Made by a program: the position numbers and the translations under genes
The notes under the pieces: model-generated
Database searches by the model: none
What the model was told of the DNA's origin: nothing
Seen by the model: the letters and a program-made list of their open reading frames with translations, nothing else
NCBI GenBank assembly: GCA_902777385.1
Contig: CACYTP010000016.1
Span: 413 to 57,258, forward strand
DNA from: an uncultured bacterium
GTDB taxonomy: Bacteria; Cyanobacteriota; Vampirovibrionia; Gastranaerophilales; Gastranaerophilaceae
Length of the DNA: 56,846 nt
Reading direction: 5' to 3'
Shown here: in pieces, positions 1 through 56,846 of the stretch
Layout of the letters: every line of letters starts with the position of its first letter
How positions within the stretch are numbered: the first letter of the stretch is position 1

Positions 1-101
1 TGCGTTCACTTCACTTCGTTACGTTCACAACGGCGGTATCGTAGTGTTGCCCTGCTTGTCTTGCTCTCGCAAGCCAACACCGGCAACACCGGCTACGCAA
101 G
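1..101. repeat. GC-rich hairpin-mosaic repeat, partial copy
   Basis: This is the end of the modular repeat seen in full at 18.1-18.65 kb: it shares the 'aacggcggtatcgtagtgtt' segment and the closing 'ACACCGGCTACGCA'. It abuts the 3' end of the lipoyl synthase gene, and the last codons and stop (TAG at 93-95, minus strand) lie inside its terminal block. The copy continues to the left of the window. Confidence 0.75.
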
Positions 102-1472
102 TTCTGCTGCACGATATGAGCTTCTGACAAGAGGATTTATTTGATAATGCTTTATTCCAACCTTTTCAGCAAGTTTTTGTAACTCCTCAAATTCCTCAGG
201 AGTATAATATTTTGAAACTTCAAGATGTTCTTTTGACGGTTGAATATATTGACCTATTGTCACAATATCACACCCTGCATTTTTCAAATCCGTTAAAGTT
301 TCTTCTATCTGTTCAAAGGTTTCCCCAAGTCCGACCATTAGTCCTGATTTTGTCTTAATTTCACTGTTTTCTTTTATGTATTTTAAGACATTTAGCGACC
401 TGTCATAATCCCCCTGAGGACGTGCCGTTTTAAATATTGCTCTTACTGTTTCTATGTTGTGATTGAACACGTCAGGTTTTGAAAAAATAATTTTGTTTAA
501 AGCGTTTGCATCCCCTTTAAAATCAGGAGTTAAAATTTCTATTTTTGTATCGGGTGAAAGTTTACGAATTTCTAAAATACATTGTTCAAAATGTTCTGCC
601 CCGCCGTCAGGCAAGTCATCTCTTGTAACAGAAGTAATTACCGCATATTTTAATCCTAAATCCTTTACGGCTTGTGCTATGTGCAGAGGTTCCCGCTTAT
701 CAAGCGGCTCCGGTCTTTGGCATGAAATATTGCAATATCTGCAATTTCTGGTGCAAACATTTCCCATAATCAAAAATGTTGCCGTATTTTTTGTATAACA
801 TTCATTTTTGTTCGGGCATCTTGCGTTTTCACATACTGTATTTAAGCATCTGTTTTTAAGAATTTTCCTTACATTTTTTGTTGTTTCTGTGTTTATAATC
901 GGTCGTTTTAAATAATCAGGTAATCTTTGCGGCATTTTGTTTTCCCCTTGCATAACTTTTGATTTTAGTTTGGAAATTACGTCATTGTCAGGTGTAAGTT
1001 TTTCAAAAATATATTCAATTTTTTGAGGATTTGAAGATGTTATTGTCAGCATGTAATCGTCTTCAAATACGGTCGTGTGTGTTTGTTCCGTTTTTGCCTG
1101 AATTTTTATTTCTGCTTCAAGTTGTGTCCATTTTTTGTAAAATTCGATTTTGTTATCAGTATTTATATCGTAATGGTTTCCCAGTTTTGAAAAATCACGT
1201 TCTTTCATGTATTCAATATCAAGTCCGACAGAATAATCACTAAACGCAACTGCAACAATATCGTTTGAATGCGTTATGCTGAATTGCATATCAGAGTATT
1301 TATATTTTGGTTTGTTTTTTTCAACAATAAGAGTTCTGTCTGAGATGTTGTAAATTTTTTCTCCGACATAATCAACAATATATTTACCCAATTCAGACTG
1401 TAATTTTTTTTTCTGAACACGGGAAAGCTCTGATATATCATCTTTTTGTAATTTTAAATAAAAAATTTTCAT
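93..1472 (-). CDS. lipA: Phosphopantetheinyl transferase-like domain fused to lipoyl synthase (LipA)
   Basis: Residues about 180-459 are a complete lipoyl synthase, which inserts two sulfurs into protein-bound octanoyl groups. The auxiliary-cluster cysteines are C214, C219 and C225, the radical SAM motif CTRNCRYC is at 240-247, and the terminal RSSY is at 450-453. Residues 1-150 resemble a short Sfp-type 4'-phosphopantetheinyl transferase: SITHS at 65-69, GLDIE at 83-87 and WTQLEAEIK at 115-123, where the family usually has W-[ST]-x-K-E-A-x-x-K, so the Lys is replaced. An internal ATG at 935 (residue 180) has AAGGGG about 8 nt upstream, so free LipA could also be made. The start at 1472 has no Shine-Dalgarno, but TAAAAT lies 7 nt upstream, as in other leaderless-looking genes here. 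The stop lies inside a repeat. LipA is certain; the transferase call is good but its activity is uncertain. Confidence 0.92.
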   Translation of the reverse strand: MKIFYLKLQKDDISELSRVQKKKLQSELGKYIVDYVGEKIYNISDRTLIVEKNKPKYKYSDMQFSITHSNDIVAVAFSDYSVGLDIEYMKERDFSKLGNHYDINTDNKIEFYKKWTQLEAEIKIQAKTEQTHTTVFEDDYMLTITSSNPQKIEYIFEKLTPDNDVISKLKSKVMQGENKMPQRLPDYLKRPIINTETTKNVRKILKNRCLNTVCENARCPNKNECYTKNTATFLIMGNVCTRNCRYCNISCQRPEPLDKREPLHIAQAVKDLGLKYAVITSVTRDDLPDGGAEHFEQCILEIRKLSPDTKIEILTPDFKGDANALNKIIFSKPDVFNHNIETVRAIFKTARPQGDYDRSLNVLKYIKENSEIKTKSGLMVGLGETFEQIEETLTDLKNAGCDIVTIGQYIQPSKEHLEVSKYYTPEEFEELQKLAEKVGIKHYQINPLVRSSYRAAELA

Positions 1473-1529
1473 ACAGGTAATTTTATTACAGATACCTGAT
1501 TAGTGCAACTTAAATTCCTGCCGCTAAAT

Positions 1530-2276
1530 TTATACAAGACTTAAATAGTTTCTGTTAGCAGTTTTTTGCTGAAGATTTTGTAATCTTGTTTTTGCAAAAT
1601 GAGCCTGATTAAGCTGGGGTTTTTGCTGTATAAATTTTCTGTAGTATCTTTGTGCATCAGTTTTGTTGCCGGTTTTTTCAAGGCAGGTAGCAATTCCCAG
1701 ATATGCCTGAGCATTGGTCGGTGCTACTTTTATTAAATCGATAAGCACTCCGCATGCCTCTTTGTATCTTTTTAATTTCATAAGAAGTGTAGACTTATGC
1801 TCATAAGCACGAACATAGTTTGGCGAATTTTCAATTAATTTCTGATAAATCATCAAAGCCATATCGTCTTCTTCACATAGTTCATGAGAAATTCCTAACT
1901 GCAAAATTGCACTCGGGTTATCAGGATTAATTTGTATTGCCTGTACAAAGTTTTTAATTGCTCCGCACGGTATTCCTTCCAACTGGTGACAGATACCAAG
2001 TTCATAGTATGCTTCGTAAAAATCAGGCTTAATTTCAACAGCTTTTTCAAATGTTTTTATTGCCTTTGCATAATTTCCCAAAGATTTGTAACACAATCCC
2101 AATCCGTAGTATGAATTTACATCTTTTCTGTCAACAAGAATCGCATTAAGATATATAGCAACGGCATCTTTATAGGAGCTTTGCTCTCTTAATTTGTCAG
2201 CTTTGTTTGAAAAACTTTTTGCAAGTCTCAACTTCGGCTTAGACATATATTTTGTTTTTTCTTGCTGTTCTTCCAA
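1530..2276 (-). CDS. TPR-repeat protein
   Basis: A soluble protein of about 248 residues made almost wholly of tetratricopeptide repeats of about 34 residues (for example YYGLGLCYKSLGNYAKAIKT and YYELGICHQLEGIPCGAIKN), with a basic N-terminal tail (KPKLRLAKSFSNKADK). TPR proteins act as protein-protein scaffolds, and no enzymatic domain is visible. I prefer the TTG start at 2276 because GAAGAGG sits 5 nt upstream. The reading frame stays open to 2330, but that would overlap the opposite-strand promoter of the secreted protein at 2393. ATG 2246 is another option. It lies 57 bp upstream of the lipA fusion on the same strand and may be co-transcribed. The partner is unknown. Confidence 0.8.
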   Translation of the reverse strand: MEEQQEKTKYMSKPKLRLAKSFSNKADKLREQSSYKDAVAIYLNAILVDRKDVNSYYGLGLCYKSLGNYAKAIKTFEKAVEIKPDFYEAYYELGICHQLEGIPCGAIKNFVQAIQINPDNPSAILQLGISHELCEEDDMALMIYQKLIENSPNYVRAYEHKSTLLMKLKRYKEACGVLIDLIKVAPTNAQAYLGIATCLEKTGNKTDAQRYYRKFIQQKPQLNQAHFAKTRLQNLQQKTANRNYLSLV

Positions 2277-2357
2277 AATAACCTCTTCTACATGTGATAT
2301 TGTACAGATTTTTGTGCAGTGGTAGAACAATCCATGGATTTATAAACTTATCAATCA

Positions 2358-2386
2358 TTGGATTTATTATTTTTATGTGTTATAAA
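2358..2386 (+). promoter_or_regulatory. Extended -10 promoter of the secreted-protein operon; probable leaderless start
   Basis: TTGGAT (2358-2363), a 17-bp spacer, then TATAAA (2381-2386) preceded by TG at 2378-2379. Only 6 nt separate the -10 box from ATG 2393 and there is no Shine-Dalgarno, so the mRNA probably starts at or next to the start codon. Confidence 0.55.
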
Positions 2387-2392
2387 TTTGTT

Positions 2393-3211
2393 ATGAAGAA
2401 GATTGCAATTTTATTGGCTTTAATATGTTTTATATCTACTCAGGTTATTGCTGAAGAGATTACGCTTGATAATATTAAGCCTGAGCATATTGAACTTCCT
2501 AAAAATAATGTTCAGTATAAAAGTTCTCTAATGCTTAATGATGATAATGCATTACAGGAAATTGTAACAAAGCAAAAAGAAAAAGATTTAGAGGATATTG
2601 AGGCTTTATGGAAAGGAACGGTTGATAACAATCAGGTTATAGGATTTGCTCTTAAAAAGCTGGCTACTCCTGAAAGCCAAAGACGTATTCATTCTTCTTT
2701 GATGTCAAAAACTATGTCTGCACTTGTTGCGGGAGCTTCCTTCGCTCCTTCTTTAATCGGGGCTGATTACCTGACTCAGACTTCAGCATTTGCAGCAGGC
2801 AGACTGGCTCAAAATTTAATTAATAAGAAAAATGTTCCGTCTGAAATCCCGTTAACAGATACTGAAATGATTGAACTTGCCGGACTTGTTGAAAGTTTAC
2901 AGGATAGAATTATTACTGCTTACTATAACTATAAAAGTTCACTTTCGCAACTGAAAGAAACCAGAAGTAAGCTGCTTTTGTATAACAGAAACTTCTCAAA
3001 GGCCATGGACGAGGATGACTTACTGGAAATTACAATATCTTCTTCTCTGTATGATAATATGCACATAGAAGAGGTTTACTATCTTGAAAAAGCAAAAAAA
3101 TACCACCTTGAATTACAGCGTCTTGCAGGGAAAAAAGTTGTTGATAAATTAAACCTGTACCAGTACAACTATAATACTGTAATGTTCAAGGATAACGGAG
3201 GTGTAAAATGA
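2393..3211 (+). CDS. Secreted hypothetical protein, first of a tandem paralogous pair
   Basis: A protein of about 272 residues that I do not recognise. It begins with a clear Sec signal peptide (MKKIAILLALICFISTQVIA, then EE). The ATG at 2393 is chosen because it starts the signal peptide and lies 6 nt after an extended -10 box; upstream in-frame codons would put an odd hydrophobic stretch in front. A central Ala/Gly-rich hydrophobic patch is followed by a charged, helix-rich C-terminal half (SLQDRIITAYYNYKSSLSQL) that may form coiled coil. The core block DIEALWKGT...IGFALKKLATPE recurs in the next gene (EDLTLLWQGA...ISFALYKLSNPE), so the two are paralogues. Its stop overlaps the next start as ATGA. 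An envelope role is inferred only from the signal peptide. Confidence 0.8.
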   Translation: MKKIAILLALICFISTQVIAEEITLDNIKPEHIELPKNNVQYKSSLMLNDDNALQEIVTKQKEKDLEDIEALWKGTVDNNQVIGFALKKLATPESQRRIHSSLMSKTMSALVAGASFAPSLIGADYLTQTSAFAAGRLAQNLINKKNVPSEIPLTDTEMIELAGLVESLQDRIITAYYNYKSSLSQLKETRSKLLLYNRNFSKAMDEDDLLEITISSSLYDNMHIEEVYYLEKAKKYHLELQRLAGKKVVDKLNLYQYNYNTVMFKDNGGVK

Positions 3212-4107
3212 AGAAACTTTTGATTGCACTTCTCCTTTTTACTGTCGGAAACTTTGCTTTTGCAGAGGAAGTAAAATTTGATGATATATATGATGCAAAC
3301 ATAAAAGAACCTGCTTATCGTGTAGGATTAACCGATGAACCGGAAAAGCCGTATCTTGAAGTAAAAATTAATCAGGTGAAAGAAGATAAAGTTAAAATTG
3401 ATACTACGTTTGCTGATACTCCTGATTTAACTTATGCTGATTTAAGTATTAAGAGGATGTCTAAGGAAATTTCAAAAGAAATAGAGTTAGATGAAGCTGA
3501 TATGTATGAGGATTTAACACTTTTATGGCAAGGTGCTGCTGCTAAGAGTGATACCATAAGTTTTGCTTTATATAAACTCTCAAATCCTGAAGAAGATAAG
3601 CCAAAAGAGAGTTCAGTCAAAAAAGTTTTGACAACAATTGCAAGTATGTCAACACTTGTTGGTGCCGGAGTTGGAAACCCTCTGATTGCTGCCGGTTCAA
3701 TGCTGGGTAGTAACGTATTTGGAATTATGTCTCAGGATACCAAGGCTTTAAATTATAAATATACAAAGGTTACTGATGCTGATATGATTTTATTAATCAG
3801 AAAAATTGAGGATTTGCAGCAGCTGACGGTTGATTTGTATAACGATTACATGACATCAAGAAAAATGCTTGATATGAATACAAAGATTGCTGAACAGAGA
3901 AAAAGGTACTATGAATCTGCTCAAAGTCTTTCCAGAGAAATTATTTTGATAACCGATGCTTACTACAGATCTTCGTTGGATGAACAGATGAAGGCTCGTG
4001 CTTCATTCTATTCAAAACGTGCTGCTTTGGAACAGTTTGTCGGTACTGATGTTTTCCAACAGTTTGAGGAAAACTTAAAGAAGAGAGAAGCCAGTAATAA
4101 TGACTAA
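3208..4107 (+). CDS. Secreted hypothetical protein, second of the tandem pair
   Basis: A 299-residue protein with a signal peptide (MKKLLIALLLFTVGNFAFA, cleavage before EE). It shares the LWQG...SFALYKLSNPE core, a hydrophobic Gly/Ala-rich middle (about 145-175) and a coiled-coil-like C-terminal third with the upstream paralogue. The start overlaps the upstream stop (ATGA at 3208-3211) and its own stop overlaps the start of the lipoate enzyme gene at 4100, so the three genes are translationally coupled. The shared layout suggests duplication followed by divergence, perhaps as an interacting pair in the periplasm or outer membrane. I cannot assign a family. Confidence 0.8.
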   Translation: MKKLLIALLLFTVGNFAFAEEVKFDDIYDANIKEPAYRVGLTDEPEKPYLEVKINQVKEDKVKIDTTFADTPDLTYADLSIKRMSKEISKEIELDEADMYEDLTLLWQGAAAKSDTISFALYKLSNPEEDKPKESSVKKVLTTIASMSTLVGAGVGNPLIAAGSMLGSNVFGIMSQDTKALNYKYTKVTDADMILLIRKIEDLQQLTVDLYNDYMTSRKMLDMNTKIAEQRKRYYESAQSLSREIILITDAYYRSSLDEQMKARASFYSKRAALEQFVGTDVFQQFEENLKKREASNND

Positions 4108-4756
4108 AATTGTTCCGTATAAAGTTTATACAGGCAGTGAAAATATGCGTATAGATAATGAACTTTTGGAAATGTCTATATCTAATCAGTCAACAACTCC
4201 TGTCTTTAGGTTATATGGTTGGTCTCCGGCGTGTATTTCTCTCGGTAAAAATCAGGAAGATTCTTTTATAGATAAATTGTTTCTGAAAGATACCGGCATT
4301 GATTTAGTCAGAAGGCTTACAGGGGGCAGAGCTTTACTTCATGATGATGAAATTACATACAGTTATGTCTGTCCTGTTTCTTATTTAAAGCATGGAGAAA
4401 ATGTCGTTAAATCTTATATTGAAATTTCTCAAATTTTGATAGATAAATTTGCCAAAATTGGTATAAAGCTTGATTTTGGCGGTAAAAAAGAGGTTAATAC
4501 AAAATTTGATTATTGTATGCTTATTTCAACCGGTGCAGATTTGTGCTATGAGGGTAAAAAGCTTATAGGTTCTGCTCAGTGTCGTAAACATGGATACATT
4601 CTTCAACACGGTTCTATTTTGTATGATTATAACCGTGAGCTTTTGGAAAAAATATTCCATGAAAATATTGATACATCAAGTATTACTTCCATAAAGGAAA
4701 TTAATCCCGAATTAAAGAAAGAAGATATAATTTCTCTTTTTGAAAGTATTGATTAG
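4100..4756 (+). CDS. Lipoate-protein ligase/octanoyltransferase family (LipM/LplA-like)
   Basis: A 218-residue BPL/LplA/LipB-fold protein that attaches lipoyl or octanoyl groups to carrier domains. Visible motifs are the lipoate-binding loop RRLTGGRALLHDDEITYS (about 72-89, with GGR where the family often has GGG) and KLIGSAQCRKHGYILQHGSI (about 153-172), typical of octanoyltransferase LipM and related ligases. C143 or C158 could be the acyl-carrying cysteine of LipM-type enzymes. With the LipA fusion 2.6 kb away, an octanoyltransferase feeding LipA is the likelier role, but ligase activity cannot be excluded. It is translationally coupled to the secreted paralogues, whose functional link to it is not obvious. 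It ends at the base before the convergent hydF stop. Confidence 0.88.
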   Translation: MTKIVPYKVYTGSENMRIDNELLEMSISNQSTTPVFRLYGWSPACISLGKNQEDSFIDKLFLKDTGIDLVRRLTGGRALLHDDEITYSYVCPVSYLKHGENVVKSYIEISQILIDKFAKIGIKLDFGGKKEVNTKFDYCMLISTGADLCYEGKKLIGSAQCRKHGYILQHGSILYDYNRELLEKIFHENIDTSSITSIKEINPELKKEDIISLFESID

Positions 4757-5959
4757 TTATAATATTTTTGTGGCTCTGTCTAATATACCTAAGCAATAAG
4801 ATATTGCAATTCCGTAATTTGTAATCGGAATGTTTGAATTGTTTGCTTTTATTATACGGGAGAGTACTTCTCTACGATTTGTCATGCACGCACCGCAATG
4901 AATTACCAGTTTATATTCCGATATATCAGGAAAATCGTGTCCCGAATAGTGTTCTATAATAAGATTTTTACCTGTTTTCTTCTTTAATAAGTTAGGTATT
5001 TTTACTTTTCCTATGTCATCTTCTATTGCATGGTGCGTACAGCTTTCAAGTATTAGAACTTTATCACCGTCATGCAATTCGGAAATAGCTTTTGCCCCGT
5101 CTTTAAATGCTGATATATCACCTTTTAATTTTGCGAACAAAATCGAAAAAGAGGTCAAAGGGATATCATCAGGTACAATTTCACTAACCTGTTTAAATGC
5201 CTGAGAATCTGTTATAACAAGTGCAGGCGGCTCTTTTAAATTTTCTATTGCCTGTTTAAGCTCGGTTTCTTTTACGACATAAGTAAGACAATTACTGTCC
5301 AGTAAATCTCTTATTGTCTGAACCTGAGGTAATATAAGTCTGCCCTTTGGAGCTTCTTTGTCAATAGGAACAACCAGTATAACCGTACTTCCGGAAGAAA
5401 CTAAATCGCCTGCAATTTTTGGAGAATTAACAAATTCTTCCGGCAATAGTTTTACAATTTCGGATTTGAATTTATATATAATATCTTTGTCGTTTAATGC
5501 GGAGGTTAAGATTATGTGCGGTGTCAGCGTGTACAAATCACTCATTACTGTTTCATCTGCATTGTTAATGTCTGTCTTATTTACTATTATCAGGTACGGA
5601 ATATTTAGTTCGTCAAATTGTTTTATAATATTTTTTTCGTAATCATCAATTCCGTTATAATCACATACGATAACACCAATATCAGTGCGGTTAATTACCT
5701 TGATTGCTTTTTCAATACGGCTTGCAGATAATTCTGTTGAGTCGTCAAGTCCTGCCGTGTCAAGTAATCTTACGGCACCTACAGGTAACAATTCCATTGA
5801 TTTTTCAACAACATCCGTTGTCGTGCCTGCAATATCGGACACAATAGAAACATCCTGTCCTGTAATTTTGTTTATTAGTGAAGATTTACCTGTATTCGTT
5901 TTTCCAAAAAACGATATATGGATTCTGTCCGATTTTAATGTTTGCAATTTTTCCCCCAA
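4757..5959 (-). CDS. hydF: [FeFe]-hydrogenase maturation GTPase HydF
   Basis: HydF is the GTPase and scaffold that carries the 2Fe precursor delivered by HydE/HydG and loads it into apo-hydrogenase. The P-loop GKTNTGKS is at 19-26, a GTT switch motif follows (GTTTD), NKTD is near 126, and the C-terminal cluster-binding cysteines are in ESCTHH (about 305-310) and HCGACM (about 354-359). The full length of 400 residues is normal. The open frame starts with TTG at 5959; the TTG at 5947 has GGGGG 5 nt upstream and may be the true start. HydE and HydG are not in the window. It serves the hydrogenases at 34.6 kb and 45.4 kb. The gene is followed on its own strand by the convergent lipoate gene. Confidence 0.96.
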   Translation of the reverse strand: MGEKLQTLKSDRIHISFFGKTNTGKSSLINKITGQDVSIVSDIAGTTTDVVEKSMELLPVGAVRLLDTAGLDDSTELSASRIEKAIKVINRTDIGVIVCDYNGIDDYEKNIIKQFDELNIPYLIIVNKTDINNADETVMSDLYTLTPHIILTSALNDKDIIYKFKSEIVKLLPEEFVNSPKIAGDLVSSGSTVILVVPIDKEAPKGRLILPQVQTIRDLLDSNCLTYVVKETELKQAIENLKEPPALVITDSQAFKQVSEIVPDDIPLTSFSILFAKLKGDISAFKDGAKAISELHDGDKVLILESCTHHAIEDDIGKVKIPNLLKKKTGKNLIIEHYSGHDFPDISEYKLVIHCGACMTNRREVLSRIIKANNSNIPITNYGIAISYCLGILDRATKIL

Positions 5960-5971
5960 AATGTATATATT

Positions 5972-6757
5972 TTACTTAAAATAATATTCAATATCCGACT
6001 GTAAATCCAGAAGCTTTGCATCTTTTCTGAAAATTTTTGATTTAATTCCAAGTTTTGCAAGTCTGTATAGTATGCTTACCGCAAGAACTCCAAATCCGTA
6101 TTTACACGAACGAATGAAATTAATCGAAGACGCCTCTTTGAAATATTTTGTAGGACAGGATATTTCGCCAATGTTGTAATTATTATAAAACATCAGAGCA
6201 ATTAATTCATTATCAAATATAAAATCATCATTGCATGCTTCCAGAGGAAGTTCCCGTAAAACTTTTGCCGTAAATCCTCTAAATCCTGTGTGGTACTCGG
6301 ATAATTTTTGATTTGTTAAAACATTTTCAAATGCCGTTAAGCATTTATTAGCAATAAATTTATATAACGGCATTCCACCTTTGAGTGCTGAATTTCCGAG
6401 CATTCTTGACGCAAGCACTGCATCATATTCTTCAAAAGCCATCATTGAAACGATTGCGGGAATTAATTTTGGCGTATATTGATAATCCGGATGCAACATC
6501 ACAACGATGTCTGCTCCGGATTTCAATGCTGCTTTATAACATGATTTCTGGTTGCCGCCATATCCCCTGTTTTCTTTGTGGACAATGGTTTTTATACCTA
6601 ACTCTTTTGCAACTTCTCTGGTTTCATCCTGAGAATTGTCATCTACGAGGATAACTTCATCTACAAAATCTTTGTATATTTCATTATAAGTTTGTCTAAG
6701 AGTCTTAGCCGCATTGTATGCAGGCATGATTACGACGACTTTTTTACCGTTTATCAT
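5972..6757 (-). CDS. Family 2 glycosyltransferase (dolichol-phosphate-mannose-synthase-like)
   Basis: A 261-residue GT-A glycosyltransferase that should transfer a sugar from a nucleotide donor to a lipid or glycan acceptor. It has the N-terminal VVVIMPAYNAAKTL, the DD pair in VILVDDNSQDET, and the metal-binding region MLHPDYQYTPKL (a D-x-D variant). HTGFRGF in the middle is typical of DPM1/GtrB-type enzymes. No C-terminal membrane pair is present, so it resembles the soluble DPM1 form. It lies 2 bp downstream of hpf, and hydF follows 12 bp downstream, so hpf-GT-hydF probably form one transcript. The acceptor is unknown. Confidence 0.88.
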   Translation of the reverse strand: MINGKKVVVIMPAYNAAKTLRQTYNEIYKDFVDEVILVDDNSQDETREVAKELGIKTIVHKENRGYGGNQKSCYKAALKSGADIVVMLHPDYQYTPKLIPAIVSMMAFEEYDAVLASRMLGNSALKGGMPLYKFIANKCLTAFENVLTNQKLSEYHTGFRGFTAKVLRELPLEACNDDFIFDNELIALMFYNNYNIGEISCPTKYFKEASSINFIRSCKYGFGVLAVSILYRLAKLGIKSKIFRKDAKLLDLQSDIEYYFK

Positions 6758-6759
6758 TT

Positions 6760-7116
6760 TTATTCTTCTGCAGAAACTGCTTCTTCCTTAACATCAGTTC
6801 TGATAGATGATTTATCAGTGCCTAATGATTTATTTTTAAACTTGTTGACCTGTCTGCTTAATTTATCAGCAAGTAAATCAATACTTTCATACATAGAATC
6901 TGCAGCTTCTTCACATCTTACAACACCTGTATTTAATTTGCAGTTAACTTCTGCAACGTGTTTTCCTGATGCTGAAGGGTTTTTGATAACTGACAAAACT
7001 ACGTCGATACCCTGGATTTGGTCATAATGATTAGCTACTTTGCCTATTTTCTCCTTAACATAAGCCTTAATAGCATCTGTAATTTCAATGTTTCTACCAT
7101 TAACGTGAATGTGCAT
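6760..7116 (-). CDS. hpf: Ribosome hibernation promoting factor, short form
   Basis: A 118-residue HPF/YfiA-family protein (MHIHVNGRNIEITDAIKAYV, then the KIGKVANHYDQI and VNCKLNTGVVRCEE blocks) that binds the 30S decoding region in slow growth. Only the N-terminal S30AE domain and a short acidic tail are present, so this is a short form lacking the dimerisation domain of long HPF. A strong Shine-Dalgarno (GGAGG) lies 6 nt before the ATG. It is the first gene of the probable hpf-glycosyltransferase-hydF transcript. Confidence 0.95.
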   Translation of the reverse strand: MHIHVNGRNIEITDAIKAYVKEKIGKVANHYDQIQGIDVVLSVIKNPSASGKHVAEVNCKLNTGVVRCEEAADSMYESIDLLADKLSRQVNKFKNKSLGTDKSSIRTDVKEEAVSAEE

Positions 7117-7290
7117 TTATACCTCCGTGTCTATATTGGTGCAACACAATACACCATAAATAATCTGCTTTAACAGTATAACACAATCAGTCAAATTTTT
7201 AAAGTCTGTATTTTAATATGCAGTTAAATTTTTTGCACAAAAATACAAAACAATATTATCTGACAATAAATTGTGACGCTGATTTAAGAA

Positions 7291-7533
7291 TTAAGCCTCT
7301 TCTTCTATAAGAAACTGCTGTAATTCTACGTTAGGAGTTCCGATAACTCTGACTAATTCTAAAACGGAAGCTTTCATCTGACATTTCTGTGAAGATCCGC
7401 TAAAGAAATCTTTATAGAAACAACCTTCACAATTACATCCTCTCTTATAGCACTCTAAAGCTGTTGTAGTCCATCTTCTTACAGCAACGGCTCTGCCCAT
7501 ATCCCTACTTCTAAACAATTTATGAATCTCCAA
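7291..7533 (-). CDS. Small Cys-rich conserved-type hypothetical protein
   Basis: An 80-residue protein with five cysteines in its middle (CYKRGCNCEGCFYKDF, then KCQMK), a likely metal- or cluster-binding arrangement, followed by a helical VLELVRVIGTP segment. It starts with TTG at 7533; GGAG occurs just inside, so a later start (TTG 7521 or the ATG of MGRAV) is possible. The ordered cysteines and the WTTTALECYKRGC block suggest a real gene. I do not recognise a named family. It is monocistronic, between hpf and the divergent DUF2400 gene. Confidence 0.65.
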   Translation of the reverse strand: MEIHKLFRSRDMGRAVAVRRWTTTALECYKRGCNCEGCFYKDFFSGSSQKCQMKASVLELVRVIGTPNVELQQFLIEEEA

Positions 7534-7867
7534 TTAAATTATCTTATCTACTCACCCCAGATTTCACTTAACACATATCCCAATAGCTGAAATCTGTTCC
7601 CCAAGGTTCCATGCCCTTTTTCTTATTTAATGATATGTAAATGGATAAAATTTTTCAATAGCAAAACATGTCATTATTAACATTTGTAACAAGTGCCTAA
7701 AAGCCATGTAATGCTTGTTTATGCGAAATTTAAAACATGCTAAAACATGACCTGTACATGGTTTTAGCATTTTTAATCCATGAAATCATGCTCTGTACAT
7801 GGATTTCCATGTTTTCTCTGTGTATTAAGTTTTGTAAAATATTTATTAAAAGGTGTATAATACTAAT
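7534..7867. other. Intergenic region with two tandem CATG-rich hairpins
   Basis: This 334-bp gap holds two adjacent perfect hairpins. The first pairs ATGCTAAAAC (7737-7746) with GTTTTAGCAT (7761-7770); the second pairs AATCCATG (7775-7782) with CATGGATT (7798-7805). Their loops share TGTACATGG at the 3' side and many CATG words. Neither is followed by a T run. The rest of the gap shows nothing else except the promoter at 7832-7861. Confidence 0.6.
7832..7861 (+). promoter_or_regulatory. Promoter with -10 box 6 nt before the DUF2400 start codon
   Basis: TTGTAA (7832-7837), an 18-bp spacer, TATAAT (7856-7861), then ACTAAT and ATG 7868. A GGTG lies inside the promoter and would not be transcribed, so the message looks leaderless. 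Confidence 0.5.
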
Positions 7868-8623
7868 ATGATTAGTCAACCTGAACTTGATAATTTAGCT
7901 GAAAAATATGAAACCGAAACTTTTATTGATGCCGATCCGATTCGTTTTCCGCACATGTTTGAGTCGAAAAAAGATATTGAAATAGCAGGTTTTATTTCAT
8001 CGCTTGTTGCTTATGGTTCAAGAAAAGTGTTTATCAAAAAATTGGAACAGCTTTTCACTATTGCCCAAAATGAGCCGTTAAATTTTATTCTAAATTTTGA
8101 AGACGGGATTTTGGGGGATTTCAACTACAGGTTTGGAAGGACTGAGGATTTCAATCAAATTTTTTATATAATGAAAACTCTGTATTCAAATGACGGAGGA
8201 CTTGAAAAATTATTTGAGTATGCTTACGAAAATGTCGGTACGTTAAGGAATTTGGGATTTTTCAAAATTGTTACGGATTATTTTTATTCCCGTGTAAAAT
8301 CCGGTACAGGACAGGGATTTTATTTTATGATTCCAAACCCTGAAAACGGCGGTGCGATGAAGAGAATGAATATGTTTCTTCGCTGGATGGTAAGAAAACC
8401 TCCGGTAGATTTTGGAATATGGGATTTCATTCCTTCTTCCGAACTTTTAATTCCGCTTGATGTACATGTTGCAAGGGTATCAAGACAAATGGGCTTGTTA
8501 AAAAGAAATTCCAACGATTTCAAGGCTGTAATTGAATTAACTGATAATTTAAAAAAATATAATCCTGATGACCCCGTAAAGTATGATTTTGCAACTTTTG
8601 GTTACGGCGTTTCCGAAAATTAA
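7868..8623 (+). CDS. DUF2400/TIGR02757 family protein
   Basis: A protein of about 251 residues matching the TIGR02757 pattern: DPIRFPHMF near the start, IAGFISSLVAYGSRK, FNYRFGRTEDF, MKRMNMFLRWMVRKPPVDFG and the ending DPVKYDFATFGYG. The family is widespread in bacteria and has no established function that I know of. I chose ATG 7868 over GTG 7853 because a -10 box ends 6 nt upstream; 7853 would lie at or inside that promoter. It stands alone, divergent from the Cys-rich gene and 79 bp before glyA. Confidence 0.88.
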   Translation: MISQPELDNLAEKYETETFIDADPIRFPHMFESKKDIEIAGFISSLVAYGSRKVFIKKLEQLFTIAQNEPLNFILNFEDGILGDFNYRFGRTEDFNQIFYIMKTLYSNDGGLEKLFEYAYENVGTLRNLGFFKIVTDYFYSRVKSGTGQGFYFMIPNPENGGAMKRMNMFLRWMVRKPPVDFGIWDFIPSSELLIPLDVHVARVSRQMGLLKRNSNDFKAVIELTDNLKKYNPDDPVKYDFATFGYGVSEN

Positions 8624-8702
8624 ATTTCACTTTCTTAACATCCTTTACTTATGTTTATGACTCGTCTAAAATATACTCATTGGATTAAATAAGGAGATAG
8701 GG

Positions 8703-9941
8703 ATGAATTTAGAACATATAAAACAAACTGATCCTGTTGTTGCAGAACAAATTGAATTGGAATTGAAAAGACAACAGGAAACAATAGAACTTATTGCAAG
8801 TGAAAATTGCACATCATTAGCCGTTATGGAAGCAAGCGGAAGTGTTTTGACAAACAAATATGCAGAAGGTAAACCACATAAAAGATATTATAACGGCTGT
8901 GAACACATAGACGTAATTGAAGAAATTTGCCAAAAACGTGCGTGTGAATTATTTGGCATGGACCATGCAAACGTTCAGCCTCACAGCGGGGCACAGGCTA
9001 ATATGGCAGTATTTATGGCTACCATGAAACCTGGTGACAGAGTGTTGAGTATGGATTTGTCAAACGGCGGACACCTTTCTCACGGTTCTCCCGTTAATTT
9101 TTCAGGTTTATATTTTGACGTAAAAAGCTACGGAATTAACGAATATGGCGAAATTGATTACGATGATGTAAGAAAAATGGCTATCGAGCATAAACCAAAA
9201 CTTATAATCTGCGGTGCAAGTAATTATTCAAAAATCATTGATTTCAAGCGTTTCAGAGAGATTGCGGATGAAGTCGGAGCATTATTGCTTGCTGATATTG
9301 CACATATAGCAGGACTTGTTGCGGCAGGTTTACATCCGTCACCTGCTCCGTATGCTCATTTTGTAACAACTACAACCCATAAATCTTTAAGAGGTCCGAG
9401 AGGCGGAATTATTATGTGCAAAGAAGAATTTGCACAGGCTATTGATAAAGCCGTATTTCCGGGAATGCAGGGCGGACCTTTGGAACATATAATTGCTGCA
9501 AAGGCGGTTGCTCTTCTTGAAGCTTCCAAACCTGAATTTAAAGAGTATGCAGCACAAATTATTAAGAACGCAAAGGCTCTTGCACAAGGCTTAATGGACG
9601 AAGGTTTGGATATCGTTGGCGGAATGACTGAAAATCACCTTATGACTCTTGATTTGAGAAAAACGGGTAAAACAGGCAAGGATATGGCAAATGTTCTTGA
9701 AGTTGTCGGAATTACCGCAAACAAAAACACCGTACCGAACGATCCTCAAAGTCCTTTTGTAACAAGCGGTATCAGACTTGGTACTCCTGCTGTTACAACA
9801 AGAGGGTTTAAGGAAGAGGATATGACAGAAGTCGCAAAGATTATTGCAGGTGCAATATATGCTTCCGACAATGAACAGGGATTAAAGAATTTAAGAGAAC
9901 GCTCTTTGAAACTCTGTCAAAAACATCCGCTTTATACATAG
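8703..9941 (+). CDS. glyA: Serine hydroxymethyltransferase
   Basis: A 412-residue PLP enzyme interconverting serine/THF and glycine/methylene-THF. The N-terminal block [20 protein letters not shown], the YYNGCEHID substrate region, and the PLP-lysine region [14 protein letters not shown] (about 226-239) are intact, and the length is normal. AAGGAGATAGGG provides the ribosome binding site before ATG 8703. It appears to be a single-gene unit, followed directly by the promoter of the broken pilin gene. Confidence 0.98.
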
Positions 9942-9954
9942 AAACAAACAGGCT

Positions 9955-9981
9955 TGCAAAAACTTAAAAATAGTTTATAAT
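9955..9981 (+). promoter_or_regulatory. Sigma70-type promoter shared by the element-bearing pilin genes (copy 1)
   Basis: TTGCAA, a 15-bp spacer and TATAAT, followed by ACCACGGAGGATATTATCATG. The stretch from TATAAT to the ATG is nearly identical to those at 44.19 kb and 50.93 kb, including the GGAGG ribosome binding site. Confidence 0.6.
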
Positions 9982-10013
9982 GATAATGTATATAAACCAC
10001 GGAGGATATTATC

Positions 10014-10929
10014 ATGATTAGAATTGAGCATAGGGGGGGGGGGCAAAATCCTCTCGTAGCAAGGGTTCTGGCGATTTAGGAAGTTTTGCATATAAGCAGC
10101 TATGCAGCTTGGAAGGGACTGCTTTACCATCTACCAACGGGAGAGGGTTGAAAATCAACTTGAGCAAAGCGAAAGTTAGATTTTTGGGTGAGGAGTCAGA
10201 CCTTTCAGATAGTGTAAAATCTTTAGTATCAACAGCAGAACAAACGGCTGGATTGCCACGGTCGCAAGGCTACTTGCTCCCTCGCAATGACATAAACGTG
10301 TCTATGTAACCCAGTTAAAGAAGTCGGTTTCTGTTCTAAGTCAGGGCTTTACGACAATGATGGGACATGACGGTGTAACAGAATTAAAAGATACGCATGC
10401 ATTTAGCGGTATGGGGGGAGGTGTCTGCAATAGCTCTAATGGGGATGAATACAATATACTTACAAATAATTGTAGTAGTATAAGAGAGGGACTTCAGAAT
10501 GTATTTTCGGGTATTCAGTTCGTTCCGTGTGACGAAACTCAAATAAAAGAGTTGAATGGCTCTAAGCATAGCGAAACAAAATCGGGTACATGTATAGAAT
10601 TTCCCGATGGTTCGGAGATATTTAGTTTAGGGTTTCAGAAAAATCCTATTAATCATACCCACCCTACAGGTGGTTTTATTAGTGAAATATATATTGATAT
10701 AAATGGATCTAAAAACCCAAATACCTGGGGTAGAGATGTTTTTTGGCTAGTTATAGCGAATAATGGAACAGTATATGGTACGGGTTCTCAGCCTGGTGCT
10801 GAATTGCATGGCTTGCCTGTATATTGGCGAACTACAACAGATGCTTTTTTTAAATGTAATACGGAGGCTGATGTTGTGGGCATGGGTTGTGCCGGCAGAG
10901 TGCTTGAAGAAGATGCAATGAACTACTAG
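10014..10929 (+). pseudogene. Broken prepilin-like gene carrying the G-tract element
   Basis: The native leader (ATG at 10014, preceded by GGAGGATATTATC) is followed by 11 G and the ~250-bp element shared with the loci at 44.2 and 51.0 kb. The prepilin signal segment (KxAFTLAEVLITLGIIG) that follows the element in the other copies is absent. Instead the sequence joins at about 10312 to the pilin body, read as QLKKSVSVLSQGFTTMMGHD, and runs in one frame to the stop at 10929 without a usable start before ATG 10357. The body keeps the family motif IDINGSKNPNTWGRDVFWL and a Cys-containing C-terminus. It is therefore a 5'-deleted remnant. A short product from ATG 10357 (190 residues) would lack any export signal. 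Confidence 0.75.
10033..10292 (+). repeat. G-tract plus pilin-leader element, copy 1
   Basis: Eleven G (10033-10043) followed by the element, which ends in CCTCGCAATGACAT. Internal landmarks shared with the other copies are AATCCTCTCGTAG, ACGGGAGAGGG, AGCAAAGCGAAAGT, GACCTTTCAGATAGTGT and the terminal palindromic part from GGATTGCCACGG to CGCAATGACAT. An open frame with the element's usual translation (NGRGLKINLSKAKVRF) is retained. Confidence 0.85.
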
Positions 10930-11228
10930 GATCCATGTCATTGCGAGGAGCAAATGGCTTTGCGACGAAGCAATCCAGCTTATTAGGTAACGTTGAAAAT
11001 TCTAATGATAAGATAGTTAATTAATAATGTAAATTTAAAAACATCTGACCAAACGGTTGGATTGCCACGCTCACGTCGTTCGCTCGCAATGACATGAAGT
11101 ATCAAAAATTGCCAAAATACAATCCGGTTGGTTGGGGTAGGCTTAGCCTACCGGATTGTTTTTTTACAAAATCGACAAAAATATTTCAGCATGTATAATA
11201 AATGTTGGAAATTTTGAAGGTGTAAAAA
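10930..11228. repeat. Two orphan copies of the ATTGC...GCAAT palindrome, then a terminator
   Basis: GTCATTGCGAGGAGC...GAAGCAATCCAGC (10937-10980) and GGATTGCCACGC...CTCGCAATGACATG (11051-11097) are opposite-facing copies of the palindrome that ends the pilin element. They flank the tail of the broken gene. Nothing else is evident before the hairpin at 11120-11165. Confidence 0.65.
11120..11165 (+). terminator. Rho-independent terminator
   Basis: CAATCCGG pairs with CCGGATTG around an inner GGTAGGC-TTA-GCCTACC stem, followed by seven T. Confidence 0.8.
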
Positions 11229-12266
11229 ATGATTATAAAATTAACTCATGCACACGTTATTGGTACGATTATGGCTTACATATTCGGTGTATTTTTGGTT
11301 CCGCTTGTTATTAGTTATTCAAAGAGAGAGGGACTTGTGGATGTACCGAATGAAAGAAAAATACACAGCAAGCCTATCTCCCGTATAGGTGGTGTCGCTA
11401 TTTGGCTGAGTACCATGCTCACATTTTTGTGCTTGGTATTTATGAGTTATTACCCTACGGGAAGTCTGTTGTCGGGTATTTTGTTGGGAAGTTCTTTGAT
11501 GTTTTTATTGGGACTTGTTGATGATATTTATAATCTGCCTGCAAAATTTAAGCTTGTTATTCAGATATCTATTGCCACTTTGGTGTATTTTCTGGGTATT
11601 CAGATAAATTCAATACCGTTATTTGGCGGAATTGATTTGGGATTTTGGTCGTACCCGATTACTATATTGTGGATTGTAGGAATCAGTAATGCCCTGAATT
11701 TTATTGACGGTGTAGACGGTTTGGCAGGTTCTGTTACGACAATTAACTCGTTAACGCTTGCAATTATTGCGTTGGCAATGGTTCCGCCAAATCCTATCAT
11801 AGCTTTAATCGGATTTATTTTAGCAGGCTCCATGCTTGCATTTTTGACTTATAATTTCAACCCTGCAAAAATATTCATGGGTGACAGCGGTGCGTTATTC
11901 TCAGGGTTTTTGCTTGCAACCATATCTATCACAGGGGTTATGAAGGCTGCAACTTTGGCAATTATATTGCCGTTTATTGTTCTTGCTGTACCTATTTTTG
12001 ATATTACTTATTCGAGTTTCAGAAGAATAGCTAAAGGTCAGTCGCCGTTCGTTGCTGATGCGGAGCATGTTCATCACAAATTACTCCATGCCGGATTTTC
12101 ACAGAAAAAAACTGTTGTAATTTTAGCGTCATGTGCAATTATTGCAGGTGCATTTGCAACATTGTTGATGGGTGAAAACACTATAAAAGTTTATTTTGTA
12201 GTGATTGCGGCAGTCGTTTTAATTATGCTGTTACTAAATTTTATAAAAGTGTTGACAAAAAAATAA
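11229..12266 (+). CDS. Undecaprenyl-phosphate GlcNAc-1-phosphate transferase family (WecA/TagO-like)
   Basis: A 345-residue polytopic membrane protein of the MraY/WecA family, which transfers a sugar-1-phosphate from UDP-sugar to undecaprenyl phosphate at the inner membrane, the first step of surface glycan synthesis. Visible motifs are DVPNERKIHSKPISRIGG (about 38-55), the catalytic GLVDDIYNLP (about 95-104), NALNFIDGVDGLAG (about 155-168), FMGDSGALF (about 217-225) and HVHHKLLHAGFS (about 279-290). About ten hydrophobic segments are present. The DVPNERKxH and HVHHKLL motifs favour WecA/TagO over MraY. AAGGTG provides the ribosome binding site. A strong promoter for the next gene overlaps its 3' end. 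Confidence 0.93.
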   Translation: MIIKLTHAHVIGTIMAYIFGVFLVPLVISYSKREGLVDVPNERKIHSKPISRIGGVAIWLSTMLTFLCLVFMSYYPTGSLLSGILLGSSLMFLLGLVDDIYNLPAKFKLVIQISIATLVYFLGIQINSIPLFGGIDLGFWSYPITILWIVGISNALNFIDGVDGLAGSVTTINSLTLAIIALAMVPPNPIIALIGFILAGSMLAFLTYNFNPAKIFMGDSGALFSGFLLATISITGVMKAATLAIILPFIVLAVPIFDITYSSFRRIAKGQSPFVADAEHVHHKLLHAGFSQKKTVVILASCAIIAGAFATLLMGENTIKVYFVVIAAVVLIMLLLNFIKVLTKK

Positions 12267-12280
12267 TTATGTGATATAAT
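12252..12280 (+). promoter_or_regulatory. Full-consensus sigma70 promoter
   Basis: TTGACA (12252-12257), a 17-bp spacer and TATAAT (12275-12280): a perfect match to consensus, overlapping the stop of the upstream gene. Transcription should begin near 12287, leaving a leader of about 175 nt before ATG 12462. Confidence 0.8.
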
Positions 12281-12286
12281 CCCAAA

Positions 12287-12461
12287 TGGATTTGATTACT
12301 CAGTTTTATTTAATTAAGGTTTAGTGTTAATTATTTAAAATATTTAAGTGCAAGTCCACCCACATAGTCAAAGAATTAAGGTTTTTTAGTGTGAACCTTA
12401 AGGGACAGGTGTATATGTGGTCATAGGTGAAGGATATTAGTTAAGTAAAGGTTTATTAACT
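12287..12461 (+). ncRNA. Structured leader RNA or small RNA
   Basis: The leader contains TAATTAA/TTAATTA (12311-12317 with 12327-12333), an outer stem CCACATA/TATGTGG (12360-12366 with 12414-12420) enclosing TTAAGGTT/AACCTTAA (12376-12383 with 12394-12401), and a last hairpin AGTTAA/TTAACT (12439-12444 with 12456-12461) that presents the AAAGG ribosome binding site in its loop directly before ATG 12462. The first two hairpins share a TTAAGGTTTAGTG-like core. It matches no riboswitch class that I can recall. Confidence 0.5.
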
Positions 12462-13019
12462 ATGGCAAGAGTAGAATCAATTAGCACACAGGACAGAAAT
12501 CCATATTCAGTATTCGGTTCAATTTCAAAAGGAGTTGTAGGCGGTGCTGTATTAGGATATGTAGCAAAAAATGCACTTCCTTTGCAGAATAGTGAAAAGA
12601 ACGGTGCATATTATCAAGGATTAGCAAAAGTAAAAGAAGATGCAAAATTAACAAAAGGGATTGTTATTGACGAAATAAGAAATCTTGAGAACAAAACGCC
12701 TGCTCAGGATGTATTCTTGAAAGCTGTTGATGCAGAAAAAGCTGCAGGTGCAGATGCTAATGCTACAAAAAGAGCATTTAACATGCATAAGCTTATCAAG
12801 GAAGCAGGACTTGATGAAAACGGTATAAAAGAGCTAAGAAGTATAATAGCTCAGGTAAACGAAAAAGCAAAAGTTTCTGCAAGATATTATATTAAAGGAT
12901 ATAATTCAGCTGTTAAAAATATGAAACGTCCTACAATAGCATTTGTTACTATTGGTGCTGTAGCAGGTTTCTTTGGCGGTTTAATCCACAATGTTTTATC
13001 AGGCAGAAAAGAAGCATAA
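12462..13019 (+). CDS. Hypothetical protein with two hydrophobic segments
   Basis: A 185-residue protein that I do not recognise. A Gly-rich hydrophobic stretch lies near the N-terminus (SKGVVGGAVLGYVAKNALP, about 23-41) and a second near the C-terminus (IAFVTIGAVAGFFGGLIHNV, about 159-178), with a charged helical region between (KVKEDAKLTKGIVIDEIRNL onward). It may be a membrane hairpin protein with a cytoplasmic or periplasmic helical loop. A consensus promoter and a long structured leader suggest high or regulated expression. The terminator at 13048 ends the unit, so the gene is monocistronic. Confidence 0.75.
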   Translation: MARVESISTQDRNPYSVFGSISKGVVGGAVLGYVAKNALPLQNSEKNGAYYQGLAKVKEDAKLTKGIVIDEIRNLENKTPAQDVFLKAVDAEKAAGADANATKRAFNMHKLIKEAGLDENGIKELRSIIAQVNEKAKVSARYYIKGYNSAVKNMKRPTIAFVTIGAVAGFFGGLIHNVLSGRKEA

Positions 13020-13047
13020 GTTAATAAACATAAAGTTGTAAACAAGT

Positions 13048-13073
13048 AAAGCAGACTAAATGTCTGCTTTTTT
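13048..13073 (+). terminator. Rho-independent terminator
   Basis: AAAGCAGAC and GTCTGCTTT pair around TAAAT, followed by a T run. Confidence 0.85.
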
Positions 13074-13126
13074 GTTGTTGAAGATGTCTGTTTTGCTGTT
13101 TATAATTCACTTTTCACTGTATTAAT

Positions 13127-13154
13127 TTGCGTACCCTTTTGTTTATGTTATTAT
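13127..13154 (+). promoter_or_regulatory. Extended -10 promoter of lepA; probable leaderless start
   Basis: TTGCGT (13127-13132), a 16-bp spacer, TG-T-TATTAT (the -10 box is 13149-13154), then 7 nt to ATG 13162. There is no Shine-Dalgarno. Confidence 0.5.
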
Positions 13155-13161
13155 ATAACGT

Positions 13162-14964
13162 ATGAAATACAGAGAAAATGTAAGAAATTTTTGTATAATT
13201 GCCCATATAGACCATGGAAAATCTACCCTAGCTGACAGACTGTTAGAAAAAACAGGTACTGTTGCTCAGCGTGATATGCAAAATCAGATTATGGATTCTA
13301 TGGATATTGAGCGTGAACGTGGTATTACAATTAAGCTTAATACTGCAAGAATGAGTTATACCGCAAAAAACGGTAAAAAATACGAGTTAAATTTAATTGA
13401 TACCCCGGGACACGTCGATTTTTCTTACGAGGTTTCCCGTTCCCTTGCTGCTTGTGAAGGTGCGTTATTAATTGTTGACTCAACTCAGGGGGTTGAGGCT
13501 CAAACTCTTGCAAATGTTTATTTGGCGGCAGAACAGAATTTGGAAATTATACCCGTAATAAATAAAATAGATTTGCCTTCGGCTGACGTTGAAAGAGTAA
13601 GAGAAGAGATAGAAGAGGTTTTGGGCATTGATGCTTCTCTTGCAATTCCTGTCAGTGCAAAGGCAGGTATTGGTATCGAAGAAGTTTTAGAGGCGATAGT
13701 GGACTTAATTCCGCCGCCTGAAGATACTATTGAAAAACCTTTAAGAGCGTTGGTATTTGATAGCGTATATGATCAGTATCTTGGCACATTGTGTTTCTTC
13801 AAGGTTGTTGACGGCTCAATAAAAGTCGGAGATAAGGTCAAATTCATGGCAACAGGAAAAGAAGTAGAGGTTGTCGAATTGGGTTATCAAACTCCGATGA
13901 GAGTTTCTGTGAACGAATTGAAGTGTGGAGATGTAGGATTTTTTGCAGGTTCAATTAAAGAATTAACAAGGTTTGTCGGTGATACAATTACAAATGCCGA
14001 AAATCCGGCACCCGAACCTTTGCCGGGATATAAAGAAGCTTTGCCAATGGTATTTTCAGGGTTATATCCTGTCGATAATGATGATTATCAGGATTTGAAA
14101 GAAGCTTTGGAAAAATTGAAACTCAATGACAGCAGTATTACGTTTGAGCCTGAAACATCTTCAGCATTAGGTTTTGGTTTCCGCTGCGGATTTTTGGGTA
14201 TGCTGCACATGGAAATTGCACAGGAAAGGTTAGAACGTGAATACGGGCTTTCTATTGTAACTACTGCACCATCTGTTGTTTATAAGGTTTATAAAACTAA
14301 CGGGGAAATGGTTGAAATTGATAACCCTGCTAATCTTCCGGGACCGCAGTACAGAGAATATATAGAAGAACCTTATGTAAAAGTTTCAATTATCGCACCG
14401 AATGATTATGTAGGAACGTTGATGGACTTGGCACAGACAAAGAGGGGAATATTTAAAAATATGTCTTATCTTGATAAGATAAGAGCTAATCTTGAGTATG
14501 AAATTCCTTTGTCAGAGGTGATTACAGATTTTTATGATCAGTTGAAGTCCAGAACAAAAGGTTATGCAAGTATGGATTACGAGTTTTGTGATTACAAACG
14601 TTCAAAACTTGTTAAGTTGGATGTAATGCTTGCTGGGGAAGTCGTTGATGCTTTGTCGGTTATTTGTCATGAAGATAATGCGTTTTATATCGGTCAAAAG
14701 CTGACAACAAAGCTGAAGGATATAATTCCTCGTCAGTTGTTTGAAGTACCTATACAGGCGGCAATTGGCGGAAGAATTATTGCCAGAACAAATATTAAAG
14801 CTATGCGTAAAAATGTGCTGGATAAATGTTACGGTGGTGATATTACCCGTAAACGTAAACTGCTTGAAAAACAGAAAAAAGGTAAAAAACGCATGAAGTC
14901 TGTAGGTCGTGTGGAAGTTCCGCAGGAAGCATTCATGGCTGTATTGAGTCTTGATGAAGAATAA
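13162..14964 (+). CDS. lepA: Elongation factor 4 (LepA)
   Basis: A 600-residue ribosome-dependent GTPase (EF4) of normal length. The N-terminal G domain has [18 protein letters not shown] (about 11-28), [20 protein letters not shown] and [10 protein letters not shown]. The EF-G-like domains follow, then the LepA-specific C-terminal domain with the basic tail [20 protein letters not shown]. The start follows an extended -10 box by 7 nt with no Shine-Dalgarno. Confidence 0.98.
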
Positions 14965-15011
14965 ATTTTGTCTAAATTCATGGCGAATTTATCATTTTGC
15001 ATTTTATATTT

Positions 15012-15039
15012 TTGACTTCTGAAAAAAAATCCTTAAATA
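15012..15039 (+). promoter_or_regulatory. Candidate promoter for the TPR gene at 15142
   Basis: TTGACT (15012-15017), a 16-bp spacer and TAAATA (15034-15039). The 15045-15141 leader shows no strong structure. GAGGT lies about 12 nt before the ATG. Confidence 0.4.
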
Positions 15040-15141
15040 AAAAACGTAGAATTCATATAAAAGTATGAGTACGAAACAACAAATTTAGTATATAGTTGTA
15101 TCGTAGAGTGGTAGTATAAAAATTTGAGGTAACCGGACTTA

Positions 15142-16704
15142 ATGGGGTTGAATCTTAGTAATATACAACAACGACCATATACAGTAAGAGACGGACAGGG
15201 CTATGTAAAACGTAAAAAAGATGAAGAAGGCTCTGCGGCTCAGCAGGCTCAGCGTGAAGAACAAGCTTCGCAAAACGGCAGAAGCAGAGGTTTGCAATAC
15301 GTTGATAACGCTGCCGATCAGTTTACAAGAAATTCTGCACCGACAGATGTTCAGCCTTGGCAAAAACAGATTTATCCTAATACTCAAACTCAGGCTCCAA
15401 AATATGTTACACCAAATTATGCCGCACAAAAGTATTCCGCACCTGCATATTCCGCACCTGTTCAGAGTGAACCGGTTTCTAAGTATGCAAACGTTAGTAA
15501 TTCAATAAATATTGCTCAGATTTTAAAGGATTTTAAAAATACTGCTGTTGCAATAGGTACTCCTGATGAGCTGAAAGAAGAAGTTAACGGATATCTTGAG
15601 CTTATAGAAAAGCAGGTTACAAAAGATGAGCCGAATACAAAATTAATTAAATCAAATTTAAAAAATGCTTCTACAATTCTTGATAATTATATTTCGGAAA
15701 CATTAAACAAAGATTCAAAAGTTGTTGAAAACTGGGTAGATGCTTTGTTTATGCAGGATATTGACTTCAAATATAATGAAGAAGATGTAAATCCTCAGTT
15801 TCTTGTAAAATTCCCTGAGGGTTCAACTGAACAAACTTCAAATATTGAAACTGCAACAGTAACTGAAGAAACAAATGTTGAAATTCCTACAGAAGAAGTT
15901 TCAACTGAGCCGGCAAAAGTACAGGAACAAACTAAGGTTTATATTCCTGAGGATGCACAACTAAAATCTTTGTTCATTCAGTCTAAAAAACTGGCTTATG
16001 CAAAAGAACCTAAAAAAGCTATAGAAAACTTCCAAAAGGCATTAGCTCGTGCTGATGAAGTCGGAGATGTCGAAACAAAATCAAAAATTTTCTTTGAAAT
16101 AGGTAAGATTTATGATGACTATGATTATCCGGCTCAGGCCTTAAAGAGTTATCATAAATCAATACAAAATACCTCAGATAATAATGTTAAAACAAGGGCT
16201 CATTACTCAATGGCACAGATTTATGATGACGTAAATCAAATTGAACCTGCATTGGATCATTATTTCGTTTCTGTTGCTTATGGCGGTGAAACCGATAATC
16301 GTGCCGCACAATCAACTTCATTAGCTAAAATGGGAAATATTTTTTCAGATATGTATGAAGAGGATGCTTTTGAATATTTGACTACGGCAAGAGATTTGGC
16401 TGCTGAAACTGATAATTCAAAAGTAAAAGGTTTTGTTTCTGCAAGTTTAGGCAGAGCTTATGAACGTTTTGGAGAACCGCAAGAAGCTTTAAAATCTTAT
16501 TCTGAGGCTGTTAAGAATTACTCAGATGCCGAATCTCCGCTAAAAACTGCTCAAAATTATCTGAGTGCTGCGGATATTATGTTGGATTTCAACAGTAAAA
16601 ATAAAGCAAGAGGTTTACTGAATAAAGCTCATCAGTTTGCACAGGATGCTAATGATGAAACATTGCTGAAAGAAATTGACAATAGATTAGCACAAATAGC
16701 ATAA
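15142..16704 (+). CDS. TPR-repeat protein with a long disordered N-terminal region
   Basis: A 520-residue protein. Residues about 1-120 are Gln/Ser/Pro-rich and low-complexity (for example YAAQKYSAPAYSAPVQSEPV). A helical region spans about 120-210, an acidic Thr/Glu linker about 215-270, and at least five TPR units fill about 270-515 (for example KSKIFFEIGKIYDDYDYPAQ and KGFVSASLGRAYERFGEPQE). There is no signal peptide, so it is probably a cytoplasmic scaffold. The start at 15142 (ATG GGG) has a weak GAGGT. The function is unknown. It is followed by a hairpin at 16736-16773. Confidence 0.83.
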   Translation: MGLNLSNIQQRPYTVRDGQGYVKRKKDEEGSAAQQAQREEQASQNGRSRGLQYVDNAADQFTRNSAPTDVQPWQKQIYPNTQTQAPKYVTPNYAAQKYSAPAYSAPVQSEPVSKYANVSNSINIAQILKDFKNTAVAIGTPDELKEEVNGYLELIEKQVTKDEPNTKLIKSNLKNASTILDNYISETLNKDSKVVENWVDALFMQDIDFKYNEEDVNPQFLVKFPEGSTEQTSNIETATVTEETNVEIPTEEVSTEPAKVQEQTKVYIPEDAQLKSLFIQSKKLAYAKEPKKAIENFQKALARADEVGDVETKSKIFFEIGKIYDDYDYPAQALKSYHKSIQNTSDNNVKTRAHYSMAQIYDDVNQIEPALDHYFVSVAYGGETDNRAAQSTSLAKMGNIFSDMYEEDAFEYLTTARDLAAETDNSKVKGFVSASLGRAYERFGEPQEALKSYSEAVKNYSDAESPLKTAQNYLSAADIMLDFNSKNKARGLLNKAHQFAQDANDETLLKEIDNRLAQIA

Positions 16705-16735
16705 CAATACACACACACCATAATGGAAATAGAAT

Positions 16736-16773
16736 TACTCTTATGAAATATATTTTGTAGGAGTATTTTTTTT
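16736..16773 (+). terminator. Probable rho-independent terminator
   Basis: TACTC and GAGTA enclose a partly paired AT-rich stem, followed by eight T. Confidence 0.55.
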
Positions 16774-16839
16774 ATTGTCATTTATTTACAATCTCCTTGA
16801 AATTTCATATAATAAGTTAGTATATGGGGAGATTGATTA

Positions 16840-18081
16840 ATGAAGTTTAATGATATAGTTGAGAAGTATAATTCTGCAAGTTTGGTTTTGAGAATTTTGG
16901 CAGGTATGGTTTTAGGTATAATATTTGCAGTTACTTTGCCGTCTTCAAGATGGATTTCAGGGTTTGGAGAATTGTTTGTCGGTTCTCTGAAAGCGATAGC
17001 TCCTGTTCTTGTTTTTGTACTTGTTACAAGTGCCTTTTTACAAGGTAATAGCAAGTTTGACAAACGTTTTGGAATGGTGATTTTTTTCTATATCTTATCA
17101 ACTTTGATTTCTGCAATCAGTGCTGTAATATTTAGTTTTTTATTCCCTCAGACAATGAGTTTTACAAATGTAAGTATAGAGGGCTCAGCACCTGAAGGTA
17201 TTGCATGTGTTATGAAAAATCTTTTTACAAATATGATTATTAATCCAATTGAATCTATAAGAAGTGCAAACTATATAGGAGTACTCTTTTGGGCTGTGAT
17301 ATTTGGTCTTGCCTTAAAACAAATTGCGACAGACAGTACAAAAAATATATTTACTGATGTTTCAAATGCTGTATCAATTGCTGTGAAATGGGTGATAAAT
17401 TTGGCTCCGTTCGGTATTATGGGACTCGTTTATCATTCGGTATCTCACAAAGGGTTAGAAATTTTTTCAACCTATGGTGAATTAATACTAATTCTTGTAG
17501 GATGTATGTTTTTTGTGTGGTTTATTGCACATCCGATTATTGTGGGTGCTGCAATTAAGGCTAATCCATACCCTCTTATATTCAAATGTATCAAAGAAAG
17601 TGGTTTAACAGCCTTTTTTACAAGAAGTTCTGCTGCTAATATCCCTATTAATATGAATTTATGCGAAAAACTCGGACTGGATAAGGATATGTATTCTGTT
17701 TCAATCCCTCTTGGGGCTACGATAAATATGAATGGAGCTGCTATTACTATTACTGTTATGACTTTGGCGGCTGCACACACATTGGGAATTAGTGTTGACT
17801 TTTTGACGGCGTTGATTCTCTGTGTTCTTGCAACATTAGGTGCTTGTGGTGCTTCCGGAGTTGCCGGAGGATCTTTACTGTTAATTCCTATGGCGTGTTC
17901 ACTTTTTGGAATATCAAATGATATTGCAATGCAGGTAGTCAGTGTTGGGTTTATTATAGGTATAATTCAGGACTCTATGGAAACTGCATTAAATTCATCA
18001 AGCGATGTTATTTTTGCTGCAACTGCTGAATATTATCAGTGGCGTAAAGAGGGTAAATCTTTACCGAAGCTTAGTGAATAA
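16840..18081 (+). CDS. sstT: Serine/threonine:Na+ symporter SstT
   Basis: A 413-residue DAACS-family (glutamate transporter fold) membrane protein. Sequence blocks characteristic of SstT include SLKAIAPVLVFVLV (re-entrant region, about 50), FTRSSAANIPINMNLC (about 262), SIPLGATINMNGAAITITV (about 287-305) and the C-terminal QDSMETALNSSSDVIF. It should import serine and threonine with sodium, suiting an amino-acid-scavenging fermenter. GGGGAG provides the ribosome binding site. The gene is monocistronic and runs directly into the hairpin repeat at its 3' end. Confidence 0.93.
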   Translation: MKFNDIVEKYNSASLVLRILAGMVLGIIFAVTLPSSRWISGFGELFVGSLKAIAPVLVFVLVTSAFLQGNSKFDKRFGMVIFFYILSTLISAISAVIFSFLFPQTMSFTNVSIEGSAPEGIACVMKNLFTNMIINPIESIRSANYIGVLFWAVIFGLALKQIATDSTKNIFTDVSNAVSIAVKWVINLAPFGIMGLVYHSVSHKGLEIFSTYGELILILVGCMFFVWFIAHPIIVGAAIKANPYPLIFKCIKESGLTAFFTRSSAANIPINMNLCEKLGLDKDMYSVSIPLGATINMNGAAITITVMTLAAAHTLGISVDFLTALILCVLATLGACGASGVAGGSLLLIPMACSLFGISNDIAMQVVSVGFIIGIIQDSMETALNSSSDVIFAATAEYYQWRKEGKSLPKLSE

Positions 18082-18085
18082 ATGT

Positions 18086-18655
18086 TACATTCGCAACCTG
18101 TTCGTCTTTGTCTTCACAAAGCCGACACTGTTGCTCACACCGGCTTACGCAGTTTTCCGCCTGTGCAATCAAAGATTGCTACGCTCATTACGCATTGCTT
18201 CATTCGCAACGGCGGTATCGTAGTGGTAGTGTTGCCCTGCTTGTCTTGCATTGGCAAGCCAATACCGGCAACACCGGCTTACGCAGCTCCTGTGGGTTTC
18301 GGCACTTCGTGCCTGCAATCCTACGTCGCTATTATTGTGTTCGCAACCTGTTCGTCTTTGTCTTCACAAAGCCGATACTGTTGCTCACACCGGCTTACGC
18401 AGTTTTCCGCCTGTGCAATCAAAGATTGCTACGCTCATTACGCATTGCTTCATTCGCAACGGCGGTATCGTAGTGTTGCGTCCTCAGTTTGCCGGCTCAC
18501 CGCCGCCAAATTCGGACTTAACACCGGCTTACGCAGCTCCTGTGGGTTTCGGCACTTCGTGCCTGCAATCCTACGTCGCAATTATTGTGTTCGCAACCTG
18601 TTCGTCTTTGTCTTCACAAAGCCGATACTGTTGCTCACACCGGCTTACGCAGTTT
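18086..18655. repeat. Mosaic of GC-rich hairpin modules (A-B-C-A-B'-C-A)
   Basis: A gene-free stretch built from three modules. A starts TTCGCAACCTGTTCG; B starts TTTTCCGCCTGTGCAATC; C starts CTCCTGTGGGTTTCGG. A and B each end in CACCGGCTTACGCAG; C reads straight into A. Each module is a chain of short perfect hairpins, for example GCAATC-AAA-GATTGC, GGCAC-TTC-GTGCC, CTTGC-ATTG-GCAAG and CTTTG...CAAAG. It is clearly more GC-rich than its neighbours. Related copies are at 1-101 and 40000-40290. Its last TTACGC supplies the stop codon of the ferredoxin gene on the minus strand. Overlapping open frames across the region are by-products of the repeat. Confidence 0.88.
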
Positions 18656-18890
18656 TTACAGAGTTTAAAATTTCCAAAACTTTTTCTTCGGTTACATTAT
18701 GATATTCTGTACCGTTAACAATGATATTAGGACCTGTTGCACATTTCCCTGCACAGCGATCTCCTGCTAAATCTATTTCGGCTTCCAAACCGTTATCTTT
18801 TATGTAGTTCTCTATCAGTTCAAGGTTCTGTGCATTCCCTCTCGCAAAACATGAACTTCCCATACATACAGTTATATTCAATTTGGCCAT
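18645..18890 (-). CDS. Thioredoxin-like [2Fe-2S] ferredoxin
   Basis: An 81-residue single-domain protein of the NuoE C-terminal/thioredoxin-like ferredoxin family. The four cluster cysteines are in CMGSSC (9-14) and CAGKC (46-50). Such small proteins pass electrons to or from hydrogenases and NADH-linked modules. GAGG lies 7 nt before the ATG. The stop codon TAA lies inside the hairpin repeat, so the last residues (TA) come from or border the repeat. A paralogue sits in the sensory-hydrogenase operon at 33135. It has no operon partner here; the redox partner is unknown. Confidence 0.88.
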   Translation of the reverse strand: MAKLNITVCMGSSCFARGNAQNLELIENYIKDNGLEAEIDLAGDRCAGKCATGPNIIVNGTEYHNVTEEKVLEILNSVKTA

Positions 18891-18973
18891 AAATTCCTCT
18901 TTTTGTGTTTAAATGTATACTTATGTTAATCATTTTACAATAATAAAAATTTTAAGGCAAGTAAAATGTCTAC

Positions 18974-19002
18974 TCGACTTATGTTAGTTTTTGTGCTAAT
19001 AT
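18974..19002 (+). promoter_or_regulatory. Extended -10 promoter of the lpt operon; probable leaderless start
   Basis: TCGACT (18974-18979), a 17-bp spacer, TG-C-TAATAT (the -10 box is 18997-19002), then 7 nt to ATG 19010. There is no Shine-Dalgarno. Confidence 0.5.
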
Positions 19003-19009
19003 TCTTGAT

Positions 19010-19603
19010 ATGAAGTGGAAAAATTTGAGTAAAAAAAGAAAGACCTATTTCGTTGCCGGAATTACTTTTGTAGCTGTTATGTTGTGGTCATTTATTACAG
19101 CAGGTATTATTACAAAGAATTTTAACCGAAGTCAGGTTACAGGTCAGCAGGACAGACAAGAGGCTCAAATTGAGGGTATCATTTTAACTGAAACTAAAGA
19201 TGATCATAAATACTGGGAAATTTACGGCGAAACAGGTTCTTATACAAGTGATAACAGTATTGCTATGCTGGATAACTGTATAGGTAATTTTTATGACGAT
19301 AAAAATGAAGTTTCTATGAGTTTTGAGTCAACAAAAGGTACATATAATGCTGACAAAAAACAGATTATACTATATAATAGCACTCATATAATAATAAAAG
19401 ACGGTACATCATTAGAGGCTGACAGAGTTGTTTGGTCAGGAAATGACAACCCTATAACTGCCAAAGGTAATGTACGGATTACAAGAAATAAAGAATTTTT
19501 GGCAACAGCAGAAAAGGTTGAAATTAGTCCTGATTATACAGATTTCAAAATTATAGGAAAAGCTGTTTCAAAAATTTATGACAATAAAAACAAGGAGAAG
19601 TAA
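19010..19603 (+). CDS. lptC: LptC-like LPS-export protein
   Basis: A 197-residue bitopic protein with a basic N-terminus, one membrane segment (YFVAGITFVAVMLWSFITAG, about 13-32) and a beta-rich periplasmic LptC/OstA-type domain (EGIILTETKDDHKYWEIYGE onward). LptC bridges the inner-membrane LptBFG transporter to LptA. The start is fixed by the -10 box 7 nt upstream. The stop overlaps the lptA start by one base (TAATG), supporting one operon lptC-lptA-TPR-dprA. Sequence identity to model LptC is not obvious, so the call rests on domain layout and the neighbour. Confidence 0.82.
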   Translation: MKWKNLSKKRKTYFVAGITFVAVMLWSFITAGIITKNFNRSQVTGQQDRQEAQIEGIILTETKDDHKYWEIYGETGSYTSDNSIAMLDNCIGNFYDDKNEVSMSFESTKGTYNADKKQIILYNSTHIIIKDGTSLEADRVVWSGNDNPITAKGNVRITRNKEFLATAEKVEISPDYTDFKIIGKAVSKIYDNKNKEK

Positions 19604-20589
19604 TGAAAAAAATCATATTAGCACTCACAATTGCAATATTTTCATTGGGCTTGATTGTTCAGGCTTCTGACTTGGTTATCGAATCAAAAACTCAATCTTT
19701 TTCAGAAGGTGATAATAAAATTAAGTTCAACGGTGATGTAAAAGTTTCTGTTGATGATTTGAAGGTTGTTGGAGATTCGGCTGATGTTAATATGGACGAT
19801 AATCAAAAGCTTGATACAGCAACATTTTATGATAAACCTTATGCTTATGAGATAAAGAAAAATAAAAAACGTGAGGTTAAGGCAAATATTCTTAAAGTAT
19901 CATTGATTACTAAAATTGTTAGAGCTGAAGGCGATACTCAGTCTGTAGTTTTTGATGGTAAAGTTCCTATAGTTGTTATAAATGCTGATGTTCAAGAATA
20001 TAATACCAACACAAATGTTATGACTGCTACCGGTAACGTTACTATGAAATATAAGGATATTGATACTATTTCTGATAAAGCAATTATCAAAATGGATAAG
20101 AGTGGTGACTTGCAGACTCTTGAGTTAATCGGTAACGGTCAGGTAAAGCAAAAGGGTAATGATTCTTATGCAGACAGATTTTTCTATAACTCTGCTACAA
20201 AAATTATTACTGCAACCGGAAATACTACTTCAAATATGGTAGATAATGACGGTAAAAAACTTACTCTGAAGTCTAATATGCAGGAATTTTTACAGGATAA
20301 AAATACTTTCTCGGCAAGCGGTAACGTAAGAGTTTGGTATGATGATTATTATGCAATAGGGCCGAAAATCAATGTATATCCGAATAAAGAAGGTAAACCT
20401 AACGATATTTACTTTGTTGGCCGCTCAAGTATTACTCAGGGTGTCAGAACAATTTATGCTGACAAGATTAAAATGAAAATGAAACCAAAAGATTTTGAAG
20501 CTGAAGGTAATACAAGAACGGTTATTAAAAATATCGGTTCCGATAATGGCGAGAGTACAGGCAACTCAGGCATGACATTAGGATTGTAA
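19603..20589 (+). CDS. lptA: LptA/OstA-family periplasmic protein, long form
   Basis: A 328-residue secreted protein (signal peptide MKKIILALTIAIFSLGLIVQA). It consists of repeated OstA/LptA-type beta-jellyroll strands, with recurring patterns such as KIKFNGDVKVSVDDLKVVGD, VMTATGNVTMKYKDIDTIS, IITATGNTTSN and TFSASGNVRVWYDDYYAIG. The family forms the periplasmic bridge that carries lipopolysaccharide or related lipids to the outer membrane. It is nearly twice the usual LptA length, suggesting two fused jellyroll units. It is translationally coupled to lptC. This supports a diderm envelope. Confidence 0.85.
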   Translation: MKKIILALTIAIFSLGLIVQASDLVIESKTQSFSEGDNKIKFNGDVKVSVDDLKVVGDSADVNMDDNQKLDTATFYDKPYAYEIKKNKKREVKANILKVSLITKIVRAEGDTQSVVFDGKVPIVVINADVQEYNTNTNVMTATGNVTMKYKDIDTISDKAIIKMDKSGDLQTLELIGNGQVKQKGNDSYADRFFYNSATKIITATGNTTSNMVDNDGKKLTLKSNMQEFLQDKNTFSASGNVRVWYDDYYAIGPKINVYPNKEGKPNDIYFVGRSSITQGVRTIYADKIKMKMKPKDFEAEGNTRTVIKNIGSDNGESTGNSGMTLGL

Positions 20590-20616
20590 AGTTACATTAC
20601 TATATAGCAGGAATGA

Positions 20617-21396
20617 ATGATGAATACCAAAGTTGAAGAAGCATTGAATTATTATAAAAGCGGAGAATACGAAAAAGCTATTGATGCTTTCAGTACCGTT
20701 GTTGAAACTGAAGAACCGAATGCCGAAATTTATAACAATATCGGGCAGTGTTATGCAAGTCTTGCAAATGACAGTAAAGCCGAAGAATATTTCGTAAAAG
20801 CTATTGAATTAAATTCCCAACTGGCTCATGCTTATATTAATCTTGCAGATATTTATTACAGAAATAAAGATTTTGGTAAGGGTATCGGTCTTTTGACAAA
20901 CGGTGTAAATACAATGCCTGATAATATGGTTATGGCTCATTTCCTTGCCAGATTTTATATGGAAGATTGCAGACTGGATTTGGCTATTGATGAGTTGGAA
21001 AAAGTATTGGAAAATCAGCCTGAAAACTATGACGCTTATTATGATCTTGGTAAAGTCCATTATGAACTGGGTAATTATGACTGTGCTATAGAAAATTTCG
21101 AAAATATTTTGGAATTTAAAGAAGATAACCCTTATATCTATTTTAATTTGGCTCAGGCGTATGAGATGAATAATGAAATTGATAAAGCAATTTCCAATTA
21201 CTTAAAAACAATTGCTCATGATTCAGGATTTAAGCAGGCTTATAAAAAAGTAGCGATTTTGTTTCTGGCAAGAGGGGACTATGATGATGCGGTTGAATAT
21301 CTGGAAGAGTATCTGGATATGGAATTACCGGAAGAAGAAGTTAATAATGTCAGAATTTTGATTGAAAGAATTAAGAAGAAAAAAGTAAATGGATAA
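20617..21396 (+). CDS. TPR-repeat protein
   Basis: A protein of about 259 residues with at least six consecutive TPR units from residue 3 (VEEALNYYKSGEYEKAIDAF) to about 245, and no signal peptide or membrane segment. Two ATG codons in a row (20617 and 20620) follow AGGA; either may be used. Its 3' end overlaps dprA by 8 bp, so the two are translationally coupled. It is likely a scaffold, and the target is unknown. Confidence 0.85.
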   Translation: MMNTKVEEALNYYKSGEYEKAIDAFSTVVETEEPNAEIYNNIGQCYASLANDSKAEEYFVKAIELNSQLAHAYINLADIYYRNKDFGKGIGLLTNGVNTMPDNMVMAHFLARFYMEDCRLDLAIDELEKVLENQPENYDAYYDLGKVHYELGNYDCAIENFENILEFKEDNPYIYFNLAQAYEMNNEIDKAISNYLKTIAHDSGFKQAYKKVAILFLARGDYDDAVEYLEEYLDMELPEEEVNNVRILIERIKKKKVNG

Positions 21397-22471
21397 ATAC
21401 TGGATAGCGTTTTCTGCAATAGAACAGGTTGACAGTCCTTTTGTACAGAGACTGTATAATTATTTTGGAGATATTGAGCGTGCATATAACGCTACTTCAA
21501 AAGAACTTTCTGAGATAGAAGGTTTGAGTATAAAAAAGGCGGAAAATTTTATAAAACATCGTGACAAAATTAATCCTGATAAAGCTTTGGAAGAAGTTTT
21601 AAGCAGAGAAATAAAATTTTATACATTCGATAATCCGTCATATCCAAAACTCCTGCGGGAAATTTCAAATCCCCCTATAGTGCTTTATTATAAAGGTGAT
21701 ATTAAAAGTTGTAATTTAGACAAAACAATTGCTGTTGTTGGCTCAAGAAAAGCAAGCTACAATGCAAAAGATTCAGTTGAAAAAGTGTTATCAGGTTTGA
21801 CCGGAACTGATTTATGTATCGTTTCAGGTTTGGCTTCAGGTATTGATACTACTGCTCACAGATGTGCCTTAAAATACGGACTAAAAACTATCGGGGTAAT
21901 TGCAAGCGGATTTGATTATACATATCCTGCTGCAAATAAAGATTTATACCGTGAAATTGAAGAAGGCGGCGGAGTTGTTATGACAGAGTATTATCCGACT
22001 TTTGAACCTTTGAAATTCAGATTTCCGGAAAGAAACAGAATAGTATCGGGAATTTCTTACGGAACACTGGTTGCAGAGGCATCACTTCACAGCGGTGCAT
22101 TAATTACGGCTAACCTTACTCTTGAGCAGGGCAGAGAATTGATGTGTATCCCGGGTATTATTACTAATCCAAATACCGAAGGAATTTACAAACTTCTCAA
22201 AAACGGAGCAACGCTTGTAACTTGTGCTGCTGATATTTTAGAAGCTTTAAATTGGGAGATTAAGCCTATAGAGCAGCTAAAAATGGATTTATCAGATTTA
22301 AGTTGTGATGAACTAAAAATTGTTAAAGCTGTAGAGATAGAAGAAAAAGGATTTGATGAAATTTCTGCTCAGACAGGAATAAATACAAATGACCTTCTAA
22401 TTCTTTTAACAACATTAGAGTTAAAAGGGGTTATCAAGCAAACAGCAGGTGACAGGTATAAGAAGGTTTAA
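21389..22471 (+). CDS. dprA: DNA-processing protein DprA
   Basis: A 360-residue DprA/Smf protein that binds incoming single-stranded DNA and loads RecA during natural transformation. An N-terminal HhH/SAM-like region (to about 100) precedes the Rossmann fold with TIAVVGSRKASYNA (about 113), CIVSGLASGIDTTAH (about 143), FPERNRIVSG and GALITANLTLEQGREL. A C-terminal winged-helix-like DML1 domain follows (about 305-360). Natural competence in the organism is inferred only from this gene and the pilin-like genes. The start overlaps the TPR stop. Confidence 0.96.
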   Translation: MDKYWIAFSAIEQVDSPFVQRLYNYFGDIERAYNATSKELSEIEGLSIKKAENFIKHRDKINPDKALEEVLSREIKFYTFDNPSYPKLLREISNPPIVLYYKGDIKSCNLDKTIAVVGSRKASYNAKDSVEKVLSGLTGTDLCIVSGLASGIDTTAHRCALKYGLKTIGVIASGFDYTYPAANKDLYREIEEGGGVVMTEYYPTFEPLKFRFPERNRIVSGISYGTLVAEASLHSGALITANLTLEQGRELMCIPGIITNPNTEGIYKLLKNGATLVTCAADILEALNWEIKPIEQLKMDLSDLSCDELKIVKAVEIEEKGFDEISAQTGINTNDLLILLTTLELKGVIKQTAGDRYKKV

Positions 22472-22505
22472 CATAACATAATAATGTAAGGAGAATACAC
22501 TGTAA

Positions 22506-23138
22506 ATGAATAAAATAAAAATTGTTTTATGTATCGTGACGGTTACAATTTTAGGAGTATTATTACCCGTATATTCCAATCCTGAGATAGTTAAGGAAGA
22601 ACATGGAAATATAACAGTAATAAATGTAGCTAAAGATCCGATAAAACTTGCAGAAGATTTTGATGAATTGCCTGTTGAAGAAAAATTAAAGTTATTAAAA
22701 AATCCTGATACTATGCTTCCTGTCTATTTAATTTCTATTGCTGATCTATATTATAATGCAGGCAAACAAGACTACGGATTATATTTATATTTATTGGGCA
22801 GTTTGCGTGCATTTCAGGATATTTCAATGTGTGAAGATTTCACTGCAAGAGCTCAAATGCAAATTTATCCGATGTTAGCTTCTGATACTGTAAAATATAT
22901 GTTTACATTAGATAATAAAAAATTAATGAAGATTGCGAAATCAGTTGTTGAATGGGATAAAGAACATCCTACAAGACCTGATCCGGTATGGGCTTGTTAT
23001 CATGGAATGTTTGCATTTGCAGGGAATGTAAAAACCAAACCCATGAGTGAGTATCCGAAAATACAAAAAAAGAACAGAAAAGAGTTTTTAAGTATGATTA
23101 AAGAAATGGATAAATATAAAAAAGAAACGGATGAATAA
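22506..23138 (+). CDS. Secreted hypothetical protein
   Basis: A 210-residue protein with a signal peptide (KIVLCIVTVTILGVLLPVYS, cleavage near residue 24) and a helical mature part that contains DPVWACYHGMFAFAG. I do not recognise the family. The AAGGAG ribosome binding site lies 34 bp after dprA, so it probably ends the lptC operon. The 130 bp downstream include a CGATAT/ATATCG hairpin before topA. Confidence 0.75.
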   Translation: MNKIKIVLCIVTVTILGVLLPVYSNPEIVKEEHGNITVINVAKDPIKLAEDFDELPVEEKLKLLKNPDTMLPVYLISIADLYYNAGKQDYGLYLYLLGSLRAFQDISMCEDFTARAQMQIYPMLASDTVKYMFTLDNKKLMKIAKSVVEWDKEHPTRPDPVWACYHGMFAFAGNVKTKPMSEYPKIQKKNRKEFLSMIKEMDKYKKETDE

Positions 23139-23268
23139 GCATAAAATAAAACAGCTTTTCATATCGGCATGTTAAAATATATATAAAATAATTGCTTGTC
23201 TATATTGCTTGTGGTAGGCTTAGTTATAGGTCGATATTAATATATCGGGATATGCAGAAGGAAAATAA

Positions 23269-25557
23269 ATGGCAAAAGAGAAAGCATTAGTTATAGTCGA
23301 GTCTCCGGCTAAATCAAAAACTATTAAAAAGATTTTAGGAAACGATTTTCAGATTGAAGCGAGTTTTGGACATATTAGAAATCTTCCGCTAAAGGATCCG
23401 AAAACCGATAATTTAGGGTTTGATGTCAATAATAATTTTGAACCGAAGTTTGAAATAATTGCCGGCAAACAAAAGGTTGTGACAAAATTGAATGAACTTG
23501 CCAAAAAGAGTGACAGAATCTATCTTGCATCCGACCCCGATCGTGAGGGAGAGGCTATTGCTTGGCATGTCAGACAAGTTCTTAAAGTGCCGGATGAAAA
23601 AATTTACCGTATTGTATTTAATGAGATTACGCCAAAAGCGGTTAAGCATTCTGTTGAAAATCCCAGAACAATTGATATGGACATGGTTAAGGCACAGCAG
23701 ACAAGACAGATACTTGATAAATTGGTAGGTTTCAAGCTTAGCCCTGTTTTATGGAAACAAATCGGGAACAGAAATTTGTCTGCCGGTCGTGTTCAGTCGG
23801 TTGCACTCAGAATGATTTGCGAAAGAGAAGATGAGATAGAAGCTTTTGTTCCGCAGGAATACTGGTCTATTCATACAATTTTAGACAAAGACGGAAAAGA
23901 ATTTGAAGCGGAATTATCGAAAATTAAAGGTAAATCTGTTGAAAAAACAATAAAAAATCAAGAAGAAGCACAGAAGATTGTTGATTTTCTTATAAATTAT
24001 CCTAATGAAATGGATGTAACAAAGGTTACCAAAAAGACTACAAAACGCAAACCTACAGCACCGTTTATAACATCAACCATGCAGCGAGCAGCCAGTTCAA
24101 AACTTGGTTTTGGTGTTCAAAAAACCATGCAGGTTGCACAAAAACTTTATGAAGGTATTGAAATTGACGGTAATCCTGTCGGTTTGATTACATATATGAG
24201 AACCGATAGTGTCCGTGTATCGGATGACGCACAGGCTATGGCTAAGGATTATATTCTGAATAATTACGGTGAAAAATATTATCCTGATAAACCTAATATC
24301 TACGCTAAGGGTAAACAAAATGTTCAGGATGCTCACGAGGCTATTCGTCCTTCTTATCCTGAAAGAACTCCTGATAGTTTGAAGAAATTTTTGGATAATG
24401 ACCAGTACAGATTATATAAACTTATTTGGGAAAAATTTATGTCATCCCAAATGTCAAATGCTGATGTTGCCAATAAAACCGTAGAAATTACTGCCGGTGA
24501 TTACACGCTTAAAGCAGGAACAAGTAAAGTTACATTTGACGGATTTTTAAAAGTTTATAATGATGCCGAGGAAGAAGAACAAGATAAAGAGGCAAAAATT
24601 CCTGATCTTAATGAAGGTGATAAAGTAAGATGTAAAAAAGTTGATCCCAAACAACATTTTACTCAGCCGCCGCCAAGATATAATGAAGCCTCTCTTGTCA
24701 AAGCTCTGGAAGAACAAGGTATAGGACGTCCGTCTACTTATGCGACAATTATTACAGTTATTCAGACAAGAAAATATGTTGAGAAGAAAAACAAAGTTCT
24801 GTTCCCAACGTTGCTTGGCAGAACCGTATCAAAACAGCTATGTTCCCAATTTGCAAAAATTATGGACTACAAATTTACTGCAAGTATGGAAAGCAAGTTA
24901 GATGAAATTGCTGATAAGAAAGCTGTATGGAACAAAGTTTTGGCTGATTTTTATACTCCGTTTATGGAAAATGTAAACAGTGTAATGCAAACAGCAGAAA
25001 AAGTTAAAATCGAAACAAAAATTAAGTGTCCGAATTGCGGCAAGCCAATGCTTGTTAGAACAAGCCGAAAGGGAACACAATTCTTAGGTTGTTCAGGGTA
25101 TCCGGAATGTCAGACAACAATGTCACTAAATGCTTTAAATGATGAACCGACAATGACAGGGGAAGAAGAAGTTTGTGAAGAAAAATGCCCTAAGTGCGGT
25201 TCTGATATGGTATTTAAGATAGGACCTTACGGCAAATATATGGAATGTACCGATCCTGATTGCGGACATCGTCAGCCTTATGTAAAATCTACGGGAGTAA
25301 CGTGTCCAAAATGCGGTAAGGGGCAGATTGTTGAAAGAAAATCCAAGCGAGGTACAATCTTTTACGGTTGTAATCAGTATCCTGAATGTGATTATGTAAT
25401 GTGGAATGAACCAAACGGCGAAAAATGCCCTGAATGTGGTGCATTACTTGGTAAAGTTGTAACCAAAAACGGTACTTCATTAAAATGTTCAAATGTGAAA
25501 TGCAGTTTCAAAAAAGAAATGCCGAAAACTGAATCCGAAATGGATGTTGAAAGTTAG
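23269..25557 (+). CDS. topA: DNA topoisomerase I
   Basis: A 762-residue type IA topoisomerase that relaxes negative supercoils. The toprim domain begins IVESPAKSKTIKKILG and contains DPDREGEAIAWH (about 87-98). The catalytic tyrosine is in YMRTDSVRVS (about 309). Three C-terminal zinc-ribbon modules follow, at CPNCGKPM...CSGYPEC, CPKCGSDM...CTDPDC and CPKCGKGQ...CNQYPEC, plus a fourth partial one (CPECGALL...CSNVKC). AGAAGGAAA provides the ribosome binding site. It ends 1 bp from the convergent solute-binding gene, with no terminator between them. Confidence 0.98.
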   Translation: MAKEKALVIVESPAKSKTIKKILGNDFQIEASFGHIRNLPLKDPKTDNLGFDVNNNFEPKFEIIAGKQKVVTKLNELAKKSDRIYLASDPDREGEAIAWHVRQVLKVPDEKIYRIVFNEITPKAVKHSVENPRTIDMDMVKAQQTRQILDKLVGFKLSPVLWKQIGNRNLSAGRVQSVALRMICEREDEIEAFVPQEYWSIHTILDKDGKEFEAELSKIKGKSVEKTIKNQEEAQKIVDFLINYPNEMDVTKVTKKTTKRKPTAPFITSTMQRAASSKLGFGVQKTMQVAQKLYEGIEIDGNPVGLITYMRTDSVRVSDDAQAMAKDYILNNYGEKYYPDKPNIYAKGKQNVQDAHEAIRPSYPERTPDSLKKFLDNDQYRLYKLIWEKFMSSQMSNADVANKTVEITAGDYTLKAGTSKVTFDGFLKVYNDAEEEEQDKEAKIPDLNEGDKVRCKKVDPKQHFTQPPPRYNEASLVKALEEQGIGRPSTYATIITVIQTRKYVEKKNKVLFPTLLGRTVSKQLCSQFAKIMDYKFTASMESKLDEIADKKAVWNKVLADFYTPFMENVNSVMQTAEKVKIETKIKCPNCGKPMLVRTSRKGTQFLGCSGYPECQTTMSLNALNDEPTMTGEEEVCEEKCPKCGSDMVFKIGPYGKYMECTDPDCGHRQPYVKSTGVTCPKCGKGQIVERKSKRGTIFYGCNQYPECDYVMWNEPNGEKCPECGALLGKVVTKNGTSLKCSNVKCSFKKEMPKTESEMDVES

Positions 25558-25558
25558 T

Positions 25559-26782
25559 TTATTTCAATAGTGCCGCCCAGTCGTTTGATAGTTTTGTTAA
25601 AATTTCTTTTGTTGAGAACTTGTTTAACAAAATATTTTGCACAGCAGAGTTTATCAGGTTATTGACATCTTTTTGATTTCTTGATGATTTTAAAACAGGT
25701 TCAACTTTATTCAACTGCTTTGCACTAATTACTCTGGCTTTTGCCATTAAATCATTATTGGAATATTTTGTGTAAAATTCGTCATTCAGAGTTTTTTGAT
25801 TAACTGCAATAACATTTGTAAGTTTTGCAAGCTCAAGTTGATTTTTGTTATTTGTAAGATAAAGTGCAAATTTTATGGCTTCATTTTTATGTTTTGCCTT
25901 TTGCGGAATAACAAAATTCATTAAAGAAAAATCATTCTGCCCGAGTTTTCCTGTAATTTGCGGCGAAACGTCAGTATGTTTGTATGTTGTAGGGGCATTC
26001 TCTTTAATCATATTCAAAAAATTTGCCCCTGCCTGAAAAAGAACAATATTTTCAGACATATATTTTTCTAACGCTTCACGATGAGTTTGAGTTATAGATT
26101 CTTTCGGGATAAGATTTTTGGTATATAAAGTTTTGAACATATCAAAAACGTATTCAGACTGTTCTGTTGCAATAGTTTCCGGTGCATTTATACCATATTT
26201 GTTCAAAATCTTCAGCATTGTATCGTTTTCTGTAATGTTTGGCAGAAAAATGTACGCACCGGTCTTTGATTTTATCTGAGGTGCAATGTTTACTATTTCT
26301 TCGTAAGTTTTTGGAATTTTCACTCCTGCTTTATCTATTAATGCTTTATTATAAATCGTAACGGCACTTGTTGCATACCAAGGCAGTGAATAGAGTTTTC
26401 CGTTATATTTTAATGAATTTATGATTGCAGGATTGTACTGTGCTGCATTATTTTCAGAAATTTCATATAATGCACCTTTTTGTGCTAATGTTGCGGAAAA
26501 ATCAGGATTAAGATTAATCAAATCCGGCGGATTATCACTCAAAACAGAAGCAAGAGTTCTCTTTTCACCTTCGGAAAAAGGTACATCAATCCATTTGATT
26601 TTTATGTCGGGATTTTCTTTTTCAAAATCCGAGATAACACCGTTCATATATGATGAGAAATCGCTCATCTGCAAAGTCCAGAAAATCACTTCGTTGTTAT
26701 CTTTTAGATTGTTCCTGAAAACAAACACTCCGCATATTATAACTACTATTAATCCTAAAATAATACTCACAAATTTTTTCAT
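25559..26782 (-). CDS. Extracellular solute-binding protein, family 1 (sugar type)
   Basis: A 407-residue periplasmic binding protein with an uncleaved-looking N-terminal anchor (SIILGLIVVIICGVFVF, about 5-21) and no lipobox. The mature part has VIFWTLQMSDFSSYMNGVIS, PDLINLNPDFSATLAQKGAL and LYSLPWYATSAVTIYNKALI, patterns of the carbohydrate ABC transporter SBP_bac_1 family. No permease or ATPase gene is adjacent, so the transporter partner lies elsewhere. The ATG lies 6 nt after an extended -10 box (TG-C-TAAAAT, 26789-26797 on the minus strand) and has no Shine-Dalgarno, so the transcript is probably leaderless. Confidence 0.87.
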   Translation of the reverse strand: MKKFVSIILGLIVVIICGVFVFRNNLKDNNEVIFWTLQMSDFSSYMNGVISDFEKENPDIKIKWIDVPFSEGEKRTLASVLSDNPPDLINLNPDFSATLAQKGALYEISENNAAQYNPAIINSLKYNGKLYSLPWYATSAVTIYNKALIDKAGVKIPKTYEEIVNIAPQIKSKTGAYIFLPNITENDTMLKILNKYGINAPETIATEQSEYVFDMFKTLYTKNLIPKESITQTHREALEKYMSENIVLFQAGANFLNMIKENAPTTYKHTDVSPQITGKLGQNDFSLMNFVIPQKAKHKNEAIKFALYLTNNKNQLELAKLTNVIAVNQKTLNDEFYTKYSNNDLMAKARVISAKQLNKVEPVLKSSRNQKDVNNLINSAVQNILLNKFSTKEILTKLSNDWAALLK

Positions 26783-26847
26783 AAGAGTATTTTAGCATAA
26801 AATTTTATTATGATTAATTCTATTATATTTGTAAAATATTAATTTTA

Positions 26848-26876
26848 TTGCCTGTTTATGCGAATTATGATACTAT
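26848..26876 (+). promoter_or_regulatory. Promoter of small-ORF module 1
   Basis: TTGCCT (26848-26853), a 17-bp spacer and TACTAT (26871-26876). The predicted RNA begins near AAGGGTAAG at 26883. Confidence 0.5.
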
Positions 26877-26882
26877 TAAAAT

Positions 26883-27155
26883 AAGGGTAAGTACCCGCTG
26901 CTCCCTCGGAACACACGATTATATGAAGAAATCGACCGGAAAGGGGGTGGTTAAAATGATATTTGGGTTTGATTATATATTGTACTCTATTTGTACAATG
27001 TATAAAAAAAGAATTCCTGAGCTGGAACTCTTGGAACTCTTTTTAAACCGATAATCTAGGGTATGAAGTGAAGTCCTAAGGAAGTCTGATTTCTTTAGGG
27101 CTTCCCCCTATACACATATTATTTACTATTTTTTACCTTTTGTCAACCCTGAGGA
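26883..27155 (+). other. Tandem small-ORF/RNA module, copy 1
   Basis: The order is GGGTAAG, a hairpin over the ribosome binding site (CTCCC-TCGG at 26901-26909 pairs with CCGG-AA-GGGGG at 26936-26947 by Watson-Crick and G-U pairs; CGATT/AATCG is the inner stem), a 32-codon ORF, and a long hairpin GAAGTCCTAAGGAA/TTCTTTAGGGCTTC (27070-27104). It closes with a block, TTATTTACTATTTTTTACC then TTTTGTCAACCCTGAGGAA, that is repeated at the end of copy 2. Confidence 0.6.
26956..27054 (+). CDS. Candidate 32-residue peptide of module 1
   Basis: ATG 26956 has a strong but hairpin-sequestered GGGGGTGG 6 nt upstream. The predicted peptide MIFGFDYILYSICTMYKKRI continues to ELELLELFLNR. It has a hydrophobic aromatic N-terminal half, a basic patch and an amphipathic end. 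The frame runs upstream to 26848 without a better start, so the short form is preferred. It may be a small membrane-active peptide or a regulatory leader peptide; there is no homology evidence. Confidence 0.4.
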   Translation: MIFGFDYILYSICTMYKKRIPELELLELFLNR

Positions 27156-27237
27156 ATTTTTAAATATAAATAGGAAGGTTTTAATGCTAAATGATTTATA
27201 AATATACATTAATAATTTTGAAATATTATTAATATAA

Positions 27238-27266
27238 TAGACATATATTGCTTAATCTGATAATAT
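27238..27266 (+). promoter_or_regulatory. Promoter of small-ORF module 2
   Basis: TAGACA (27238-27243), a 17-bp spacer and TAATAT (27261-27266), followed by GGTGGGTAAG at 27271, the same RNA start as in module 1. Confidence 0.45.
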
Positions 27267-27270
27267 TATG

Positions 27271-27509
27271 GTGGGTAAGCTCCGATTACCTCCTCCGACA
27301 CAGACTGGTTAAGAGAAATTGGCGGAAAGGAGGTGAGCAAATGAAACGGGAAATAATTAAAAAAGTCCTAGCTACTCTAGGACTTTTAATTCAAATTCTC
27401 GCCGAATTTGTTTAGGGAGTTAAGAAAGTCTTAAAGGTCTAGCCACCTTTAAGGCTTTTCCCTATATGTACATTATTTACTATTTTTTATCTTTTGTCAA
27501 CCCTGAGGA
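27271..27509 (+). other. Tandem small-ORF/RNA module, copy 2
   Basis: This has the same order as copy 1. ACCTCC-TCCG (27288-27297) pairs with CGGA-AAGGAGGT (27323-27334), masking the ribosome binding site of a 24-codon ORF. Inside the ORF, AAAAGTCCTAG and CTAGGACTTTT (27361-27371 with 27377-27387) form a perfect 11-bp hairpin ending in TTTT, which could act as an attenuator. A second hairpin, GAAAGTCTTAAAGG/CCTTTAAGGCTTTTC (27424-27460), follows the stop. The shared closing block runs into the rarA promoter. Confidence 0.65.
27341..27415 (+). CDS. Candidate 24-residue peptide of module 2
   Basis: ATG 27341 follows AAAGGAGGTGAGCAA, a near-perfect ribosome binding site that is paired in the leader hairpin. 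The peptide MKREIIKKVLATLGLLIQIL ends AEFV: a basic N-terminus and an amphipathic or hydrophobic helix, like many type I toxin or membrane peptides. The length is below usual gene-calling cut-offs. No homologue is known to me. The hairpin within its coding sequence is unusual. Confidence 0.5.
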   Translation: MKREIIKKVLATLGLLIQILAEFV

Positions 27510-27516
27510 ATTTCCA

Positions 27517-27525
27517 TGTTATAAT
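27517..27525 (+). promoter_or_regulatory. Extended -10 box of rarA; probable leaderless start
   Basis: TG-T-TATAAT followed by 6 nt and ATG 27532, with no Shine-Dalgarno. TTGTCA at 27494 is 20 bp away, a long spacing, so the TG extension probably matters. Confidence 0.5.
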
Positions 27526-27531
27526 ACAGTT

Positions 27532-28764
27532 ATGGCAGACTTGTTTACGGAGTTGGAAAATCAGAATAAGCAAATCCCTTTGGCTGAGGCTATTAGACCT
27601 AAGACCTTAGAGGAATTTTTGGGACAAAGTAATGTTATTGCTCCAAATAGTCCGCTACTGAATTTATTGCAAACAAACAGGCTGTTTTCAATGATTTTTT
27701 GGGGTACTCCCGGATGCGGAAAAACTACTCTTGCACGTCTTATTGCAACAAAAACTAATGCAAATTTTATTGAGATTTCCGCCGTAACTTCAGGCGTAAA
27801 AGATATTAAAGAAGCGGTTGAAAATGCGAAAATGGCACTTCGTAACGGTACGAAAACTATTCTTTTTATAGACGAAATTCACCGTTACTCAAAGACTCAA
27901 CAGGATGCCCTTCTACCGCATCTTGAAAACGGAACTTTGTTTTTAATAGGTTCAACAACTGAAAACCCGTCGTTTCAGGTTGTTCCGGCACTTTTATCAA
28001 GGGCACAGGTTATTCGCCTTAATCCGATTGATGATGAAAGCATGTTCAAGATTATCAAACGAGGTTTGGCGTATCTTGTACAACAATATGTACCTATGGA
28101 TTGTGAGAAGGGTGTTTTTGATTTTATCATAAATCTTGCAAGGGGAGATGCTCGTTCAGCCTTGAATATTGCAGAAAACGCATATTTTGCATCTGACTTG
28201 GTTGACGGCAGAAGAAATTTAACAGTAAAAATTATTGAAGAAATTTGCCAGAAACGTAATACGATGTACTCTCAACAAGAACATTATGATTGTGCTTCGG
28301 CTTTTCAAAAGAGTTTAAGAGGAAGCGATCCTGATGCGGCAATTTATTATCTTGCAAAAATGATTGCAGCAGGTGAAGATCCAAGATTTATTGCACGCAG
28401 GCTTATTACTTGTGCTGCAGAAGATGTCGGGAATGCTGATCCTATGGCGTTTAATTTGGCTGTAAACGCATACCGTGCAGTTGAACTTTTAGGGTTACCC
28501 GAAGGCAGAATTCCGCTTGCACAAGCTGTAATATATGTTGCAAGAGCTAAAAAATCCAATGAAACCGTTTGTGCAATTGATGAGGCATTATCCGATATCG
28601 CACACGGAAAAGATTATCCGCCTCCTATGCATTTAAGGGATTCTCATTATAAAGATGCCGAAAAATACGGATTTGGGGTAGGATATGTTTATTCGCATTC
28701 AAATCCTGATTACGAACAGCAGTTTTTGCCTGATGAACTTGTCGGGAAAAAATATACAAGATAA
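27532..28764 (+). CDS. rarA: Replication-associated recombination protein A (RarA/MgsA)
   Basis: An AAA+ ATPase of about 410 residues of the clamp-loader clade acting at stalled replication forks. Motifs are PLAEAIRPKTLEEFLGQ near the start, Walker A GTPGCGKTT (about 54), Walker B LFIDEIHRYSK (about 110), ENPSFQV sensor 1 and the C-terminal tetramerisation domain (YDCASAFQKSLRGSDPDAAI). The frame opens at 27466, but ATG 27532 begins the conserved MADLFTE start and follows an extended -10 box by 6 nt, so the upstream 22 codons are rejected. It is convergent with ileS. Confidence 0.96.
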   Translation: MADLFTELENQNKQIPLAEAIRPKTLEEFLGQSNVIAPNSPLLNLLQTNRLFSMIFWGTPGCGKTTLARLIATKTNANFIEISAVTSGVKDIKEAVENAKMALRNGTKTILFIDEIHRYSKTQQDALLPHLENGTLFLIGSTTENPSFQVVPALLSRAQVIRLNPIDDESMFKIIKRGLAYLVQQYVPMDCEKGVFDFIINLARGDARSALNIAENAYFASDLVDGRRNLTVKIIEEICQKRNTMYSQQEHYDCASAFQKSLRGSDPDAAIYYLAKMIAAGEDPRFIARRLITCAAEDVGNADPMAFNLAVNAYRAVELLGLPEGRIPLAQAVIYVARAKKSNETVCAIDEALSDIAHGKDYPPPMHLRDSHYKDAEKYGFGVGYVYSHSNPDYEQQFLPDELVGKKYTR

Positions 28765-28766
28765 AA

Positions 28767-28793
28767 AAATCCCTCTGATATTCAGAGGGATTT
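28767..28793. terminator. Bidirectional terminator between rarA and ileS
   Basis: AAATCCCTCTGA and TCAGAGGGATTT form a perfect 12-bp stem with a 3-nt loop, with A and T runs on the two sides, serving both converging genes. Confidence 0.85.
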
Positions 28794-28797
28794 CTTA

Positions 28798-31605
28798 TTA
28801 CTTAATAGCGTCTATACAGTCTTCACAAATGCCATCATCATTTAATGGACGATATTTCCAACAACGAGAACATTTTTCGCCATGAGCTTTTGTAACCCAT
28901 ACTGTATAGTTGTCTTCTTTGTATTCATTCATAACATCAGACGGTTTTTCATCCGTAACGTATGCCTGAGAAACAATGAATATGTCTGCCAAGTCTTTTT
29001 CATTAGTTTTTAATACTTCATTGTCTTTCAAGCTTACATAAACTGCAACCTCCAGAGAACTTCCGACCTGTTTTTCTGCTCTTAAAGGTTCAATAGCACG
29101 GGATACTACTTCACGGGTTTTCAGAATTTTTGTAAAATCTTCTTCCAGTTTAGCGTTATTCCATTCTGAATGAACTTTTGGCCAGTTGGTTAATAATGCA
29201 CTTTCTACTGATTTTTGACATTGTGGAATACTCATCCAAATATCTTCAGCCTGATGCGGCATTACAGGTACAAGAACTCTGACCAGTGTTTGTAATGTTT
29301 CATACAAAACAGTCTGGCATGCACGACGGGATAATGATTTTTTGCCTGCTGTATATAATCTGTCTTTTACGATATCAAGATAGAATGAACTTAAATCAAC
29401 TGCCGCAAAGTTTTGTAAGTGTTGGAAGTATTTGTAAAATTCATAATTATCAAACGCTACCGTTACTGTTTCTATAAGTTGATTTAGTTTATGAAGTGCA
29501 AATTTGTCAATTGCTTTTAAATCTTCATATTTAACGTAATCTTTTTCAGGTTCAAAATCATACAAGTTACCCAACAAAAATCTTGCCGTATTTCTTGTTT
29601 TCTTAAAGATTTCTGTCAGTTGTTTAATTATATTATCACCGATTTTGGTATCATTTCTGTAATCCACTGATGCTGCCCATAGTCTGAGAATATCTGCACC
29701 ATAGTTTTTGATAATATCATCAGGTCTGATGTAGTTACCCAGTGATTTTGACATTTTACGTCCGTCTTCTCCGAATACAAATCCGTGAGTAAGAACTTGT
29801 TTATATGGGGCTTTGCCTTGAGTTGCTATTGAAGTTAACAGAGAAGACTGGAACCAGCCTCTGTGTTGATCCGAACCTTCAAGGTACATATCAACAGGAG
29901 TGTGATTTAATACGTCTGCTCTCTTTTCAACAACCGCTCTCCATGAAATTCCCGAGTCGAACCAGACATCCATAATATCTGTTTCTTTTTTAAAGTGTGT
30001 TTTGCCGCATTTAGGGCATTTAAATCCTTGCGGTAACAATTCTTCTGCGGAATGTTTTACCCACGCATCGGAACTTTCTTTTTCAAAAATTCCGGCAACA
30101 TTTTCAATTGTTTCAGGTGTACAAATAACTTCTCCGCAATCTTCACAGTAAAATATCGGGATAGGTACACCCCAAGCACGCTGGCGTGAAATACACCAAT
30201 CCGTACGCCCTGCAACCATGTTACCTATACGGGCTTCACCGCTTGCAGGAATCCATTTTACATTCTTTATTGCTTCTAATGTTTGTTCTCTGAATTTGTC
30301 AACTTTAACAAACCATTGAGGAGTTGCTCTGTAGATTACAGGATGTTTACATCTCCAGCAGTGCGGATAACTGTGATTAATTTCATTTTGGTGAACAAGA
30401 GCTTTTTTAGCCAAAAGCATATCTATCACCATATCGTTACCTTTATAGTATGGAACTCCGACTAATTCCGGAATTCTTCCTTCTTCAGTCCAACATCCTT
30501 TACTGTCAAGTGGTGAAAGTACCTCTATATTATATTTACAGCCTACTTCATAGTCCTCAAGACCGTGTCCCGGTGCCGTATGTACAAGACCTGTACCTGC
30601 ATCCAGCGTAACGTGTTCACCCAAGATTATTTTTGATTTTCTGTCAATCAAAGGATGTTTAACTTCTAGTAGTTCTAAATCCTGTCCAACGCATGAACCT
30701 ACAATTTTAATTTCACTTTCTTCGATACCTGTATCAGAAAGAAAAGCACCTAGCAAATCCTGTGCTGCAACATAAATTTCATTTTTGTACTCAAAGAAGG
30801 TATATTCAAATCTCGGGTGCATTGAAATAGCAACATTTGACGGAATTGTCCAAGGTGTTGTTGTCCAAATAATTGCATAAATTGGTTTTGTATTGCCATT
30901 TAAAATTTGAGAATTAATTTTATTCGTTGAATTTTCATCAAATTCAAAACGTACATATATTGATTTTGAAGAAACATCAGCATATTCAACTTCAGCTTCT
31001 GCCAGTGCTGTTTCGCAAGATGCACACCAATATACAGGTTTTAGACCTTTTTCAATATAGCCTTTTTTATACATTTCTCCAAATACTCTTACCTGTTCGG
31101 CTTCATATTCCGGAGCAATAGTTAAATACGGATGCTCCCAGTCCCCAAGTACACCAAGACGTTTGAATTCGCTTTCTTGTCCTATCAGACTGTTATGAGC
31201 GTATTCTCTGCATTTTTCTCTCAGTTCTGCAGGTGTCAATGCAGCTCTTCCGCCCTTAATATTTTTAACTACGGCATTCTCAATCGGCAGTCCGTGTCCG
31301 TCATATCCGGGAACATAAGGTGTATAATATCCTGCTTGTGCTTTATATTTAAGAAGAATATCTTTAAGAATTTTATTTAATGCTGTTCCAACGTGAATTT
31401 TTCCTGAACTCAAGTATGGAGGCCCGTCGTGCAAGATAAAAGCGTTAGTTTTATCTCTGTTTGCAAGAATTTTGTCGTAAATATTGTTTTCTTCCCAGAA
31501 TTTTTGAATTTCGAGTTCACGAACAGTTGCATTTGCTCTCATTGCCAATGTGGTCTGAGGAAGATTTAAAGTATCTTTATACTCTGTTTTTACGTCGTTT
31601 GCCAT
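28798..31605 (-). CDS. ileS: Isoleucyl-tRNA synthetase
   Basis: A 935-residue class I synthetase charging tRNA-Ile. It shows ILHDGPPYLSSGKIHVGT near residue 60, the editing domain with TTPWTIPSNVAI, the RAWGVPIP block, KMSKS (DGRKMSKSLGNY, about 610) and a C-terminal zinc site (CSRCWKYRPL...ICEDC). The class signature reads HVGT where HIGH/HVGH is usual in this enzyme. AAGGAT provides the ribosome binding site. It lies 5 bp downstream of the symporter gene on the same strand and is probably co-transcribed with it. Confidence 0.98.
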   Translation of the reverse strand: MANDVKTEYKDTLNLPQTTLAMRANATVRELEIQKFWEENNIYDKILANRDKTNAFILHDGPPYLSSGKIHVGTALNKILKDILLKYKAQAGYYTPYVPGYDGHGLPIENAVVKNIKGGRAALTPAELREKCREYAHNSLIGQESEFKRLGVLGDWEHPYLTIAPEYEAEQVRVFGEMYKKGYIEKGLKPVYWCASCETALAEAEVEYADVSSKSIYVRFEFDENSTNKINSQILNGNTKPIYAIIWTTTPWTIPSNVAISMHPRFEYTFFEYKNEIYVAAQDLLGAFLSDTGIEESEIKIVGSCVGQDLELLEVKHPLIDRKSKIILGEHVTLDAGTGLVHTAPGHGLEDYEVGCKYNIEVLSPLDSKGCWTEEGRIPELVGVPYYKGNDMVIDMLLAKKALVHQNEINHSYPHCWRCKHPVIYRATPQWFVKVDKFREQTLEAIKNVKWIPASGEARIGNMVAGRTDWCISRQRAWGVPIPIFYCEDCGEVICTPETIENVAGIFEKESSDAWVKHSAEELLPQGFKCPKCGKTHFKKETDIMDVWFDSGISWRAVVEKRADVLNHTPVDMYLEGSDQHRGWFQSSLLTSIATQGKAPYKQVLTHGFVFGEDGRKMSKSLGNYIRPDDIIKNYGADILRLWAASVDYRNDTKIGDNIIKQLTEIFKKTRNTARFLLGNLYDFEPEKDYVKYEDLKAIDKFALHKLNQLIETVTVAFDNYEFYKYFQHLQNFAAVDLSSFYLDIVKDRLYTAGKKSLSRRACQTVLYETLQTLVRVLVPVMPHQAEDIWMSIPQCQKSVESALLTNWPKVHSEWNNAKLEEDFTKILKTREVVSRAIEPLRAEKQVGSSLEVAVYVSLKDNEVLKTNEKDLADIFIVSQAYVTDEKPSDVMNEYKEDNYTVWVTKAHGEKCSRCWKYRPLNDDGICEDCIDAIK

Positions 31606-31610
31606 CTTTC

Positions 31611-32957
31611 TTATCCTTTTTCTATTTCTTCTGTAACTAATTTCTTTTCATTGGATTTCGCTTTGTAATTTTTAGCGAAATTACCTATTTCAGCACCCAA
31701 ACTGTTTTCTTTTGAAGTGCGTACAAATTCTTCCATTTTTTCGTAATCAAAAACATTTTCCCATCTTGCGATAACGACCGTTGCCACGCAATTCCCTATA
31801 AGGTTTACGGTTGTTCTGCCCATATCAAGAATTTGGTCAATACCAAGTAAAATTGCAACTCCCAAGATTGGGATGTTAAAGCTTGCCAAAGTTCCTGCCA
31901 ATACTATTAACGCAGCTCTCGGAACTCCCGCAACCCCTTTACTTGTAAGCATTAAAGCTATCATAATTATTATTTGCTGGTTTATATCAAGATGTATTCC
32001 TACAAGCTGTGAAGAGAATATTACTGCCATAGCAAGGTATAGCGTACTCCCGTCAAGGTTAAAAGTGTATCCTGTAGGCATTACAAACCCAATAATATTT
32101 TTAGGAACTCCGAAGCGTTCCATTATTTCCATAGCTTTTGGAAAAGCTGCTTCCGAGCTTGCTGTAGTGAATGCTAAAAATGCAGGCTCTTGCAATGCTC
32201 TAAGTAAATTTCTGAATGATATTTTTACGATTTTGCAAACAATAAACAGAACCAGCACAACAAATACCGCAAATGCAATATATAAAGCTCCGATTACTTT
32301 AAAGTAATTCTTTAAAATTGCAAGTCCGTTTGCACCTACCGTATATGCAATAGCACCAAAGATACCGAGCGGTGCAAAATACATTACATATTCGGTGAAT
32401 TTAAACATAATTTGAGAAACCGATTCTAATAAATCAAGTATAGGTCTTGCTTTTTCTCTACAGGCACAAATTGCAATTGAGAAAAATATTGAAAATACTA
32501 CTATTTGAAGCAGATTTCCTGTTGCCATAGCCTCAACAATGCTGGTTGGAAAAATATCTGTAACCATTTGCCAAATAGAGGTGTGTGCCTGACTTGCAGC
32601 CACAATTCCTGCTGCCTGCATATTTATTGCATGTTCACTTGTACCGACAACAAATCCAACTCCGGGTTGAAATACGTTAGCAAGTGTTAAACCTATAATT
32701 AGTGCAAGTGTAGTTACAACTTCAAAATAAATAATTGTTTTTATACCGATTTTACCGAGACTTTTTGCATCTCCGTGTCCTGCAATTCCCACAACAAGAG
32801 TAGCAAATAGCAACGGGGCAATAATCATTTTCACCATTCGTAAAAATATTGCAGCGAACGGGTGCATTTTCACCGCAAAATCAGGGGCAAAATGACCTAC
32901 TACAACGCCTAAAAACAACGCTACAAATATTAGGGCTGTTAATTTTGAATGTTTCAA
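31611..32957 (-). CDS. Dicarboxylate/amino acid:cation symporter (DctA/GltP family)
   Basis: A polytopic protein of about 448 residues of the DAACS family, importing glutamate, aspartate or C4-dicarboxylates with protons or sodium. Diagnostic blocks are MVKMIIAPLLFATLVVG, FLAFTTASSEAAFPKAMEIM (serine-rich motif, about 275), MPTGYTFNLDGSTLYLAMAV (about 305) and DQILDMGRTTVNLIGNCVAT (about 382). I chose the TTG at 32957 because GAGGT lies 6 nt upstream and TATAAT precedes it. The frame continues to 33017, but that extension would cross the promoter. Whether the substrate is glutamate or dicarboxylate cannot be decided. A second, SstT-type member is at 16840. Confidence 0.9.
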   Translation of the reverse strand: MKHSKLTALIFVALFLGVVVGHFAPDFAVKMHPFAAIFLRMVKMIIAPLLFATLVVGIAGHGDAKSLGKIGIKTIIYFEVVTTLALIIGLTLANVFQPGVGFVVGTSEHAINMQAAGIVAASQAHTSIWQMVTDIFPTSIVEAMATGNLLQIVVFSIFFSIAICACREKARPILDLLESVSQIMFKFTEYVMYFAPLGIFGAIAYTVGANGLAILKNYFKVIGALYIAFAVFVVLVLFIVCKIVKISFRNLLRALQEPAFLAFTTASSEAAFPKAMEIMERFGVPKNIIGFVMPTGYTFNLDGSTLYLAMAVIFSSQLVGIHLDINQQIIIMIALMLTSKGVAGVPRAALIVLAGTLASFNIPILGVAILLGIDQILDMGRTTVNLIGNCVATVVIARWENVFDYEKMEEFVRTSKENSLGAEIGNFAKNYKAKSNEKKLVTEEIEKG

Positions 32958-33079
32958 ATTCGGTACCTCAACAAAATTATATAACAAACATGGCAAATGT
33001 AAAATTATGGTATCCAAAATTGGGAGCTTGCGAAAAAGGTTTATAAACGAATGAACAGTCAGGTAAAATTTAATGCAAT

Positions 33080-33119
33080 AAAAAACAGGAGAACACTATT
33101 AATCGTTCTCCTGTTTTTT
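33080..33119. terminator. Strong terminator after the sensory-hydrogenase operon
   Basis: AACAGGAGAAC and GTTCTCCTGTT form a perfect 11-bp stem flanked by A and T runs, just past the ferredoxin stop on the minus strand. Confidence 0.85.
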
Positions 33120-33134
33120 GTGTCAAACTATAAC

Positions 33135-33395
33135 TTACAGACTTAATTTTTCGTCAATTGCTTTCAAAACTTTTTCAACAGTTGCTTCTTTAATTACGTC
33201 ATCGTCAACTTTAACATAAGGTGCTTTTGAAAATTCCCAGTCGATAGAGCATAAACCCAAGCATGGTACACCCATTACATCAACTTTATCACCATATTTT
33301 TTAGGAACTGTATCAATTAATTCCTGCAAGTTTGATGAACCCATAACAAAACAAGTAGTACCTAAACATACTTTAACACTAATCTTTTTGTCCAT
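33135..33395 (-). CDS. Thioredoxin-like [2Fe-2S] ferredoxin of the HydS operon
   Basis: An 86-residue NuoE-type ferredoxin with cluster cysteines in CLGTTC (10-15) and CLGLC (45-49). It is the third gene after HydS and the PP2C-type phosphatase, 31 bp from the phosphatase gene with its own AAAGG. It probably relays electrons to or from the sensory hydrogenase. It is a paralogue of the ferredoxin at 18645. Confidence 0.9.
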   Translation of the reverse strand: MDKKISVKVCLGTTCFVMGSSNLQELIDTVPKKYGDKVDVMGVPCLGLCSIDWEFSKAPYVKVDDDVIKEATVEKVLKAIDEKLSL

Positions 33396-33426
33396 TATCT
33401 TATTCTACCTTTCTTTGAGGATGTCC

Positions 33427-34590
33427 TCACATATACTGTACTGTTACCTTTTTAAAATATTTGTCCTGTAATATGTTTGCAATCTTTTTGATTATATTTT
33501 TTCTGATTTCAATTTCTATCGGCAACGCCGGATCGTAATGTGCCTGATTGAGTTTTGCCCCAACCATGAACATTATACAATCACTATCTAATAAGAATTT
33601 TACCAATTTACCTGCCGCATTGTCAATATCTAATTCACCACTTTCGAGATACTCTAAAGTTTTTGTTAAGGTTAAAATACCTTCCGTAACCAAGTCAATT
33701 CCGTCCATAAATGATATTGCAGGCAGTTTACCGACACTTATGGTCGTATCCATTCTTATAGGAATATTTAATTCTCTTGATATAAGATTAGCTGTTGTAC
33801 CACCGCTTATAGCTTTTTTACCGTTGAAATTCCAAAACATTTTGGCATATTCACTATCTTTTTGTTGGTGATATGGAGGACCGGTAAATACCATAGCTTC
33901 TCTTGGTTCTCTGAAATATAAAACGCAAGCCGAAATATCATCCTTTGGATTTCTGTCTGTTTCAATATTTCTTGCCTGATGAACTATATATGCCGCAAGC
34001 TCAGAACTTGAAATTTCAGGTTCTTGAGTCAATTTTTCTTTCAAAATATTTATTAATCCCTCACGACGAAGTCCAAGCTTTAATCTGCCGCCGCCAAGAC
34101 CTGATTGGGTAACACCGTCAGAACAGAATATTACTCTGTCACCAAGTTTGAATTTTAATTTGTAAACTTTTAACTTACGATTTTTGAAAGTTTTAGACTG
34201 TATTGTCTCAAACTGAGGTGACATAACTTCGCCATCTCTTATCCATACAAAATCAGGATTACCTTCTTCAACTATTTTGGCATTACCGTCGTCATAGCAA
34301 TCAATTGCAGAGAAGGTGGAATAACTGATATGTCTGACCTTACAAACAGGTAAAGAGTTCATTATAATTTCAGCTGCTTTATGGATAGGTATCTGTTCGT
34401 TTGAAATAAACTGAGAAAGCATAGTCGCTGTCATACATGACAAAATGTTAGCCTTTATTCCGCTTCCCAAACCGTCAGACAGTACTGCAACCAAACGGGA
34501 TTCATCAGGAAATCTTTTGGATACAAAATAATCTCCAAAAGCGTTTTGATTATATTTTTTTACCTGCGAACAATCTATATCAATAAACAT
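33427..34590 (-). CDS. SpoIIE/PP2C-type serine phosphatase of the sensory-hydrogenase operon
   Basis: A 387-residue PP2C-like phosphatase. The metal-binding acidic motifs are visible in LVAVLSDGLGSGIKAN (about 34-49), VIFCSDGVTQ (about 153-162) and NPKDDISACVLYF (about 213-225). A C-terminal region of about 160 residues (from AMVFTGPPYHQQKD) shows the GGTTANLISREL pattern that follows such phosphatases in HydS operons. It should dephosphorylate serine or threonine on a regulator in response to the redox state sensed by HydS. It lies 2 bp after hydS. AAGGG provides the ribosome binding site. No target protein is encoded here. Confidence 0.88.
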   Translation of the reverse strand: MFIDIDCSQVKKYNQNAFGDYFVSKRFPDESRLVAVLSDGLGSGIKANILSCMTATMLSQFISNEQIPIHKAAEIIMNSLPVCKVRHISYSTFSAIDCYDDGNAKIVEEGNPDFVWIRDGEVMSPQFETIQSKTFKNRKLKVYKLKFKLGDRVIFCSDGVTQSGLGGGRLKLGLRREGLINILKEKLTQEPEISSSELAAYIVHQARNIETDRNPKDDISACVLYFREPREAMVFTGPPYHQQKDSEYAKMFWNFNGKKAISGGTTANLISRELNIPIRMDTTISVGKLPAISFMDGIDLVTEGILTLTKTLEYLESGELDIDNAAGKLVKFLLDSDCIMFMVGAKLNQAHYDPALPIEIEIRKNIIKKIANILQDKYFKKVTVQYM

Positions 34591-34592
34591 TT

Positions 34593-36323
34593 TTACCCTT
34601 TCTGTCCGTCAGATTCATCTTCTTTATCGTCGTAATCATTTGCAATTGAACTTAACAGAGTTTCTGTTTCAACCATGTGTTCACCTAACAGGCAGGCAAT
34701 TTCCTGAACAATTGAAATATTTTTTGAAATAACTTCGTGTGCCTTTTGGGCAATTTTTTCTCTGTTTGTTTCAGACTGGGTAACGTCAGTTATTACAGCT
34801 CCGACAATCTGATTTTCTTCAATATTAAATATACTTATGTCATACAATTTATTTTTTACGGCATAACGTTCTTTATGCAAATCTTTACCTGAGCTTAATG
34901 CTGTTTTAAATAATTCCGAAAAATCTACAATTCTGTCAATTGCAGCCCCCAGCATTCCGTCAGGTCTTGCCTTAAATATTTCGTACATATCGCCTGTAAA
35001 CATACGCATAAAGCTGTCATTTGCTTCAATAATATTGTAATCACTGTCAACCATAACAACTGCTGCAGGCATGCATCTGACAAGTGCTGCAGCTTTTCTC
35101 ATTGCAATTTTTCTCATATAAGAAACACACATTGATGTTTCGGCATCACCATCCAGTAATGCCTTTGCCAAATCACGGCATGTTGCATATCCGCAGCCGC
35201 CGCAGTTAAGTTCGTCATCAACCGAATGTTTACCGATTTTCTTTAATGTTTTTAAAATATCTTCTATAGGATAATTTGAATTAACTGTTTTAAGTCCTTT
35301 TTTAATCTTATAAGGAACAACTGTTATTGGTTCTTTTGGAATTTCGTCACGGTCAATTGTGTTGGTCATAATTTCTGATACAACACTAATTCCTCCTCTG
35401 TCTTGTGACGCACAAGGACCTCCGACGCAACCGCCCTCGCAAGCAAGAGCTTCAACAAACACAACCTTATCAAACTTTTCAGGGTTTAAATTATTTAAAG
35501 AGTGTTCAAAATTCAACAGTCCGCATATATCAAGAAGCTGAATTTCTTTTTTTACGCCTATACGTTTTAAAGTTTCATTCATCCCTCCGTCAATAGGGTA
35601 CAAAGATCCTTCATTAGCTCTGTGTGGCACAAAATCATTATCTTCATCCACTTTAAGTGCATTCATATCCTCAATTACATCTGCAATCCATACCTTTAAT
35701 TCTTCAAACGTTAATGCTGCATCGTAAAGTCCTAAATAATCAACTTCGTGTTTTTTCCCGATGCAAGGTCCGATAAATACAACAGCAATATCATCTCCGT
35801 ATTTTTCTTTCAGCATTTTAGCGTGAGTCATTGCAGGAGAACCTATCGGTGTAATGTATTTTATAAAATCAGGATAATATAACCTGATAAAATCAACTAT
35901 AACAGGGCAGGCACTTGATATAAACAAACCTTTTTCTGCCTCATTCAATACTCTTGCAGTTTCAATAGAAACTTCCTGTGCTCCGAGAGCGGTTTCCGAA
36001 ACATCGGTAAATCCCAGAGTTTTTAATATAGAAATCATTTTTGCCGGTCTGTAATCAAATGTTCCGCTCCAGGATGGGGCTAAAGAAACATATACTTTTT
36101 TCTTTGCCAAAATAAGATTTTTAACATGGTCCAAATCAACTCTTACTCTCTTTGCACCTGAAGGACAAGTTTTTACGCAATTCCCGCAGGCGATACATCT
36201 TTCTGCAATAACGCTTGCGTGACCGTTTTCAATCCTTATTGCCTTTACGGGACACTCTCTGATACATCTGTAACAGTCGTGACATTCGTTAATTAGTGTA
36301 TATACGGCATTTTGAGCATCCAT
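34593..36323 (-). CDS. hydS: Sensory [FeFe]-hydrogenase HydS (group C) with a PAS domain
   Basis: A protein of about 576 residues. Two [4Fe-4S] motifs (CHDCYRCIRECP, CIACGNCVKTCP) lie in the first 60 residues. The H-cluster domain has degenerate loops: SSACP (about 140), FIGPCIGKKHE (about 185) and ACEGGCVGGPC (about 303). A further cluster motif, CGGCGYATCR (about 378), precedes a PAS domain (MPAAVVMVDSDYNIIEANDS, about 424 on) and a helical end. The loop variants and the PAS domain mark a group C sensor, not a bulk hydrogen producer. ATG 36323 is chosen with AGGAG 7 nt upstream; an upstream TTG is in frame. It is the first gene of the operon HydS-phosphatase-ferredoxin and needs the HydF at 4.8 kb plus HydE/HydG. 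Confidence 0.92.
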   Translation of the reverse strand: MDAQNAVYTLINECHDCYRCIRECPVKAIRIENGHASVIAERCIACGNCVKTCPSGAKRVRVDLDHVKNLILAKKKVYVSLAPSWSGTFDYRPAKMISILKTLGFTDVSETALGAQEVSIETARVLNEAEKGLFISSACPVIVDFIRLYYPDFIKYITPIGSPAMTHAKMLKEKYGDDIAVVFIGPCIGKKHEVDYLGLYDAALTFEELKVWIADVIEDMNALKVDEDNDFVPHRANEGSLYPIDGGMNETLKRIGVKKEIQLLDICGLLNFEHSLNNLNPEKFDKVVFVEALACEGGCVGGPCASQDRGGISVVSEIMTNTIDRDEIPKEPITVVPYKIKKGLKTVNSNYPIEDILKTLKKIGKHSVDDELNCGGCGYATCRDLAKALLDGDAETSMCVSYMRKIAMRKAAALVRCMPAAVVMVDSDYNIIEANDSFMRMFTGDMYEIFKARPDGMLGAAIDRIVDFSELFKTALSSGKDLHKERYAVKNKLYDISIFNIEENQIVGAVITDVTQSETNREKIAQKAHEVISKNISIVQEIACLLGEHMVETETLLSSIANDYDDKEDESDGQKG

Positions 36324-36434
36324 TATCAAACTCCTTTATGGGTTTTACCCCAAACACTATCTGCTATATCTTAACCACACAACAAAAATAACATATTTCC
36401 TAAAATTTTTCAAGAAAATATTTATATAAAATTT

Positions 36435-36460
36435 AAGGGTCAGGATTATTCCTGACCCTT
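36435..36460 (-). terminator. Terminator of the OadG-NhaD-small-peptide unit
   Basis: AAGGGTCAGG and CCTGACCCTT form a perfect 10-bp stem with a 6-nt loop just after the small peptide gene, followed on the minus strand by AAATTTTAT. Confidence 0.65.
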
Positions 36461-36463
36461 ATT

Positions 36464-36595
36464 TTAACTTCTAAAATGTGCTATCACAATCATTATTGCA
36501 ATCATTATCACAAAAAATACAATGACACCAAGCATTTCCTTACCTGTACTGTCTGAGTATTTATTATTTTTATCTTTATTTTCATTATCATTCAT
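36464..36595 (-). CDS. 43-residue single-span membrane peptide
   Basis: A small ORF immediately downstream of the antiporter gene: a charged Asn/Lys/Asp-rich head (MNDNENKDKNNKYSDSTGKE) and one membrane span (MLGVIVFFVIMIAIMIVIAH) ending HFRS. Its ribosome binding site AGGAGAAAA lies against the antiporter stop, which argues for translation as the last gene of the operon. A terminator follows directly. The layout (N-in or N-out head, one span) suggests an accessory subunit of the transporter or the OadG-containing complex. No known family. Confidence 0.7.
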   Translation of the reverse strand: MNDNENKDKNNKYSDSTGKEMLGVIVFFVIMIAIMIVIAHFRS

Positions 36596-36607
36596 ATTAA
36601 TTTTCTC

Positions 36608-37927
36608 CTATTTTAAAAATCTTAAATAAATATAACCGGTGCTTATTGTCAGCGATATTACAACTGTTAGAAATCCATATTTCAAAAAGTTCATAAACTT
36701 TATAGGATGATTTTCTTTTGCCGCATTTTCTGACACAATAACGTTTGCTGCTGCACCTATTATTGTAAGATTACCGCCTAAACAAGCTCCTAATGACAAT
36801 GCCCACCACAAAGGATACGCATAAACTTGTCCCATTGTTTTTTGGATTTCCACTATCATAGGAGCCATTGTTGCTGTGTACGGAATATTATCTATTACGC
36901 CTGAGATTAATCCGGACGCCCATAAAATAATCATAGATGTTGTCGTCTGACTACCCTGAGTTACTCTTAATATCCATTCAGCCATAAGTTTTATTCCGCC
37001 GGAAGCTTCTAAACCTCCGATAATAATAAATAAACCGATAAAGAATAATATTGTATTCCATTCAACATCTTTTAAAATTTCGGTCGGCTTTTCAAAAAGC
37101 AGCAGAATGCTTGCCCCAAGCATTGCTACAACACAAGTTTCGATATGTATTATATCGTGAAGTATAAATCCCAAAATCACAAACATAAGAACCGTAACCG
37201 ACCTAATCATCAGTGACTTATCTTTTATTGTATTGGAATTATCTATGGTTGCTACTTCTTGCATTTTGTTGTTATCAGCGTGTAAACTTTTTTTGAAAAT
37301 CAAAGTCATAACGGCTAGAACAACAATCAATATTACTGCAACTACAGGTGTGAGTTCTTTTATAAAATCCATAAACGATAAACTTCCTGCACTACCTATA
37401 ATGATATTTGGCGGATCACCAATTAAAGTTGCAGTGCCGCCTATATTTGACGCAAATATTTCAGTCAACAAAAACGGTATGGGATTTATATCCAGTTTTC
37501 TTGCTATTGCAAAAGTTATTGGCATAATCAGAATAACGGTTGTTACGTTATCCAAAAATGCACTTGTTACAGCTGTAAACAAACCGAGTGTAAAAAGTAC
37601 TTTTATCGGATGCCCTTTTGTAAGCTTTAACAATTCATTTGCAATCCAATTGAATACACCGCTTCTTGTTGTAATAGAAACGATTATCATCATTGATACA
37701 AGCAAAAATATTACATTAAAATCTATAAAATTTATAAAATAGTGTGGATTTACAATATTACCAATCATTTTGTGCTGACTGACCAAACCCAATATTATTG
37801 TAATTGCGGCACCAAATAACGCAATAGTAACCTTTGGGATTTTTTCCAATGCTATAAATATATATGCAATAATTAACAAACTTGCAGAAATCATAACACT
37901 ATGAGAAGAAATAAAACTACTTAACAT
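36608..37927 (-). CDS. NhaD/ArsB-family Na+/H+ antiporter-like transporter
   Basis: A protein of about 439 residues with around twelve membrane segments of the ion transporter superfamily. Motifs are SAFLDNVTTVILIMPITFAI (about 122), EIFASNIGGTATLIGDPPNI (about 156) and SGVIDNIPYTATMAPMIVEI (about 345), the duplicated DNVTT/DNIPY signature of NhaD and ArsB-like proteins. Sodium/proton exchange is the best guess given the adjacent OadG; arsenite or dicarboxylate transport is less likely. ATG 37927 follows AAAGGAG and overlaps the oadG-like stop. The longer frame to 37969 is rejected because it lies inside oadG. Confidence 0.88.
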   Translation of the reverse strand: MLSSFISSHSVMISASLLIIAYIFIALEKIPKVTIALFGAAITIILGLVSQHKMIGNIVNPHYFINFIDFNVIFLLVSMMIIVSITTRSGVFNWIANELLKLTKGHPIKVLFTLGLFTAVTSAFLDNVTTVILIMPITFAIARKLDINPIPFLLTEIFASNIGGTATLIGDPPNIIIGSAGSLSFMDFIKELTPVVAVILIVVLAVMTLIFKKSLHADNNKMQEVATIDNSNTIKDKSLMIRSVTVLMFVILGFILHDIIHIETCVVAMLGASILLLFEKPTEILKDVEWNTILFFIGLFIIIGGLEASGGIKLMAEWILRVTQGSQTTTSMIILWASGLISGVIDNIPYTATMAPMIVEIQKTMGQVYAYPLWWALSLGACLGGNLTIIGAAANVIVSENAAKENHPIKFMNFLKYGFLTVVISLTISTGYIYLRFLK

Positions 37928-38168
37928 TTTTACTCCTTTCCCGAATTGCGATAGCGATAGCTGCTGCAACTTCTCCTAAATCAATTGACTTAGACTTTTT
38001 ATTATTTGATTGCGGGGTTTCGATTTCCTCAGGACAATATTTATTTATAAATTTCAATATGTATGAATTAACATACATCATTCCAATCATAATTAACAGA
38101 AACAAAAACACTGTTCCCATACCCATGAGCATAACAAAAACCCCTGTTTTTAACAGTTCTGTATTCAT
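37917..38168 (-). CDS. OadG-family subunit (sodium-pump decarboxylase gamma-type)
   Basis: An 83-residue protein with one N-terminal span (GVFVMLMGMGTVFLFLLIMI) and a cytoplasmic tail ending AAAIAIAIRERSKN, the pattern of oxaloacetate/methylmalonyl-CoA decarboxylase gamma subunits. These assemble the biotin-dependent sodium pump. No OadA or OadB gene is in the window. Its 3' end overlaps the NhaD-type gene, so both are translationally coupled, linking a sodium-pump subunit with a sodium/proton antiporter. GGAGAAA provides the ribosome binding site. Confidence 0.82.
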   Translation of the reverse strand: MNTELLKTGVFVMLMGMGTVFLFLLIMIGMMYVNSYILKFINKYCPEEIETPQSNNKKSKSIDLGEVAAAIAIAIRERSKNVK

Positions 38169-38218
38169 TATGTTTTTCTCCTTATTCCTATGTAATAACT
38201 TTTAGAATAAAGATAAAA

Positions 38219-38593
38219 CTATGGTGCCCTTGTGCAAATCTCATTTTCTAATATTGGAGATATATTATGAGATTTGGAATTTAATATTTTATATATGTAA
38301 TTTTTAAATTGCTCATTTAAAATTTTATTATCAGATATAGAATTTTCAAAAATCCCATATCCGGTATCTTTATCAGATTTTGAAGCACAAATTTCAAATA
38401 AATTATTATTTGAAGATACTACCGATGTATCATTCAGACTATATACATTAACTAAAATATTTTCATCATTTATTTCTTTTTGTATGGAAACTTTGTCGTG
38501 AATATTTATATCATAAGCAGCTTCACAGCAATTTATTCCTAAAGAAAAAATTGTATAAATAAATATTAAAAATATTTTAAAAAACTTACTCAT
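38219..38593 (-). CDS. Small secreted hypothetical protein
   Basis: A 124-residue protein with a signal peptide (KIFLIFIYTIFSLGINCCEA) and an Asn/Ser-rich mature part containing a KSDKDTGYGIFENS block. Unrecognised. The ATG follows an extended -10 box (TG-T-TAAAGT, 38600-38608 on the minus strand) by 6 nt with no Shine-Dalgarno, and the promoter-to-start stretch is nearly identical to that of oppA at 56.6 kb. Two cysteines (in NCCEA) lie at the likely cleavage site, so a lipoprotein is possible but the lipobox is poor. Confidence 0.65.
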   Translation of the reverse strand: MSKFFKIFLIFIYTIFSLGINCCEAAYDINIHDKVSIQKEINDENILVNVYSLNDTSVVSSNNNLFEICASKSDKDTGYGIFENSISDNKILNEQFKNYIYKILNSKSHNISPILENEICTRAP

Positions 38594-38760
38594 AAGTTTA
38601 CTTTAACACAAACATAATCTTGTTATTATCAGTAAAACGGAACATTAATATCTATTGTAGAATGTTATTTTACTTAACTAAATTTAACATGCTACTTGAT
38701 TTTTAAGATTTTTAATATATGATTGAATTACACAACTAGCTAGAAAAGGAAATCAGAATT

Positions 38761-38952
38761 ATGGCAAAACATTGTGAAATATGCGGTAAAGCACCGATTA
38801 AAGCAGCGAAATTAACATTCTCTCATAAACAGATTGTTCATACACAAGAACCTAACTTGCAATCAGTTAAGGCTATTGTTAATGGTCAAACTAAGAGAAT
38901 CAAAGTTTGTACTTCTTGCTTAAAAGCAGGTAAAGTTCAAAAGGCTGTTTAA
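38761..38952 (+). CDS. rpmB: Ribosomal protein L28 (zinc-binding form)
   Basis: A 63-residue L28 with MAKHCEICGKAPIKAAKLTF, PNLQSVKAIVNGQTKRIKV and CTSCLKAGKV. Four cysteines (5, 8, 51, 54) make the zinc-ribbon form. AAAGGAAA lies 8 nt before the ATG. Monocistronic, with its own terminator. Confidence 0.97.
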   Translation: MAKHCEICGKAPIKAAKLTFSHKQIVHTQEPNLQSVKAIVNGQTKRIKVCTSCLKAGKVQKAV

Positions 38953-38976
38953 TTAAAACATTTTAAATCATTAAAA

Positions 38977-39004
38977 AACGAGTCCATTGCGGACTCGTTT
39001 TTTG
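38977..39004 (+). terminator. Terminator of rpmB
   Basis: AACGAGTCC and GGACTCGTT pair around ATTGC, followed by a T run; the A run on the other side may also serve the convergent pilin-like gene. Confidence 0.85.
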
Positions 39005-39020
39005 TTTGTAAAATTAAATA

Positions 39021-39788
39021 CTACCACGGATAATCGTCTTTTATTTCCCATCCGTCTATAAGTATTACAGCAAGGCAGCCCTTACCATCCTTACTTTTAT
39101 TGCAAAAATCGTTATTTCCAGTTCCTAATATTGTATTTCTGGATTGATAATCCAAATTAGCAGGCAACATTTTACCCTCATGTCCTCTAGCTGTGATATT
39201 ATTTACATTGGGTTTTATAAAATATTCCAAAAAGAAAACATCTTTACCCACTATATTAGGATTTTTTGGACCATTTATATCGAAAATTATTTGCACCAAT
39301 TTATCATGCGTGTTTGCATAAAAACGATTCCCTGCAACACATACAAATGTCCCATCTACAAGATAAAAACGATATGAAGGTGCAAATGACTCATAATTAT
39401 TGAAACTCTGTCCGTTTAATTTGGATATTGGGTAATTGCAATCGCTTGTATTATTATTTTCGCATACTTTGGCAACTTTTAAATATGGTATAACATATTT
39501 TTCTGCAAAAGCTTTACTTGTTTGCCAATTTAAATTGTTTCCCAGTTCCCAAGTACTTGTATCACCATGTTCTGCTATCGCCATCATAGTAGTATTGCTC
39601 AATATAGCATAAACTTTTTTTAACTTTGAAACAGTTTCTTTTTTTTGGTAATTATTAATCAATGTCGGTAATGTCATAGCAGCTACAACACCAATTATTC
39701 CGAGGGTAATTAAAACTTCAGCTAAGGTAAATGCGGATTTTTTCCCTTGTATTTCCATCCCCCTAGACTCAATTCTAGGAATACTCAT
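39021..39788 (-). CDS. Type IV prepilin-like protein (uninterrupted)
   Basis: A 255-residue protein with a class III prepilin signal: leader MSIPRIESRGMEIQGKK followed by SAFTLAEVLITLGIIGVVAA. Cleavage by prepilin peptidase is expected before the hydrophobic helix, though the usual G-FxxxE is replaced by A-FTLAE. The C-terminal domain holds FDINGPKNPNIVGKDVFFLE, the D-x-N-G...GKDVF motif shared by all four pilin-like loci here, and paired cysteines. GGAGG precedes the ATG by 9 nt; TATACT lies upstream. This copy shows the ancestral leader, with AGGGGGATGG where the other three carry the G tract and the element. A minor pseudopilin or adhesin role is inferred. Confidence 0.85.
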   Translation of the reverse strand: MSIPRIESRGMEIQGKKSAFTLAEVLITLGIIGVVAAMTLPTLINNYQKKETVSKLKKVYAILSNTTMMAIAEHGDTSTWELGNNLNWQTSKAFAEKYVIPYLKVAKVCENNNTSDCNYPISKLNGQSFNNYESFAPSYRFYLVDGTFVCVAGNRFYANTHDKLVQIIFDINGPKNPNIVGKDVFFLEYFIKPNVNNITARGHEGKMLPANLDYQSRNTILGTGNNDFCNKSKDGKGCLAVILIDGWEIKDDYPW

Positions 39789-40292
39789 AGTTTCAAATCC
39801 TCCTGTTTTTTATTAGTATAACACATTTTTTACTGATAGTCAAGAGTAGTTTTAGCCAATGGAGAACCATATTTTTATAAAAAGTAACACCGCAATCTTT
39901 ATTAATAAAAACTGCGGTGTACTAAACCCTCTCTCCTCTTCATTTTGTTTCCACCAGAGATTGGAAACAAAGATTTTTACGTCGCTGATATTTCGTAAAT
40001 TCGCTGCTCGTCTTGCTCTCGCAAGTCGACACCGACACTCACATCGGCTGCTTTGGATTATTGCTTCACTCGGACAAGTATTCGCTCCGCTATTACTACC
40101 GCTCATATTGTCCTCATTACATCTCGGATCTACGCTACGTTTCGCCCTACGCAAAATCCGCTACGCTTTTCATTGCTCCTGTGGGTTTCGGCACTTCGTG
40201 CCTGCAATCCTACGTCGCTATTATTGTGTTCGCAACCTGTTTGTCTTTGTCTTCACAAAGCAGATACTGTTGCTTACACCGGCTTACGCTTT
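39789..40292. repeat. Gene-free region with hairpin-mosaic repeat, copy 3
   Basis: This 504-bp gap starts with a hairpin ACACCGCA/TGCGGTGT (39889-39923). From about 40000 to 40180 come diverged GC-richer hairpin modules. From 40186 there are clear C and A modules (CTCCTGTGGGTTTCGG, TTCGCAACCTGTTTG) ending in ACACCGGCTTACGC, directly against the nrdJ 3' end. Overlapping open frames are taken as repeat by-products. Confidence 0.75.
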
Positions 40293-42302
40293 TTATGAGC
40301 AGCCTGAATATCCGCAATTTAAGCAGATAAAACATCCTTCAGCCATTTCAATAGTATTACCGCATTCAGGGCAGGTAACTTTCTTGATTTCGCCTGTCGG
40401 GTTGTATTCTTCTTCCTTAACTTCTTCTACTACAGGTTCTTCTACAATTTCAACCTCTTCAACTTTTGCTTCTTCTTCTTTCTTTTTAGAATCCAAGTTC
40501 ATTGGCTGGAATTGACGTGAGTTGTTTCTGTAAACAGTTATACCTTTCAGATTATTTTCATAAGCTAAAATATAAGCTTCTTCAATATCCTGACGTGTTG
40601 CATGTTCTTCAAAGTTAACTGTTTTTGATACGGCATTATCAGTATGTAACTGGAATGCAGCCTGCATCTTAACATGCCAGTATGGTGAAACATCATGTGC
40701 TGTAACAAAGATGTGTTTAATTTCATCTGAAATTCCGGCAACATGTGCTACAGAACCAGTCTTTGCAATCTCTTTCATCAAATCTTCACTGTACAAACCT
40801 TTTTTAATCATGTAATCTTTGAAGATTGGATTGATTTCAAGCATTTCGGTACCGTCCATAATTAATCTTGAGAATACAAGACCAAATAAAGGTTCTATAC
40901 CGCCTGATGCGGATGCAATCATTGAAATCGTACCGGTTGGTGCAATACATGTTGTAGTAGCATTTCTGATACCAAATTTTTCAATCTGACTATCCAAATC
41001 TGCCCACTGCTCATCAGAAATCATACCTGCTGATTTTCCTCTGTACTTGTTAGTTAAGAATTTCTTATTGTCATAAACACTGCCAGAGAAATTATTAAAT
41101 CTGCCGCGTTCTTTTGACAATTCGATTGATTCACATTTAGATTCATAATCAATAAATTCCATAACTTGAGCACCAAGTTTTGTTCCCTCTTCTGATGCAT
41201 AGGATAAGCCCATCTTCATTAGCATATCAGCCCAACCCATTACGCCTAAGCCAATCTTGCGGTTATTTCTAACCATTTCGGAAATCTTAGGTAACGGATA
41301 ATTGTTTACTTCAATTACGTTATCCAAAAATCTGATAGCCGTTCTTGTTGTGTCAGCTAATCTTTGCCAATTAATTTTATTACCTTCCGGAGTTTCATCA
41401 ACCATCATTCCGAGGTTAATTGAACCCAGATTACATGCTTCGTAAGCCAATAGAGGAACTTCACCGCATGGATTTGTTGATTCTATTTGACCTATTAGAG
41501 GTGTTGGGTTGTCAGCATTCATTTTGTCAATATAAATGATACCCGGCTCACCATTTCTCCAAGCACCGTCTACTATCATATCAAATACTTTCTTAGCACT
41601 AAGTCTGCCGGCTACAGTATTATTTTGTGGATTTATCAAGTCGTAATCAGTACCGGCTTTTAATGCTTCCATAAATTTATCTGTTACTGCAACAGAAATA
41701 TTGAAGTTATTTAGCTTGTTGTTATCACTTTTGCAATTAATAAAATCTAAAATATCAGGGTGATCAACTCTTAGAATACCCATATTAGCACCACGACGTG
41801 TACCGCCCTGTTTAACTGCTTCCGTTGCAGCATTGAATACTTCCATAAATGAAACAGGACCTGATGATACACCCATAGTAGAACGTACTACGCTGTTTTT
41901 AGGTCTTAATCTTGAGAATGAAAAACCTGTACCGCCGCCTGATTTATGAATTAAAGCCGTATTTTTAACTGTTTCAAAAATACCTTCCAATGAATCTTCT
42001 ACCGGCAATACAAAACATGCTGCCAACTGACCTAATTCACGACCTGCATTCATCAATGTTGGTGAATTCGGCATAAAATAACGATTTGTAATCATCTTGT
42101 AAAATCTTTCAGTCAAAGCGTCTACATCTGACTGTGATTTGCCAAATTTTAAATCTCCTGCCGCAATTGTACTTGCAACCCTTCTGAACATATCAGCAGG
42201 AGTTTCTACACAATTGCCGTCCTTGTCACGTTTCAAATATCTTTTTTCAAGAACTTTTACGGCGTTTTCGGATAAGTTTAATTTGTCTTCCACTAAGTTC
42301 AC
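40293..42302 (-). CDS. nrdJ: B12-dependent (class II) ribonucleotide reductase
   Basis: A protein of about 669 residues that reduces ribonucleotides to deoxyribonucleotides using adenosylcobalamin, so it works with or without oxygen. Motifs are MPNSPTLMNAGRELGQLAAC (early), SGGGTGFSFSRLRP, QGGTRRGANMGIL, ESTNPCGEVPLLAYEACNLG, TCIAPTGTISMIASASGGIE and a Glu-rich linker before a C-terminal zinc ribbon (CPECGNT...CLNCGYSGC). GTG 42302 is chosen because GGAGG lies 5 nt upstream; the TTG at 42314 would overlap that site. The stop lies a few bases from a hairpin-mosaic repeat. It is monocistronic, with a 12-bp palindrome TTAACATGTTAA at 42396 upstream. Confidence 0.96.
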   Translation of the reverse strand: MNLVEDKLNLSENAVKVLEKRYLKRDKDGNCVETPADMFRRVASTIAAGDLKFGKSQSDVDALTERFYKMITNRYFMPNSPTLMNAGRELGQLAACFVLPVEDSLEGIFETVKNTALIHKSGGGTGFSFSRLRPKNSVVRSTMGVSSGPVSFMEVFNAATEAVKQGGTRRGANMGILRVDHPDILDFINCKSDNNKLNNFNISVAVTDKFMEALKAGTDYDLINPQNNTVAGRLSAKKVFDMIVDGAWRNGEPGIIYIDKMNADNPTPLIGQIESTNPCGEVPLLAYEACNLGSINLGMMVDETPEGNKINWQRLADTTRTAIRFLDNVIEVNNYPLPKISEMVRNNRKIGLGVMGWADMLMKMGLSYASEEGTKLGAQVMEFIDYESKCESIELSKERGRFNNFSGSVYDNKKFLTNKYRGKSAGMISDEQWADLDSQIEKFGIRNATTTCIAPTGTISMIASASGGIEPLFGLVFSRLIMDGTEMLEINPIFKDYMIKKGLYSEDLMKEIAKTGSVAHVAGISDEIKHIFVTAHDVSPYWHVKMQAAFQLHTDNAVSKTVNFEEHATRQDIEEAYILAYENNLKGITVYRNNSRQFQPMNLDSKKKEEEAKVEEVEIVEEPVVEEVKEEEYNPTGEIKKVTCPECGNTIEMAEGCFICLNCGYSGCS

Positions 42303-42458
42303 ACTAACCTCCAATTTGTATATCCCTACTATCTCTTTTATATTGTCTAAAGCATGCCTAACGCAAGCATGTGCTATTTTTAATTCTATATCAATTTAAC
42401 ATGTTAAGGCAAGCAAGTTACATTCAATTATTACGAAATGTAATTATGTGTTAAAGAA

Positions 42459-43958
42459 TTATAAAAAATCACTTATTGCGTGATGAGTTTCTTCCCGATT
42501 AATTATTTCCTTTGTAACCGGACAATTTTCTCTCAAATTTGCAAGTTTCGGTGTCGGAGTTTTATCTTTTATATTCAGCTGAATTCCTGTCGGGAAAAAC
42601 CTCGCATAATCCATGTGATAAACCCTGCCGTCAGTATCAATTAACCTTAATGCAAGATGTCTGTGATATCGCCCCTCTGTCTGCAACTCTTTATACATTA
42701 GTTTTGTCGTTTCTGTGTGATTTTGTAATGTGCTGTCTTTTATCTTAAAAGTTTCAATAAACTGTTTCATTCTGCCGGAAGAATTTAAACCCGTACTTAT
42801 TCGTTCGGTTTTCTTTCTTATAAGCTTAATATATGTATCAATGTCGGCTTGCGATTTTACATATTTTTGACAACCTTCCAAATCCTTCTTATACAATCCC
42901 TCTACTTTTTTCAAAACCTCCTGAGTTAATCCTAACATTGCTTCAAAATTAAAATGGGTTGCATGCTCAGACTGTAAACCAAAACATCTCACTAATATAT
43001 TGAAATTATCCTGCTTCATCAGAGGTGTAAAAGTATATATTGCGTTGGCAATTCTGTCGGTAAATTTCCCTCTTAATCTGACATATTTATCAAAATCATT
43101 TGTCCTCAATGCTTTTACTCCTGCTACATAAGAAGCGTTAAACGGATTAAATGAAAGATTGAACGCCTCAAGTTTATCCATATTTTCAGGTTTTGAAAAA
43201 TATTCGGCATACTTTTCTGCACGTTCTTGCATAGCTTTGTTATCGGGATTCCAACCGGAGGTGTCAAAACATGACTTTCTTCCGATGCTTTCATATACTT
43301 CTGTTACCAAATCTCGCATATCATAAATCCTGCCTTTTTTATCTTTTATAGATAAATTCATGCAATCGGAATCGTAAAAAAGTTCTGTCGTTCTGTAAAT
43401 AGGCTCTCTGCTTGTAGGCAGGCTTTCTCCAAATAACGGCGGTAAACTGCCGAGTCTTTTTCTGAGAGTTTTAAATCCTCTTGTAATAGTTGTAAAATCT
43501 TCCCATGACATTTCCCGTTTTGATGGTTTTGCATCCGCATAACAATATCCGCACATATTGTTGCATCCACGCTTTACTGCTATAACGTGCAGATTTTCAC
43601 TCAGATACTGAATATCTTTCATGCTTAGTCCTTTGAAAACCTTTATCCCGTATTGAATTCCCTCTAAATATTCCATACTCAGATTTCTGAAATGCAGTTT
43701 TTCGTGATTTGGTTGTGCATTAAGGTATGTTTCTAAATTTTTTACAAACCTTGAAACCTGTAGGAACTTCAAATAATCTTTCACTGCCTTAACGGGATTA
43801 GCACCGAAAGAAATATCTCGCCTTTTTCCTGCCAAGTTTAAATCAAGTATGTCCTGAGCAGAGGTAAAATCATATTTTTGAATATTTTTGTCAGGTTTTT
43901 GTTTTAAATTATATACAACATTACTGTAGCTATTTTCTATTTTCATAATCCTGTTCAA
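42459..43958 (-). CDS. Orphan radical SAM protein
   Basis: A protein of about 499 residues with the radical SAM cluster motif CNNMCGYCYADAKP (about 134-147). The preceding block, HVIAVKRGCNNMCGYC, and a long C-terminal part (helical, with RYHRHLALRLIDTDGRVYHM) do not point to a named subfamily. An N-terminal region of about 120 residues before the radical SAM core is unusual and contains ISFGANPVKAVKDYLKFLQ. No partner peptide or substrate gene is adjacent, so peptide modification, cofactor synthesis and RNA modification are all open. ATG 43946 is a possible alternative start. It is flanked by nrdJ (same strand) and the divergent pilin gene. Confidence 0.8.
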   Translation of the reverse strand: MNRIMKIENSYSNVVYNLKQKPDKNIQKYDFTSAQDILDLNLAGKRRDISFGANPVKAVKDYLKFLQVSRFVKNLETYLNAQPNHEKLHFRNLSMEYLEGIQYGIKVFKGLSMKDIQYLSENLHVIAVKRGCNNMCGYCYADAKPSKREMSWEDFTTITRGFKTLRKRLGSLPPLFGESLPTSREPIYRTTELFYDSDCMNLSIKDKKGRIYDMRDLVTEVYESIGRKSCFDTSGWNPDNKAMQERAEKYAEYFSKPENMDKLEAFNLSFNPFNASYVAGVKALRTNDFDKYVRLRGKFTDRIANAIYTFTPLMKQDNFNILVRCFGLQSEHATHFNFEAMLGLTQEVLKKVEGLYKKDLEGCQKYVKSQADIDTYIKLIRKKTERISTGLNSSGRMKQFIETFKIKDSTLQNHTETTKLMYKELQTEGRYHRHLALRLIDTDGRVYHMDYARFFPTGIQLNIKDKTPTPKLANLRENCPVTKEIINREETHHAISDFL

Positions 43959-44036
43959 AAATCATAAATAAAATTTTTTGCTATTATGTTGCTAATAGTA
44001 AATAGTTCTTAATAATATGAGAAGAAGTGAAATACA

Positions 44037-44148
44037 AACCCTCTCTCAAATTGCTAAGCTAAACTTCGTTTCGCCAAACAATTTTTCTCTCTCCAAGGCA
44101 GGCAAGCATGCCTTTATAGATGCTTCGCTCGTTGGATGCAAAGGTTAG
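44037..44148. repeat. Repeat upstream of element-bearing pilin gene 2
   Basis: CCCTCTCTCAAATTGCTAAGC...AGATGCTTCGCTCGTTGGATGC matches 50733-50852 in order and content with indels. Both copies lie just upstream of the pilin promoters. No coding sense. The rest of 43959-44228 holds only the promoter below. Confidence 0.7.
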
Positions 44149-44168
44149 TCGTGATAAAAATAAAAGGG

Positions 44169-44196
44169 TTGCAGAAGTAAAAAAAAATGTTATAAT
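44169..44196 (+). promoter_or_regulatory. Sigma70-type promoter of pilin gene 2
   Basis: TTGCAG (44169-44174), a 16-bp spacer and TATAAT (44191-44196), followed by the conserved ACCACGGAGGATATTACCATG. Confidence 0.65.
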
Positions 44197-44232
44197 GATA
44201 ATGTACAAAAACCACGGAGGATATTACCATGA

Positions 44233-45204
44233 TTGGATTTAAGTATAGGGGGGGGGGTAAAATCCTCTCGTAGCAAGGGCTTACAGAGTTTCATAGCTGA
44301 GAAGTTCAGCTACTTTGGAATAGGAAATTTTCCCTCTACCGTCGGGAGAGGGTTGAAAATCGACTTTAGCAAAGCGAAAGTCAGATTTTCGGGAGAGAGA
44401 TCAGACCTTTCAGATAGTGTTAAATCTTTAGTATCAACAGTCGAAAAAACGGCTGGATTGCCACGGTCGCAAGACCCCTTGCTCCCTCGCAATGACATGG
44501 GTAGTAAAGCAGCCTTTACACTTGCAGAAGTACTAATCACCCTCGGGATAATCGGTGTAGTAGCTGCAATGACTTTGCCTGCTCTGTTGCAAAATAACAA
44601 GGAAAAGGCTCGTATAACAGCTTTAAAAAAACAATATTCAATATTAAATCAGGCGTATCAGCAAATTGTATTTGAAAATGGCACTCCGGACATTTTTCTG
44701 AGAGGATGTGAAGGTCGTATAAATTGCCAAACAATTATGGCAGAAAAGTTCAAAGAACATTTAAGTATAATAAAGGATTGTGGGTTTGAATCAGGATGTT
44801 TTAAAAATGCGGCGATAAAAAATATTGATGGCTCAAACCATTTAAATTATAATACTAAAACAGATGAATACAGATTAATATTAAAAGACGGTACAGGACT
44901 TATCTTCTTTGTTGATGATGATGGTTATATAAATATAAAAGTTGATGTTGACGGATTTAACGGGGAAAACACATGGGGCAAAGATGTTTTTATTTTTGAA
45001 GTTTCTGATAATCGAATGTTGTTAGTTCCTATGGGTTCAAACTATCCTGACGGCTATAGAAATTCTTGTCTTGAAAATGATGAGGGGTATTCAAAACACG
45101 GATACTCTTGTACGGCTTGGGTTATATACAATGGGAATATGGATTATTTGCATTGTCCCGATAAATTAAAATCCAATAATTGGAATAGTTGTAGAGGTAA
45201 ATAA
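44233..45204 (+). CDS. Prepilin-like protein with the element inserted in its leader (copy 2)
   Basis: The prepilin signal SKAAFTLAEVLITLGIIGVV starts near residue 91 of the open frame, preceded by a segment encoded by the element. The native ATG at 44229 has GGAGG but reads through 10 G into TAG at 44272. The frame that joins the pilin begins at a TTG at 44233, with a second possible start at ATG 44497 inside the element's end (RNDMGSKAAF), which lacks a Shine-Dalgarno. With 9 or 12 G the native ATG would be in frame. The body keeps VDVDGFNGENTWGKDVFIFE and several cysteines (CEGRINC, CGFESGC). A minor pilin or adhesin role is inferred. Translation state is uncertain. Confidence 0.75.
   Translation: MDLSIGGGVKSSRSKGLQSFIAEKFSYFGIGNFPSTVGRGLKIDFSKAKVRFSGERSDLSDSVKSLVSTVEKTAGLPRSQDPLLPRNDMGSKAAFTLAEVLITLGIIGVVAAMTLPALLQNNKEKARITALKKQYSILNQAYQQIVFENGTPDIFLRGCEGRINCQTIMAEKFKEHLSIIKDCGFESGCFKNAAIKNIDGSNHLNYNTKTDEYRLILKDGTGLIFFVDDDGYINIKVDVDGFNGENTWGKDVFIFEVSDNRMLLVPMGSNYPDGYRNSCLENDEGYSKHGYSCTAWVIYNGNMDYLHCPDKLKSNNWNSCRGK
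44248..44496 (+). repeat. G-tract plus pilin-leader element, copy 2
   Basis: Ten G (44248-44257), then the element ending in CCTCGCAATGAC. It is open in the pilin frame throughout (for example GRGLKIDFSKAKVRFSGERS). Contains hairpins CCCTCT/AGAGGG and an ATTGC...GCAAT palindrome. Confidence 0.9.
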
Positions 45205-45439
45205 CAAAACGGCAGGGTTAAAAAGCAAGTTAATATTTAAATCAATGTCATAAGTCCGAAGATTTCTAATAAACAAATCAAATAAAAAAATTGATGTGTA
45301 GAATTTTTAACACTCAAATCATTTATTATTGTTAAATTTTACGGACGGTAAACTTGAATTCTTTTATAATTGCCTTTTTGGTATGTTCATGTAATAATTT
45401 GGTTATTGATTATTGAGATGGTAGAAAAGGACAATTATT

Positions 45440-46921
45440 ATGGTAATGAACAGCCCCAGACAAACGTCACGTTTAAAAAGAGAAATTCTGGTAAGATTAA
45501 TAAAAGCTTTTAATTCGGAAGATTTTGCGGAAAATGCAAGATTAATTCCTTATCAGATGCGTCCGAAAGATTTTGAAGCACCATACAGATGTTGTGTGTA
45601 TAAAGAGCGTGCAATTCTTCGTGACAGAGCTATTGCAGGGTTGGGATTATCAATCGAAGATACTGATGACAGTGTTCACATGGCTGAATTGGCTAAGAAA
45701 GTTCTGGATAGAGAAACTCCTGAGGAAAATCCTTTGACAGTTTTGCAGACAGCTTGTAAGGGTTGTGTTCCGTCAAGATTTTATGTAACTGATTTATGTC
45801 AGGGCTGTGTTGCAAGACCTTGTGTTAATACTTGCCGTTTCGGTGCTATCTCTGTTAAAGACGGTAAATCAAAAATTGATACCGAAAAATGCAAAAACTG
45901 CGGTATGTGTGCTCAGGTTTGCCCTTATCAGGCAATCATGAAGGTTATTGTACCTTGTGAAAATGCTTGCCCTGTCGGTGCTATTGCCAAAGATGACAGC
46001 GGTCGTGCAAAAATAGATTTTGATAAATGTATTTCTTGCGGTAAATGTTCAAGTGCTTGTCCTTTTGGGGCTGTTCATGAAAAAAGTCAGATTATTGATG
46101 TTTTGAAAAATATAAAACAAGGTAAGAAAGTTATAGCAATGGCTGCACCGTCAATGTTCGGTCAACTGCCTTGCAGTCCAAAACAGCTTAAAGATGCAAT
46201 TCTAAAACTTGGTTTTTATGATGTATATGAAGTTGCACAGGGTGCGGATGTTACATCAAAAACAGAGGCAGCTGAATTTGAAGAAAGAATGCTTGCAGGA
46301 GAAGAATTTATGACAACGTCCTGCTGTGCAGGCTATAATGAGTTGGTTGAAAAACATATACCTGAAATTAAACCGTTCAGATCAACAACGCATACTCCGA
46401 TGTACTATACGGCGGAAATAGTTAAGAAAGAGCATCCGGATGCGGTTACGGTATTCTTTAGTCCTTGCGTTGCAAAACGTCGTGAGGCACTGAATGATAA
46501 GAATGTAGATTATGTTCTTAATTATGAGGAAGTAGGTGCATGGTTTATTGCTATGGGTGTTAAGGTAGAAGAGTGTGACGAGGTTGCATTTAATGTGGAA
46601 TCTTCTGCTGAAGCAAGGAATTATGCCGTAACGGGCGGTGTCGCTCATGCGGTTAAAGTTTTACTGCCGGAAGAACTTCCGACTTACCCTGTTGTTATTG
46701 ACGGATTAAACAAGCAGTCTGTCCGTGATTTGAAAAAATATGCTAAGAACGGAGTTTGTGAATTAGGTAATTTGATTGAAGTTATGGCATGTCCGGGCGG
46801 ATGTTTGGGCGGAAATTCTACGGTTAACGCATATAAACAGGCATCTAAACAGCTTGCAAAATATGTTGAGGAAAGTGAATCATCTGCCATAAACCCTTAC
46901 AATACTGACGGTGCTAACTAA
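45440..46921 (+). CDS. Group B-type [FeFe]-hydrogenase
   Basis: A 493-residue iron-only hydrogenase. The N-terminal half carries several cluster motifs: CKGCV...CQGCVARPCVNTC (about 110-134), CKNCGMCAQVCP, CENACP and CISCGKCSSACP. The H-cluster loops are TTSCCAGY (about 292), FFSPCVAKRRE (about 339) and MACPGGCLGG (about 449). The SCCAGY and SPCVAK loops suggest group B, an enzyme group of presumed fermentative hydrogen metabolism. AAAAGGA provides the ribosome binding site. It is monocistronic and depends on HydF (4757) and on HydE/HydG elsewhere. The 235 bp upstream show no clear feature beyond AT-rich sequence. The direction of catalysis is unknown. Confidence 0.93.
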   Translation: MVMNSPRQTSRLKREILVRLIKAFNSEDFAENARLIPYQMRPKDFEAPYRCCVYKERAILRDRAIAGLGLSIEDTDDSVHMAELAKKVLDRETPEENPLTVLQTACKGCVPSRFYVTDLCQGCVARPCVNTCRFGAISVKDGKSKIDTEKCKNCGMCAQVCPYQAIMKVIVPCENACPVGAIAKDDSGRAKIDFDKCISCGKCSSACPFGAVHEKSQIIDVLKNIKQGKKVIAMAAPSMFGQLPCSPKQLKDAILKLGFYDVYEVAQGADVTSKTEAAEFEERMLAGEEFMTTSCCAGYNELVEKHIPEIKPFRSTTHTPMYYTAEIVKKEHPDAVTVFFSPCVAKRREALNDKNVDYVLNYEEVGAWFIAMGVKVEECDEVAFNVESSAEARNYAVTGGVAHAVKVLLPEELPTYPVVIDGLNKQSVRDLKKYAKNGVCELGNLIEVMACPGGCLGGNSTVNAYKQASKQLAKYVEESESSAINPYNTDGAN

Positions 46922-47007
46922 TTTACTTAAAAATTCTTAACATGTCGGCAATTTTAAATATTTACAGACCTTTATATACATGTAGGTAAGAAATAGGTTA
47001 AATTAGC

Positions 47008-47790
47008 ATGTCAAAAATTGACGCTGTGAATGTAAATAGCAATTATAATACAAATTATATAAATAACGGACAACAACAGACCGCTCATTACGGTGTTTCT
47101 TATACCGGCGGTTTGGATAGTGATGTATATGAAGGCTCAAAAAGCAAAACAAAAAAAGTTGTTGGCGGTATAGTAGGATTGGCAACATTGACTGTAGGTG
47201 CTTTGTGGTTGTGGAAAGGTAAGGGCTGGAGTAAACTCCAAAACTTATACAACAAATTTTTCGGAAAAGCAACGCAAGAAGCTCCAAAGGTTGTAAACCG
47301 TGCAAATCCTGAAGTTGCAGAAGAAATTATACAAAAAAATGCAAATCAATCAAATATTATAAGTAATATTGAAACTGTTAACGCTAATCAGGCTAATCGC
47401 AGAGCTGTGGAAAGAGCAATTAAAGATACTCCGACTTCTGCTCAGCAAGCGGCTTATGATAAATCAATTGCATATCAAGCTCCAACAAAAGAAGAAGCTA
47501 AAATTATAGCAACGGTTAATAAAGAAGCTGCTGAAAAATCAGCTCAAGCTCGCCAAATCGGAAATAATATTTCTGATGCTCAAGTTCAGTCATTAAAATC
47601 TGTTGGTGAGTCTGCCGCAAGCGGTGTTAAAAAAGGCGTATATAAATCAAAAGACGGTTATACTTTGACTTATAATAAACAGGGTAATATTGAAAAAATA
47701 GTTACTCCTGACGGGAAAACAATTACCAAGCCAAAATCAATTTATAATTATGAACAGAAAATTGATTTGACTGATTTACAAAAAGCTTAA
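47008..47790 (+). CDS. Hypothetical single-span protein
   Basis: A 260-residue protein: an Asn/Tyr/Gln-rich N-terminus of about 45 residues, then a basic stretch and one membrane span (KKVVGGIVGLATLTVGALWLW). A long Ala/Gln/Asn-rich helical region follows, then a C-terminal module (KSKDGYTLTYNKQGNIEKIV) resembling a short beta repeat. No signal peptidase site is seen. Unrecognised, but regular codon use and a terminator at its end support a real gene. The ribosome binding site is weak (TAGG). Confidence 0.72.
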   Translation: MSKIDAVNVNSNYNTNYINNGQQQTAHYGVSYTGGLDSDVYEGSKSKTKKVVGGIVGLATLTVGALWLWKGKGWSKLQNLYNKFFGKATQEAPKVVNRANPEVAEEIIQKNANQSNIISNIETVNANQANRRAVERAIKDTPTSAQQAAYDKSIAYQAPTKEEAKIIATVNKEAAEKSAQARQIGNNISDAQVQSLKSVGESAASGVKKGVYKSKDGYTLTYNKQGNIEKIVTPDGKTITKPKSIYNYEQKIDLTDLQKA

Positions 47791-47817
47791 TTGACTTAAA
47801 TAGTGTGTAGTAGTGTT

Positions 47818-47847
47818 AAAAAGCTGAGATATTATCTCAGCTTTTTT
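47818..47847 (+). terminator. Rho-independent terminator
   Basis: AAGCTGAGAT and ATCTCAGCTT pair around ATT, followed by a T run. Confidence 0.85.
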
Positions 47848-47901
47848 ATTTAATTATAGGCGTTTATATACAATGTTACAAAAGAATATTTTAAAAGTTA
47901 T

Positions 47902-47998
47902 TATAATATACTTGCGGAAGCAATCCGATTGAGTGGGTTTCAGATATAGTCATATTCAATCCAATCATGGTTATTAACTCACTTGTCGGATTGTTTTT
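47902..47998 (+). ncRNA. Candidate small RNA with its own promoter and terminator
   Basis: TATAAT at 47902-47907 would start RNA near 47914. CAATCCGA (47921-47928) pairs with TCGGATTG (47986-47993), with a further GAGTG/CACTT pairing inside, and a T-rich tail follows. The loop of about 50 nt has no ORF. It resembles the CAATCCGG/CCGGATTG terminator at 11.12 kb, but with a long insert. There is no match to 6S or other families that I can recall. Confidence 0.4.
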
Positions 47999-48094
47999 GT
48001 TTTAAAATTTGCATGGAAAACTTGTTTAATATACAATGTAGAGTACGGTGTTACCGTATCAAATTAGGTAAAAGAGAAAGAGGAATAAAAGATT

Positions 48095-50701
48095 ATGCTA
48101 GGCGGAAATGAGATTAGAGATTTGTATTTGAATTATTTTAAGGATAAGCATCAACATACCGTTGTTGAAAGTTCAAGTCTTGTACCTGATAACCCGACGG
48201 TACTTTTAACAACTGCCGGAATGTTGCAGTTTTTACCTATATTTTTAGGAATTCAGCCTTGTCCTTATGAACCTGCCAGAGCTACATCCTGCCAGAAATG
48301 TGCAAGAGCCGGCGGTAAAGATTCGGATATCGAAAATGTCGGCAGAACTCCTCGCCACCATACTTTCTTTGAAATGTTAGGAAATTTCTCTTTCGGCGAT
48401 TATTATAAAAAAGAAATTATACCTTGGGCATGGGAATTTGTTACAGAAGTATTGAAGCTTGATAAAGACAGATTATGGATTACAATTTTTGAAACTGATG
48501 ATGAAGCTTATGATATTTGGAGAAGTGTAGGAGTTCCTGCTGAAAGAATTAAGAGAAAAGGTAAAAAAGATAATTTCTGGGGTCCTCCGGGGGCATCAGG
48601 TTCTTGCGGTCCTTGTTCTGAAATACATTACGATTTAGGTGAAGAATACAGCTGCGGACATCCGAATTGCGGAATTGATACCTGTGAATGTGACAGGTGG
48701 GTTGAAATATGGAATCTTGTATTCACAGAATTATATCAGGATGAAGAAGGAAACCAATCTCCTTTGGATAGCAAAAATGTTGATACAGGAATGGGGTTGG
48801 AACGTATTACTATGGTATGTCAGGGTGTCGCTTCAACCTTCGAAACTGATTTGTTAAAGCCGATTATGGATAAAGTTTCTGAGATGAGCGGGGTTCCGTA
48901 TAAAAAATCAGAAAAAACAGATGTTTCCTTGAGAATAATTACAGACCACGCAAGATGTGTTACTTTCTTAATTTCTGATGGTGTTATTCCCGGAAATGAA
49001 GGCAGAAGTTATGTATTGAGAATGATTTTACGTCGTGCATTACGTCATGGTAAAATCCTCGGTATGGAATTACCGTTCCTTTACAAGCTTGTTGATGTTG
49101 TTGTTGACAGATATGGTGAAGCTTATCCTGAACTGGTTAAAAATAAACAAAAAGTTATTGATACAATTAAAAAAGAAGAAGAAAGATTTGGCAAAACCCT
49201 TGATAGAGGTTACAAACTTCTTGATGAGTTTATCGAAAATAAAAAAGATATTGACGGCGAAAGTGCATTTAGGCTTTACGATACTTTTGGTTTCCCACTG
49301 GAATTGACAAAAGAAATTGCAGAAGAAAACGGATTAAAAGTTGATGAAGCAGGATATAAAGTTGCAATGCAGGAACAAAAAGACAGAGCAAAAGCTGCAA
49401 CCGCAAAAATTTCCGTAACCGGTGATATGAAATATGCCAAGGTTGAACAGGAAGTTGGTTCGACTGAATTTATCGGATACGAAAAGAATGAATGCGATGA
49501 CGCACAAATCCTTGCTACTATTGAAGGTGAAGGATATGTTGATGTTGTATTAAACAAAACTCCATTCTATGCTGAATGCGGTGGTCAGGTTGGCGACTGC
49601 GGTATTATTGAAAATGACAGTCTGAAGCTTGAAGTTTTAACTACATTCAAAGTAAATGAATTATATGTTCACAGATGTTCAGTGCTAAATGGTGAAATAG
49701 AAATCGGTCAAACCGTTAAAGCGATAATTGATGTTGCAAAACGTGAAGAAATCAGAGTTCATCACACTTCTGCTCACTTGTTGCAGGCAGCATTAATTAG
49801 TGTTGTTGGTGATGAAGTTAAGCAGGCAGGTTCTTACGTTGATGATGAACGTATGAGATTTGACTTTACTTTCTCCAGAGCTATGACTCCTGAGGAAATT
49901 ACGAAAACAGAAAATCTTATGAACAAATGGATTGGTGAAGGATATACAGTCAACACAAAGGTTATGGGTATTGAAGAAGCAAAATTAACCGGTGCTACTG
50001 CTTTATTCGGTGAAAAATACGGAGATAACGTAAGAGTTGTTTCTATAGAAAAAGACGGAAAATCTATTTCAAAAGAATTCTGTGCAGGTACTCATGCAAG
50101 AGAACTTAAAGATTTAAGATTTATAAAAATAGTTTCAGAGAGTGCAATAGCAGCCGGCACAAGACGTATTGAATGCGTTGTGTCTAAATCAGCCTTAAAA
50201 TTTGTTAATGACAAAGTTGCAGTCACGGATGAGTTATCTTCTAAATTTAAAGTTCATGCTGATGAGGTTGTTGAGCGTGTAGAGAAATTGCAGGATGAAA
50301 ATAAAGAACTTCAAAAAGAAATCGAAAGATTGCAAGAAGAAAATACAAGAGCAAAATTCTCAACGTTCATTGGTAAGGCTCAGGCAATTGATGGCGGAAA
50401 ATTATTTATTTCAAAAGTTCTTGATTTAAAACCGCTTGCAATGAAAATTGGTTTAGAATTTATGTCTAAAAAATTAGGTGAAAGCATTATTGTTTTAGCC
50501 TCCAATAAAACAGTTGCCGTGAAAGTTTCAGATAGCTTTGTTAAAAAAGGTGTAAATGCCGGCAAGATTGTCGGAGATATTGCACGAGCAACAGGGGCAA
50601 ATGGCGGCGGTCGTCCAAACTTTGCTCAAGGCGGTATCAAGGATGCGTCCAAGTTAGACGAAATTTTACCTCAAATTGAAGCAGAATTAAAGCAGTTCTA
50701 G
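48095..50701 (+). CDS. alaS: Alanyl-tRNA synthetase
   Basis: An 868-residue class II synthetase. The N-terminal catalytic domain begins GGNEIRDLYLNYFKDKHQH and has TTAGMLQFLPIFLG and GRTPRHHTFFEMLGNFSFGD. The editing domain has HHTSAHLLQAAL (about 557) and CAGTHA (about 663), the zinc site of the deacylase. A coiled coil (EKLQDENKELQKEIERLQEE) and the C-Ala domain with GGGRPNFAQGG close the protein. AGAGAAAGAGGA provides the ribosome binding site. Monocistronic. Confidence 0.98.
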   Translation: MLGGNEIRDLYLNYFKDKHQHTVVESSSLVPDNPTVLLTTAGMLQFLPIFLGIQPCPYEPARATSCQKCARAGGKDSDIENVGRTPRHHTFFEMLGNFSFGDYYKKEIIPWAWEFVTEVLKLDKDRLWITIFETDDEAYDIWRSVGVPAERIKRKGKKDNFWGPPGASGSCGPCSEIHYDLGEEYSCGHPNCGIDTCECDRWVEIWNLVFTELYQDEEGNQSPLDSKNVDTGMGLERITMVCQGVASTFETDLLKPIMDKVSEMSGVPYKKSEKTDVSLRIITDHARCVTFLISDGVIPGNEGRSYVLRMILRRALRHGKILGMELPFLYKLVDVVVDRYGEAYPELVKNKQKVIDTIKKEEERFGKTLDRGYKLLDEFIENKKDIDGESAFRLYDTFGFPLELTKEIAEENGLKVDEAGYKVAMQEQKDRAKAATAKISVTGDMKYAKVEQEVGSTEFIGYEKNECDDAQILATIEGEGYVDVVLNKTPFYAECGGQVGDCGIIENDSLKLEVLTTFKVNELYVHRCSVLNGEIEIGQTVKAIIDVAKREEIRVHHTSAHLLQAALISVVGDEVKQAGSYVDDERMRFDFTFSRAMTPEEITKTENLMNKWIGEGYTVNTKVMGIEEAKLTGATALFGEKYGDNVRVVSIEKDGKSISKEFCAGTHARELKDLRFIKIVSESAIAAGTRRIECVVSKSALKFVNDKVAVTDELSSKFKVHADEVVERVEKLQDENKELQKEIERLQEENTRAKFSTFIGKAQAIDGGKLFISKVLDLKPLAMKIGLEFMSKKLGESIIVLASNKTVAVKVSDSFVKKGVNAGKIVGDIARATGANGGGRPNFAQGGIKDASKLDEILPQIEAELKQF

Positions 50702-50732
50702 TGTGGGTAAAATACGAGGTGAAAGAAAATAA

Positions 50733-50852
50733 CAGCCCTCTCTTAGCTAGTTAAGCTCAACAAAGTTTCGCAAAGCAAGTGTTCATCTCTTCTTGAAGAG
50801 GTGAACAGGCTAGCCTGCTTTTATAGAAGCTTCGCTCGTTTGATGCAAATGT
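50733..50852. repeat. Repeat upstream of element-bearing pilin gene 3
   Basis: CCCTCTCTTAGCTAG...AGAAGCTTCGCTCGTTTGATGC aligns with 44037-44148. It also has an internal CTTCTTGAAG-type hairpin. It ends about 50 bp before the pilin promoter. Confidence 0.7.
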
Positions 50853-50903
50853 TATTCGTAAATATTTTTATGTAACATTGTATTTAGATGTTAAATTTAA
50901 GGA

Positions 50904-50931
50904 TTGAAATAATCCTAAAAAATGTTATAAT
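50904..50931 (+). promoter_or_regulatory. Sigma70-type promoter of pilin gene 3
   Basis: TTGAAA (50904-50909), a 16-bp spacer and TATAAT (50926-50931), followed by CTCGGAGGATATTATCATG. Confidence 0.65.
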
Positions 50932-50970
50932 AATAATAATGTATGAAAACCTCGGAGGATATTATCATGA

Positions 50971-51966
50971 TTGGATTTAAGCATGGGGGGGGGGGCGAAA
51001 TCCTCTCGTAGTGAGGGTTCTAGCGATTTAGGAAGTTCTGCAGCTAAGCAGTTTTGCAGCTTGGACGATTCTGCATTTCCCTCTACCAACGGGAGAGGGC
51101 AGAAAATCAACTTGAGCAAAGCGAAAGTTAGATTTTCGGGAGAGGGATCAGACCTTTCAGATAGTGTTAAATCTTTAGTATCAACAGCCGAAAAAACGGC
51201 TGGATTGCCACGGTCGCAAGACTCCTTGCTCCCTCGCAATGACATGGGGAAAAGAGCTGCATTCACGTTGGCAGAGGTTTTAATCACCCTCGGCATAATC
51301 GGTGTGGTTGCGGCAATGACATTACCTGCTTTAATGCAAAATTATCAGAAGCAGCAGTTTCTGTCAAGTTTAAAGAAGAATTATACTGTTCTGGCACAGG
51401 CTGTAAAAATTGCACAGGCAAATCATGGTGAAGATTTAGTATCATGGAAGTGTAGCGATTGCCCTTTCCCGAGTTATCATAATGAACAATTTACAATCAA
51501 TGTAATGAAACTTTTTGAGTATCTGGGTGAAGGTGTAAAATTTGCTGAAATTGTTGATAAACATGGTCAACAAGGTTTGACTCCTGTCACCTTCTGTGGT
51601 GTGCCTGAAGCAGAGGGTTATAAAAATATGAATGGCGGTACTATGGATACCGGAAGTTTTGGAGGTTTGTGGTCATCAGGATATGTAGTTCTTCAAGACG
51701 GTTCCTGCTGGTATGTGGGCGAAACTAAAAGATCCAATACATCTGATGTTATGGTTAACGTTGTTATTGATGTAAACGGCAGCAAAAGACCAAATCAAAT
51801 GGGAAAAGATGTATATGTGTTTGATATTCACAGGAATGGTGCTGTAATGCCCCCTGAGGGTGATACCAGAAACTGTAGTCATCTTACATGGGCAAGCGGA
51901 CGCAACTGTTCTGCTTTGATTATGAATAACGGTTGGTCATATCCTAAAAATTATTATTGGAAATAA
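50971..51966 (+). CDS. Prepilin-like protein with the element inserted in its leader (copy 3)
   Basis: The native ATG at 50967 (with GGAGG) is out of frame because the tract holds 11 G and runs to a TAG; 10 or 13 G would restore it. In the pilin frame there are a TTG at 50971, an ATG at 50983 and an ATG at 51244 that directly precedes GKRAAFTLAEVLITLGIIGV. The body contains VIDVNGSKRPNQMGKDVYVF and ends with cysteine-rich loops (CSHLTWASGRNC) and WSYPKNYYWK. It is probably a minor pilin-like surface protein with phase-variable or internally initiated expression. It shares promoter, leader and element with copies 1 and 2. Confidence 0.75.
   Translation: MDLSMGGGAKSSRSEGSSDLGSSAAKQFCSLDDSAFPSTNGRGQKINLSKAKVRFSGEGSDLSDSVKSLVSTAEKTAGLPRSQDSLLPRNDMGKRAAFTLAEVLITLGIIGVVAAMTLPALMQNYQKQQFLSSLKKNYTVLAQAVKIAQANHGEDLVSWKCSDCPFPSYHNEQFTINVMKLFEYLGEGVKFAEIVDKHGQQGLTPVTFCGVPEAEGYKNMNGGTMDTGSFGGLWSSGYVVLQDGSCWYVGETKRSNTSDVMVNVVIDVNGSKRPNQMGKDVYVFDIHRNGAVMPPEGDTRNCSHLTWASGRNCSALIMNNGWSYPKNYYWK
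50985..51243 (+). repeat. G-tract plus pilin-leader element, copy 3
   Basis: Eleven G (50985-50995), then the element ending in CCTCGCAATGAC at 51243. The translation in the pilin frame (NGRGQKINLSKAKVRFSGEG) is open throughout and close to copies 1 and 2. Confidence 0.9.
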
Positions 51967-51990
51967 GTTCAATTCACAGCATAATAGGTT

Positions 51991-52716
51991 CTATTTGCCT
52001 AAAATCTCGTTGTATTCTCTTATTGAAATAGTTTTTATTCCTTCAATACCTTTGAATACATCGTTGGTTTCAACAATAGGATTTGCAGAATTGATATCAA
52101 CAACAGCATGAACTTTTGTCAAAAGTTCATCTTCTGTATTCTTAGTTTTGGATATTTCCTTCAATTTAGGGTAATTTTTAAGTAAAAAATCATAAATTTC
52201 ATCTGCTTTTTTATTTTCACAGTTTAGAGAAATTCTTATGCGAGTCATATTTTTGATACCTGAAGATAAAATATGTCTTTCCCAGAAACCGATAGCAACA
52301 AGTACAATTATGCACAAAATCGTTGTAGCAATTGCAACCCCAAACATTCCTGCACCGCAAGCCATGCCGATACTAGCTACAGCCCATAGGGTTGCGGCAG
52401 TTGTCAAACCGAAAACCGTTGCACCATGTCTTAATACGGTACCACCACCTATGAAACCGATACCGGTTACAATTTGTGCGGCAACTCTGGCTGTATCACG
52501 AGTCCCGTATTCATCTCCTGTTACGGATACCATAGGAAAAGCGTATATGGAAAGTATTGTAAATACACAGGCACCAACACAAACAAGAAGATTGGTTCTT
52601 AATCCTGCATATTTGTTTGCCATTTCTCTTTCAAGCCCTATAGCAAAACCCAACAATACTGATGCAATTAGCCTTATACAAATATTCAGGTCAAATACAG
52701 GTATCAAATTTTCCAT
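51991..52716 (-). CDS. MgtC/SapB-family membrane protein
   Basis: A 241-residue protein with an N-terminal MgtC domain of about five spans: LLGFAIGLEREMANKYAGLR (about 20-40), GIGFIGGGTVLRHGATVFGL (about 85-105) and TTAATLWAVASIGMACGAGM (about 105-125). A soluble ACT-like C-terminal domain follows from about 155. Family members act on magnesium or phosphate homeostasis and ATP synthase activity in pathogens, but the role in other bacteria is unclear. It lies 11 bp after oppC, with GGGGAG as the ribosome binding site, and is likely the last gene of the Opp transcript. Confidence 0.9.
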   Translation of the reverse strand: MENLIPVFDLNICIRLIASVLLGFAIGLEREMANKYAGLRTNLLVCVGACVFTILSIYAFPMVSVTGDEYGTRDTARVAAQIVTGIGFIGGGTVLRHGATVFGLTTAATLWAVASIGMACGAGMFGVAIATTILCIIVLVAIGFWERHILSSGIKNMTRIRISLNCENKKADEIYDFLLKNYPKLKEISKTKNTEDELLTKVHAVVDINSANPIVETNDVFKGIEGIKTISIREYNEILGK

Positions 52717-52727
52717 TTTCTCTCCCC

Positions 52728-53792
52728 TTACTTGTTACTTTTCGGATCAAGTACATCTCTAATTGTATCACCTATCACGTTAAAGGCAAGTACGGCAATA
52801 AAAATTAAAAATCCGGGAGTTAAAAGCCAAGGTCTGTAAATTATGTTTGTGTATTCCTGTGCCTCTTTCAGCATATTACCCCAACTTGCGTCAGGCTGCT
52901 GAATTCCGAGTCCGAGAAAACTTAATCCTGATTCGGATAAGATGTAAGATGGCACTGATAACGTCATTGCAACAATTACAAAACTTGTGGTTTGCGGCAG
53001 AATGTGTTTGATTATTATTCTCAATCGGCTTGCACCGATAGATTTTGCTGCCTGTACAAATTCCTGATTTTTTACTGATAAAACCATACCTCTTACAACT
53101 CTGGCAAATCCTGCCCAGCCTATAAGTGCCAATATTATTACAATAAGCATAAACCTTTGTACGCTTGTCATTCCGCTCGGAAGTATTGATGCCAAAATAA
53201 TTAACAGGTAAAAGCTTGGTATAGACATTACTGCTTCTGCAAATCTCATCATTATTGTATCGGTTATTCCGCCGAAATATCCTGATATTCCGCCATATAA
53301 CAAACCTATCGGGAAAAGTACAAATAAAGCAAGAAAGCCTATTGTCATTGATATTCTACCGCCAAAAAGTATTCTGGAGAATACATCACGACCGTTTATG
53401 TCTGTTCCTAAAAAATATAGCCTGCCGTCATTATCGGTTGTAATAAGGTGTCGTTTCATCGGTATTATACCAAACAATTTGTACGGATGTCCTTTGGCAA
53501 AAAATTTGATATAATGTTTTTTGCTGCGGTCAAAATTGTATGTTATTTTTAAATTCTCATTATCAAAGTTTCTGACATAATTGTATGTATATGGTTTTGA
53601 TAAGTGATGATTTTCGTCAACTATAAATATTTTTGACGGAGGTACATACGCCATGGTTCTGTCTGAAAAATCTTTGTTGTATGGTGCGATAATATCAGCA
53701 AACAGCAGCGAAAAATATATTAATCCCAGTACAATTAGTGAAATTCTTGAAAACTTGTCAGCCCAAAGTTTTTTGATAACTTCCTTAAACAT
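52728..53792 (-). CDS. Peptide ABC transporter permease OppC/DppC type
   Basis: A 354-residue binding-protein-dependent permease. An N-terminal span (ISLIVLGLIYFSLLFADIIA) is followed by a periplasmic insert of about 100 residues (APYNKDFSDRTMAYVPPSKI to LGTDINGRDVFSRI). The C-terminal half has the EAA-loop region (ARVVRGMVLSVKNQEFVQAA, then GASRLRIIIKHILPQ). GTDINGRDVFSRILFGGR is typical of DppC/OppC. It overlaps the upstream permease by 8 bp. Substrate is probably oligopeptide or dipeptide. The ATPase subunits are not in the window. Confidence 0.93.
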   Translation of the reverse strand: MFKEVIKKLWADKFSRISLIVLGLIYFSLLFADIIAPYNKDFSDRTMAYVPPSKIFIVDENHHLSKPYTYNYVRNFDNENLKITYNFDRSKKHYIKFFAKGHPYKLFGIIPMKRHLITTDNDGRLYFLGTDINGRDVFSRILFGGRISMTIGFLALFVLFPIGLLYGGISGYFGGITDTIMMRFAEAVMSIPSFYLLIILASILPSGMTSVQRFMLIVIILALIGWAGFARVVRGMVLSVKNQEFVQAAKSIGASRLRIIIKHILPQTTSFVIVAMTLSVPSYILSESGLSFLGLGIQQPDASWGNMLKEAQEYTNIIYRPWLLTPGFLIFIAVLAFNVIGDTIRDVLDPKSNK

Positions 53793-54759
53793 TACCCCTC
53801 CTTATTCTCGGATCGGTAATAATTAGAAGAATATCCGCTATAAGGTTACCGATAATAAGCATTATCGCACCCATCATTAGTGATGCCATTACAAGATTTA
53901 TGTCAGAACGCATTACAGCTTCAAGTATTAATCTTCCCAGTCCCGGATACTGAAATACATATTCTGTCAACGCTGCACCGCTCAATAATCCTGCAAATTC
54001 AAAACCGAGCAGTGTAATCATAGGGTTAAGAGCATTCCTGAGTGCGTGTTTATATATAACATCAAATTCACTCAACCCTTTTGCTCTTGCAAATTTTACA
54101 TAGTCACTGTCTAAAACGTCAAGGAGATTTGCCCTCATCTGCCTTTGTAATCCGGCAAGTGATATTGTAAATAGTACGGTGACAGGCAATATTAAATGAT
54201 GAGTAATATCGATTATTTGCCCGAACAGATTTTTTTCGAGAAAATCCGAACCGGTTAATCCTCCAACAGGAAACCATCCCGTTTTAACGGCAAATATTAA
54301 GAGTAGTACCGCAAAGAAGAATGACGGAATTGCCATGCCTATACTCGTTAAAACCGTTAATATTCTGTCAAGATTTGATTTCCAGTGTAATGCCGCTATT
54401 ACACCCAAAGGTATGCCGACAAGCCATGTTAAAAATATTACTATTGTTGTCAGTAATAAGGTGTTTGGGATGCGTTCCTTGAGTTTTGTACTTACCCTTT
54501 CTCCGTTGGAAGTTATGCCTAAATCACCTTTTACAAAAGATTTCGCCCATTTGCCATATTGAACGATAATTGGCTTATCTAAGCCTAAACGCTGAGTTTC
54601 TTTTTGTAAGGTTTCCTGTGATACGGAAGGATTTAATCTCAATTCTGCCAACGGATCTACGGGACTTAATCGTATTATGAAAAAACTGATTAAAGATACT
54701 ATTATCAGCAGCGGAATTGATTGTAATATTCTTTTTATTATATACTTTAATATTTGCAT
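53785..54759 (-). CDS. Peptide ABC transporter permease OppB/DppB type
   Basis: A 324-residue permease with six spans. It starts ILKYIIKRILQSIPLLIIVS and has the family LNPSVSQETLQKETQRLGLD region, the EAA loop (YVKFARAKGLSEFDVIYKHA) and the ending LIGNLIADILLIITDPRIR, all typical of OppB. Its ATG shares one base with the oppA stop, and GAGG lies 15 nt upstream, consistent with translational coupling. Confidence 0.94.
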   Translation of the reverse strand: MQILKYIIKRILQSIPLLIIVSLISFFIIRLSPVDPLAELRLNPSVSQETLQKETQRLGLDKPIIVQYGKWAKSFVKGDLGITSNGERVSTKLKERIPNTLLLTTIVIFLTWLVGIPLGVIAALHWKSNLDRILTVLTSIGMAIPSFFFAVLLLIFAVKTGWFPVGGLTGSDFLEKNLFGQIIDITHHLILPVTVLFTISLAGLQRQMRANLLDVLDSDYVKFARAKGLSEFDVIYKHALRNALNPMITLLGFEFAGLLSGAALTEYVFQYPGLGRLILEAVMRSDINLVMASLMMGAIMLIIGNLIADILLIITDPRIRRGNV

Positions 54760-56606
54760 TATTTTTTAGTTTCCTCAATATAAATTTCTTCAATATTGTG
54801 TGTTAAACCGCCAAGCATGGACGGATATAAGTTTTTAAATTTATTTCTTATTGCGGAGATGACAAGCGGAGAATATATGTAAATAAAAGGTTTTTCCTCA
54901 TAAGCAATTTTCTGATATTCATCATAGTATTGTTTTCTGGATTTGAATTCAGTTGCAAGTGCCCCTTTGATAAATAATTCATCTAATCTTTTTTCCCATT
55001 CAAGTCTGTCATCTTGTTTATATCCGTTAGGACGCTGATTGAACATGTGTAATGTTCCGTCTGACATCCATACATTTTTCCCGCCGTTGGGTTCAAGCGG
55101 ACTGCCTGTTAATCCCATTATAACCATATCCCAGTCATAAGTATTAACGAGTTTATTTACAAGAGTATTAAATTCAACAGGTTTGAAATTAACTTTCATT
55201 CCCAAATCTTCCAAATCCTGTTTTACCATTACCCCGATAGCTTCACGTTCAGTATTACCGGCATTTGTAAACAGGTCAAATTCAACAGGATGACCGTCTT
55301 TATCAGTAAGTTTTCCTTTTTTATCTTTGTGAAAACCGGATTTTTTGAGTAATTCTTCAGCTTTATTTAAATTTTTGTCATAAGGTGGGAGATTGGTGTT
55401 AAGGTATATGGAATTTAGGCTTTCTGCCGTATATAACGGTGCCCCAAGTCCGTTTGCTATATTAAATACCATATTTTTTCTGTCAATGGTATAGTCTACA
55501 GCTTGACGAAAGTTTTTATCCTGAAACCATTTTTGTTTTATCGGATTTACATAAAAATTTCCTTTTTCATTTTTACGATTATTAAGGTTCATTGTCAGAA
55601 ACATTGTTCCCGTACTCGGACCAATATTATATACTTTAAAGTTGGAATGTTTTTCCATCTCTTTAAATCTTGGTACATTCGCACCCTGAAGCCCTATAAC
55701 GTCTAATTCTCCACCCTCAAATTTTAAAACTTCATTATTTTGATCTCCGACAATTAAATAGACAAGTTTATCAAGATATGGTAATCTTTTGCCGTCTTTA
55801 TTTATTACATAATAATTAGGATTTTTTTCATACACAACTCTTTGTGCCGGAACGTACTCTTTAATTTTGTATGCCCCTGATGTTACAAATTTTTCCGGTG
55901 GAGTATTTGTTGATAAAAATCCTTCAAAATATTCTTTACCCTTTTTTACAGCAGGTTCAAAGATATGTTTTGGTGCAATAGGAGTCGATAAATTTCTGAT
56001 AAAAGGTGCAAAAGGTTTTGGGGTAGTAAACTTTACGGTATATTCGTCTATCTTCGCAACTGTCGGTAGTTTGCCGTCTATAAGCATGGAATCTCTGGTT
56101 GAAGTGTTGCCAAATCCGTCAAAAATAATATTTTGCCATGTGAACACAACATCATCTGCTGTAATCGGTTTTCCGTCAGACCACTTAATACCCTTTCGTA
56201 AATGTATTATGTAATTATTTCCATCTACCAAAAAATCCTTCGCCAATTTTGGTACGGGTTGACCTGTCGTAGGGTGTGTACCCAATAAGCCGTCGTACAT
56301 TATATCTGACATTATTGACGAAATATTATCTTTGGAATTAAAAGGATTAAATGTTTTCGGACCTTCTCCTATAGTAGAAGCTATTAAAGTCCCTCCAAAT
56401 TTCCCGACAGGTGTTTGTGATTCCAAAAAATCAATACCATTTTTGTTTGTAGTAATCTGTTCAGGATATGCCCTGTATAATATTTCATTTTTCTGATTTG
56501 TAGTTGTAATTTTGTTGTCTGTGTTAGGATTATCAATGTTAACACATGAGTGTAATAATAAACCTGCAAATATTAGTATTAATACAACATAACCCAGTTT
56601 TTTCAT
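54759..56606 (-). CDS. Peptide/nickel-type extracellular solute-binding protein (family 5)
   Basis: A 615-residue OppA/DppA-like binding protein. It begins with a lipoprotein-like signal (VLILIFAGLLLHSCVNID; Cys21, with His at -2, so a poor lipobox). The family 5 signature region is DGLLGTHPTTGQPVPKLAKD, then WSDGKPITADDVVFTWQNII. It captures peptides for the OppB/OppC pair. ATG 56606 follows an extended -10 box (TG-T-TAAAAT, 56613-56621 on the minus strand) by 6 nt without a Shine-Dalgarno, so the operon transcript is probably leaderless. The operon order is binding protein, OppB, OppC, MgtC. Confidence 0.93.
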   Translation of the reverse strand: MKKLGYVVLILIFAGLLLHSCVNIDNPNTDNKITTTNQKNEILYRAYPEQITTNKNGIDFLESQTPVGKFGGTLIASTIGEGPKTFNPFNSKDNISSIMSDIMYDGLLGTHPTTGQPVPKLAKDFLVDGNNYIIHLRKGIKWSDGKPITADDVVFTWQNIIFDGFGNTSTRDSMLIDGKLPTVAKIDEYTVKFTTPKPFAPFIRNLSTPIAPKHIFEPAVKKGKEYFEGFLSTNTPPEKFVTSGAYKIKEYVPAQRVVYEKNPNYYVINKDGKRLPYLDKLVYLIVGDQNNEVLKFEGGELDVIGLQGANVPRFKEMEKHSNFKVYNIGPSTGTMFLTMNLNNRKNEKGNFYVNPIKQKWFQDKNFRQAVDYTIDRKNMVFNIANGLGAPLYTAESLNSIYLNTNLPPYDKNLNKAEELLKKSGFHKDKKGKLTDKDGHPVEFDLFTNAGNTEREAIGVMVKQDLEDLGMKVNFKPVEFNTLVNKLVNTYDWDMVIMGLTGSPLEPNGGKNVWMSDGTLHMFNQRPNGYKQDDRLEWEKRLDELFIKGALATEFKSRKQYYDEYQKIAYEEKPFIYIYSPLVISAIRNKFKNLYPSMLGGLTHNIEEIYIEETKK

Positions 56607-56761
56607 AAGTTTATTTTAACATAAATAAAGTTTTGTAAATAGTGAAATCAGGGTAAGCCTGCAGGATAATAAATCGGCAATATAATTTGTTTAATATATC
56701 TTAATAATCACTAAAGTTGCATAATAAAAATACCGTAAATCCATGCAGGAAAGGACTAATT

Positions 56762-56846
56762 ATGGGTTTAGCGGCATCACAAGCAAAATTATTAAGCATA
56801 ACCTCAAGGCTGTCAGACAATGAATTACGCTCACAGTCTATTACTG
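56762..56846 (+). CDS. Start of a hypothetical protein, cut by the window end
   Basis: ATG 56762 has AGGAAAGGA upstream. The 28 visible residues (MGLAASQAKLLSITSRLSDN, then ELRSQSIT) form an amphipathic start. I recall this MGxAASQA(R/K)LL pattern from hypothetical proteins of the Gastranaerophilales group, but cannot confirm it here. The frame is open to the edge. Confidence 0.55.
   Translation, partial: MGLAASQAKLLSITSRLSDNELRSQSIT

Follow-up and report, generated by a model that had tools for sequence, protein, structure and literature searches.

Poly-G tracts within the leaders of a large prepilin family suggest phase-variable pilin genes in an uncultured Gastranaerophilaceae bacterium

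Overview

Comparison of the sequences makes it very probable that the prepilin genes described here are phase-variable (contingency) genes, switched by slipped-strand mispairing at a poly-G tract located inside a cleaved leader and mostly OFF. Three copies of the arrangement lie in the window, i.e. the whole stretch of 56,846 nucleotides that was analysed, which belongs to contig 16 of a 2.32 Mb genome assembled in 37 contigs (99.95% complete). A sigma-70-like promoter and a strong Shine-Dalgarno sequence (SD) would promote translation from an ATG located 6-8 codons before a pure tract of 9-14 G. If slipped-strand mispairing adds or removes a G, ribosomes would enter or leave the prepilin frame, and the two wrong frames would reach a stop soon 3' of the tract. 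At an in-frame length the tract would be read as polyglycine within the prepilin leader, presumably taken off by the prepilin peptidase, so that the mature pilin should be unaffected by the tract. With most loci at an OFF length, each cell would express few pilins of a large repertoire. As a putative second layer, 5' cassettes reaching from the promoter to the early mature codons would be swapped between paralogues, and a dispersed repeat of ~250 bp would be tolerated in frame in the discarded leader and travel with these cassettes.

Anatomy of the window loci

An earlier note on this DNA had focused on the ~250-bp element, and the three copies that it described in the window (10.0, 44.2 and 51.0 kb) are there, all on the same strand (+) and each adjoining the 3' end of a G run. 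At 44.2 kb a promoter-like TTGCAG-16-TATAAT (44169..44196; read from the sequence and missing from the promoter scan list) precedes the SD GGAGG and the native start ATG at 44229-44231 (together 44216..44231), a G10 tract (44248..44257), the leader with the dispersed element (44258..44511; KSSRSKGLQSFIAEKF...LLPRNDMGSKA) and the prepilin signal AFTLAEV with the pilin body (44512..45204). The same order is found at 51.0 kb, with a TTGAAA-16-TATAAT that is a consensus match only and has a TG before its second hexamer (50904..50931), SD GGAGG and native ATG at 50967-50969 (50954..50969), G11 (50985..50995), element-bearing leader (50996..51258) and prepilin signal plus body (51259..51966). At 10.0 kb the promoter-like TTGCAA-16-TATAAT (9954..9981) is likewise a consensus match only, of a kind expected by chance in about the same number, at a position common to the family; it is followed by SD GGAGG and ATG at 10014-10016 (10001..10016), G11 (10033..10043) and the element-bearing leader (10044..10292). 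The pilin body continues there to 10929 and the prepilin signal is missing, and this copy is a remnant. The placement of the element between GGAGG-ATG and AFTLAEV is therefore correct for the 44.2- and 51.0-kb loci and not for this one. Promoter, SD, ATG and tract are common to the three loci as one unit, and the pilin frame is open through the element at both intact loci, as the earlier note had said.

The native ATG had been taken as the start of the pilin. Actually, it is out of the pilin frame at all three loci and meets a stop after 14-21 codons (the peptides read from it are MIGFKYRGGGKILS, MIGFKHGGGGEILS and MIRIEHRGGGQNPLVARVLAI, each ending at a stop), so that the question became one of a length-dependent switch and no longer of an inserted element. 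At 44.2 kb, 9 or 12 G would put the ATG in the pilin frame, and 10 or 11 lead to stops; at 51.0 kb the in-frame lengths would be 10 or 13. The ORFs listed at both loci open from a TTG 4 nt 3' of the ATG. Eight overlapping nine-G matches were found in the window, from three separate tracts of 10-11 G, against 0.02 expected (0 of 100 shuffles). A further prepilin gene on the minus strand (39021..39788) has a 5-G tract with its ATG in frame (MSIPRIESRGMEIQGKKSAFTLAEV); proposed before as a plausible ancestral site, it is better read as a locked-on relative with a shortened tract than as a pristine target. In addition, a different repeat (CCCTCTC...GCTTCGCTCGTT.GATGCAAA) is located upstream of two pilin loci, at 44038-44145 and 50738-50855, and the regions 18082-18718 and 39900-40330 are repetitive and contain ORFs that overlap in several frames (LCLHKADTVAHTGLR...); these are probably dispersed repeats without coding function.

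TIGR02532 scored above its cut-off at 44.2 and 39.0 kb and PF07963 at 51.0 and 39.0 kb, and the window prepilins have the N-terminal methylation/cleavage motif with Glu5. A prepilin peptidase (PF01478 at C21:22398, 43 bits) and several traffic ATPases are present in the genome, and we infer that the leaders are cleaved and that the products act as pilins. Residue -1 is Ala at the window loci (KAAFTLAEV, RAAFTLAEV) and Gly in other members of the family (e.g. KGFTLAEV in L066). A second in-frame insert, GATHVAQSAKPRRAAFTLAE, lies 3' of the prepilin motif with AFTLAE duplicated in L173, L177, L193, L205, L208, L115, L122, L124 and others, both gated (bearing a tract) and ungated; the prepilin peptidase would meet two sites in these proteins.

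G tracts across the genome

Genome-wide there are 35 tracts of at least nine G, all 10-13 long, and 34 of them are found directly behind an SD-ATG in the leaders of one prepilin family. In 27 cases a prepilin N-terminus follows on the same strand, at most 650 bp away; the other eight comprise five at contig ends in the same leader type, the 10.0-kb remnant, one before a broken prepilin and one unrelated. Of the 64 prepilin N-termini of the genome, 37 lack a tract, and many of the ungated genes have an ordinary short in-frame leader, e.g. SD-ATG and then MKQGFTLAEV. At the scorable gated loci the prepilin frame was open from tract to signal in 20 of 20 and the ATG was in frame in none (0/20). 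The tracts are pure G, though other GGN codons also give glycine. Two interrupted tracts, GGGGGAGGGAG in L094 and GGGGGAGGGGG in L100, look like locked-off versions. Since many contig ends fall within these leaders (contigs C10, C11, C14, C17, C25 and C28), the assembly probably miscounts the gated loci. The only tract of this genome outside prepilin leaders is a G10 in L084 (C14:30819), in frame in the Sec-type signal peptide of a secreted protein of 403 residues (MNYRNIKLLIGGGAICLSLLLCSQSLAE).

Distribution and frame states in relatives

A nine-G run located 12-42 nt before FTLAE codons was detected in 82 of 383 genomes of the family, belonging to 15 of 41 genera, and the control with the reversed pattern gave 0. 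A pattern scan of genome contigs retrieved only chance matches in unrelated genomes, and one of viral contigs none. Tract lengths in the relatives were G9-14. One genome per species was compared, and length differences were seen between loci and between species; in one related pair from two genomes (L217/L219) the tracts were equal, G9, with no evidence of variation.

When the best SD-ATG was used to set the frame, 17 of 112 scorable loci in 32 genomes (15%) were on and 95 off, errors in the assembly or reads of homopolymers being able to shift some of the lengths. L087, which has lost its ATG and is ON only through a TTG, was left out of this count. All three frame states are present among these loci with otherwise open frames. 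The number in frame was 0/20 in the genome studied here, 4/17 in G004 and 3/20 in G033. The excess of OFF is significant against one third in frame (binomial p 1.2e-5) and in a within-genome shuffle of lengths (26.9 on average, p 0.0012). Loci of one genome share cassettes or ancestry and the counts are not fully independent, which weakens the statement that they are mostly OFF; a bias towards OFF is likely, not proven, from these frame counts. The frame shift required goes mostly in one direction in the present genome and in the opposite one in G033, which argues against a fixed programmed frameshift, and this candidate was ruled out. A different architecture is found in genome G025, from another genus, where ~38 tracts of G10-TAAACCGCTCATACC (L148-L163) precede prepilin genes and are separated from them by extended CHPELVSGS-type repeats and stops.

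Selection on gene bodies and exchange of 5' cassettes

Purifying selection acts on the bodies of the 'off' genes: in comparisons of this genome with G004, dN/dS after codon 30 was ~0.11 (0.024/0.227) for L092/L115, ~0.41 (0.037/0.089) for L062/L125 and ~0.11 (0.013/0.115) for L065/L117. These low values indicate that the bodies are kept, although the ATGs of L092, L062 and L065 are out of frame here and read-through from them is impossible at all three.

In the same three pairs synonymous divergence fell from 0.8-2.2 over mature codons 1-30 to 0.09-0.23 in the remainder, and the 5' regions, promoter included, were unalike. The neighbouring genes matched at 93-100% for L092/L115 and L062/L125. 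This is most simply read as paralogues exchanging a 5' unit, one edge of which lies in the conserved N-terminus; the unit comprises promoter, SD, ATG, G tract and leader as well as up to ~30 mature codons. Since the whole unit was exchanged in orthologous pairs, much of the spread of the element would be due to cassette exchange and not to insertion alone, which would also explain why promoter, SD, tract and element occur jointly in the three window copies. The insertion at a AGGGGGATGG site put forward by the earlier note is not supported as the explanation of the pattern, given these three pairs. At L076/L121 the flanking genes are alike (97%) in two species and the pilins between them are apparently different, suggesting whole-gene replacement.

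The dispersed element

The window copies are 93-95% identical over ~160 bp, and the other two frames of the element contain stops. It is a composite dispersed repeat that matches the genome at 42 places, partially or in full, not a sequence restricted to three genes as first described. All the in-gene copies examined are in prepilin leaders and the remaining copies are intergenic (L097, L098, L099). Other leaders of this genome carry other in-frame repeats, of several families, at the same position. Leaders without any insert occur here (L066, L074) and in G004 (L113, L116, L117, L123, L125), and outside the genus nearly all leaders are without the element, with a median of ~12 residues after the tract. 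This distribution identifies the short leader as the general form, and the element as derived and lineage-specific, as judged from the leaders compared. The homologous leaders without it, here and in other genomes, together with the intergenic copies, show that it is neither an ancestral leader of all homologues nor, as the in-frame leader copies make clear, only random intergenic sequence. No clean empty/filled pair was found among the orthologous pairs, which differ in the entire 5' unit.

The ATTGC...GCAAT palindrome reported for the element is present, with arms of only 5 bp that are absent from the predicted RNA fold. Folding gave several small hairpins (z -1.0 and -1.3 for the 3' part, -2.1 for the middle part) and no strong palindrome spanning the whole element, and a structured RNA was ruled out by this weak folding. 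For purifying selection on the residues encoded by the element no case was made either, since leader copies differ by 16 nonsynonymous and 11 synonymous changes, a near-neutral mix; the residues appear to be under no clear selection and only the openness of the frame seems to be kept.

Alternative explanations

The comparison with Rickettsia palindromic elements (RPEs), ~150 bp long and inserted in frame (PMC10969869), stands insofar as a dispersed repeat lies in frame in a leader that is presumably cleaved; the G-tract switch had been overlooked. An RPE- or MITE-like mobile element, repeatedly inserted at one place of prepilin genes and with the in-frame residues as the main feature, would agree with the dispersed and intergenic copies, the single open frame and the several repeat families at one leader position. 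We still consider it unlikely, as the three loci have promoter, SD, ATG and tract in common as one unit, the entire 5' unit is replaced in orthologous pairs, the tract is found in 15 genera, almost always next to a short leader, and no target-site duplication was demonstrated. This reading can hold for the origin of the element without explaining the tract. Rather improbable is a silent archive, in which gated loci would donate pilin bodies to ungated expressed loci as pilS does to pilE. The mosaic orthologues, the exchange at the conserved N-terminus and the 37 ungated prepilins of the genome would fit such a role, but the gated loci keep promoter, SD and ATG, and some (17/112) are in frame.

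Two other explanations concern translation itself. Slippage on the G tract during transcription or translation would yield all frames at once, with out-of-frame genes expressed at a lower level, and could reconcile the purifying selection on the bodies with most genes being out of frame; the direction of the required shift, opposite in this genome and in G033, speaks against it, and we consider it improbable. We find it harder still to believe that translation really begins at the TTG 4 nt 3' of the ATG, in the +1 frame, with the window genes then simply on. The pilin frame does open from this TTG at 44.2 and 51.0 kb, but it is 12 nt from GGAGG, where the ATG is at 8 nt, such a TTG is absent from many gated loci of G004 and G033, and other tract lengths in the same leader would break its frame too. 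It is possible that the TTG acts as a weak second start, giving graded expression. Slipped-strand switching from the ATG is the reading that we prefer.

Relation to known systems and implications

Poly-G switching is a well-known kind of switch. The tracts resemble simple-repeat contingency loci in being pure poly-G of at least nine (G10-13 here) and placed so that length sets the frame. In Neisseria, at least nine G or C are taken as a mark of phase variability, and poly-G tracts reach means of 15-18 per genome in meningococcus and gonococcus (PMC5953494). Also in Neisseria, pilC has a poly-G/C tract and the multi-gene opa family has CTCTT repeats in the leader-coding region (PMC5953494, PMC3960869). 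The likeness lies in a simple repeat near the 5' end that sets the frame of a pilus-related or surface protein, the opa repeats even encoding part of the leader. Here, however, it is the prepilins themselves that are gated, ~30 per genome and in another lineage, and the tract is part of a class III leader, which prepilin peptidase would be expected to remove. As in pilE/pilS, pilin paralogues recombine via the conserved N-terminal region, but here 5' control cassettes are exchanged and no single expression locus was seen. With RPEs the element shares being a short repeat dispersed in frame in genes and between genes, with one open frame; it differs in being longer (~250 bp, composite), in its 5-bp arms, in spreading with a promoter-leader unit and in having its in-gene copies at one leader site of one gene family, where RPEs enter many unrelated genes. 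Known type IV prepilin leaders have 6-26 residues with a Gly at the end (PMC4471445); those studied here share the charged leader followed by the hydrophobic FTLAEV helix with Glu5, whereas the element-bearing ones have ~100 and up to ~165 residues, in many cases with Ala as the last one. The literature searched, which covered few subscription journals, contained no report of phase variation for this order. We would be dealing with a switch of a known type, but used unusually widely and in a new setting, with its tract inside the prepilin leader; the element is real but secondary.

More tentatively, and with somewhat less than even confidence, we propose that in this lineage, placed by the protein set of the genome probably among the non-photosynthetic cyanobacterial Gastranaerophilales, the family as a whole maintains a mostly OFF repertoire of tens of pilins, governed by leader G tracts and shuffling of 5' cassettes, from which each cell would express a small random subset and in which the leader would be a refuge for in-frame selfish repeats. 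If phase variation is confirmed, this would be among the larger poly-G contingency sets for a small genome, with 35 tracts in 2.3 Mb, and, within the literature searched, the first poly-G contingency gene set for this gut lineage. A cleaved leader could carry hypermutable DNA and inserted repeats with the mature protein unaltered, and the question of why these bacteria maintain dozens of pilin-like genes becomes testable.
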